36,217 nucleotides of DNA from a virus: positions 1-36,217 of IMG/VR virus record IMGVR_UViG_3300033149_000546; one strand, given 5' to 3'. The notes beneath the pieces are model-generated. The model made no database searches. It was not told the origin of the DNA and saw only the letters and a list, made by a program, of their open reading frames with translations. Shown one piece after another: positions 1 through 36,217 of the stretch (position 1 is the stretch's first letter; each line of letters starts with the position of its first letter). The position numbers and the translations under genes were made by a program.

Positions 1-75
1 AGCCGCGCATGCCTCGCACAAACTCTGGTTTACAAACCAAATGTCAACCAGTAAACAACGTGCTATGCTTAATGA
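1..75. other. Non-coding left end of window, upstream of terminase
   Basis: No gene is visible in these 75 bases. A short perfect inverted repeat (TGGTTT at 26-31, AAACCA at 34-39, two-base spacer) lies about 40 bases before the first start codon. It could be a small operator or part of a packaging region, but nothing here proves either. TTTACA (29-34) followed 17 bases later by TAAACA (52-57) is at best a weak promoter-like pair. I see no attC-like core and no clear host sequence. Confidence 0.3.
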
Positions 76-690
76 ATGGAATTAATTACAAAAGCCGATT
101 TCGCCCGTCGTGCAGGTGTTAGCCGTCAAATGGTCGGTAAGATGTGCAAACCAGATGGGCGACTGCACGATTCAATATCAGCCGGTAAGATCGACATCGA
201 TTCGCAGCCGGTGCGCGAGTACTCGAATGATAAGAGTGTGGATTTATCGAACCCGCGTATCGATGCACGCCGAACACCCGCACCGCCACCACATGAAACG
301 TCGATGCCGTCCGCCGATACACCTGTTGAAAATTTCGAAGCGATGACATTGGTCGAATTATGTGATGTGTTCGGAACAGACGAACGATTCAAACAATGGT
401 TGATAGGTCGTAAAGCGATCGTATCGATAAAATCATCTGAATTGAAAATTGACGAAGCACGCGGTCGATTGATTAGTCGTAAACTAGTTGAGGTTGGCGT
501 GATTGACACATTCAATTCAGCACACCTTCGACTTCTTAAAGACGGTGCGAAATCAATCGCCGCAGGCGTGGTGTCAAAACATAGTGCCGGTGCCGAATTA
601 AGTGAAATCGAGGCGTTCGTGTCTGACATATTGGGTTCGTTCATTCGTCCGATCAAAGGAAAAGTTGTTCGAGTTTTAAAGAATGTCTGA
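76..690 (+). CDS. Terminase small subunit-like DNA-packaging protein
   Basis: This 204-aa protein directly precedes and overlaps (8 bases) the large terminase, the usual place for the small subunit that recognises phage DNA and hands it to the motor. The N-terminus (about residues 5-30, TKADFARRAGVSRQMVGKM) reads as a helix-turn-helix of the Nu1/MerR-like kind. It is followed by a low-complexity Pro-rich linker (about 60-85) and a mostly helical C-terminal half, probably for oligomerisation. The ATG at 76 has no strong Shine-Dalgarno sequence. An ATG at 72 is in another frame. The role comes from the HTH and the position; sequence identity to a named family is not certain. Confidence 0.75.
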   Translation: MELITKADFARRAGVSRQMVGKMCKPDGRLHDSISAGKIDIDSQPVREYSNDKSVDLSNPRIDARRTPAPPPHETSMPSADTPVENFEAMTLVELCDVFGTDERFKQWLIGRKAIVSIKSSELKIDEARGRLISRKLVEVGVIDTFNSAHLRLLKDGAKSIAAGVVSKHSAGAELSEIEAFVSDILGSFIRPIKGKVVRVLKNV

Positions 691-2680
691 ATTTGATGAT
701 GTTGGTCGAGATTGGATAATCGAACAAGTCGATGCGATGCACGACAGTATCGAACGACTCGGACCAGTACAGTTCAACGAGGAAAACCGATATTTACCAC
801 AAGGTGTATCACCACGACCGGGTTACATTCGGTATGATTTATTCCCATTCTTGACTGAAATTATAGAATGCTTCGATCCATTATCGCCAGTGCGTGAAGT
901 GAATTTCATGAAAGGTGTGCAAGTAGGGTATACGACGTTACTCGAATCTGTATTGTTGTATTACATCGCCCATATCAAAACACAAGCGGCGATGTTTATC
1001 ACAGCAGACAAAGAACTTGCAGCCGGTCGAATGGAAAACAACATCATCCCTATGATAAACGAATCAGGGTTCAGTGATTTGATTCGATCAAGTGATGAAG
1101 GTAATAGTCGTAAAACTGGTAAAACAAAAGATTTTCTCCAGTGGGAAGGTGGCGGATTCTTGATATACAACGGTGCAATGAGCGGTACGAAAATGCGCCA
1201 ATACTCTGTACCGTTGATGCTTAAAGATGAATTAGATGGTTGGAAACGTAGCGTTGGTAAGGATGGTAATTCGGACACGACAACCGACGCTAGGCTATCA
1301 GCATATTGGGCGGTACGTAAAATATTACGTGGATCAACGCCATTGCTTGAACCGTCGATGATACATGACGCGTATCTGAGAGGTGATCAGCGCAAATACA
1401 TGGTGTTATGCAAGGCGTGCTCGTTTCCTCAAGAGATTAAACAAGAACATGAAGTCGATAAAGAAACCGGCATCATCGGCGGGTTTCAATGGGATCTTGA
1501 AGATGGAATGCTCGTTCTTGAATCAGTTCGATATGCGTGTCGACACTGTGGTCATGAACATTATGAATCTGATAAGGAACGATTGTTCTCAACCGAAAGC
1601 GGTGCACATTGGAACCCAACAGCGAAACCGAAGGAACCCGGAATCAGGTCGTATCATTTGCCATCGTTTTATAGCCCGTTCGGTTTTCGCCCATGGTATA
1701 AATGTATTTCTGATTATTTGGATAGCTTCGATCCTGAAACGAAAATGGTTAAGAGTGCAAGCAAGTTTCAAGAATATTATAATAATACGCTAGGTGTGCC
1801 ATTCAAAAAATTGGGTGCAAAAATTCGATTCACCAGTGTATCAGCACACCGTCGTGCGGTTTATCGTTTGGGACAAATACCGAATGAATATGCAATGCGT
1901 TGGTCAGGTTCGCGAATATTATTTTTGACGTGTACCGTCGATGTCCATTTACGGAATCTTGCCGTGACGGTGATCGGGTGGACACGTGATCAACGATGTT
2001 ACGTGATTGATTATTGGAGGTTTGAACGTAATGGTGATGAAGATGATTGCAGTGAAATCACCAGCCCGGTATGGGGTCGACTCCGTGAATTGATTGAAGA
2101 AAAAATATATACCGCTGATGACGGTCAGAAATATCGAATACTCACAACGCTGGTCGATGCAGGGTACGCAAACGACACAGTGACCACATTTTGCAGTGAT
2201 TATATGTCGGGTGTTTACCCAATACTCGGACGTGATCGACCTGGTAAAAATCAATCGATCAAAGAATTCACCGAATTCACCACGCAATCGGGTACGACTG
2301 GATTCAAAATCACGGTTGACCATTACAAAGATCGTATCGCACCCATATTACGCCGTGAATGGTTTGAAGAAAAAGGTGAACAGAAGCTTTATCATTTCAA
2401 CGCACCAGTGGATATAAGCGATAAACAACTCAAAGAATTGACCGTCGAATCGAGGCGGGAGAAAAAAGACGAAAATGGGAACACTGTGTATTACTGGCAT
2501 CGTCCAGGCAATGCAGCAAATGAATTATTCGATAACCTAGGATATGGTCATGCGGCTGTTGAAATATTCGCGTGGAATATCTGTATACAACATTTTGAAT
2601 TGAAAACAATTGATTGGCCTAAGTTTTGGGAATATGCAGAATCAACCGAAAACGATCAATTATTTGCAAGAATAGAATAA
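683..2680 (+). CDS. Terminase large subunit, GpA family
   Basis: The 665-aa packaging ATPase/nuclease has the size and layout of lambda gpA-type terminases. The Walker A-like segment is GVQVGYTT (about residues 78-85, the variant P-loop typical of GpA). The Walker B-like acidic motif is LKDELD (180-185). Two CxxC pairs (Cys243/246 and Cys286/289) resemble the zinc-binding insertion of this family. The C-terminal half begins a nuclease domain near residue 434 (TVDVHLRNL, matching the family's conserved Asp motif). It would translocate DNA into the prohead and cut genome ends together with the upstream gene. It overlaps the small subunit by 8 bases, implying coupled translation. Confidence 0.95.
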   Translation: MSEFDDVGRDWIIEQVDAMHDSIERLGPVQFNEENRYLPQGVSPRPGYIRYDLFPFLTEIIECFDPLSPVREVNFMKGVQVGYTTLLESVLLYYIAHIKTQAAMFITADKELAAGRMENNIIPMINESGFSDLIRSSDEGNSRKTGKTKDFLQWEGGGFLIYNGAMSGTKMRQYSVPLMLKDELDGWKRSVGKDGNSDTTTDARLSAYWAVRKILRGSTPLLEPSMIHDAYLRGDQRKYMVLCKACSFPQEIKQEHEVDKETGIIGGFQWDLEDGMLVLESVRYACRHCGHEHYESDKERLFSTESGAHWNPTAKPKEPGIRSYHLPSFYSPFGFRPWYKCISDYLDSFDPETKMVKSASKFQEYYNNTLGVPFKKLGAKIRFTSVSAHRRAVYRLGQIPNEYAMRWSGSRILFLTCTVDVHLRNLAVTVIGWTRDQRCYVIDYWRFERNGDEDDCSEITSPVWGRLRELIEEKIYTADDGQKYRILTTLVDAGYANDTVTTFCSDYMSGVYPILGRDRPGKNQSIKEFTEFTTQSGTTGFKITVDHYKDRIAPILRREWFEEKGEQKLYHFNAPVDISDKQLKELTVESRREKKDENGNTVYYWHRPGNAANELFDNLGYGHAAVEIFAWNICIQHFELKTIDWPKFWEYAESTENDQLFARIE

Positions 2681-2717
2681 TTGGTTATACTCAGGGTTAA
2701 TATGTCACGGGTGTATC

Positions 2718-2972
2718 ATGAACAACTCATTTATTCAGGATCGAATCAACACCACTAAGCAACAAATCATTGCTTACGAGGATGCTGCACTCGCATTGGG
2801 TAATGGCAGTATTCAGTCATACACCCTCGATACTGGCCAAAGCACCCAAACCGTGACGAAATTGAATCTTGATTCTTTACAAAAAGTAATTGATAGTTTG
2901 TACAATCGCTGTACAACACTTCAAACACGACTCACAGGTTCAGGTCAGGTGATAGGTAAACCGTCATGGTGA
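2718..2972 (+). CDS. gpW-like head-tail joining protein
   Basis: This 84-aa protein lies between the large terminase and the portal, exactly where lambda gpW and its relatives sit. The sequence is helical with a central beta-like segment (IQSYTLDTGQSTQTVTKL), consistent with the small alpha+beta gpW fold that plugs the filled head before tail attachment. The ATG at 2718 follows a 37-base gap, the only real gap between terminase and portal. The end overlaps the portal start by 7 bases. The call rests mainly on position, size and fold-like pattern. Confidence 0.65.
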   Translation: MNNSFIQDRINTTKQQIIAYEDAALALGNGSIQSYTLDTGQSTQTVTKLNLDSLQKVIDSLYNRCTTLQTRLTGSGQVIGKPSW

Positions 2973-4576
2973 AAACAAAACCATCATTCAGGAAAATTCG
3001 AAAACCAATCGCCGAAGCGGTACACGGTATGATCGATGTGGACACTCTCGCATCGTTCGTGGGTGGGGAATCATCTACCTGGACAGGCGATAAATTCCTC
3101 GGTGGGTTTGGTATCACTAAAGATTATGATGTCGTTGATCACACGTTATTGCGTCGACGATCAAAACAATTATTCACCGAAAATTTATATGCACGCGGCC
3201 TTATCCGTCGCCTAATCACAAATGAAATCAACAAAGGTTTATCACTCGAAGCCACACCCGATGCTGATATTTTAGATATTGACCCGTCCGATCTTGCTGA
3301 ATGGTCAGAAATTACCGAACGTCGTTACATGATATGGGGTAAAAATCCCGATCTTTGTGACTACCGTCAATCACGTACATTCGGTGCATTACAACGACAA
3401 GCACGATTAATGGCGCTTGTGTCAGGTGATGTACTGGTCGTATTGCGTCAAGGTTCAACGGGTTTACCTACTGTCGATCTGGTTGATGCTGAACATGTAT
3501 CAACACCGTTAAGTGATACGATGATTCGTGCAGTACATAATCGTGGTAATACGGTTGTGAATGGTGTTGAAATTGACTCAGCTAAACGACATGTTGCGTT
3601 TTTTGTCCTACAATCAAATGGAACATGGCGACGAATTACAGCGAAAGGTTCGCGAACTGGCCGCAAACAAGCGTGGTTATTGTACGGTACTGAACGATTA
3701 ATCGATGATGTTCGTGGTCAATCGATACTTGCATTGATCATGCAATCGTTAAAAGAAGTCGACCGATATCGTGACGCTGAACAACGATCTGCAGTAGTCA
3801 ATTCAATGATTGCGATGTGGGTTGAAAAGACCGAAGATAAACTCGGTACGTTACCCATGACGGGCGGCGCGACACGACGCGACACCGTGACCACACAAGA
3901 TGATTCGAACGGTCGAAAGGATATAGAATTTTCATCAAACATGCCTGGTATGATGTTGCAGGAATTGCAACACGGTGAAAAGCCAACAAGCTACGACACC
4001 AAACGCCCGAATGTGAATTTCGGTGTATTTGAAGCCGCAATACTTAGTGCAATAGCATGGGCGAATGAAGTACCACCTGAAACATTATTATTACAATTTC
4101 AAAATAATTATTCAGCTAGTCGTGGTGCAACTAATGAATTTAAGATGTATTTAGACCGTGTGCGTACAGGGTTTGGTGAAGAATTCACCACACCTATCTA
4201 CCAAGATTGGTTAATATCTGAAGTGTTGAACCAGAATATTACCGCTGATGGGTTGTTGCAAGCATGGCGAACACCTGCAATGTGGGATATATTTGGTGCG
4301 TGGATGTTGTCAGATTGGGCGGGCGCGATTAAACCAAACGTCGATTTGCTCAAAGAAGTAAAAGCATATAAAGAATTAGTTGATGAAGGTTACATCACCC
4401 GTGATAGGGGTTCGCGAGAACTGACCGGGATGAAATATTCGAAAGTAGTACAGCAATTATTTCGTGAAAATACTGAATTGGTTAAAGCAAAACAACCGTT
4501 ACTTGATGCGGGATTTACTAAAAATGAAAATCCAGAACTAACGGAAACAATGGACGAGGAACAAAACAATGGCTAA
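2966..4576 (+). CDS. Portal protein, lambda family
   Basis: The 536-aa protein forms the ring at the capsid vertex through which DNA enters and leaves. Its length and order (after TerL and gpW, before the head protease) match lambda gpB-type portals. Recognisable portions are the early ARGLIRRLITNEINKG segment, LMALVSGDVLVVLRQG in the wing region, and the conserved SRGATNEFKMYLDRVR block near residue 385 that is typical of Phage_portal_2 members. The acidic C-terminus overlaps the next small gene by 8 bases. Confidence 0.93.
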   Translation: MVKTKPSFRKIRKPIAEAVHGMIDVDTLASFVGGESSTWTGDKFLGGFGITKDYDVVDHTLLRRRSKQLFTENLYARGLIRRLITNEINKGLSLEATPDADILDIDPSDLAEWSEITERRYMIWGKNPDLCDYRQSRTFGALQRQARLMALVSGDVLVVLRQGSTGLPTVDLVDAEHVSTPLSDTMIRAVHNRGNTVVNGVEIDSAKRHVAFFVLQSNGTWRRITAKGSRTGRKQAWLLYGTERLIDDVRGQSILALIMQSLKEVDRYRDAEQRSAVVNSMIAMWVEKTEDKLGTLPMTGGATRRDTVTTQDDSNGRKDIEFSSNMPGMMLQELQHGEKPTSYDTKRPNVNFGVFEAAILSAIAWANEVPPETLLLQFQNNYSASRGATNEFKMYLDRVRTGFGEEFTTPIYQDWLISEVLNQNITADGLLQAWRTPAMWDIFGAWMLSDWAGAIKPNVDLLKEVKAYKELVDEGYITRDRGSRELTGMKYSKVVQQLFRENTELVKAKQPLLDAGFTKNENPELTETMDEEQNNG

Positions 4577-4829
4577 TCCGGTAGTGGTGGCATGTACTGC
4601 AGATACGTGGGTCAAAGTAATCACTGGTTTGACGGCTGCAACTATTCGTATTATGAGTGATGCGCCTAGTAAATATTTATGGACATATATCGCTACAACT
4701 GGTGCCGCACCGACAAATTTGTCAAATGCTGTGCCATTGAATGATGGTGAATCATTATCATTTGGTGCTTCTGCTGATGTTTATGTATATGCGCGTGGCA
4801 AAGCTGGTTCGGTGAGAATCGATACGTGA
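4569..4829 (+). CDS. Unrecognised small protein, probable virion accessory
   Basis: An 86-aa protein with no recognised family. It is beta-rich (KVITGLTAATIRIMSD, SADVYVYARGKAGSVRI) and has no membrane segment or cysteine cluster. It overlaps the portal by 8 bases and its TGA overlaps the GTG of the next gene (GTGA), so it is probably translated with the head operon. Such small beta proteins near portal or capsid genes are often head fibres or decoration proteins, but that is inference. The codons look more T-rich than those of the flanking packaging genes. Confidence 0.7.
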   Translation: MANPVVVACTADTWVKVITGLTAATIRIMSDAPSKYLWTYIATTGAAPTNLSNAVPLNDGESLSFGASADVYVYARGKAGSVRIDT

Positions 4830-5614
4830 GTAAATCGATCACAAGCAATTCGGGACCACTTCGAACCGTTCAAGAACTTGGTGTTCAGATTGCGCGGGGT
4901 AATGTTTCGGGCGCTAAACCATTTGGTTCGTTTGGGGAATTAACAGTCGTAGGTGCGGACAATAATAGAATTATATGGCCAGATGGGATATTCAAAATAC
5001 CGGTACAAACTGGGATCACCGTCGATATTGTTAGTACTGATGCTGATGATACAAATGGTGGATCAGGGGTTAATATCGTTGAAGTTCATTATCTTGATAT
5101 AGAGCTCAATGAAAAGGCTGTTTTTATTCCTTTGACGGGCTTAACACCTATTATTAATGCTATAACTGATTTACGTTTTATTAATTGTATGCATGTTCAC
5201 GTTACTGGTACAGTTGGTCAAGGTGCTGTTGGTGATATCACAGCATATGTGGGTACTCAAGTTTATAGTATTATTAAAGCGGGTGACGTTAGATGTTCAT
5301 CTAGTGCACGCATGATTTCGAAAGGTAAGCGTGCAATAGTTGTCGGGCTAGTTGGTTCATCAATCAGCGGTACAGCAGCAGCAAGAGCGTTAGTGCAAAT
5401 TGTGGCCACTGAATTAGATAATCATCAATATATTGATTCTGAATTATTCATTCCGTTTGGCAGTATAGGGTTACAGGATAGTTCCGAAGGTTTTAATTTA
5501 CCGGTCCCGTTGCCATTTAGTGAAGGTACTGTTGTTGCCTTACTTTTGAAAGATACTGACAAAAGTGTCACAGTAACGGGTAGTTGGTTTGGTTGGTTGG
5601 AGGATGCACCGTAA
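4826..5614 (+). CDS. Unrecognised protein, probable virion structural
   Basis: A 262-aa beta-rich protein starting at GTG 4826, coupled to the preceding stop as GTGA. The segment RIIWPDGIFKIPVQTGITVD (about 50-69) and the Gly/Val-rich repeated strands look like a jelly-roll or other secreted structural fold. There is no enzyme motif, signal peptide or membrane helix. It sits between portal and head protease, where lambda-like phages normally have no gene, so it is an insertion into the head module together with the 86-aa gene. A capsid or neck decoration protein is the best guess. Its stop TAA shares one base with the next ATG. Confidence 0.7.
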   Translation: MSKSITSNSGPLRTVQELGVQIARGNVSGAKPFGSFGELTVVGADNNRIIWPDGIFKIPVQTGITVDIVSTDADDTNGGSGVNIVEVHYLDIELNEKAVFIPLTGLTPIINAITDLRFINCMHVHVTGTVGQGAVGDITAYVGTQVYSIIKAGDVRCSSSARMISKGKRAIVVGLVGSSISGTAAARALVQIVATELDNHQYIDSELFIPFGSIGLQDSSEGFNLPVPLPFSEGTVVALLLKDTDKSVTVTGSWFGWLEDAP

Positions 5615-6870
5615 TGATGCTTTACGCAATGCAAGAATCGTTTTTAGAGAAATATCTCGAAGCGATTGAAAATGCTACACTAGAAGATAAAGCCGCTGCA
5701 CGTGACATGTTCGGTGATGTCGAACAACCTAATATTGTTAGTCGCGTAGACGATAGCAGCGTGGCCACAATTTCGATTGTTGGTGTGTTGACCCCTGATG
5801 GTCCGAGTGCATTAGCTCGTTTTTTCGGGTTCGGTGGAACTGGTTACAATGAAATAATTGCAGCCGCGAATGAACTCGAAACTGATCAATCCATAACAGA
5901 TGTCACATTGTTGATGAAAACACCCGGTGGTAATGTTGGTGGTATGGATTTAGCACGTCAAGCATTAGAAAGTTTAGCCGCTGTAAAAAATGTCAATGTT
6001 GAAAATCATGGTTTAATTGCATCGGCTGGTTATTATCTGGCAACTGCGAAAGGCATTAAAGAAATTGCGGCAACATCGCCACTTGATGAAACAGGTTCTA
6101 TCGGTATTGTTCGTGGTGGTCTTGATTTTACAGATGCATATGCGCGTGAAGGCATTAAACGAATTAAAATTGTATCGAGTAATGCACCGAATAAACAAGC
6201 TGATCCAACCACTGTACCAGGTGCCAAAGTACATCAGGACGAACTTGATGCGATTGAACGCGTGTTCATGAACAAAATAGCACTCGGTCGTGATACAACA
6301 GTTGAAAATATAATTGAAAATTTTGGCAAAGGTGGTGTATTCATCGCGCAAGATCCTGATCCGGAAAAACCGGACGCGATTAAAGCGGGTATGATTGATC
6401 GGCTGATTGCACAAACAAATAATGTCGACAGTGACGTTACTGGTGGGGATGATGATATCCCTGGAACACAAGCCGTCGAGGGTGACGGACAAACTGAAGG
6501 AACCATAATAATGGATCTAAATAAACTTAAGTCGGAATATCCCGCCCTCTATGCGGAAGCGGTGAGCGTGGGTGTTACACAGGGTGTGTCGCAAGAACGT
6601 GAACGTGTTGATGCACATTTAACAATGGGTGACGCATCAGGTGACATGAAACTTGCAATCAGTTGTATTACTGAGGGTAAAGAATGCACCGCTGCAATCA
6701 ATGCAAAGTACATGGCGGCAAGCATGAATAAAAATGCTAAAAATGATCGTGCAGATGAGAGTGAAGGCGATCTCGATACTGACAACGATTCAGCCAATAG
6801 CGATGCAGACAGTGATGATGCACTAGCTAAAGTAACCGCTGAACTTTTAGGAGTGGAATCTCATGCCTGA
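5614..6870 (+). CDS. Head maturation protease (S49/ClpP-like) fused to scaffold region
   Basis: A 418-aa protein from ATG 5614; a TTG at 5584 is also in frame, but the ATG has an AGGA about ten bases upstream and a TAATG junction with the previous gene. Residues 50-190 carry the S49 signature: a glycine-rich oxyanion region (MKTPGGNVGG) and the nucleophile block GLIASAGYYLA with candidate catalytic Ser137, then ETGSIGIV. The C-terminal part (about 300-418) is charged and Asp/Ser-rich, like the scaffold half of lambda gpC. It would cleave scaffold and portal during prohead maturation. An internal start at 6511 probably makes the scaffold alone. Confidence 0.92.
   Translation: MMLYAMQESFLEKYLEAIENATLEDKAAARDMFGDVEQPNIVSRVDDSSVATISIVGVLTPDGPSALARFFGFGGTGYNEIIAAANELETDQSITDVTLLMKTPGGNVGGMDLARQALESLAAVKNVNVENHGLIASAGYYLATAKGIKEIAATSPLDETGSIGIVRGGLDFTDAYAREGIKRIKIVSSNAPNKQADPTTVPGAKVHQDELDAIERVFMNKIALGRDTTVENIIENFGKGGVFIAQDPDPEKPDAIKAGMIDRLIAQTNNVDSDVTGGDDDIPGTQAVEGDGQTEGTIIMDLNKLKSEYPALYAEAVSVGVTQGVSQERERVDAHLTMGDASGDMKLAISCITEGKECTAAINAKYMAASMNKNAKNDRADESEGDLDTDNDSANSDADSDDALAKVTAELLGVESHA
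6511..6870 (+). CDS. Nested in-frame scaffold protein (Nu3-like internal start)
   Basis: ATG 6511 lies inside the protease gene, in the same frame, preceded by AAGGA at 6496-6500. It would make a 119-aa protein (MDLNKLKSEYPALYAEAV onward) that is entirely the charged C-terminal region, the same arrangement as lambda Nu3 inside gene C. Known function in that family: an abundant internal scaffold that shapes the prohead and is later degraded. The ribosome-binding-like sequence and the domain boundary are seen directly; use of the start is inferred. Confidence 0.6.
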   Translation: MDLNKLKSEYPALYAEAVSVGVTQGVSQERERVDAHLTMGDASGDMKLAISCITEGKECTAAINAKYMAASMNKNAKNDRADESEGDLDTDNDSANSDADSDDALAKVTAELLGVESHA

Positions 6871-7264
6871 TCCAACTATAACAAATGTGAATATTGGCGA
6901 TTCGATTTTGTCGGATGCTAAATTCAGGGATGAGCTTTTGACTTTTGCCGGTGCTGGTACTGTATTAGCTGGTTCAATTTTAGCTCGTGATTCGGTATCA
7001 TTGAAATTAGTACCATTTGTCAAAGGTGGTGTAGCTAATGAAAATGGCATTCCTAAAACAATTGTCACATATGATATCGTGGCGGCTGGTGCAGGTGATG
7101 AATCGATTCGTGCAGGTGTTGCCGGTTCATATCGTAAAGAACGATTAATCATCATAGCTGATGGTGATGATAGTAATATCGATAGCGTCGTCATTGACCA
7201 GCTACGTGATTATGGTTTAATACCACAAAACGTGACTGAATTAAACATTCAAGATAACCAATAG
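6863..7264 (+). CDS. Head decoration protein, gpD-like
   Basis: A 133-aa protein between the protease/scaffold and the major capsid genes, the position of lambda gpD. Gpd-family members bind three-fold sites on the expanded capsid and stabilise it. The sequence is beta-rich with the typical block KTIVTYDIVAAGAGDESIRA in its centre, and is slightly longer than lambda gpD (110 aa). The ATG at 6863 overlaps the end of the protease gene by 8 bases and has AGGAG upstream. Confidence 0.85.
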   Translation: MPDPTITNVNIGDSILSDAKFRDELLTFAGAGTVLAGSILARDSVSLKLVPFVKGGVANENGIPKTIVTYDIVAAGAGDESIRAGVAGSYRKERLIIIADGDDSNIDSVVIDQLRDYGLIPQNVTELNIQDNQ

Positions 7265-7275
7265 GAGCCGGTGAA

Positions 7276-8358
7276 ATGAGTGATAAAACCACAAGTGTAA
7301 TGCTTCAAGCATATGAGCAAGACGCAGAACCGACGATGTTCCTTTCGGGGATGTTTCAATCGCCTCGCGGTAATTTTCATAATTCTGAAAAAGTCGAAAT
7401 CGATATTGTCCGTAGTGAAGAAGATATTGCGATCGCTATTCAGGATTTAAGTGTTGGCGCACGAGAAAATTCGGCTGATGTTTTTACGAATAAATCAATG
7501 ACACCGCCTATTTTCAAAGAAGCGGCTGCAATCAATTCACATAACATGCTTAAACGTATGCCCGGTGCAAATCCATTTGAATCTGTGGATTTCATGTCGA
7601 ATGCGATTGCACAAGGTGTGAAACTAGGTCGAAAATTACAGCGTAAAATTCTACGTGCGATTGAGGTACAAGCATCGCAAGTAATGACGACAGGCACCGT
7701 GACACTGATTGATGAAAATGGTGTCGGTGTTTATTCGATTGATTATAAACCTAAAACTGCACATTTTCCGAATGCATCTGTTGCATGGGATAATACAAAT
7801 GCAACGATTTTGGCTGATTTAGAGTCATTAGCGAATGTTGTTCGCGGCAATGGATTATCTGATCCTGATATGCTTGTCATGGGTGAGGGATCATACGAGT
7901 TGTTCATCAAAGATACCGATGTATTAGCCCGAATGGATAATCGCCGTATTCTTGGTAACGGTATTGTCCCATTAACTCGATTAGGTAACGGCGGTCAATT
8001 CCGTGGTGTTATCGAGATCGGTAATTATAAGTATGATATCTGGACATATAGTGGTCGATATAAGCATCCACAATCAGGTGTTTCAACTAAGTATATGCCT
8101 GATGATAAAGTCGTGATGCGTTCGTCAACTGGTCGTATGGATGCCACATTCGGCGGTATTCCTCGTATTGCCGGTGCTGACCCGCGTGTACCTGCTGCAT
8201 TAACATCACGCATTAGTGTACCTGGTCAAATGCTCGATTTGCAGATGAACTCATGGATCACAGCAAACGGCGAAACAATGTGGGTGCAAGCTGGCACACG
8301 TCCGTTGTTGATTCCGACTGCAATCGATACATTCGGTTGTTTAGACACTCTGATTTAA
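7276..8358 (+). CDS. Major capsid protein, gpE family
   Basis: A 360-aa protein with the length and placement of lambda gpE-type capsid proteins, directly after the decoration gene. Features include an N-terminal arm, an early IAIQDLSVGARE block, the central VMGEGSYELFIKDTDVLARM, and the late KYMPDDKVVMRSSTGRM, matching the usual gpE layout (HK97 fold). The start at 7276 has TAGGAG just upstream. A strong stem-loop follows seven bases after the stop. Confidence 0.93.
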   Translation: MSDKTTSVMLQAYEQDAEPTMFLSGMFQSPRGNFHNSEKVEIDIVRSEEDIAIAIQDLSVGARENSADVFTNKSMTPPIFKEAAAINSHNMLKRMPGANPFESVDFMSNAIAQGVKLGRKLQRKILRAIEVQASQVMTTGTVTLIDENGVGVYSIDYKPKTAHFPNASVAWDNTNATILADLESLANVVRGNGLSDPDMLVMGEGSYELFIKDTDVLARMDNRRILGNGIVPLTRLGNGGQFRGVIEIGNYKYDIWTYSGRYKHPQSGVSTKYMPDDKVVMRSSTGRMDATFGGIPRIAGADPRVPAALTSRISVPGQMLDLQMNSWITANGETMWVQAGTRPLLIPTAIDTFGCLDTLI

Positions 8359-8364
8359 TTGAAC

Positions 8365-8394
8365 AAGCCGGTTTCCTACATGTGAAACCGGCTT
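8365..8394 (+). terminator. Strong hairpin just after the major capsid gene
   Basis: A perfect 11-bp stem (arms 8365-8375 and 8384-8394, eight-base loop) begins seven bases after the capsid stop. No clear T-tract follows, so it may be a partial terminator or an mRNA-stabilising or processing hairpin that keeps the capsid message abundant relative to downstream genes. Confidence 0.65.
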
Positions 8395-8411
8395 CACATA
8401 GGGGTTTAATT

Positions 8412-8732
8412 ATGCCAAGTAATAAAGATTTAATAGCGACAATCAAAGAATTGGATGAAACTGTCGAAACTGATGATAAAAACAATGCTCAACTTGTCGA
8501 AATAGCCAAAGGTTTACGCGAAAAGGCAACCACAGAAGCGGAAGCACAGGCAGAAGCGGAAGCACAGGCAGAAGCGGAAGCAGTCGCGCAGTACACCATC
8601 GCTGAAGGCAAATCAATCGCTTGTAAAAAAGGCGTTTTAGATTCTGGTGAAGAAATGAAAGCGGAATATTTATCCGGTGGTGAAGAAACTCTCGCCGATC
8701 TAATCGAACGCGGATTCGTGGTTGAAAACTAA
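8412..8732 (+). CDS. Small protein with Ala/Glu repeat and Mu-like C-terminal domain
   Basis: 106 aa from ATG 8412; an in-frame start at 8253 would overlap the capsid gene and the hairpin, so it is rejected. The N-terminal third is a charged helix, followed by an Ala-Glu-Gln repeat (about residues 40-58) from an 18-base tandem repeat. The last 45 residues (IAEGKSIACKKGVLDSGEE, YLSGGEETLADLIERGFV) match a short conserved domain found after capsid genes in Mu-like phages (FluMu-type). Its function is unknown; a connector or capsid accessory is plausible. It ends one base into the next ATG. Confidence 0.8.
   Translation: MPSNKDLIATIKELDETVETDDKNNAQLVEIAKGLREKATTEAEAQAEAEAQAEAEAVAQYTIAEGKSIACKKGVLDSGEEMKAEYLSGGEETLADLIERGFVVEN
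8533..8582 (+). repeat. 18-bp tandem repeat, 2.8 copies, in coding sequence
   Basis: Two perfect 18-base units (8533-8550, 8551-8568) and a 14-base partial unit (8569-8582) encode an Ala/Glu/Gln helix. The unit length is a multiple of three, so copy-number change would lengthen or shorten the linker without frameshift. Confidence 0.9.
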
Positions 8733-9112
8733 TGGGATTACGTGAACTAGCCGAAGCCGATTTAGGTGTCATTTTAGAAGATGACGACCGTGGTTTTGGT
8801 TGGTCCATAACGGTCACTGATCCTGATGGTAACACAGGTGATTTGACAGGTTCGGCGAATGATATTGCACAAGTAATTGATCCCGATACTGGCCAGGCTG
8901 TAAGTGGCCGACTAGCATCTGTGGCATTACGTGTATCATCATTAACCGAAGAAAATTTAGGATTACCCAAAGGTATTGCGGATTCGGGATCGAAACCGTG
9001 GGTCGTTGAATTCGAAGATATCAGCGGAAATGCCTATAAATTTAAAGTATCGCAATCAAACCCTGATCGAATGCTCGGTTTGGTTACATGCTTACTTGAG
9101 ATATACAAATGA
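8732..9112 (+). CDS. Probable head-tail connector protein
   Basis: A 126-aa beta-rich protein (WSITVTDPDGNTGDLTGSAND, ALRVSSLTEENLG, NAYKFKVSQSNPD). It has no catalytic motif. It lies between capsid and tail-completion genes where Mu-like and lambda-like phages encode connector or stopper proteins (gpFII/gp36-like positions). It overlaps its neighbours by one and four bases, so it is translated in series. The role is assigned from position only. Confidence 0.6.
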   Translation: MGLRELAEADLGVILEDDDRGFGWSITVTDPDGNTGDLTGSANDIAQVIDPDTGQAVSGRLASVALRVSSLTEENLGLPKGIADSGSKPWVVEFEDISGNAYKFKVSQSNPDRMLGLVTCLLEIYK

Positions 9113-9780
9113 CCATCGCGTCGTTAATTGATAAGCAAGATAATTTCGAAGTTGTTCGAGATCAGATTGCGGCAATTTTAGTACTCGAAATTGCAAATCA
9201 AATGTCATTAGCGACTGCAGGCAGTAAAGATCCCGACGATTGGAAGCTTCGAATTTTCACGGAGCGGTCAAATCCATGGGAACAATTGCTCAACGAACAA
9301 GATGATGCGAGTCCGATCGTCAATATATGGTACGATAATTCAAATTTTAATTTGAGCGGTAGTAATATCAAAGACCGCCAAAAAGCCGAAGCCACTTTCA
9401 ACATTGATTGTTATGGTTACGGTGTAAGTAAAGATATTACAGCCGGTGGGCATACACCAGGCGATCAGGAAGCGGCATTTGAAGTTCACAAAGCATTGCG
9501 ATTGGTTCGTAATATATTAATGGCCGCTGAATATACATATTTAGGATTGCGCGGTCTCGTGTGGCAACGTTGGCCACAATCGGTGAATGTTTTTCAGCCG
9601 CAAATAGGCGAACAACCGATTCAACAAATTGTCGGCGCACGATTAGCACTTCGTGTATCATTTAATGAATTTTCACCACAAGTTGTGGCTGAAACATTGG
9701 AATTTTTATCAGTAGATGTTAAACGCACAGAAGACGGTGAAATAGTAATCCGTGCGGATTATGACTACACAGCACCTTAA
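9109..9780 (+). CDS. Tail completion / neck protein, Mu gp37-like
   Basis: A 223-aa protein directly upstream of the tail sheath. In contractile Mu-like phages this slot holds the gp37-type protein (DUF1834 group), thought to act at the tail terminator or neck. Segments such as VNIWYDNSNFNLSGSNIKD and DCYGYGVSKD with a following helix, then VGARLALRVSFNEFSP near residue 190, fit that pattern. It starts by ATGA overlap with the preceding gene. A canonical AAGGAG follows its stop for the sheath gene. Confidence 0.65.
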   Translation: MTIASLIDKQDNFEVVRDQIAAILVLEIANQMSLATAGSKDPDDWKLRIFTERSNPWEQLLNEQDDASPIVNIWYDNSNFNLSGSNIKDRQKAEATFNIDCYGYGVSKDITAGGHTPGDQEAAFEVHKALRLVRNILMAAEYTYLGLRGLVWQRWPQSVNVFQPQIGEQPIQQIVGARLALRVSFNEFSPQVVAETLEFLSVDVKRTEDGEIVIRADYDYTAP

Positions 9781-9794
9781 AAGGAGATAAGCAC

Positions 9795-11294
9795 ATGCCT
9801 ATCAGTACAGCAGTTGACGCGAGTGCGGTCGCTCGTGTAGTTGGTATTAAGACCACATTCAAGAATTTATCAGCCGGTGGTATTTTACAATTACCGCAAC
9901 GCATAGCATTAGTTGGCCAAGGAAGTAGTGCGTCAGTTTATTCGACAACTAAAAAACAATTCACCAGTGCACTAGCAGTTGCACAGGATTATGGTTTCGG
10001 TTGCCCTCTTCATTTAGCTGCATTGCAATTATTGCCGGTCAATGGTGATGGTATCGGTACGATTCCATTAACTGTATATCCTCTTGACGACGATGGTGCG
10101 GGTGTTGTGTCTGATGGTGATGTGACTCCAACAGTTGCACCCACTGAAGCGGCATCGTACATCGTACGTGTTAATAACATCGATTCAGAATCGTTTGTCA
10201 TACCTGCAACTGGTGCAACAGTCGCCAGTGTGGTCACATCAATGACAGATGCGATTAATGCCGTTGTCGAAATGCCGATTATCGCCACTGACGGTACAAC
10301 CATAATGACCACCGCGTCGAAATGGAAAGGTGTTAGTGCAAACGACATCGTTATCGAGATCATTGGTTCAACTATATCAGGCAATTCATTCGCAATCACT
10401 CAACACACAGGCGGTTTAGTAAACCCTGATGTTGATGATGCATTAAACCAAGTCGGTGACGTGTGGGAAACAATGATGTTGAATTGTATGGACATTGCCG
10501 ACGTTGCATCATTGGCAAAATACACCACATTTGGCGAAGGTCGATGGGGTGCGTTAACGCGTAAACCGATTGTCGTATTTACTGGCAATACAGCGACTAC
10601 AGTATCAGCGGCGATTGCTATTCCTGATGCACGTAAAACAGACCGAACAAATGCACAACTTGTTGCACCTGGTTCAAATGATTTACCATTCGTGACTGCA
10701 GCGCGACAGCTTGCACGTATTGCGACGGTTGCAAATAACAACCCACCACAGGATTACGGTAGTCAAAACGCATCAGGTTTAGTTCCTGGTACTGATGGTG
10801 AGCAATGGACATATGCGGATCGTGATGTCGCTGTGAAAGGTGGTAGCTCAACCGTTGAAGTCAAGGACGGCGTTGTCAATATCTCCGATGTGGTCACATT
10901 CTACCATCCGTCGGGCGATCCATTACCAACATATCGATATGTGGTTGATATCGTTAAATTGCAGAACATTATTTTTAATTTGGATCTGATTTTCGCTGTT
11001 CCTGAATGGGACGGTTCTCCACTCATTCCTGATAATCAACCAACATCGAATCGTTCAGCTAAAAAACCAAAAACAGCGGTCGCGGCGGTTGCTGCAATGC
11101 TTGATAGTTTAGGTTTAAATGCGTTTATCAGTGACCCTGAAACAGCTAAGGCGAATACATTTGCTGAAATTGATTCGGGTAATCCTAAGCGGTTGAACTT
11201 AGTCACAACAGTGCAATTGAGCGGAAACAGTAATATTATTTCTGTTGACCTCGATTTTGGTTTCTATTTTGGCACGCCTGCAGTTGTGGCGTAA
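9795..11294 (+). CDS. Tail sheath protein, Mu gpL-like
   Basis: A 499-aa protein of the size of Mu gpL, followed by the tube, chaperone and tape-measure genes in the Mu order. Landmarks: RIALVGQGSSASVY near the N-terminus (Rossmann-like entry strand of sheath proteins), RWGALTRKPIVVFTGN in the middle, and the C-terminal TVQLSGNSNIISVDLDFGFYF strand pattern used for sheath-sheath linkage. It forms the contractile outer tube. A strong AAGGAG before ATG 9795 indicates high expression. Confidence 0.92.
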   Translation: MPISTAVDASAVARVVGIKTTFKNLSAGGILQLPQRIALVGQGSSASVYSTTKKQFTSALAVAQDYGFGCPLHLAALQLLPVNGDGIGTIPLTVYPLDDDGAGVVSDGDVTPTVAPTEAASYIVRVNNIDSESFVIPATGATVASVVTSMTDAINAVVEMPIIATDGTTIMTTASKWKGVSANDIVIEIIGSTISGNSFAITQHTGGLVNPDVDDALNQVGDVWETMMLNCMDIADVASLAKYTTFGEGRWGALTRKPIVVFTGNTATTVSAAIAIPDARKTDRTNAQLVAPGSNDLPFVTAARQLARIATVANNNPPQDYGSQNASGLVPGTDGEQWTYADRDVAVKGGSSTVEVKDGVVNISDVVTFYHPSGDPLPTYRYVVDIVKLQNIIFNLDLIFAVPEWDGSPLIPDNQPTSNRSAKKPKTAVAAVAAMLDSLGLNAFISDPETAKANTFAEIDSGNPKRLNLVTTVQLSGNSNIISVDLDFGFYFGTPAVVA

Positions 11295-11312
11295 ATTTAA
11301 GGAGAATAAACC

Positions 11313-11696
11313 ATGCCCGCAATTGGTGGTAGTATAGAATCAGTAACATTAGCCGGTCGAGAATTTCCCGTCGCGGCAGATGCGGAATCACAACGTAAAT
11401 TGGGTGGTTTTGAGAACGAAATACAAGCGAATGGTGATAGTACAGCGCGATTAATTAAAACACGCGTACCGTTATCAGTCGATGGTTTGACGGTCGAAAT
11501 TGACGACGATCGCGGCGATCAAGAATACATACAAGAATTATCAGATCGAAATGATTTTTGGCCATTGGCGATTACATATGCATCGGGTGCAACTTATCAG
11601 GGTACATCACAAATTGTTGGTGAAACTCAGGCAAGCAGTCAAAATGCGACGTGTGCAATATCGTTAATGGGTCCAGGTAAACTAACGAAGCAGTAA
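11313..11696 (+). CDS. Tail tube protein, Mu gpM-like
   Basis: A 127-aa protein immediately after the sheath, matching Mu gpM in size and order. The pattern SIESVTLAGREFPVAADAE, then ENEIQANGDSTARLIKTR, is typical of this tube family. It forms the inner rigid tube. AAGGAG precedes ATG 11313. Confidence 0.9.
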   Translation: MPAIGGSIESVTLAGREFPVAADAESQRKLGGFENEIQANGDSTARLIKTRVPLSVDGLTVEIDDDRGDQEYIQELSDRNDFWPLAITYASGATYQGTSQIVGETQASSQNATCAISLMGPGKLTKQ

Positions 11697-11715
11697 ATGA
11701 AAATAGGGTAATGAC

Positions 11716-12135
11716 ATGGTAGAAGAAAACATAATCGCGCCAGAAATGGCAGAAGCGGAATTCGATCGTTTCGTTGATGCAATGGATCTTGATCTTGATA
11801 CATCTGAAATGGATGTTGAAGATTTAACCGCATTCAAAAAGCAGAAAAAACGAATCATTAAGTCGATCATCTGTGGTAATTTGATCATTAATGATGAAGG
11901 TGAAGCCGTTTTCACACCTTCAAATTCGAGATCGAAACACAAAGATCCGATCACGTTCCATGAACGTACTGGTGCATCGTTAATGGCGATGGACACGAAA
12001 AAGAATAATCACAATGTTGCCAAAACTTATGCAGTCATGGGCGATATGTGTGAAGTTTCACCGAAGGTATTTTCAGGCCTTGCCGGTTCTGATATCAAAA
12101 TTTGTGAGGCGTTGTTCGCCCTTTTAATGGATTAG
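11716..12135 (+). CDS. Tail assembly chaperone, short form
   Basis: A 139-aa acidic, helical protein between tube and tape-measure genes, the conserved place of the tail assembly chaperone (lambda gpG, Mu gp41-type). It binds the tape measure before the tube polymerises. Its stop at 12133-12135 lies inside an overlapping frame that stays open to 12344, so a minority of ribosomes probably shift back one base to make a longer GT-type product. The end of the product (EALFALLMD) coincides with the candidate slip region. Confidence 0.82.
   Translation: MVEENIIAPEMAEAEFDRFVDAMDLDLDTSEMDVEDLTAFKKQKKRIIKSIICGNLIINDEGEAVFTPSNSRSKHKDPITFHERTGASLMAMDTKKNNHNVAKTYAVMGDMCEVSPKVFSGLAGSDIKICEALFALLMD
12120..12126 (+). 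promoter_or_regulatory. Candidate -1 ribosomal frameshift site
   Basis: The bases C CTT TTA (zero frame shown) lie nine bases before the stop of the chaperone's short form. A -1 shift gives CCT TTT AAT and enters the frame that is open from 12108 to 12344. The heptamer is not a perfect X XXY YYZ site, so the exact slip position is uncertain. The frame relation (-1) and the short overlap window are seen directly. Confidence 0.45.
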
Positions 12136-12146
12136 TTCGGTCGTTA

Positions 12147-12344
12147 TTGGTTCGCCACGGTGAAGATGCCAAACTCGACAAGTGTGGTCATATATTCACC
12201 GCGGTATATAGTGAAATGTTTTTGCAAATATGCCGCGATTATCCGGGATTGCCGAACGCCCGTGATCTGACAGCAAAAGAAATTCTGTTTTTTTATGATG
12301 GTTTACGACCTGAATTAAAAGAACATACAAAACCAAAGGGGTGA
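12147..12344 (+). CDS. Tail assembly chaperone C-terminal extension (frameshift product)
   Basis: The 65-aa segment from TTG 12147 has no ribosome-binding site and the frame is open back to 12108, just upstream of the previous stop. It is therefore best read as the T-part of a GT-type chaperone made by -1 frameshifting, giving roughly a 210-aa fusion. It contains conserved-looking KCGHIFTAVYSEMFLQICRDYPGLP and ends four bases before the tape-measure start. In known systems the extension recruits the tube subunit. Initiation at TTG as a separate protein is possible but less likely. Confidence 0.65.
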   Translation: MVRHGEDAKLDKCGHIFTAVYSEMFLQICRDYPGLPNARDLTAKEILFFYDGLRPELKEHTKPKG

Positions 12345-12347
12345 CAC

Positions 12348-13880
12348 ATGGCTGGTCGATTTTCTGTTGAAGCAGTATTCAAAGCAGTCGACCGCGTGAC
12401 CGCCCCCATCACCCGTATGCAAAATCGTGTCGGTAAATTCACGCGTGCTGCAGCAAAACAATTTCATAAATTGAATCGTGCAGTTGGTAAAGTCACTGGT
12501 GCTATGAAACGTGGGGCAAGTGCTGTTCTTAAATTTGGAGGTGTTGCGGCTGCGGCTGGCGTTGCAGTAGTAGCCATTGCACTGAACAAAGTCGCCACTG
12601 CAGCCGATGAACTCGCAAAACGTACCCGTCGAATAAAATTTCCCATTGAAGAATTTCAAGAATGGCAATTTGTCGCATCACAAGCGGGAATTGACACAGG
12701 CGAATTCGATAAATCGTTGGAAAAATTCACAAAGGCAGTTGGTGAAGCGCGTGCAGGAACAGGTACGTTATTCACAATGTTGAATAAAACTGATAAAGGT
12801 TTACTCAAACAAATCACATCAACTGACAACGCCGCAGATGCGTTTGATATCTATTTAAAATCGATTCGTGATACTGAAAATCAACTTGATAAAACAGCAC
12901 TGGCAACGGCTGCATTTGGTCGAACTGGTGCGAAATTTTTGAATATTACTGAAATGAGTACCAAAGCGGTTAGTGATTTACGAAAAGAACAGCGCGAAAA
13001 TGGAATAATCACCAAAGAACAAGCTGCAGTTGCTGAAAAATATAATGATGCGATCGATAGTTTAACACGCAGTTTGTTTGGCATGTTGCAGAATGTTTTA
13101 ATTCCAATGATGCCAGCAATCACAAATATGACGCGATCAATCCGCGAATGGATCATCGCAAACAAAGATTTAATCGCCAGCGGTTTCATGGATTTTGCCC
13201 GAAACGCTAAAGATGCGCTTTTCAATCTCTTCGAATCATTGCAGAAAATGAATGCAGAACATAGCATTTTAGAACAATTGAAAACCGTGATATCTGCGAT
13301 TTCAACAGGCTTAAGTTTTCTTGCTGAAAATGCCGGTACGATATTGAAAATAGTCGCGGGTGTCATTGTATTATCACTTGCACTAAAAACCCTCACTGTG
13401 ATTATGGGTGCGATTAATCTCGTAATGGCATTGAATCCATTTGGCCTGATGGTAATCGGCATTGTGGCCGCTGGTGCTGCGATTGCCGCTATTACAATGC
13501 TGGTAATGGATAACTGGTCTGAAATCGGTGCATTTTTTACTGATCTATGGGACGGTATCACATCCACATTTCAAAACGCGTTCGATATGATTTCAAATAT
13601 TGTGGCTGATATCGGTGCTAAAATAGCAAGTGTCACCGATGTGGGTGGAATATTATCAGGTATCGGTAGTTTCTTCGGATTCGGTGACGATGATGAATCG
13701 AAATCATCACCACAGGGTTCGCAAGTAGTCAGTCCACAAGCACGAGTTGCACGTAGCATTGAAGAACAACGCAGCACGAGTACTGCAGAAGTGACCATTC
13801 GTGATGAAACCAAACGCGCCGAATTAACTGGTGGTAAATTAGGTCGTGGTCTATCATTAGAACAATCAGGTACATTTTAA
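12348..13880 (+). CDS. Tape measure protein
   Basis: A 510-aa protein placed after the chaperone. The N-terminus has FKAVDRVTAPITRMQNRVGKF, a signature of Mu-like tape measures, then an Ala/Val hydrophobic segment (about 62-80). The helical centre is followed by a second long hydrophobic stretch (about 330-385, two or three membrane-spanning lengths) and a Gly/Ser-rich C-terminus. Tape measures fix tail length and exit during DNA ejection; by the usual proportionality this short one implies a short contractile tail (inference). GGGGTGA precedes the ATG closely. Confidence 0.9.
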   Translation: MAGRFSVEAVFKAVDRVTAPITRMQNRVGKFTRAAAKQFHKLNRAVGKVTGAMKRGASAVLKFGGVAAAAGVAVVAIALNKVATAADELAKRTRRIKFPIEEFQEWQFVASQAGIDTGEFDKSLEKFTKAVGEARAGTGTLFTMLNKTDKGLLKQITSTDNAADAFDIYLKSIRDTENQLDKTALATAAFGRTGAKFLNITEMSTKAVSDLRKEQRENGIITKEQAAVAEKYNDAIDSLTRSLFGMLQNVLIPMMPAITNMTRSIREWIIANKDLIASGFMDFARNAKDALFNLFESLQKMNAEHSILEQLKTVISAISTGLSFLAENAGTILKIVAGVIVLSLALKTLTVIMGAINLVMALNPFGLMVIGIVAAGAAIAAITMLVMDNWSEIGAFFTDLWDGITSTFQNAFDMISNIVADIGAKIASVTDVGGILSGIGSFFGFGDDDESKSSPQGSQVVSPQARVARSIEEQRSTSTAEVTIRDETKRAELTGGKLGRGLSLEQSGTF

Positions 13881-13899
13881 TTAATTAGAGGTTTATATC

Positions 13900-14319
13900 A
13901 TGCCAGCACCGGTGAAATTTTTAGATTTTGTAGAACAGTTGGGGCTTGAGCAACATCAGCTTAATACTGACACGCTTAAAATGGCATTGACCAATGTATT
14001 ACCAGTCAATAGCCAAACTGTTTTTGATCCTGTAACACTCCATGCAGCACCAGCGGCAGCAAATGGTTACACGGCAGGTGGTGACGATGTATTGAATACA
14101 TGGTCTGAATCGGCAGGAACTGCCACACTCAGTGGTACGGACATCACGATTACTGCTACGGCGGGTGGAATTGGACCATTTCAATATATTGTATTGTATA
14201 ACGACACGAACCCAACTGATATGCTTGTGTTTTATTATGACCATGGTTCATCGATCACATTGGCGGATGGTGAGTCGTTTGTTATCGATATTTTAACCAA
14301 CATATTCACATTGGTATAA
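13900..14319 (+). CDS. Unrecognised tail-region protein
   Basis: A 139-aa beta-rich protein (TLSGTDITITATAGGIGPFQ, VLYNDTNPTDMLVFYYDHG, ITLADGESFVIDI). This is the small, mostly beta protein commonly found just before receptor-binding or tail-accessory genes, and it may be a minor virion protein. An AGAGG sits before ATG 13900. There is no enzymatic motif. It is co-directional with short gaps, so it is part of the late tail operon. Confidence 0.7.
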   Translation: MPAPVKFLDFVEQLGLEQHQLNTDTLKMALTNVLPVNSQTVFDPVTLHAAPAAANGYTAGGDDVLNTWSESAGTATLSGTDITITATAGGIGPFQYIVLYNDTNPTDMLVFYYDHGSSITLADGESFVIDILTNIFTLV

Positions 14320-14329
14320 GGGGTAAATT

Positions 14330-14584
14330 ATGCATAATCGAGACAAATATCCGGCAATATGGGCGGAAAAAGAACGTGCTGAAAAAGAACTGAAACCATT
14401 ATTTAAAGAACGTAAAGTTCACACTGATGAAATGGCGGTTTTGCAACATGATATTCAAGTGTTGCAAGAACGTAAACAAGCATTGAATGAAAAAGCAATG
14501 AAAGACACTGATCAGATCATGGGGTTACGTGACACAGTTTCACGTATGGCTCGTGCAATGGGCGCTGTGGTTGCTGGTTCATAA
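14330..14584 (+). CDS. Small charged coiled-coil protein
   Basis: An 84-aa protein with a long Lys/Glu-rich heptad-like helix (about 10-65: KERAEKELKPLFKERKVHTD, LQHDIQVLQERKQALNEKAM). No family is recognised. It ends with a short hydrophobic Met/Ala/Val tail. The gap to the previous gene is 10 bases with AAGGGG upstream. It may be a tail-assembly or structural linker protein; no firm function. Confidence 0.7.
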   Translation: MHNRDKYPAIWAEKERAEKELKPLFKERKVHTDEMAVLQHDIQVLQERKQALNEKAMKDTDQIMGLRDTVSRMARAMGAVVAGS

Positions 14585-14586
14585 TA

Positions 14587-14835
14587 ATGAAATTTTGGAA
14601 TCCTAAGTATTGCAATTGTCTCGTGTGGATAATTGCAATGTGGTGGATGAACCGTAATATTGGTGGATATTTGATAATTAGGAAGTCAGATCACGGATGG
14701 TGGCCTCATTTTTTGTGGTCAAATGATTTGTATTCATTTTGGGCATATGTACCATTAAAACGATTAGTTAAATGTGACAAATGGAAAATACCACCCGTGA
14801 TTTTTAAGGGTAGAGTGATTTATAATGCATTGTGA
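14587..14835 (+). CDS. Conserved Trp-rich phage protein of unknown function
   Basis: An 82-aa protein very rich in Trp and Tyr. The pattern YCNCLVWIIAMWW, GGYLIIRKS, then WPHFLWSNDLYSFWAYVPLKR is one I recognise as recurring in small hypothetical proteins of proteobacterial phages. The hydrophobic N-terminal stretch (10-20) could touch a membrane. It starts two bases after the preceding stop. No reaction can be named. Confidence 0.7.
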   Translation: MKFWNPKYCNCLVWIIAMWWMNRNIGGYLIIRKSDHGWWPHFLWSNDLYSFWAYVPLKRLVKCDKWKIPPVIFKGRVIYNAL

Positions 14836-14844
14836 GATCAAATA

Positions 14845-15249
14845 ATGGCGACTTTAGAGGAAATATCATTAATTCTCGATTCTATATCTAATATAAATGG
14901 CCTGAGAAAAGATGTTCGCAGGAATGCAGAGGGATATATGCAATCTTTGGCGAATGGCCAGACATATTTGGAAGTTGACGCAATAATCCGAGAAGATTTA
15001 GTGCAATATACCAGAAGGCTAGATTGGCAAAAAGTCATCTTCCTGTCTGGCGCAAACTCTACAAAGCTCGGAAATGGCGCTGCCGCATTAGGACTGACTA
15101 ACGCTGATTTAATTGCTGCACATAATGAAGTTAGAACAGTTGTAGACTTTTTAGATTCGCAGCCGGCAGCAACAAGTGATGCGTCCATTGAGTCGGCAAA
15201 AAATTACATATTAAATAATATCGCTCAATACGTCACCGTGTGGGATTAA
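14845..15249 (+). CDS. Unrecognised helical tail-region protein
   Basis: A 134-aa mainly helical protein (NGLRKDVRRNAEGYMQSLANG, IIREDLVQYTRRLDWQKVIF). The second half, LGLTNADLIAAHNEVRTVVDFLD, is also helical. It has no cysteines, membrane segment or signal. Located just before the repeat-containing tail protein, its codon choice looks closer to that gene than to the head genes. The role is unknown; a virion or tail accessory is likely from context. Confidence 0.7.
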   Translation: MATLEEISLILDSISNINGLRKDVRRNAEGYMQSLANGQTYLEVDAIIREDLVQYTRRLDWQKVIFLSGANSTKLGNGAAALGLTNADLIAAHNEVRTVVDFLDSQPAATSDASIESAKNYILNNIAQYVTVWD

Positions 15250-15252
15250 CTT

Positions 15253-16569
15253 GTGACATGGGATAAAGGTTTTAATTTTAGAGGCACATCAGGATATGTC
15301 ACCGATGGCACTAATGAGACTTATGTTATTGGAGTGGCATATCCAGTTACTAGAAACGGTGTAACGTTTGGTTGGGAAACTGCACCATCAGGGCACGTCG
15401 ATAGGACTACAAGCGGAGATCACCGGTTAGCCGGAATAGCTCACAGGGCTAACGATGGTACACAGGCAGATTTTCGAGTCGATCTAAATTCTACTGGTGA
15501 TCACGATATAACTCTGGCTTTCGGTGATAATCAACTTCAAAATATACATTGTGATATTATTGATAATGCAGCAGTTGACACAACAATCACTGATACATCA
15601 GTTGCAGCTAATAATTTTGTTGATGCATCAAACGTTGAATACTCAAGGGCGAATTGGCCCGGAAGCAATACGCCGATAACGGTAACATTTTCATCAATAA
15701 TATTAAGGTTGAGAATTGGCGCTAGTTCGTCGACAACAAGAAGCACAACCCTAGCACATTTATTTGTATCCGAGGCAGCAGCAGGCGCAATCAGTGAAAT
15801 ATCATCAGGTAGTTTCACATTATCTGAGTCAACTCTTGACACCCTTCATCACCAAAAATCACAATTATCAACAGAATCATTTGCTTTAACCGCTGCAAAT
15901 ATCGACACAATTTACGCACGGTTGTCACAACTTGAGTCAGGTTCATTCGATGTCAATGGTGCGAATGTTGATACACTTACTAATCGGGTTTCTTCACTCG
16001 ATACCGGTTCATTTAATTTAACCGGTTCGAATATTGACACATTGTTCAATCGGTTGATGATCGCTGAATCAGGTGCTTTTGTATTAACCGGCGATAATAT
16101 CGACACGCTGGTCAATCGTGTATCACCGCTTGATAGTGGTTCATTCAATGTCAATGGTTCAGCAATTGCCACGATATATGAGTCATTGGCACCAACAGCA
16201 TTACTTGAGTCAGGTTCATTCGCGATAACCGGCACACCTGTGGATTCATTAGTTCATCATGTGACACGTATTGTTAGTGGTGCGTTTGCATTGACAGGTT
16301 CAGCGATTGATTCCACGGTATCGCTGGTGACTGACATCAACACCGGTGCTTTTATATTGACCGGTAACGATATACAATCATTGTACCATCGATTGACAGT
16401 ACTCGAATCAGGTGCATTTGTACTTGATGGTTCGGATATTTCGACCGCTGTCACCGGTGTTGGCGCCGATGTGATTATTGATATCCAACTTATTCACGAT
16501 ATATCGAATAAAATTCGACTTGATTGTGCAACCAGCGCGATTAGTTTAAAGAGGGTTCAAAATGATTAA
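15253..16569 (+). CDS. Repeat-containing tail/virion surface protein
   Basis: 438 aa starting at GTG 15253. The N-terminal 180 residues are beta-rich (FRGTSGYVTDGTNETYVIG onward). The remainder holds about ten imperfect 22-residue repeats of the type SGxFxLTGxxIDTLxxRLxxLE, ending with VTGVGADVIIDIQ. Such repeats occur in surface-exposed phage structural proteins and adhesins, so a receptor-contact or tail-decoration role is reasonable but unproven. The last 8 bases overlap the next gene. Confidence 0.75.
   Translation: MTWDKGFNFRGTSGYVTDGTNETYVIGVAYPVTRNGVTFGWETAPSGHVDRTTSGDHRLAGIAHRANDGTQADFRVDLNSTGDHDITLAFGDNQLQNIHCDIIDNAAVDTTITDTSVAANNFVDASNVEYSRANWPGSNTPITVTFSSIILRLRIGASSSTTRSTTLAHLFVSEAAAGAISEISSGSFTLSESTLDTLHHQKSQLSTESFALTAANIDTIYARLSQLESGSFDVNGANVDTLTNRVSSLDTGSFNLTGSNIDTLFNRLMIAESGAFVLTGDNIDTLVNRVSPLDSGSFNVNGSAIATIYESLAPTALLESGSFAITGTPVDSLVHHVTRIVSGAFALTGSAIDSTVSLVTDINTGAFILTGNDIQSLYHRLTVLESGAFVLDGSDISTAVTGVGADVIIDIQLIHDISNKIRLDCATSAISLKRVQND
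15790..16460 (+). repeat. Degenerate tandem repeat, about 66 bp period
   Basis: About ten diverged copies encode the 22-residue unit with invariant Gly-Ser/Ala-Phe and Ile/Val-Asp-Thr/Ser positions. Nucleotide identity between units is moderate, with short near-exact blocks such as CTTGAGTCAGGTTCATTCG occurring twice. This indicates old duplications with possible ongoing homogenisation. Confidence 0.85.
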
Positions 16570-16882
16570 TGTATACCCTGATACTGACACCGAAGAAGTT
16601 TATAACGTTGTTCAAGCTGGTGCGCCATATGATTTAGATGCGAAGTCAATCACGAAAGTTGAAGTATATGTATGCAACAATCTGTCGAAACTCACGTCTG
16701 AATCTGAAGCTGTCATCAGTAGTGACGATGGTTATATATCGTGGGTCGCCGATGTATTAACGATTAAATTCGGATATCTCGGTGTGGTCGCTGGCAAGTA
16801 TAAAGCGAAAATCAGATTTTACAACGCAGCTAATCCCCTCGGTTTCGTTGTGCAAGAAATCCCGATCAAGGTGGTGTGTTAA
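16562..16882 (+). CDS. Unrecognised small tail-region protein
   Basis: A 106-aa beta-rich protein (KVEVYVCNNLSKLTSE, DVLTIKFGYLGVVAGKYKAK, PLGFVVQEIPIKVV), resembling a single Ig-like or baseplate-accessory domain. It overlaps the repeat protein by 8 bases and ends immediately before gpN, which ties it to tail or baseplate assembly. Function is not recognised. Confidence 0.7.
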   Translation: MINVYPDTDTEEVYNVVQAGAPYDLDAKSITKVEVYVCNNLSKLTSESEAVISSDDGYISWVADVLTIKFGYLGVVAGKYKAKIRFYNAANPLGFVVQEIPIKVVC

Positions 16883-18115
16883 ATGCCGTGGAATGATCGA
16901 CTAAGAGAAGCCGCATATACATCACCATCCGGTGTACGCACTGTATTTGATTACGAGGACGTGCGAAAAACCATTGATAAGAAAACCACGGGTTTCGAAT
17001 TTCCTGATGCTGACGGGACGTTGGTGCAGGATTTAGGGCATTCAGGACGACGATATCCGCTTCGTATTATATTTTGGGGTGATGATCATGATATCGATTC
17101 GGATGCATTCGAAGCTGCACTCATTGAACGTGGTGTCGGTAAATTAGAACACCCGGTTTACGGCACTGTGGATGTAGTACCATTCGGAACGATCACTCGC
17201 AACGACCAATTAAAAACCGCCGCGAATCAATCAATCATTGAACTTGTGTTTTGGGAAACGATCGGAGTCAATTATCCAGTTTCACAAACTGACCCAGCCA
17301 GTTCGATATTATCATCGGTTGACGAATACAATGCAGCATCCGCGACCGAATTCGAAGATGTCACCAATTTGGAAACCGCGACCGAACAATCAAGTTTGAA
17401 AAATAAATACACGGCTTTTACCGCATCAGTTAAAAGCGGTCTCAGTGCTGTTGCTGACACACAAGAAGATGTTCAGAAACAATTCGATACGATTAATAAT
17501 TCAATCACTCAAGGAATGGATTTATTAATCGGGCAACCGCTTACATTGGCGTTTCAAACTGCAATCATGATTCAAGCACCTGCACGTGCGTTGACAAGTA
17601 TTCGCGCTCGGTTGGATGCGTATCGTAATTTAGCTAATTCATTCATTACGGGCGATGATGCTATATCGACAGATGCTAATGATTTCCACGCGAAAGATGT
17701 ATTCGCATCTACATCGATCACAGGTTCGATTGTATCGGTTGTTAATAATCAATTTGATACCAAAACCGAAGCATTAGAAGCGGCCGAAGCGATTCTCGAT
17801 CAATTCGAAGCGGTTCAAACATGGCGTGATGATAATTTCAATGCGTTATCAGCGACTGAAATTGACACAGGAAGTGCATATCAACAATTACAAGAAGCGG
17901 TTGCGTTAACGGCTGGTTTTCTTGTTCAGATATCATTCACATTGAAACAAGAACGCATCGTCGTATTAGATCGAGCACGCACCCCTGTGGATTTAGTCGC
18001 CGAATTTTACGGTAGTATTGATGATCAATTGGATTTTTTTATAAATTCAAATAACCTCAGTGGTTCTGAAATACTGGAAATATCGCGGGGTCGATCCGTT
18101 GCCTATTACATATAA
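16883..18115 (+). CDS. Mu gpN-like baseplate/DNA circularisation protein
   Basis: A 410-aa protein whose N-terminal 130 residues (WNDRLREAAYTSPSGVRTVF, DLGHSGRRYPLRIIFWG, ALIERGVGKLEHPVYGT) match the DNA circularisation N-terminal domain family typified by Mu gpN. The rest is long helical sequence ending in a short beta region. In Mu the protein belongs to the baseplate. The position after the tape measure and before the gpP-like hub is the same as in Mu. Confidence 0.88.
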   Translation: MPWNDRLREAAYTSPSGVRTVFDYEDVRKTIDKKTTGFEFPDADGTLVQDLGHSGRRYPLRIIFWGDDHDIDSDAFEAALIERGVGKLEHPVYGTVDVVPFGTITRNDQLKTAANQSIIELVFWETIGVNYPVSQTDPASSILSSVDEYNAASATEFEDVTNLETATEQSSLKNKYTAFTASVKSGLSAVADTQEDVQKQFDTINNSITQGMDLLIGQPLTLAFQTAIMIQAPARALTSIRARLDAYRNLANSFITGDDAISTDANDFHAKDVFASTSITGSIVSVVNNQFDTKTEALEAAEAILDQFEAVQTWRDDNFNALSATEIDTGSAYQQLQEAVALTAGFLVQISFTLKQERIVVLDRARTPVDLVAEFYGSIDDQLDFFINSNNLSGSEILEISRGRSVAYYI

Positions 18116-19349
18116 AGTCGTCAATGGTGATACGTTTGACAATATTGCACGTAAAAAATACGGAACGGAAACCGAAGCCGGTCGAATAGCTGAAGCGAAT
18201 CCCGGTGCATCTGAACCACTTGTCGTTGGTACTGTTCTAACGATACCAACGATCCCGAAAGCACCGTCCAACATTCAACAACGTACGACTGCAAATGACC
18301 CGAACGAAGTTGCATTGTTAATCAATGGAAATCGTTTTCGATATTGGGATCGCGTGAGTATCACACAAACATTGGATTCGATTTCGACCATCAATTTCGG
18401 TGCACCATTCGAATCAGAATCACCAGGGTTCAAAAAAACATTCAGACCATTTTCGTATAATGACATTGTGGTCACGATGGGTGGTGATCCGTTATTCACT
18501 GGTACGATGATCGGTGTTAATCCGAACATTGATGTCACGCGCAAAACAATTGAAGTTAGTGGGTATTCATTGCCTGGTGTACTAGGTGATTGTACGATCC
18601 CTGCAAGTGCGTTCGCTGGTGAATCGAACAAGCTTGAATTCGATAATCAGGGATTGATTGAAATTGCGACAACACTCGCGGGGTTATTCGGAATTGATGT
18701 TGAATTCCAAGATGATCAAGGTGCAATATTCGAACGTGTTGCATTGAAACCAGATGAAACGATTCTGAAATTTTTGATCAAATTAGCAAAACAACGTAAT
18801 TTAATCGTATCGAGCACATCAACTGGTAAGCTGTTATTCTTGCGACCGATAACGATTTCACCCCCTGTGGCTATACTGCGACAAGGCGCAACACCTGTAT
18901 TATCCGTAACACCAACATTCAACCCTCAAAAATATTTTAGTCACGCAACAGGTCTAGAAACTGCAATTGTCGGAATTGGTGGTTCACAATTCACTGTGAA
19001 AAATCCGCATATGGATGGTGTAATCAGGCCGTTTAATTTTATCGTGAATGATACGTTAAGTGCTGATGTTAAAACCACAGTTGAAGCGAAACTCGGTCGA
19101 ATGTTCGGTGATATCGTTGGTTATTCGGTACAACTTACGACATGGCGTGACCCATTGGGAAATCTGTGGGAAGCCGGTAAAACGGTGAAATTGATTGCAC
19201 CCGATGCAATGGTCTATAATGAGTATGAATTCATTATACGATCGGTTACGTTTGATCGTGATAGTAAATCTGAAACCGCTGTGTTGAACTTGACATTCCC
19301 TGAATCATTTAGTGGGGAAATACCAAAGGTGTTACCGTGGGACGAATAG
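18099..19349 (+). CDS. Baseplate hub protein, Mu gpP-like, with N-terminal LysM
   Basis: The frame is open from GTG 18060, but TTG 18099 gives MPITYKVVNGDTFDNIARKK, a LysM start of normal length, and is preferred; the difference is 13 residues. Residues 1-50 form LysM (ending VVGTVLTIP), a peptidoglycan-binding module. The rest matches Mu gp44/gpP-type hubs (GDPLFTGTMIGVNPNID, EVSGYSLPGVLGDCTIPAS). It joins tube to spike and may help cell-wall penetration. The frame overlaps gpN at its start. Confidence 0.87.
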   Translation: MPITYKVVNGDTFDNIARKKYGTETEAGRIAEANPGASEPLVVGTVLTIPTIPKAPSNIQQRTTANDPNEVALLINGNRFRYWDRVSITQTLDSISTINFGAPFESESPGFKKTFRPFSYNDIVVTMGGDPLFTGTMIGVNPNIDVTRKTIEVSGYSLPGVLGDCTIPASAFAGESNKLEFDNQGLIEIATTLAGLFGIDVEFQDDQGAIFERVALKPDETILKFLIKLAKQRNLIVSSTSTGKLLFLRPITISPPVAILRQGATPVLSVTPTFNPQKYFSHATGLETAIVGIGGSQFTVKNPHMDGVIRPFNFIVNDTLSADVKTTVEAKLGRMFGDIVGYSVQLTTWRDPLGNLWEAGKTVKLIAPDAMVYNEYEFIIRSVTFDRDSKSETAVLNLTFPESFSGEIPKVLPWDE

Positions 19350-19873
19350 CGAAAGTATTGTCATTTCTTCGATTGACACGACGTGATGCGAAAGTAAGTG
19401 ATGTTAAACTTGACACAGGTGGTGGTGCGAATATAACCGCTGAACATTTTTCATCACCGGGTGATGATTCGTTCCCATTGACAACTGATTATGCGATCAC
19501 CGTCGATATCCCTCGAAGTGGTGGCGGCGTCGTTGTCGGATATATCGACCCTATAAACACCTCTGTGGCGTTAGAAGGTGAAAAACGAATATATGCGCGT
19601 GATCCTGCAAATGGATCGATTAAAGTTGCGCTACGGTTGAAAAATGATGGTGCGGTCACATTTTCAAATGCAAATGGTTCTATGGATTTAGCAGTCGATG
19701 GGACATTCAATATTAACGGTGTTACGATTGACAAAGATGGTAAACTTACCGCAAATATTGTAGATGCAACCACATCATTGTTAGCAGCAGGTGACGAAGT
19801 TGTCGAACATGATCACATTATAAAATCTGGATCTAGTGCACCAGGACCAACTGAAAAACTAGGTGGACCATAA
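19337..19873 (+). CDS. Baseplate spike protein, Mu gp45-like
   Basis: 178 aa from GTG 19337, overlapping the hub by 13 bases. An N-terminal OB-like region is followed by a repetitive strand-turn region (VTFSNANGSMDLAVDGTFNI) that would build a beta-helix needle. Near the C-terminus is VVEHDHIIKSG, an HxH motif like the metal-binding tip of P2/Mu-type spikes. It pierces the outer membrane. Its size is in the Mu gp45 range. Confidence 0.85.
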   Translation: MGRIAKVLSFLRLTRRDAKVSDVKLDTGGGANITAEHFSSPGDDSFPLTTDYAITVDIPRSGGGVVVGYIDPINTSVALEGEKRIYARDPANGSIKVALRLKNDGAVTFSNANGSMDLAVDGTFNINGVTIDKDGKLTANIVDATTSLLAAGDEVVEHDHIIKSGSSAPGPTEKLGGP

Positions 19874-20292
19874 TGCAACAAGGTGATGTTTTATTATTCC
19901 AAACAAATGATAACGGTGACATCACGGTTACGAATGGTTTGGTTGAAATGTCGGGTGGTTTGGAAACTGCTTCATATTTATCGTTATTTGGTGGTAATGA
20001 AGATGATTCAAACTGGTGGGGTAATAACGACGAAATCGACACTGCTAGTCAATACCACAGTGAAACACAAGAATTATTACGATCGATCCCATCAACATCA
20101 GGTAATTTGATCAGAATCAAAGATGCTGCTGAACGCGATCTTGCATGGTTCATTGATAAGAAAGTCGCATCATCGATCACTGTGGCTATAAATATACCGG
20201 CATTAAATAAAGTTAAAATAATTATTACAATCACGGCTCAAGGTGACGAGTCAACATTCGAATTTGTTGAAAATTGGAAGATTAGCGCATGA
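19873..20292 (+). CDS. Baseplate protein, Mu gp46-like
   Basis: A 139-aa protein in the Mu order gp45-gp46-gp47. It shows the family pattern LEMSGGLETA-like start (VEMSGGLETASYLSLFGGN), Trp-rich WWGNNDE, a helix (TQELLRSIPSTSGNLIRI) and a C-terminal strand pair. It is a wedge component analogous to gpW of P2/gp25 of T4. The stop/start overlaps (TAATG and ATGA) show tight coupling. Confidence 0.85.
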   Translation: MQQGDVLLFQTNDNGDITVTNGLVEMSGGLETASYLSLFGGNEDDSNWWGNNDEIDTASQYHSETQELLRSIPSTSGNLIRIKDAAERDLAWFIDKKVASSITVAINIPALNKVKIIITITAQGDESTFEFVENWKISA

Positions 20293-21485
20293 GTTTAACA
20301 ACACCGACAACAAATGATATCAGTGCGAATATTGTTTCACAACTCGAATCATCACTGAATCAATCAATCCCATTATTACCAAAATCATTCATGCGAGTGC
20401 TGGCGAAAGTATTAGCGGGTGTATTCATCCTATTGTATAAATATGGCGGTTTCACATTCCTGCAAATGTTCGTACAGACTGCCAGCGATAAAGATACCAC
20501 CGTCAATGGCGTGATTGTGAACCCATTAAAACAATGGGGTCGACTTGTTGGTGTTGGCGACCCTACATCAGCAACGAATGCTGAACTTGTGATTGATATC
20601 ACGGTTGAGAATCAAGTCGGTTCATTGCCTGCAGGTACACAATTAGTCAATACTGACAACGGCGTGACGTATATCACCACGGTTATCGTGGCGTTAAGTG
20701 CACCGACCGTATCAGCAACAATCAAGGCCGTATCAGATCAAACAGACGGCGGTGGTGCGGGTACGATCGGCAATCTGAATGTCAGTGATGTGGTTTCATT
20801 TGCGAACCCGTTACCGAATGTATCACGCAATGCTGTTGTCACGTCACAGGCCGTCACAGGTGCCGATGCTGAAGCAACCGACGTATATCGACAACGTATC
20901 ATCGACCGATTTCAGAAAAGGCCACAGGGTGGTGCATATTCTGATTATCAGATATGGGGTGAAGAGGTCGAAGGGATTGTCAATGTTTATCCGTACACCA
21001 GCACGAACCCTGGTCAAGTCGATGTTTATGTCGAAGCCACGGTCGCCAGTTCAGGTAGTCCCGATGGAATCCCAACCGCGCCACAATTACAAGCTGTATT
21101 AGATTCAATCGAACTTGATGAAAATGGTCTTGCTAGTCGACGACCTGCAAACGCGTTGGCGAATTCATTTGCAATCACACGTACCGGATTCGATGTAATC
21201 GTGACCACATTGGTTGTGGATAACTTATCGCAAGTTCAAGCAGATATCACAACAGCAGTCGAAGAATACTTCTTAGCACGTGAACCATTCATCGCGGGTT
21301 TATCTGTTTTACCTCGTAAAGATCGGATCACAGCAACCGGTGTGGGTGGTGTGATTGATGATATTGTGACTTCAGCCGGTGGGGTATTCACTAGTTTTGC
21401 GGTTGAAGAATCAGCCGTGCCAGTTACGACGCGTACACTTGTTATTGGTGAAAAAGCGAAAGCTGACTCAGTGAGTTTCGTCTAA
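20289..21485 (+). CDS. Baseplate wedge protein J family (Mu gp47-like)
   Basis: A 398-aa Baseplate_J family protein. Markers: LGRLVGVGDPTSA-like early block (QWGRLVGVGDPTSATNAELV), GADAEATDVYRQRIIDRFQK (residues about 195-215) and GVGGVIDDIVTSAGGV toward the end. It forms the baseplate wedge that links hub to fibres. It overlaps gp46 by four bases and gp48 by one. Confidence 0.92.
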   Translation: MSLTTPTTNDISANIVSQLESSLNQSIPLLPKSFMRVLAKVLAGVFILLYKYGGFTFLQMFVQTASDKDTTVNGVIVNPLKQWGRLVGVGDPTSATNAELVIDITVENQVGSLPAGTQLVNTDNGVTYITTVIVALSAPTVSATIKAVSDQTDGGGAGTIGNLNVSDVVSFANPLPNVSRNAVVTSQAVTGADAEATDVYRQRIIDRFQKRPQGGAYSDYQIWGEEVEGIVNVYPYTSTNPGQVDVYVEATVASSGSPDGIPTAPQLQAVLDSIELDENGLASRRPANALANSFAITRTGFDVIVTTLVVDNLSQVQADITTAVEEYFLAREPFIAGLSVLPRKDRITATGVGGVIDDIVTSAGGVFTSFAVEESAVPVTTRTLVIGEKAKADSVSFV

Positions 21486-22195
21486 TGTTTTTTAGAATAT
21501 TTCAACATCTATTGCCAAATGCGAAAGCATGGCGATTGACCATTGACAAACAATTGCGCGAATTTTTCGAAGGTTTGTCGGGATTGGGCACAGATATTAA
21601 AGCGTTTTATGATGATGTCTTTGATGATCGAGATCCACAGCAAACGAATCAGCTTGATTTGTGGGAAAATCAATGGGCATTACCCGATGTGGGTTTAACC
21701 ACGCAGGAACGTCGTGATCGATTAGAAGCTGCATGGTCAGCGTTAGGTGGTCAAGATCCGCGATACATCGAAGATACGTTGCGGGATGCTGGATTTGATG
21801 TATATGTGCATGAATGGTGGGTTCCGGGTACTGAGGCCGCAATTGGTGTCAGTGCTGCAGCAACACCACGCAACCCACTTGTTTATTTGCGCGAAAGTTT
21901 GACAAGTATTACGTATTTAAACGAATGTGGTGAACTACTGGCTGAATGTGGTGAACTACTGGCTGAATGTGGTGAAACGAACAACCCGATTGGATATGCA
22001 CTTGTTAACGCAATTGATTTGACTAATCCAATACCTTCAGATACTTCTACATGGCCTTATTTTTTGTATATTGGGGGTCAGGTGTTCGGAGATATCGCAC
22101 AGGTCGACCCCAAACGGCGTGAAGAATTCGAAACACTTTGTCTAAAAATTTGCCCAACTCAGCAATGGTTGGGATTAATCGTGGAGTATACATAA
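21485..22195 (+). CDS. Mu gp48/gpI-like tail protein (DUF2313)
   Basis: A 236-aa protein following gp47, with the family opening (FRIFQHLLPNAKAWRLTIDK) and the motif ERRDRLEAAWSALGGQDP, typical of YmfQ/DUF2313 members. It bridges wedge and tail fibre. The middle has a recent-looking 21-bp tandem duplication (ECGELLA repeated). The stop is adjacent to the tail-fibre start. Confidence 0.87.
   Translation: MFFRIFQHLLPNAKAWRLTIDKQLREFFEGLSGLGTDIKAFYDDVFDDRDPQQTNQLDLWENQWALPDVGLTTQERRDRLEAAWSALGGQDPRYIEDTLRDAGFDVYVHEWWVPGTEAAIGVSAAATPRNPLVYLRESLTSITYLNECGELLAECGELLAECGETNNPIGYALVNAIDLTNPIPSDTSTWPYFLYIGGQVFGDIAQVDPKRREEFETLCLKICPTQQWLGLIVEYT
21923..21974 (+). repeat. 21-bp tandem repeat in gp48-like gene
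   Basis: Two perfect 21-base units (21923-21943 and 21944-21964) and a partial third encode ECGELLA ECGELLA ECGE. The perfection at the DNA level suggests a recent in-frame duplication. It adds two Cys residues beyond the third. Confidence 0.9.
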
Positions 22196-23692
22196 ATGGC
22201 TATTAATCCAACAACTGAATTTGTCGGAAAAATCGCGTCAGATCCAACTAATTACCCATACGGTAAAGCGAAAAATGTTACTACACCAGGTGACGGAACA
22301 GGAACGCCATGGATCGCTTCATTACTTAATGATATTTTCGGTTTTCAACAAGCATTATTAAAAGCGGCAGGAATCATTCCATCTGGTACACCTGATAAAT
22401 TCGGCGCATCTGAATATATGCAATCCGTGATTGCTTTGGCATCAGGTCGAGCTATGCGATACGACGATACGGGCGCTGTCAATGCCGTAGTATTGACAGC
22501 TAGAACAAATCAACAATCGGTATCTAATTTATTCGATGGTTTAACTGTGCAGTTTATACCGGTTATTACAAATACTGGTGCGGTCACATTAGATTACAAC
22601 GCCACAGGGGTGCTTAATTTAAAAAATGTACAAGGAGATGACATTGATGTAGGCTTTTTAGATCCAACTTTAATATATACCAGTGTATATCATTCCACTC
22701 CGGGGGAATGGCGACTCAGTACTTTGATGGATGTTTGGTCTGATGTAATAAGATCTGGTTTTGGCGGGTCTGTAAACACAACCCCAATGGTTAGGATAGG
22801 TAGTCAAGGGTTTAACCCGTATTCCGTAGGGGGCGTAGCAACTCTACAATTGGGTGGGAACGGGATACTATCATCAGATGATAGTGTTGGGTCTAGTAAT
22901 CATGTCAACCTATCTCAAAATCTGACAGGGGGTTCTATCTGGTATCACTTATCAACGGGTGCGGGTTCTGTCTATCGACAAGATTCTGGTCGACATATAT
23001 GGTTTACTTCTCCAAGTAAGTCAGCTGGAAGTTCTGCAACAGCTACTGAGATAATGCGTACTGATACCAACGGGAATTTATTGATGGGTAAAACTTCAAT
23101 AAACGCTGCGGTCGCTGGTGTTGAACTCGGTGGTGACGGTAGAAGCATTTTTTCTAGAAATGTCGCCACGCCTATATATGTTAATAGGATAACTTCTGAT
23201 GGTAATCTTATAGAGCTTGCCCAAGATAATACAATAGAAGGTTCAATATCTGTTTCTGGTACAATAGTTTCTTACAATTCTTTCTGTGGTGGTCATTGGA
23301 GTCAACTTACTACTAACACTACTGACGAAACTTTTACAAAAGGTATGGTTGTTGAAACAATTGATGAAATGTGTGAGTGGGCTGATGAAGACAATGACCA
23401 ATTAGTCCGTTTCAAAAAATCCGATACAGTTGGTTCGAAGCGGGTTTATGGTATTTTTAGTAACTGGGATATGGACGATGATTATGACGATGCAATCATT
23501 CATGCCATTGGTGCAACACAAATCCTTATAACAGGAAGTTGTGAAGGCGGTGACTTACTTGAATCAAACGGTGATGGTACTGCGAGGGTTCAAGCTGACG
23601 ATCTTATCCGTAGTTCAACTATAGGTAAAGTAACAATGGGTGATAGTGATGTTTCCGTCACATTAGTTCCTTGCGTTCTTTATTGTGGGTAA
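22196..23692 (+). CDS. Tail fibre protein
   Basis: A 498-aa protein at the end of the tail operon. The N-terminus (VGKIASDPTNYPYGKAKN, then GTPWIASLLNDIFGFQQALL) is the conserved attachment region of fibres that bind gp48-type proteins. The middle has beta-rich, Gly/Ser/Asn sequence, and the last 100 residues form a distinct distal domain (FSNWDMDDDYDDAIIHAIGA). Codons in the second half look different from the tail core, typical of exchanged receptor-binding regions. No separate chaperone gene follows. Confidence 0.87.
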   Translation: MAINPTTEFVGKIASDPTNYPYGKAKNVTTPGDGTGTPWIASLLNDIFGFQQALLKAAGIIPSGTPDKFGASEYMQSVIALASGRAMRYDDTGAVNAVVLTARTNQQSVSNLFDGLTVQFIPVITNTGAVTLDYNATGVLNLKNVQGDDIDVGFLDPTLIYTSVYHSTPGEWRLSTLMDVWSDVIRSGFGGSVNTTPMVRIGSQGFNPYSVGGVATLQLGGNGILSSDDSVGSSNHVNLSQNLTGGSIWYHLSTGAGSVYRQDSGRHIWFTSPSKSAGSSATATEIMRTDTNGNLLMGKTSINAAVAGVELGGDGRSIFSRNVATPIYVNRITSDGNLIELAQDNTIEGSISVSGTIVSYNSFCGGHWSQLTTNTTDETFTKGMVVETIDEMCEWADEDNDQLVRFKKSDTVGSKRVYGIFSNWDMDDDYDDAIIHAIGATQILITGSCEGGDLLESNGDGTARVQADDLIRSSTIGKVTMGDSDVSVTLVPCVLYCG

Positions 23693-23719
23693 TCTATATT
23701 CATTGTCGGAGCAATCAAA

Positions 23720-24292
23720 ATGAAAATATGGGACATAGTGCGCAACGTTGGGTCAGGTATCATTCGTGAAGTCGTGCCGGGTGGTGGATTACTCGTTAAC
23801 GCAATTAATGAATTTTTGCCCGATGATAAAAAACTCCCATCAACCGCAACCGGTAACGACATCAATGAAGCCGTTGTAAACTTACCACCCGAACAACGTG
23901 TTCGAGTTTTAGAAAAAGAATTCGATGTGGATATCACGCAGATCAAGGAATCGAATGCAACGGTGCGTGCAATGCTTGAATCTGATGCGCGAAATCCACA
24001 GTCGACGCGACCATATATAGCGAAAGGCGCATTCAATATTGTTGCATTCGTCGTAGTCGTTGCGGTATCTGCATGGTCGTATGGTGTATTCACTGGCGAC
24101 ACTGACATGGTTGATACCGTTGTGAACGGTTGGCAATTCATACTCGCTGCAATTGCCCCATTGGTCACGCTATTGTGGGCATATTTTGGAGTGCTGAAAA
24201 CGGAACAGAAAAACAAACTTGACGCTGCGAATGGTGTATCTACACAAAGTGTTGTAAGTGGTATATTATCTGCTATTGTGAATAGGAGATAA
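23720..24292 (+). CDS. Holin-like protein, GTA 3TM holin type
   Basis: A 190-aa protein. The N-terminal 110 residues are soluble and charged (PGGGLLVNAINEFLPDD, NLPPEQRVRVLEKEF). Two hydrophobic segments follow (about 116-132 and 147-165) with a possible weaker third. The layout is that of the GTA_holin_3TM family, placed directly after the fibre gene as a lysis gene. Holins permeabilise the inner membrane at the end of infection. The family match is from pattern memory. Confidence 0.7.
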   Translation: MKIWDIVRNVGSGIIREVVPGGGLLVNAINEFLPDDKKLPSTATGNDINEAVVNLPPEQRVRVLEKEFDVDITQIKESNATVRAMLESDARNPQSTRPYIAKGAFNIVAFVVVVAVSAWSYGVFTGDTDMVDTVVNGWQFILAAIAPLVTLLWAYFGVLKTEQKNKLDAANGVSTQSVVSGILSAIVNRR

Positions 24293-24298
24293 TGGGAG

Positions 24299-24571
24299 AT
24301 GTCAGCAATGGTGCAAAATACAGCAAACACCGCCACAGGTGTTGCAGTTGCTAGTGGAATGTACGGTTTTGTATCTGAAAACGCACCAGTATTCGGCATA
24401 TTTTTGACAATGTTATCGATTATAATCGCTACGATATTTTATATGTTGAATTATCGAATCAATCGTCAACGGTTGATGATAACGATTGAAGATTCTGAAC
24501 GTGGAATCAAACAAAACATCAGTGATGACGAATTGAAAATGCTTAAACAATGGTGTGATCGTCGTCGTTAA
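24299..24571 (+). CDS. Small membrane protein, HP1-type holin-like
   Basis: 90 aa from ATG 24299 (GGGAG upstream; ATG 24308 also possible). There are two hydrophobic segments, GVAVASGMYGF (about 14-24, weak) and FGIFLTMLSIIIATIFYML (about 33-52). A basic cytoplasmic tail with RINRQRLMITIEDSERG follows. It sits next to the 3TM holin, so it is a second holin or holin partner. Its TAA overlaps the stop of the convergent minus-strand gene at TTAA. Confidence 0.7.
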   Translation: MSAMVQNTANTATGVAVASGMYGFVSENAPVFGIFLTMLSIIIATIFYMLNYRINRQRLMITIEDSERGIKQNISDDELKMLKQWCDRRR

Positions 24572-24858
24572 AATTGCCAGTTCATTTTGACATCGACACT
24601 GTGATTACTGACAACAAAACTGAGTTCGGAAAATGCGACACCATAGTCATAAATATTGCGGTATTTTTTGCTTTTGATACTGTTCGAAATTATTGCGTTG
24701 CCAATGATCACAGTTGTAAAGTACAAGTCAACTTTATCCAATGACGGATTTTCACCAAGTACGACATTGATTTCCCTGTATCGAGGGTTGACAGCAATTT
24801 CACGAGTTTGACCCCAATCAACTACCAGTAGAACTGTACTCAGTATCAGTGCCTCCAT
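24568..24858 (-). CDS. Small membrane-anchored conserved hypothetical protein
   Basis: The frame extends to 25071, but the ATG at 24858 (AAGGAT upstream) gives a 96-aa protein with an N-terminal hydrophobic segment (MEALILSTVLLVVDWGQTRE) and is preferred. The pattern DWGQTxxI...NP...E.N..LG..PS...V..YF recurs in hypothetical proteins of proteobacterial phages and elements; no function is known to me. It overlaps the upstream zinc-finger-like gene by 41 bases. Being next to the holins, a lysis-accessory role is possible but speculative. Confidence 0.65.
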   Translation of the reverse strand: MEALILSTVLLVVDWGQTREIAVNPRYREINVVLGENPSLDKVDLYFTTVIIGNAIISNSIKSKKYRNIYDYGVAFSELSFVVSNHSVDVKMNWQF

Positions 24859-25138
24859 AACGATCCTTGAAATCTTGTTCAGTTGGTCCAGTTTTATGAT
24901 GCTCATACCACACGCTTGAACCATTACGATGTGGATAATGTATTCCGTCACAGTGACATGTGCTGTATACACCCGTCCTACGTTTCCACTCGTTGTATCG
25001 ATGCATATCGAGTCGCCAATCAGTTGAACCGCACGTGCATTTTGGTGGTCTGATATATTCCCATAATTCACGATTCAACACTTTGCGGGCGCGACAATTA
25101 CCGCACCGATATGACTTTAGTCCTCTTGATTGCTTCAA
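24818..25138 (-). CDS. Conserved phage Cys/His-rich (zinc-binding) protein
   Basis: 106 aa from TTG 25138, the only start after the upstream stop in this frame. Cys/His ligands are abundant: YRCGNCRARK (CxxC, 12-15), PPKCTCGSTDWRLD (CxC) and TCHCDGIHYPHRNGS. The arrangement C-x2-C ... WEYIRPPKCxCG ... C-x-CDGxHxPHRxGS is one I recognise as a recurring phage hypothetical family. Nucleic-acid or protein binding is likely; the function is unknown. It overlaps genes on both sides by 41 bases. Confidence 0.7.
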   Translation of the reverse strand: MKQSRGLKSYRCGNCRARKVLNRELWEYIRPPKCTCGSTDWRLDMHRYNEWKRRTGVYSTCHCDGIHYPHRNGSSVWYEHHKTGPTEQDFKDRYGGTDTEYSSTGS

Positions 25139-25265
25139 TTGTTTCGATCAACCATTTATCGTATTTCTCACTTGGATAACTACACGATGGTGCAACGCAA
25201 CGTACGGGACAACCTTTGCACAATTTATATGATCTACAATGTTCAACCACAGCCCGCGGTATCAC
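25098..25265 (-). CDS. Small Cys-rich protein (55 aa), coupled start
   Basis: An easily missed gene: GTG 25265 overlaps the TGA of the upstream 65-aa gene (GTGA), and the frame runs 55 codons to TAA. It has five Cys (HCRSYKLCKGCPVRCVAPSC) followed by SYPSEKYDKWLIETIEAIKR, a compact zinc-finger-like N-terminus and a helix. A second GTG 15 bases later is an alternative start. It precedes and overlaps the 106-aa Cys-rich gene, so the two may act together. Coding is supported by the Cys spacing and the coupling. Confidence 0.6.
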   Translation of the reverse strand: MIPRAVVEHCRSYKLCKGCPVRCVAPSCSYPSEKYDKWLIETIEAIKRTKVISVR

Positions 25266-25459
25266 AGATCTTTGAATGATACACCACTAGCGATTGCAGC
25301 ATCTTCAGCACACTCAGTTTCCATCATGTAATCAAGTACAACAGATTCAGAAACTAAACCGTTAAGGAAATCAGCAGTTGCAGCAGCTTCCGCGATGCGA
25401 GCAGTCATAACCACTTGCTGAAGTGAAAGGATGTTTGAATCGTTGTTGTATTTGCTCAT
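25262..25459 (-). CDS. Unrecognised small acidic helical protein
   Basis: A 65-aa protein, first gene of a minus-strand unit with its own strong promoter about 36 bases upstream. The sequence is helical and acidic (LQQVVMTARIAEAAATADFL, MMETECAEDAAIASGV), with no membrane segment. Small acidic early phage proteins are often host-takeover or anti-defence factors, but nothing here identifies one. The stop overlaps the next GTG. Confidence 0.65.
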   Translation of the reverse strand: MSKYNNDSNILSLQQVVMTARIAEAAATADFLNGLVSESVVLDYMMETECAEDAAIASGVSFKDL

Positions 25460-25488
25460 TATAATGATTCCCGTTTGCGTTGTTGATG

Positions 25489-25539
25489 TAATTAATATTA
25501 CGCCATATTGATGGACACGTCAACACGAAATATTAATTA
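25489..25539. promoter_or_regulatory. 11-bp perfect inverted repeat flanking the promoter
   Basis: TAATTAATATT (25489-25499) and AATATTAATTA (25529-25539) are exact inverted copies separated by 29 bases. One arm overlaps the -10 and the other lies just upstream of the -35 of the 65-aa gene's promoter. This looks like a paired operator, or an RNA hairpin downstream of the polymerase gene. Confidence 0.55.
25495..25523 (-). promoter_or_regulatory. Sigma70-type promoter for the small-gene unit
   Basis: On the minus strand, TTGACG (25523-25518), a 17-base spacer and TAATAT (25500-25495) face the 65-aa gene. It is nearly the same -35 and spacing as the minus promoter at 31085-31113. Confidence 0.7.
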
Positions 25540-25541
25540 TT

Positions 25542-27869
25542 TTATCGGCGTAACGGATCCACCAGTTTATGCGCTTCTGCGATGTAATAATCAAAATCAA
25601 TATTCGATCGATCAGCATCACGGATATCGTTACACGGTGCAATCAATCGTCCGACATTGAAGCCAGTGCGACGGATTATATATTTGGATCGGTTTTTAGT
25701 ATTAATACGTGCATCCCAAGGTAAACCATCCGAATCAAGTTCGATACCAGACGCGTGTGTCATCGCTGACAGTTCATTAATCACTTGGTTATATAAATGA
25801 TCCTGCAATTTAGTTGCACGCTTCCACGACCCTACACTGTGACCTTTAGCCGGTGGTGAAACCTTCGTTAACGAACCACCCTGAACACCGATATAATATC
25901 GCGTGATATTTTGCAATTGTCGTTCATTACCGCTGATATCAGATATGACCAATTTATCAGCGCGACCGACTTTCGTTCGTAACATGAAATCGAAAATATC
26001 ATCATGGTTGCGGATGAAATCGCTGACATCTTGACCGTGTAATAATGCCGCTTCAGCCGCTTTAGGTATCACGAGCGAACTGTGATTTTGATGCCATTCG
26101 AGTTTATATTCGTAAAACCCTTTACGTTTCACATCACCCGATTCATATTCAGCGATATAATTATTTACATTCAAAATAAACATACGGGAATAAACCGCAC
26201 TTTCTAATTCCAAACAAGTGAATTTTTCCCACCATTCACAAACCTGTTTCATTCGATCAACGTGAACCCGTGGACATTTAACTGTGATACCGTCGGTGTT
26301 CGCTTGAATCATTGTCAAGCCTGGTATATTAAGTAAATGTTCCGATAATAAACAAATCAACAATTGACCATTGATCGTGATTGACATGGTGTATTGCGAA
26401 TCAAAAAACGGGCTATGTTTGTTATTTGAATCACCGTATGCACCATTACGTGATAATTTAATCGCTTTATTTAATGGGGTGCCTTTTTTATGTTTTGCGC
26501 GTTCGTCTTTGAGCATCGCATCCACAACGCCGAATTGCGCTGATAAATGTTCAGGATATAAACCGTTAACAGCACCAAGGCTAGGATAATAACCGGCGAC
26601 ATCCCAATCAAAAATCACAAAATCATCATCGGAACATACTGTCGTTGATTCAATTGAACCATGTATTCCGCCAGTACCGAAATCAAATTGAAAACCATCG
26701 ACGATGCAATTCAAACCTGATTGTTTATCCCACCCGCTTAGGAATTTTAAATCATTTCGATTTGATACGATGTCGCGACATTTACTTAACAAAACACCCT
26801 TGTCGAGTTTTTTTGTACCGGGCATGTCGAACGGTGTCAATCCGTATACTTTGATTAATGACGTATCCATTATCATCGCCATTTCCAGCGAAACATCCAA
26901 ATATTCAAACACACCCTTTGTTTTGGTAATCGTGTGGCCTTGTAACCATGATTTGATTAATGCGAATTCCTTACGTTTAAAATCGATGTATGGGAATATG
27001 ATGTCACCGAGTCTGATTGATAATCGGATTGTTTGTCGTTTGATTTTTTTACCTGTTACAGGGTCTTTTGTATAGCATGACCCGGGTATATTTTTTTCTA
27101 ATTCATTTATGAATAATGCTGTGCCGATTTTTTTATCGCTATGATTCAGGAAATTTCGCCCGTGCTGTTTTCCTAAAAATTCACGGAATTCAACCATTTC
27201 AATTGATTCAATGGCGAATTTTTCAGTTTCGTCAACGTCGTGAATATTGTACGTGCATAATTTCGGCATTTGTTCACGTGTGAGTGGTATGCCTGGTGGA
27301 TATGGTAAATCTTCGATGTTTTGTGATCGCATATTGAATTCAAGCATTTTCAGCGATGTGCGACGTGCTTCGTTATCGAAGTGATGTATTTTGAATAAAT
27401 CGATCTGTTGAATATAAACGTCATTATCCCAAATCACATTGTCGAATCGACGTTCCCACGGTGTGTTGATAATGCTATCCGCTTTAGCAAAAATGTGGTC
27501 AACAGTGATGCCCGTGTGACAATTATCCATAATGTAATGAATGATCGGGTAATCAAACCCGATGTTATTAAAGCCAATCATTCGACAAAATGAATCACGA
27601 AGTGCATTCAAAAACATCATTAAATCAGGTAATTGATTGATGCGTTCTGATATCTCGAAAAACATTCGCACACCGCTGTTCATGTGTTTAAACGCAGCGG
27701 TGAAAATATTCGGGTAGGTTTCGAGATCATACACCCAATCGAGTGGGTTAAATGGTACTAACTGGCTGAATGCACCTGAAACGCCACAGTGTGGACATAT
27801 ATCGTCCGACGTGGGTTTGTAGAATTTACCACAGCCGTTGATTGGGTCACATTGGGTACGACCTCGCAT
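25542..27869 (-). CDS. Phage family B DNA polymerase with 3'-5' exonuclease
   Basis: A 775-aa replicative polymerase. An N-terminal zinc ribbon (Cys pairs in residues 7-35, CPHCG) precedes the exonuclease domain: Exo I YDLETYPN (about 48-55), Exo II GFNNIGFDYP (about 98-107), Exo III YNIHDVDE (Y-x3-D). Polymerase motif A is DWDVAGYYPS, motif B KLSRNGAYG, motif C QANTDGI (DTD seen as NTD). The C-terminus (708-722) carries GIELDSDGLPWDARI, a motif also present in the 296-aa gene of the same operon. ATG 27869 directly follows the stop of the 84-aa gene. Confidence 0.9.
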   Translation of the reverse strand: MRGRTQCDPINGCGKFYKPTSDDICPHCGVSGAFSQLVPFNPLDWVYDLETYPNIFTAAFKHMNSGVRMFFEISERINQLPDLMMFLNALRDSFCRMIGFNNIGFDYPIIHYIMDNCHTGITVDHIFAKADSIINTPWERRFDNVIWDNDVYIQQIDLFKIHHFDNEARRTSLKMLEFNMRSQNIEDLPYPPGIPLTREQMPKLCTYNIHDVDETEKFAIESIEMVEFREFLGKQHGRNFLNHSDKKIGTALFINELEKNIPGSCYTKDPVTGKKIKRQTIRLSIRLGDIIFPYIDFKRKEFALIKSWLQGHTITKTKGVFEYLDVSLEMAMIMDTSLIKVYGLTPFDMPGTKKLDKGVLLSKCRDIVSNRNDLKFLSGWDKQSGLNCIVDGFQFDFGTGGIHGSIESTTVCSDDDFVIFDWDVAGYYPSLGAVNGLYPEHLSAQFGVVDAMLKDERAKHKKGTPLNKAIKLSRNGAYGDSNNKHSPFFDSQYTMSITINGQLLICLLSEHLLNIPGLTMIQANTDGITVKCPRVHVDRMKQVCEWWEKFTCLELESAVYSRMFILNVNNYIAEYESGDVKRKGFYEYKLEWHQNHSSLVIPKAAEAALLHGQDVSDFIRNHDDIFDFMLRTKVGRADKLVISDISGNERQLQNITRYYIGVQGGSLTKVSPPAKGHSVGSWKRATKLQDHLYNQVINELSAMTHASGIELDSDGLPWDARINTKNRSKYIIRRTGFNVGRLIAPCNDIRDADRSNIDFDYYIAEAHKLVDPLRR

Positions 27870-28124
27870 TTATAAACCATCCTCGTTTATTACATCATTC
27901 GTCAATGCCTGATTTTCACCCCATATGAAACGGATGCATGCGAATGTGGTATTAACACGTTTACGAAACCCGATATTCGGAATATTGCAGATGTGTTTGA
28001 TATTACGTGCTGCGACAGGTGCGGCACTTTTCACACGTGCTTTAATCGGCACATCATTATGCGTTAGGATCAAATCACCACGGAAATCGACGTGTTGCCT
28101 ACCTTGTTTTTTGTAAAAATACAT
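27870..28124 (-). CDS. Unrecognised small replication-operon protein
   Basis: An 84-aa basic protein (RKRVNTTFACIRFIW, KQGRQHVDFRG), with no family recognised. It lies between the ssDNA-binding protein and the polymerase and shares a stop-start junction with the polymerase (TAA ATG). GAGGG precedes its ATG. A strong hairpin separates it from the upstream SSB gene. A replication-associated DNA-binding role is plausible from charge and context only. Confidence 0.7.
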   Translation of the reverse strand: MYFYKKQGRQHVDFRGDLILTHNDVPIKARVKSAAPVAARNIKHICNIPNIGFRKRVNTTFACIRFIWGENQALTNDVINEDGL

Positions 28125-28145
28125 ATTTAACCCTCGCTAGAAACA

Positions 28146-28165
28146 CGACCCGCCGAAACGGGTCG
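28146..28165 (-). terminator. GC-rich hairpin between SSB and 84-aa gene
   Basis: A perfect 7-bp stem CGACCCG/CGGGTCG (28146-28152 and 28159-28165, six-base loop) lies in the 52-base gap after the SSB stop. On the minus strand it is followed by TGTTTCT, a weak T-tract. It probably attenuates transcription, so that SSB would be made in excess over polymerase. Confidence 0.6.
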
Positions 28166-28176
28166 GTTCTGTTTGA

Positions 28177-29013
28177 TTATGGTGCCTTTGGCAATGCTGC
28201 GATTTGTTCCGGTGAATAACCCACAGTCGATAATTGTGCCGCTGTGAAATGACCACCGTTTGCACCCACATACTTTGGTTCTACGGGCGGTGGGGGTGGT
28301 GCGGCTGCGGTAGTACCCGGACCATTGACGAAATCAGTCGCGGGTGCGATCGGTACTTGTGGTGTTTGCGCTGGCTGATGCTGCGCGGTCGCGGGTTGCC
28401 CTTGTGGTTGACCACCACCACCAAATACATCGGCTGCATTGGGACCACTTTCAGAAACAATCAATTGACCTGCACGAGATAATTCGAACATTTTCGGATT
28501 GACATAAACACCAGGTGATTGACTTGGGTTGTTACCTTTCACATTTATAAATACGCGAGCATAGTCACCGACTTTGATTTCCGCTTTGTCTTGAATCTGG
28601 TCAAGCATCGGATCATATTTACCAACGTGAAAACATTGCAAACCAAATCGTGTTGTGCAATGAACCACCCAATGACCCGACCAACCTTCACGATCCATCG
28701 GTTTTTTACCGACCTTATTCGGCACAGGGCTGTCACCATCCGTGATTTTCCATGCAAACGTATTCGCGGCGTGTTCGCCGTTCGGCCAATCTGCCATTGC
28801 AACCCCTACGATTTGTTGACCCCACCCCGTGGTTTTCCAATCAGTCGAACCATTTTTCGGAATCGCAATTGCGACATAAACATCAGTCGTGGGTGAACCG
28901 TCGTCATTAAAAACTTGTGTTTCGACCGGTTCGCCGCGTTGTTTTTTCTTAACGGACCTGCGAATCATTGGGTGGCCACACACTAGGCGACCTTCTATTA
29001 ATAAATCTGTCAT
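28177..29013 (-). CDS. ssDNA-binding protein, Enc34 type (DUF2815)
   Basis: A 278-aa protein. The first 190 residues match the DUF2815 (phage Enc34 ssDNA-binding) pattern: LIEGRLVCGHP, VYVAIAIPKNG, FAWKITDGDSP, and DYARVFINVKGNNPSQSPGVYVN just before the C-terminal part. The last 90 residues are Pro/Gln/Ala-rich and disordered, ending in TVGYSPEQIAALPKAP. It coats ssDNA during replication and recombination. Its start is ATGA-coupled to the nuclease gene upstream, which supports joint function. Confidence 0.8.
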   Translation of the reverse strand: MTDLLIEGRLVCGHPMIRRSVKKKQRGEPVETQVFNDDGSPTTDVYVAIAIPKNGSTDWKTTGWGQQIVGVAMADWPNGEHAANTFAWKITDGDSPVPNKVGKKPMDREGWSGHWVVHCTTRFGLQCFHVGKYDPMLDQIQDKAEIKVGDYARVFINVKGNNPSQSPGVYVNPKMFELSRAGQLIVSESGPNAADVFGGGGQPQGQPATAQHQPAQTPQVPIAPATDFVNGPGTTAAAPPPPPVEPKYVGANGGHFTAAQLSTVGYSPEQIAALPKAP

Positions 29014-30176
29014 TTTGAAAATACCTCTCTTGCTCTGTTTCCATTATCCGGAACTATTTTTAGTCCGGTTCTAGGTTTAGTACTGTACGCCGTAATGACG
29101 GCTTCGTCAATACCTAATTTACCCGCTTGAATCGGTGTGATTGCAGATTCGGGTTTGCGTAGATCAATTTGCATCATGTCCCCCATTACAATCACTTCTT
29201 CAACGGGTTTATTCCATTTCGGATGACCGACACCATCTTCACCCATCCAACCGGGTACGTTGAGACCTTTACGAATTAACCCTTTGACCTGTTCATCGAA
29301 TCCAGATTCCAACGATTCAAGGTGTTTTCTTGCACGTTTAACGATAGATAATTGCACACCTAACCCCTGTGGTGATAATTCCACGGGTGTCGGTTTACTT
29401 GTCATTTCATATAATCGCATGCCTAACCTTAGCGACGGTTCACAAGCGTGTCGGCCTGGACAATGTTTGCAATGACTACCTGTGTGGAATTCAGCATCGG
29501 CACCAAGTGCAATATGTGCGTTGGTATGTAAAATATTGAAATACGCACGCAAATCAGCAGCAGAAACCACCCACTCACGAATAACACCGTCACGATGAAA
29601 TGCACGCGGTTGAATAATCCGAAATCGAACAGTGATGTAAGGATCTTTACCACCATGAATACCCAACTGATCAAGAATACCCGACACGTAATTAATTAAT
29701 TGCCAGTTTTCGAATGCTTCTACAACTTCGAACCCGAATTTATAATCCCATATGAATAATTCACCTTTGGATTTATCGTATAACCAACAATCAGGTGTAC
29801 CGTGTGACATTTCGTGTATTGACGGTGCCGTGATACGTTGCTCAACGTTCAAATGTTTACCACCGAAAACCGCACGATCTCGCATCACTTCCGCCACATC
29901 ATCAGCGTAAATCACTGCACCGTCGAACATTTCTTCAGTGAAAACAGTCCCGTTTGCATCCGGTTTACCATCGAATTGTTTCCAATATCGACCATTTACA
30001 GCACGTGCAGATTGATCGATAAGTATCGCACCGATTTCGTGCGATGCTTCACCCTCCAATGCTTCGATTGATGATTCGGTTTCGGGGTACATTTGATTCA
30101 TTAACACCCAACCGGTGCAACCGTCCGGTTTTCCCCAAATCCCCGCCGATGACGGTGGAATAATTGAATGTGTCAT
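29010..30176 (-). CDS. DUF2800 family nuclease (RecB/Cas4-like)
   Basis: A 388-aa protein. The family is a PD-(D/E)XK nuclease in phage recombination modules. Visible elements: GEASHEIGAILID (early helix), HGTPDCWLYDKSKGELFIWDYKFG (the D...D-x-K core, GTPD and WDYKFG), and QLINYVSGILDQLG (Q-x2-Y). A Cys group, HCKHCPGRHAC, follows, similar to the Cas4-type iron-sulphur ligands. It probably processes DNA ends next to SSB and polymerase. Its start overlaps the previous gene by four bases. Confidence 0.83.
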   Translation of the reverse strand: MTHSIIPPSSAGIWGKPDGCTGWVLMNQMYPETESSIEALEGEASHEIGAILIDQSARAVNGRYWKQFDGKPDANGTVFTEEMFDGAVIYADDVAEVMRDRAVFGGKHLNVEQRITAPSIHEMSHGTPDCWLYDKSKGELFIWDYKFGFEVVEAFENWQLINYVSGILDQLGIHGGKDPYITVRFRIIQPRAFHRDGVIREWVVSAADLRAYFNILHTNAHIALGADAEFHTGSHCKHCPGRHACEPSLRLGMRLYEMTSKPTPVELSPQGLGVQLSIVKRARKHLESLESGFDEQVKGLIRKGLNVPGWMGEDGVGHPKWNKPVEEVIVMGDMMQIDLRKPESAITPIQAGKLGIDEAVITAYSTKPRTGLKIVPDNGNRAREVFSK

Positions 30177-31063
30177 GCCGTGATTCCAAGTTCTACAGCC
30201 ACGGCGGGTACGAGATCAGGACGTGCGGCAAGTAATGGTAATGCTGTGATACCTGATTTATTACATGCGGCTGTTACTGCTTCATTAGTGATTCCACCCG
30301 CTGTGATCCGACCCATTAATATGGGGAATGTTATGTCGGTTGCCGGTGGTGCTGGCTGTTCAGCAACGGGTGCGGTTGATGGTTTCGCTGGTGTCACCGT
30401 AATTATGGTTGGTTCAGCATCCACATTGGTATTTGTGACATTGGTTGTAGTTGTCCCAATTTCATTTAAATCATTTATAACTTCGGTAATCGGGTTCGCA
30501 GAACTTGCAGCCATTGTGACACGAAGTTCAGTTTCGACTTTATCGATCAATGCAGGGTCGATGCCTCGAATGCATTTCCATGCCTGTGTTTTCTGCAATT
30601 TCAAACGTGCTTTACCATGAATACGGTGATCCCATGGCAAACCGTTTGAATCGAGTTCAACCCCATTCGTAGCCGCAACCGTAGCAATCTGGGCAGAGAC
30701 TTCCGAGGTGGTTTGGGTCTGCGTGACCTGTTCCGTTGCAGAACCAACAGGTGCCGCGGGTGACTTTGGGTCAGCTTCACCACCGAACACTGTGGATGCA
30801 CTTTGTTCGATTTCTTCGACTAGATCCGGTTTAGTACCGCCTTGACTAACTGGGATAGTCGCCCCAATATGACTATTATTTGTAACATCGCAATTTTCCT
30901 TGACCATTTCTTCAGCTTCTTCAAGTGTGACCATTCCAGATGTATCACCATCTTTTTGCAAATCAATTGCCATCCCATGCAACATATCAGACACACGAGT
31001 CAGCGCGTTATATTCCATCGGTACTGTAAAACTAATTGTATCTTTCACTTTGTTAATCTCCAT
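30173..31063 (-). CDS. Unrecognised early protein with ELDxxGLPWDxRI motif
   Basis: A 296-aa first gene of the replication operon. The N-terminal 60 residues are helical and acidic (MVTLEEAEEMVKENCD). The centre holds GVELDSNGLPWDHRI, followed by KARLKLQKTQAWKCIRGIDP and LIDKVETEL, a motif I recognise in many phage proteins. The rest is Ala/Thr/Pro-rich. It may be a recombination or replication accessory; no enzyme is apparent. ATG 31063 lacks a clear Shine-Dalgarno sequence and has a very short leader from the promoter at 31085-31113. Confidence 0.75.
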   Translation of the reverse strand: MEINKVKDTISFTVPMEYNALTRVSDMLHGMAIDLQKDGDTSGMVTLEEAEEMVKENCDVTNNSHIGATIPVSQGGTKPDLVEEIEQSASTVFGGEADPKSPAAPVGSATEQVTQTQTTSEVSAQIATVAATNGVELDSNGLPWDHRIHGKARLKLQKTQAWKCIRGIDPALIDKVETELRVTMAASSANPITEVINDLNEIGTTTTNVTNTNVDAEPTIITVTPAKPSTAPVAEQPAPPATDITFPILMGRITAGGITNEAVTAACNKSGITALPLLAARPDLVPAVAVELGITA

Positions 31064-31073
31064 TTTTTTGTAG

Positions 31074-31101
31074 TTGACAAATAGATAATATAGCGTATTC
31101 T
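31074..31101 (+). promoter_or_regulatory. Plus-strand promoter of the helicase unit
   Basis: TTGACA (31074-31079), 16-base spacer, TATTCT (31096-31101). It drives the small membrane genes, helicase and, by read-through, the cassette region. Its -10 lies in the spacer of the opposing promoter and vice versa. Confidence 0.72.
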
Positions 31102-31113
31102 TTATTTCGTCAA
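31085..31113 (-). promoter_or_regulatory. Minus-strand promoter of the replication operon
   Basis: TTGACG (31113-31108), a 17-base spacer, TATTAT (31090-31085). Expected start of transcription is near 31078, leaving only about 15 untranslated bases before ATG 31063. Confidence 0.75.
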
Positions 31114-31129
31114 TAAGGAATAATTAAAA

Positions 31130-31315
31130 ATGATTAAATTAATACCTATAGCGTCAAGTATATTAATTGGGATGACCATGTTGTTAATACTTGGTGAAAT
31201 TGGATTCTTTGAAAATGTATCAGATACGGTTGCTATTATCACAGGTGCGGTTTCAGCAAGTATTGGTTTGATTATTGGGTTTTATGTCGAATATTGGGTT
31301 AGTGAAAAATCATGA
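31130..31315 (+). CDS. Small two-segment membrane protein
   Basis: A 61-aa protein of two hydrophobic segments (about 4-24 and 33-54: SILIGMTMLLILGEIGF, ITGAVSASIGLIIGFYVEYW). AAGGAA at 31115-31120 precedes ATG 31130. It is the first gene after the divergent promoter, so an early inner-membrane protein; superinfection exclusion or host-membrane roles are possible but unproven. Its TGA overlaps the next start (ATGA). Confidence 0.7.
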   Translation: MIKLIPIASSILIGMTMLLILGEIGFFENVSDTVAIITGAVSASIGLIIGFYVEYWVSEKS

Positions 31316-31413
31316 ACTGGTCAGGCGATGGACTTGACGCATGTGATTGGCTCATAATATTGGCGGTGTTCGCACCTTCGTTGTTATCATTTATATTTAT
31401 ATGGACTTTGTGA
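31312..31413 (+). CDS. Very small membrane protein (33 aa)
   Basis: A 33-codon gene coupled to the previous one by ATGA: polar start (MNWSGDGLDACDW) then one hydrophobic helix (LIILAVFAPSLLSFIFIW). It ends seven bases before the helicase start. Too short for family recognition; coding is supported by coupling and the clean amphipathic layout. Confidence 0.55.
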   Translation: MNWSGDGLDACDWLIILAVFAPSLLSFIFIWTL

Positions 31414-31420
31414 GACAGCA

Positions 31421-33178
31421 ATGCAGATGATCCAACGACCATTAGCAGTCGCAATACAGCGAATATTATTACGTCCTTATCAATCAAAGGGTGTACAGGA
31501 AATATACACCGCGTGGAATGCCGGCAATGACAATGTACTTGCTGTATTCCCCACCGGTTCAGGTAAAACCGTTTTATTTTCTGACATCATTCACGACCAC
31601 AAGGGTGCGAGTTGTGCAATTGCACATCGACAAGAATTAGTCAGCCAAATATCACTTGCGTTGGCACGTGACAAAGTTCGACACCGTATCATCGGACCAA
31701 AATCGGTAATCAAATTGTGTGTGAATCTGCACATGCGCGAAGTAGGTGTATCATATTACGACCCATCATCACAGTGTGCGGTTGCGGGTGTCGATACGCT
31801 GGTTAAACGGGGTAAAGAATTAAAAAATTGGTTAAATTCAGTCACGTTATGGGTGCAGGATGAAGCACACCACGTACTGAAAGCCAATAAATGGGGAACA
31901 GCAGCGGCAATGTTTCCCAATGCTAAAGGCCTTGGTGTAACCGCCACACCATTGCGTGCTGACGGTAAGGGTCTCGGTCGACATGTCGATGGGTTATTCG
32001 ACATCATGGTCGTTGGTCCAGGTATGCGCGATTTGATTAACGCCGGATATCTCACAGATTATCGAATATTTGCGCCACCATCTGATTTAGATTTATCAAC
32101 TGTTCCAGTTAGTCAAACGACGGGTGATTTCAATCCGAATAAATTAAAAACCGCCGTTCGTAAATCCCATATCATGGGTGATGTTGTCACGCATTATTTA
32201 CGGATTGCACCCGGTAAACTTGGTGTGACATTTGCGACTGATGTGGAAACCGCGACCGATATCGCTGCAGAATTTAACCGGCGTGGTGTACCGGCTGCAG
32301 TTGTTAGCGCGAAAACACCTGATTCAGAACGTATTGCCATATTACGACGTTTTAAAAATCGTGAATTATTGCAATTAGTCAATGTGGACTTATTCGGGGA
32401 AGGTTTCGACTTGCCAGCGATCGAAGTGGTCAGCATGGCACGCCCCACCCAATCATACGCATTATTTGTTCAGCAATTCGGGCGTGCATTACGATTGATG
32501 ATCGATCCGTCATTATATCCGTATTGGGACCAATTTACAGATGGTCAACGTCGTGACCACATTGCAGCCAGTTCGAAACCGCACGCAATTATCATTGATC
32601 ATGTTGGTAATGTTGATCGTCATAATTTGCCCGATGCGCCTCGTGTATGGACATTAGACCGACGTGAAAAGCGTGCGAAATCAGATGTATCGGATGTGAT
32701 ACCAACGAAAGCATGTCCGAAATGTACAGGGGTTTATGAACGAATATATGCATTTTGCCCATATTGTGGGTTCAAACCTGTGGTATTACCGCGTTCGGGA
32801 CCAAATCAGGTCGATGGTGATTTAATTGAATTGGATGTTGATGTACTCGCAGCAATGCGCGGCGAAATTGAAAAAGTCGATATGAGTCAGGACGATTTCA
32901 GGCAAGACATGGTTTCAAGGTATGTACCTGAAATCGGTCAGCGTGCAGGCATGAAACGACATCTTGAACGCCAGGAAGCACAAACGGCATTACGTGCGTC
33001 AATTGCATGGTGGGCGGGATATCAGCGCGCACAGGGTAATGCAGACAGTGAGAGTTATCGACGATTTTATTTTAAATTTGGAATGGATGTATTGACAGCG
33101 CAAACATTGAAAACCACGGATGCGCTGAAATTGGCTGATAATGTAAATAGGGAGTTATCAAAATATGGGTATTATTGA
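31421..33178 (+). CDS. Superfamily II DEAH-box helicase
   Basis: A 585-aa protein. Motif Q/I region LRPYQSKGVQEIY, Walker A FPTGSGKT (43-50), DEAH in VQDEAHHV (147-150), motif III TATPLRADG (174-182), and motif VI-like FVQQFGRALR in the second RecA domain. A C-terminal CPKC...CPYCG zinc ribbon follows (two CxxC pairs near 430-450). It resembles SSL2/RadD-like phage helicases and probably opens DNA in replication or recombination. The last 14 bases overlap the 71-aa gene. Shine-Dalgarno before ATG 31421 is weak. Confidence 0.92.
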   Translation: MQMIQRPLAVAIQRILLRPYQSKGVQEIYTAWNAGNDNVLAVFPTGSGKTVLFSDIIHDHKGASCAIAHRQELVSQISLALARDKVRHRIIGPKSVIKLCVNLHMREVGVSYYDPSSQCAVAGVDTLVKRGKELKNWLNSVTLWVQDEAHHVLKANKWGTAAAMFPNAKGLGVTATPLRADGKGLGRHVDGLFDIMVVGPGMRDLINAGYLTDYRIFAPPSDLDLSTVPVSQTTGDFNPNKLKTAVRKSHIMGDVVTHYLRIAPGKLGVTFATDVETATDIAAEFNRRGVPAAVVSAKTPDSERIAILRRFKNRELLQLVNVDLFGEGFDLPAIEVVSMARPTQSYALFVQQFGRALRLMIDPSLYPYWDQFTDGQRRDHIAASSKPHAIIIDHVGNVDRHNLPDAPRVWTLDRREKRAKSDVSDVIPTKACPKCTGVYERIYAFCPYCGFKPVVLPRSGPNQVDGDLIELDVDVLAAMRGEIEKVDMSQDDFRQDMVSRYVPEIGQRAGMKRHLERQEAQTALRASIAWWAGYQRAQGNADSESYRRFYFKFGMDVLTAQTLKTTDALKLADNVNRELSKYGYY

Positions 33179-33380
33179 TGCACAACGATTAGGTGATACG
33201 ATGCTTGATCTACAGATGAAATTGCAAAGGATGTTATCAAAACGATATTGCATCCGCGAAACATATCGTAATCGGTCATTGACTATGGGTGACAAATGGT
33301 ACACGGCACACGAATGGATGTTTTACTATGATGATGGGTCAACAGAAATGGTGACGCGTAGGGAATTCACAAATGTATAA
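33165..33380 (+). CDS. Small unrecognised protein at the phage/cassette junction
   Basis: A 71-aa basic protein (MLDLQMKLQRMLSKRYCIRE, then WYTAHEWMFYYDDGSTEMV); no family recognised. It overlaps the helicase stop by 14 bases, which is phage-operon behaviour. Yet its TAA lies inside the R'' core GTATAAC of the first attC site, exactly as in the cassette genes downstream. Only 10 bases before its ATG is GTTATCA (33154-33160), close to but not the exact complement (GTTATAC) expected of a cassette start. It is either the last phage gene or an old first cassette fused to the phage. Confidence 0.7.
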   Translation: MGIIDAQRLGDTMLDLQMKLQRMLSKRYCIRETYRNRSLTMGDKWYTAHEWMFYYDDGSTEMVTRREFTNV

Positions 33381-33433
33381 CCTTTAACGTAAGCGGCACG
33401 CTTTTCGTGTCCGACTTTACGTGAATGTTATAT
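33375..33433 (+). repeat. attC site 1 (59 bp)
   Basis: R'' GTATAAC (33375-33381) and R' GTTATAT (33427-33433). Inner arms ACGTAAG and CTTTACGT pair with one unpaired base, and CGGCACG pairs with CGTGTCCG with one more unpaired base. Such extrahelical bases are what the integron integrase reads in folded attC. The length is that of a classic 59-base element. Confidence 0.88.
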
Positions 33434-33478
33434 TTGCCGTCTTTTATCAAGATATTTGATATTAATTGATAAAAAGCC

Positions 33479-33506
33479 TTGTTTATATCAAAATGTTTGT
33501 TACAAT
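33479..33506 (+). promoter_or_regulatory. Promoter inside cassette C1
   Basis: TTGTTT (33479-33484), 16-base spacer, TACAAT (33501-33506), 36 bases before ATG 33543, which has GGAG eight bases upstream. The cassette can thus express its genes without an integron promoter. The AT-rich stretch before it adds weight. Confidence 0.6.
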
Positions 33507-33542
33507 AAGTACATAGACATTAACAAAGACGGAGAAAACATT

Positions 33543-33671
33543 ATGACTAACACAGAAATAGAATTAGCGAAATTGGTTCAAATGATATCTGACAAAACAG
33601 GACTTTCATATGATGAAGCTATGGAGCAAGCAATGACTTTCATGCGGGATATGGTAGATACAAGGGCATAA
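33543..33671 (+). CDS. Small cassette protein (42 aa), unknown
   Basis: 42 aa from ATG 33543 (GGAG upstream); a longer in-frame TTG start at 33456 would read through the promoter and is rejected. The sequence is acidic and helical (LVQMISDKTGLSYDEAMEQA), reminiscent of small helix-turn adaptor-like proteins. It is followed after one base by the HTH gene, so the two form a pair. No family is recognised; a toxin-antitoxin or regulatory pair is only a guess. Confidence 0.65.
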   Translation: MTNTEIELAKLVQMISDKTGLSYDEAMEQAMTFMRDMVDTRA

Positions 33672-33672
33672 A

Positions 33673-33840
33673 ATGACAGCATCAGAAAAAGCGAAAAAAG
33701 CAGGACTGAAAAACCTTAAGGAACTGGCAGAAATTAGCGGCGAATCAACACAGAATTTAAACAACTGGTTTAACAATTACCCGTTACGTTTTGAGTTGAT
33801 TTTAAAGGGTGCTGTCATCAAGAAATTAGAGGCAATATAA
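33673..33840 (+). CDS. Cro-like small HTH protein (cassette C1)
   Basis: A 55-aa gene: MTASEKAKKAGLKNLKELAE, then ISGESTQNLNNWFNNYPLRF. The layout is a compact helix-turn-helix like small phage-type regulators whose second helix reads SxQxLxNWxxNxP. Its TAA is inside the R'' core of attC 2. It starts two bases after the preceding stop. It could control its own cassette promoter; the target is unknown. Confidence 0.7.
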   Translation: MTASEKAKKAGLKNLKELAEISGESTQNLNNWFNNYPLRFELILKGAVIKKLEAI

Positions 33841-33958
33841 CGTTGCCGGTAACTGGCTGGCTAACTAGAAATTAATTGGACGGGAAATATTATGGCACAA
33901 ACTGAAAAACAAAACGAACACGCTGTAAGCCAGTCCGCGTTGACCGGTCTTGTTATAT
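33835..33958 (+). repeat. attC site 2 (124 bp)
   Basis: R'' ATATAAC (33835-33841), R' GTTATAT (33952-33958). CCGGTAAC on the left pairs with GTTGACCGG on the right, with one extra base. Further in, CTGGCTAAC matches GTAAGCCAG with one mismatch. It is a long VCR-length site. Confidence 0.82.
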
Positions 33959-34356
33959 TGCCGGATTCGCTGACTGCTGAAAACGGGGCGAAGCATCTTC
34001 TATCCGCTGAGTTTATCGAAAGCGATACACATACTTGTATTCATTGCATTGGTGACGCGGAAGGCGACGACTGTGAAGTGTGCGACGGGTCAGGCGAAGT
34101 CGTTTACAGCCTGCCTGTGCAATGGACAACCATTAAAGATATTTACGCCATGATTGTGAAAAATATGGCGAAGGAAATTCATCCTATAGAAAATAGCGCC
34201 AAGATAATCGATGAATTCACCTCATGCATCCCTGAACACATTGAAGGAATGCCAGCTATTTCAAGTAACGGTGTTACACGTTCAGAGATGGAATGGAAGC
34301 ATATAGCAATTGGGATGGCTAAAGAAATTGAATTACTGAGAAGTAAGGCAATATAA
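33892..34356 (+). CDS. Cassette C2 protein with paired CxxC
   Basis: 154 aa from ATG 33892, which lies inside attC 2. The part belonging to the mobile cassette begins at 33953, so a TTG at 33958 (LPDSLTAENGAKHLLSAEF) may be the natural start. I recognise LTAENGAKxLLxxEF and QWTTIKDIYA from a small family common in cassettes and phages. CIHC and CEVC at about residues 48-66 form a zinc-finger-like knuckle. The function is unknown. The stop TAA is in the R'' core of attC 3. Confidence 0.75.
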   Translation: MAQTEKQNEHAVSQSALTGLVILPDSLTAENGAKHLLSAEFIESDTHTCIHCIGDAEGDDCEVCDGSGEVVYSLPVQWTTIKDIYAMIVKNMAKEIHPIENSAKIIDEFTSCIPEHIEGMPAISSNGVTRSEMEWKHIAIGMAKEIELLRSKAI

Positions 34357-34473
34357 CGTCACAAATAAACGGCAGGTCAACACAAAAAATGCCAATGAAG
34401 ATTAACTTTAACACAACTAAAAGCTCTAACAAACAACGCTAAGGCCTGTCCGCTTTGATTTGTTTTGTTAGGC
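34351..34473 (+). repeat. attC site 3 (123 bp)
   Basis: R'' ATATAAC (34351-34357) and R' GTTAGGC (34467-34473). The arms around CACAAAT...CGG...CAGG and CCTGTCCGCTTTGATTTG fold onto each other with extrahelical bases. The right half, containing TAACAAACAACGC and GTTAGGC, resembles attC sites of marine gammaproteobacteria. Confidence 0.85.
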
Positions 34474-34489
34474 AGTGCATAGGAAAGAC

Positions 34490-35194
34490 ATGAAAGATAT
34501 TGTGATTAGTTTGTTTGATTTAACTGGCGTAATGGTGCAGCCGTGGATTGATGCCGGTTACACTGCTTACATTGTTGATATACAGCACAAAACAGGTATT
34601 TACCAAGACGCTAAACAAGAACGCCTTTTCCGTGTTGGCTGTGATCTTCGTCATGGGTGGTTACCGCCAGTTGAAACAATTGGGCGAATTGCTTTTGTTG
34701 CTGCATTTCCTGAATGTACGAATGTTGCTGTTAGTGGAGCCGCACATTTTAAAAAGAAAGGGTCGCGGGCTTTAAGTTTATCCTTAGATTTGTTCGCTGC
34801 CAGCAAAGAGATTGGAGAGTGGAGCCGGGCCCCATACATGATTGAAAACCCTGTCAGCACTTTTTCGACTTATTGCGGAAAGCCAGACCATGTATTTAAT
34901 CCGTTTGATTATGGTGGATATTTACCCGAAAACGACAGACACCCCCGATGGCCGGATTATATAGCCCCACGGGATGCCTACCCAAAGAAAACATGCTTAT
35001 GGTGTGGGGGGGGGGGGGGGTTCGTAATGCCAATTAAGAATGAAGTTATACCAGAGCCAGGTTATTCGACACAACATAAAAAACTTGGCGGTAAAAGTCA
35101 AAAAACAAAGAATATTAGAAGTGAAACGCCGCGTGGATTTTCTCGGGCGGTATTTGAAAGTAACGGCCAGTACCTAAATGAAAGTGCTGCCTAA
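34490..35194 (+). CDS. Cytosine methyltransferase-like cassette protein
   Basis: 234 aa from ATG 34490 (AGGAAA four bases upstream); an in-frame GTG at 34475 sits nearly at the core and is less likely. Motif I-like SLFDLTGVMVQPW (7-19), motif II-like VDIQH (29-33), FPECTNVAVSGA (73-84) in place of the PPC loop, and MIENPVS (117-123) in place of ENV resemble the C5-cytosine methyltransferase order. The rest (YGGYLPENDRHPRWPDYIAP) belongs to a phage/cassette family. Residues 173-177 are five Gly from a run of 15 G. Activity is not certain. Confidence 0.78.
   Translation: MKDIVISLFDLTGVMVQPWIDAGYTAYIVDIQHKTGIYQDAKQERLFRVGCDLRHGWLPPVETIGRIAFVAAFPECTNVAVSGAAHFKKKGSRALSLSLDLFAASKEIGEWSRAPYMIENPVSTFSTYCGKPDHVFNPFDYGGYLPENDRHPRWPDYIAPRDAYPKKTCLWCGGGGGFVMPIKNEVIPEPGYSTQHKKLGGKSQKTKNIRSETPRGFSRAVFESNGQYLNESAA
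35006..35020 (+). repeat. Poly-G tract of 15 in a coding region
   Basis: Fifteen consecutive G encode Gly173-177 of the methyltransferase-like protein. The frame is intact as given. A change of one or two bases would replace the last 57 residues. Confidence 0.95.
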
Positions 35195-35273
35195 CGTCTT
35201 AAATAATGCGCCGCACTCGGCGTTGAGCATTTGAACCAAGCTTAGGCGGTCGCGTTGATTTAACGTGTTATAC
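35189..35273 (+). repeat. attC site 4 (85 bp)
   Basis: R'' GCCTAAC (35189-35195) and R' GTTATAC (35267-35273). TTAAATAATGCG on the left faces CGCGTTGATTTAA on the right with an extrahelical base. It is nearly identical to attC 5 except in the apical loop. Confidence 0.9.
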
Positions 35274-35300
35274 GTCGATTATTAAATGAGGAGTTAACTA

Positions 35301-35603
35301 ATGGCGACAGAGTATGAAGTAGGCGAACACAAAATGGATGGTGGCGAGCTGGATACATTTTACAAATTATTTTGGTTTGGTAGTCAAGATGATGGCGATT
35401 TGCCAGCAAAAAGCGGAATGGCTGGATTAATACAAAAAGGGCTTGCTGTAAAAAACTATACCTTACCGAAAATCATACACTATGAAAAGCCTAATGGATT
35501 GTCGGTCACCGGGTTTGAATTAGCACTAAAATATTATCATTCTGAATATATAGAAATGCGCAACAGGCTTAGAGAAATTGAAAGCACCAGCCAAGACGTA
35601 TAA
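35301..35603 (+). CDS. Unrecognised cassette C4 protein (100 aa)
   Basis: A 100-aa protein starting at ATG 35301 after AGGAG. Composition is mixed alpha/beta (FYKLFWFGSQDDGDLPAKSG, LIQKGLAVKNYTLP, VTGFELALKYYHSEYIEM). The layout of a short acidic start and a helix-loop-helix end resembles small regulator or interaction proteins; no family is named. The TAA stop lies in the R'' core of attC 5, standard for cassettes. Confidence 0.75.
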   Translation: MATEYEVGEHKMDGGELDTFYKLFWFGSQDDGDLPAKSGMAGLIQKGLAVKNYTLPKIIHYEKPNGLSVTGFELALKYYHSEYIEMRNRLREIESTSQDV

Positions 35604-35682
35604 CGTCTTAAATAATGCGCCGCACTCGATAGCGGCTATTTGAACCAAGCTTAGGCGGTCGCGTTGATTTAACGTGTTAGAT
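35598..35682 (+). repeat. attC site 5 (85 bp)
   Basis: R'' GTATAAC (35598-35604), R' GTTAGAT (35676-35682). Its arms are the same as in attC 4; only about a dozen bases in the loop differ. It marks the end of cassette C4. Confidence 0.9.
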
Positions 35683-35704
35683 TCCGACCTACGGAGAAAG
35701 AAAA

Positions 35705-36178
35705 GTGAATATAATTTTTTTAGACATAGATGGTGTTTTGAATTATCAAAATGTACCAAAAAGCGAAAAGGTAGTACGCCCTTACGGTGAGGTAAGCATT
35801 AAATGCGTGGCTCTACTGAATAAGCTAACATCCGAATCAAAAGCTAAAATCGTAGTTTCGTCAACATGGCGAAAAGATGGAACGCAATACGGGACTATCG
35901 GCGAGCGTCTTTTGGATATGGGCGTAACTGGTGAGGTGATAGATTCTACGCCTGACATACATGCGCCATCGTCGTTTCGTGGCAATGAAATATACGAATG
36001 GATTAGAGATAACGATGATTTGCTAGGTTGCAAACACTGCGATTACAAAGACTACGTTATTTTAGACGATGATAGTGACATGCTTTTGTGGCAAGCAAAT
36101 AACTTTATTGAAGTTGATCGCTGGACAGGTATCACCCCTCACACGGTCTTTAAAGCTAAGAAAATTTTAGGAATCTAA
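35705..36178 (+). CDS. HAD-fold phosphatase-like protein (SAK-type), cassette C5
   Basis: 157 aa from GTG 35705 (GGAG upstream). Motif I is NIIFLDIDGVLNYQN (D7 and D9, DxDGV). Motif II is KIVVSSTWRKDG (Ser/Thr), and the last motif is VILDDDSDML. The pattern matches the HAD domain of Swiss Army Knife RNA-repair-type proteins. It may remove phosphate from a nucleic-acid or small substrate; the exact substrate is unknown. The stop TAA is in the R'' core ATCTAAC. Confidence 0.85.
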   Translation: MNIIFLDIDGVLNYQNVPKSEKVVRPYGEVSIKCVALLNKLTSESKAKIVVSSTWRKDGTQYGTIGERLLDMGVTGEVIDSTPDIHAPSSFRGNEIYEWIRDNDDLLGCKHCDYKDYVILDDDSDMLLWQANNFIEVDRWTGITPHTVFKAKKILGI

Positions 36179-36217
36179 CTAAGGCTAGACGGAAACAGTT
36201 CACGTTATGACGTGAAC
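36173..36217 (+). repeat. attC site 6, left part (truncated by window end)
   Basis: R'' ATCTAAC (36173-36179) complements GTTAGAT at the start of cassette C5. Downstream, GTTCACGT/ACGTGAAC (36198-36217) forms a hairpin that would be the apical arm. The right half is outside the window. Confidence 0.7.

Follow-up and report, generated by a model that had tools for sequence, protein, structure and literature searches.

A cluster of integron gene cassettes, very probably carried by a tailed phage of the SppYZU01 type

Clusters of attC sites without an integrase (CALINs) were previously described in phages by Qi et al. (2023), who reported 17 of them among 10,705 phage genomes (PMC9892861). Several of these were located in virulent phages, some carried methyltransferase genes, and five of the six phage attC sites tested were recombined by IntI1 (PMC9892861). 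In this report, we describe an array of integron cassettes in a viral contig of 36,217 nucleotides (IMG/VR record IMGVR_UViG_3300033149_000546), the whole of which is called the window. Like the CALINs of phages TJE1, P12002L, and PH101 (PMC9892861), this locus is an attC array without an integrase in a tailed phage, and a methyltransferase is found among its cargo. Unlike those CALINs, it comes from another, metagenomic phage group, in which arrays recur, are longer and well ordered (5 and 8 cassettes), and have edges at R''.

With sedentary chromosomal integrons and bacterial CALINs, the locus shares the attC anatomy, the matched cores, the stop codon in R'', and the single short gene or gene pair per cassette. 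It differs from them in its location on a phage genome, its heterogeneous attC types, and its several phage-type genes. Cassettes can also enter genomes by insertion at attG sites, a published route (Loot et al. 2024, as cited in PMC12444791 and PMC12901181). The present locus resembles this route in that its cassettes lie at a G|TT core outside an attI site; it differs in that the insertion would have been into a phage genome and in that the edge which can be seen is the R'' side. An earlier note on this DNA had called cassette arrays in tailed phages rare, which is a fair description, but the phenomenon itself is already published (PMC9892861) and the window is a good further example rather than a new phenomenon. 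What is new here is the recurrence of arrays in one phage group, the three phage/array edges at R'', and the modification genes among the cargo.

The cassettes and their attC sites

Between positions 33375 and 36217, the window contains six attC sites, five complete and one truncated, which delimit five cassettes (Table 1). The sites were called by folding, arm pairing, and core matching rather than with the published attC covariance model; a covariance model built from class 1 attC sites was dropped because the variable loops aligned poorly. In the folds of all five complete sites R'' pairs with R' and L'' with L', and the 3' arm carries unpaired extra bases, which is a hallmark of attC sites. 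The R'' box of attC1 can be read in two ways, as GTATAAC (33375-33381) or as CTTTAAC (33381-33387). In all five cassettes, the opening and closing cores are exact reverse complements over seven bases, the pairs for cassettes 1 to 5 being GTTATAT/ATATAAC, GTTATAT/ATATAAC, GTTAGGC/GCCTAAC, GTTATAC/GTATAAC, and GTTAGAT/ATCTAAC. All six reading frames that end in an R'' box do so with TAA (at 33380, 33840, 34356, 35194, 35603, and 36178).

Table 1. Positions of the phage genes, attC sites, and cassettes in the window
Feature	Positions	Strand	Remarks
Tailed-phage part	76..33178	.	tblastn against SppYZU01 and Pfam
terL	683-2680		gene of phage part
Helicase	31421-33178		gene of phage part
gp39 homolog	33165..33380	+	full length; TAA stop within attC1 R'' box
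attC1	33375..33433	+	59 bp; phage/array junction; R' GTTATAT 33427-33433
Cassette 1	33427..33841	+	ORFs 33543-33671 (42 aa) and 33673-33840 (55 aa)
attC2	33835..33958	+	fold and detector
Cassette 2	33952..34357	+	ORF ending 34356
attC3	34351..34473	+	fold and detector
Cassette 3	34467..35195	+	phage-type C5 DNA methyltransferase 34490-35194
attC4	35189..35273	+	fold and detector
Cassette 4	35267..35604	+	ORF 35301-35603, phrog_4365 (E=3.5e-16)
attC5	35598..35682	+	arms same as attC4; fold and detector
Cassette 5	35676..36179	+	HAD_SAK_2 hydrolase 35705-36178, phrog_1818
attC6	36173..36217	+	incomplete, ends with contig

A detector that combines arm pairing with core matching returned a chain of 5 with a score of 84.2 for the window. 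In 1,500 simulated sequences of the same length (first-order Markov), the longest chain was 4, which occurred only once, and the top score among chains of at least 3 was 49.2. The detector found chains of 3 and 4 in the class 1 integrons L099 and L100 and two attC sites in the published phage TJE1, all of which served as positive controls. A further chain of 3, in L013, was attributed to chance. The pattern of attC4 and attC5 had zero matches in the viral or genome contigs. The array of the window is not a product of chance, and its attC anatomy confirms it as a true array of integron cassettes. These sites, cores, and stops bear out the earlier note, which had proposed five complete sites and one partial site, five cassettes with exactly matched cores, six TAA stops in R'', and integron recombination rather than random repeats. 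The array is a CALIN, since no tyrosine recombinase is present; a complete integron has intI and attI, and the incomplete 36-kb record contains no match to PF00589. Phage genes are found to the left of the array, and its right side runs off the contig.

At least three of the cassettes in the window encode phage-family proteins, which is a plain count rather than an enrichment. The methyltransferase of cassette 3 matches phrog_757 (E=3e-67) and 1,479 phage records, and is 76% identical to L189; its relatives are ordinary phage genes and not cassettes. The hydrolase of cassette 5 is 44-45% identical to the gene at the array edge of another phage contig (G030). The 55-aa ORF of cassette 1 has a weak match to the phage regulator family phrog_409, and a homolog of the cassette 2 ORF is carried by a related phage (G006). 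No relatives of the cassette 4 protein were found in the viral or genome contigs. A PADLOC search returned no defence gene except for a marginal match to the methyltransferase. Some of the cassettes probably serve the phage, and the methyltransferase would most plausibly act against restriction.

Within the methyltransferase gene there is a run of 15 G residues (35006-35020), which could serve phase variation or stem from a slip in sequencing; as given, the reading frame is uninterrupted, and the relatives have WTGNGF or WTGGGF at this place. The longest ORF of cassette 2 begins with an ATG at 33892 in the loop of attC2, and past the core the first start codon is a TTG at 33958. Cassette ORFs often open back through the preceding attC loop in this way (33892-33958 in the window, 13454 in L075, and 14357 in L125), with one start codon in the loop and another after the core. 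Promoter-like sites were no commoner in the promoter scan than expected by chance. Since the array has the orientation of the helicase operon and promoter-like sites occur only at chance level, read-through is likely to be the source of cassette transcription.

The phage genome and its junction with the array

The record is linear and ends inside the cassette array. Its phage part encodes TerS, TerL, the portal, head and tail proteins, a DNA polymerase (-), a DUF2800 exonuclease (-), and a helicase, with Pfam matches to the GpA terminase, DUF2800, and the ResIII helicase. Of the 35 genes from gp4 to gp38 of Shewanella phage SppYZU01, 27 have tblastn matches here with their order kept, and the identities of TerL and the helicase are 67% and 72%, respectively. 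The phage part is thus of the SppYZU01 type, with collinear packaging, structural, and replication genes. The phage that hosts the array is probably a tailed phage of this type with a virulent lifestyle. Tyrosine recombinases were absent from 15 of the 16 other records tested, including the complete genomes of SppYZU01 and Scuro; the sole exception among the 14 other contigs tested was G030, which is of a different lineage. The contigs of many relatives stop approximately 0.9-1.0 kb ahead of terL, and for this reason the left end of the window (1-76) may be close to the natural end of the genome. We also considered whether the entire phage might be a single giant cassette and dropped this possibility; no GTTATAC was found close to the left end, and the window contains about as many copies of it as expected by chance.

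The earlier note had the array continuing directly from the helicase operon. It does continue from this operon, but a small conserved gene, gp39, lies between the helicase and the first attC site. This 71-aa gene is 44% identical to gp39 of L040, the two having a common C-terminus, and a pattern search found no relative of it encoded in the viral contigs. In seven relatives, the stop codon of gp39 overlaps the ATG of the next gene. The array begins at precisely this gp39/gp40 overlap point, where SppYZU01 has approximately 7 kb (gp40-gp49) for which tblastn found no collinear match in the record. At the start of the array, the remnant ATGTATAACCTT resembles the first codons of the next gene, which is suggestive only. 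The left edge consists of a complete attC site directly after phage sequence.

Arrays in related phages

The scan for arrays covered loci and the whole or nearly whole contigs of relatives, 2.38 Mb in total including the controls, and arrays were found in three related phages. In G023 (L075; helicase 57%), four core-matched cassettes are located, in inverted orientation, after the primase gene and two small genes. In G031 (L023; TerL 61%), three inverted cassettes lie directly past terL. Both of these arrays end at R'', exactly so in G023, and in both the last cassette is without a further attC site; the visible array edges of the window, G023, and G031 therefore all fall at R''. The array of G021 (L125; helicase 54%, with another type of terminase) contains eight core-matched cassettes; with an HNH gene on one side and terS/terL on the other, it is flanked by phage genes at both ends. 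Among the products of this array are a phage methyltransferase (phrog_954, E=7.5e-72) and a Mom-like modification protein (phrog_1384, E=3e-37). The left edge of this array cuts through an attC site and the right edge is not a clean core; given these edges, the R'' rule is not universal.

Several core-matched cassettes were also found in G030, the phage contig of the other lineage, with a HAD_SAK_2 gene at the array edge. This gene is not claimed as a cassette, since its cores agree at only 6 of 7 bases. A tyrosine recombinase (Arm-DNA-bind_5, Phage_int_SAM_5) is encoded near this array (L183 1449-2597), and it was rejected as an IntI because it is of the phage type. In G031, a cassette (L023 3461-3964) encodes an HD-domain phosphohydrolase (phrog_990), of which the related phage contig G028 has a 56% homolog. 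The comparison of relatives revealed neither a pair of phages between which an array had turned over nor a close relative whose site was empty. The suggestion of the earlier note that the cassettes could be a renewable cargo swapped by a host integrase is plausible.

Origin and meaning of the array

It is highly probable that the array is a CALIN within the genome of an SppYZU01-type tailed phage, itself probably virulent, and that the contig breaks inside the array. The contig terminates in the array with no phage gene past it, and of the three related arrays two likewise extend past the contig end, as would be seen if the assembly had falsely joined a phage contig to a bacterial chromosomal integron. 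However, no direct repeat of at least 13 bases from the junction, which could have driven a false join, occurs elsewhere in the window, the junction coincides with the gp39/gp40 overlap and a recombination core, and the cargo is of the phage type. A chimera is unlikely because three phages that share the helicase or terminase carry arrays, and that of G021 is internal; the concern that the earlier note had raised about the assembly is thereby largely answered. A prophage beside or inside a chromosomal integron, with cassettes that are host DNA, has a precedent in Vibrio anguillarum phage Va_90-11-286_p16, which is known at integron attC sites (PMC9892861). Such an arrangement is very unlikely here, since no integrase was found in the window, SppYZU01, Scuro, or 13 of the 14 other contigs tested (the exception being G030), the junction falls midway through the replication operon, at a point where the adjoining genes of the relatives overlap, and the G021 array is again internal.

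With regard to the mechanism, a host integron would be the source of the cassettes. Its IntI may have placed them in the phage by recombination between an attC site and an attG-like core, a G|TT on the opposite strand where gp39 and gp40 overlap. The array would have been cut at R'' and joined to the G|TT site on the other strand of the phage. The action of a host IntI is the simplest inference because the phage carries no integrase, and the complete attC site at the left edge of the window, together with the ends of the G023 and G031 arrays at R'', is what would be expected if an array were cut at R''. An intact attC1 at this edge would, however, require recombination of the top strand, and recombination of attC sites is approximately a thousandfold more efficient with the bottom strand than with the top (PMC8946536). 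The array could instead have been brought in when the phage recombined, homologously or illegitimately, with a host integron and without the action of IntI on the phage. The cassettes carry homologs of phage genes, which could supply the homology, and the left edge in G021 sits within an attC site. The three visible edges at R'' cores are more simply explained by integrase cleavage, and we give this route an appreciable chance that falls short of even; it is a serious rival because of the inefficiency of the top strand and the misfit of the G021 edges.

Returning to the action of a host integrase, we offer a broader proposal only tentatively, as it is rather doubtful. Phages of this group may repeatedly acquire cassettes via the host integrase at attG-like cores, using a phage-adapted pool (methyltransferases, Mom-like modification proteins, and nucleotide hydrolases), so that the exchange would supply counter-restriction genes. 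Integrons store anti-phage defences. Cassette-carrying phages with modification genes among their cargo would mean that both sides are served by one exchange system, and the cassettes would gain a particle-borne route between hosts. The four arrays in phages that share replication or packaging genes provide a concrete set for the study of insertion sites, edges, and turnover.
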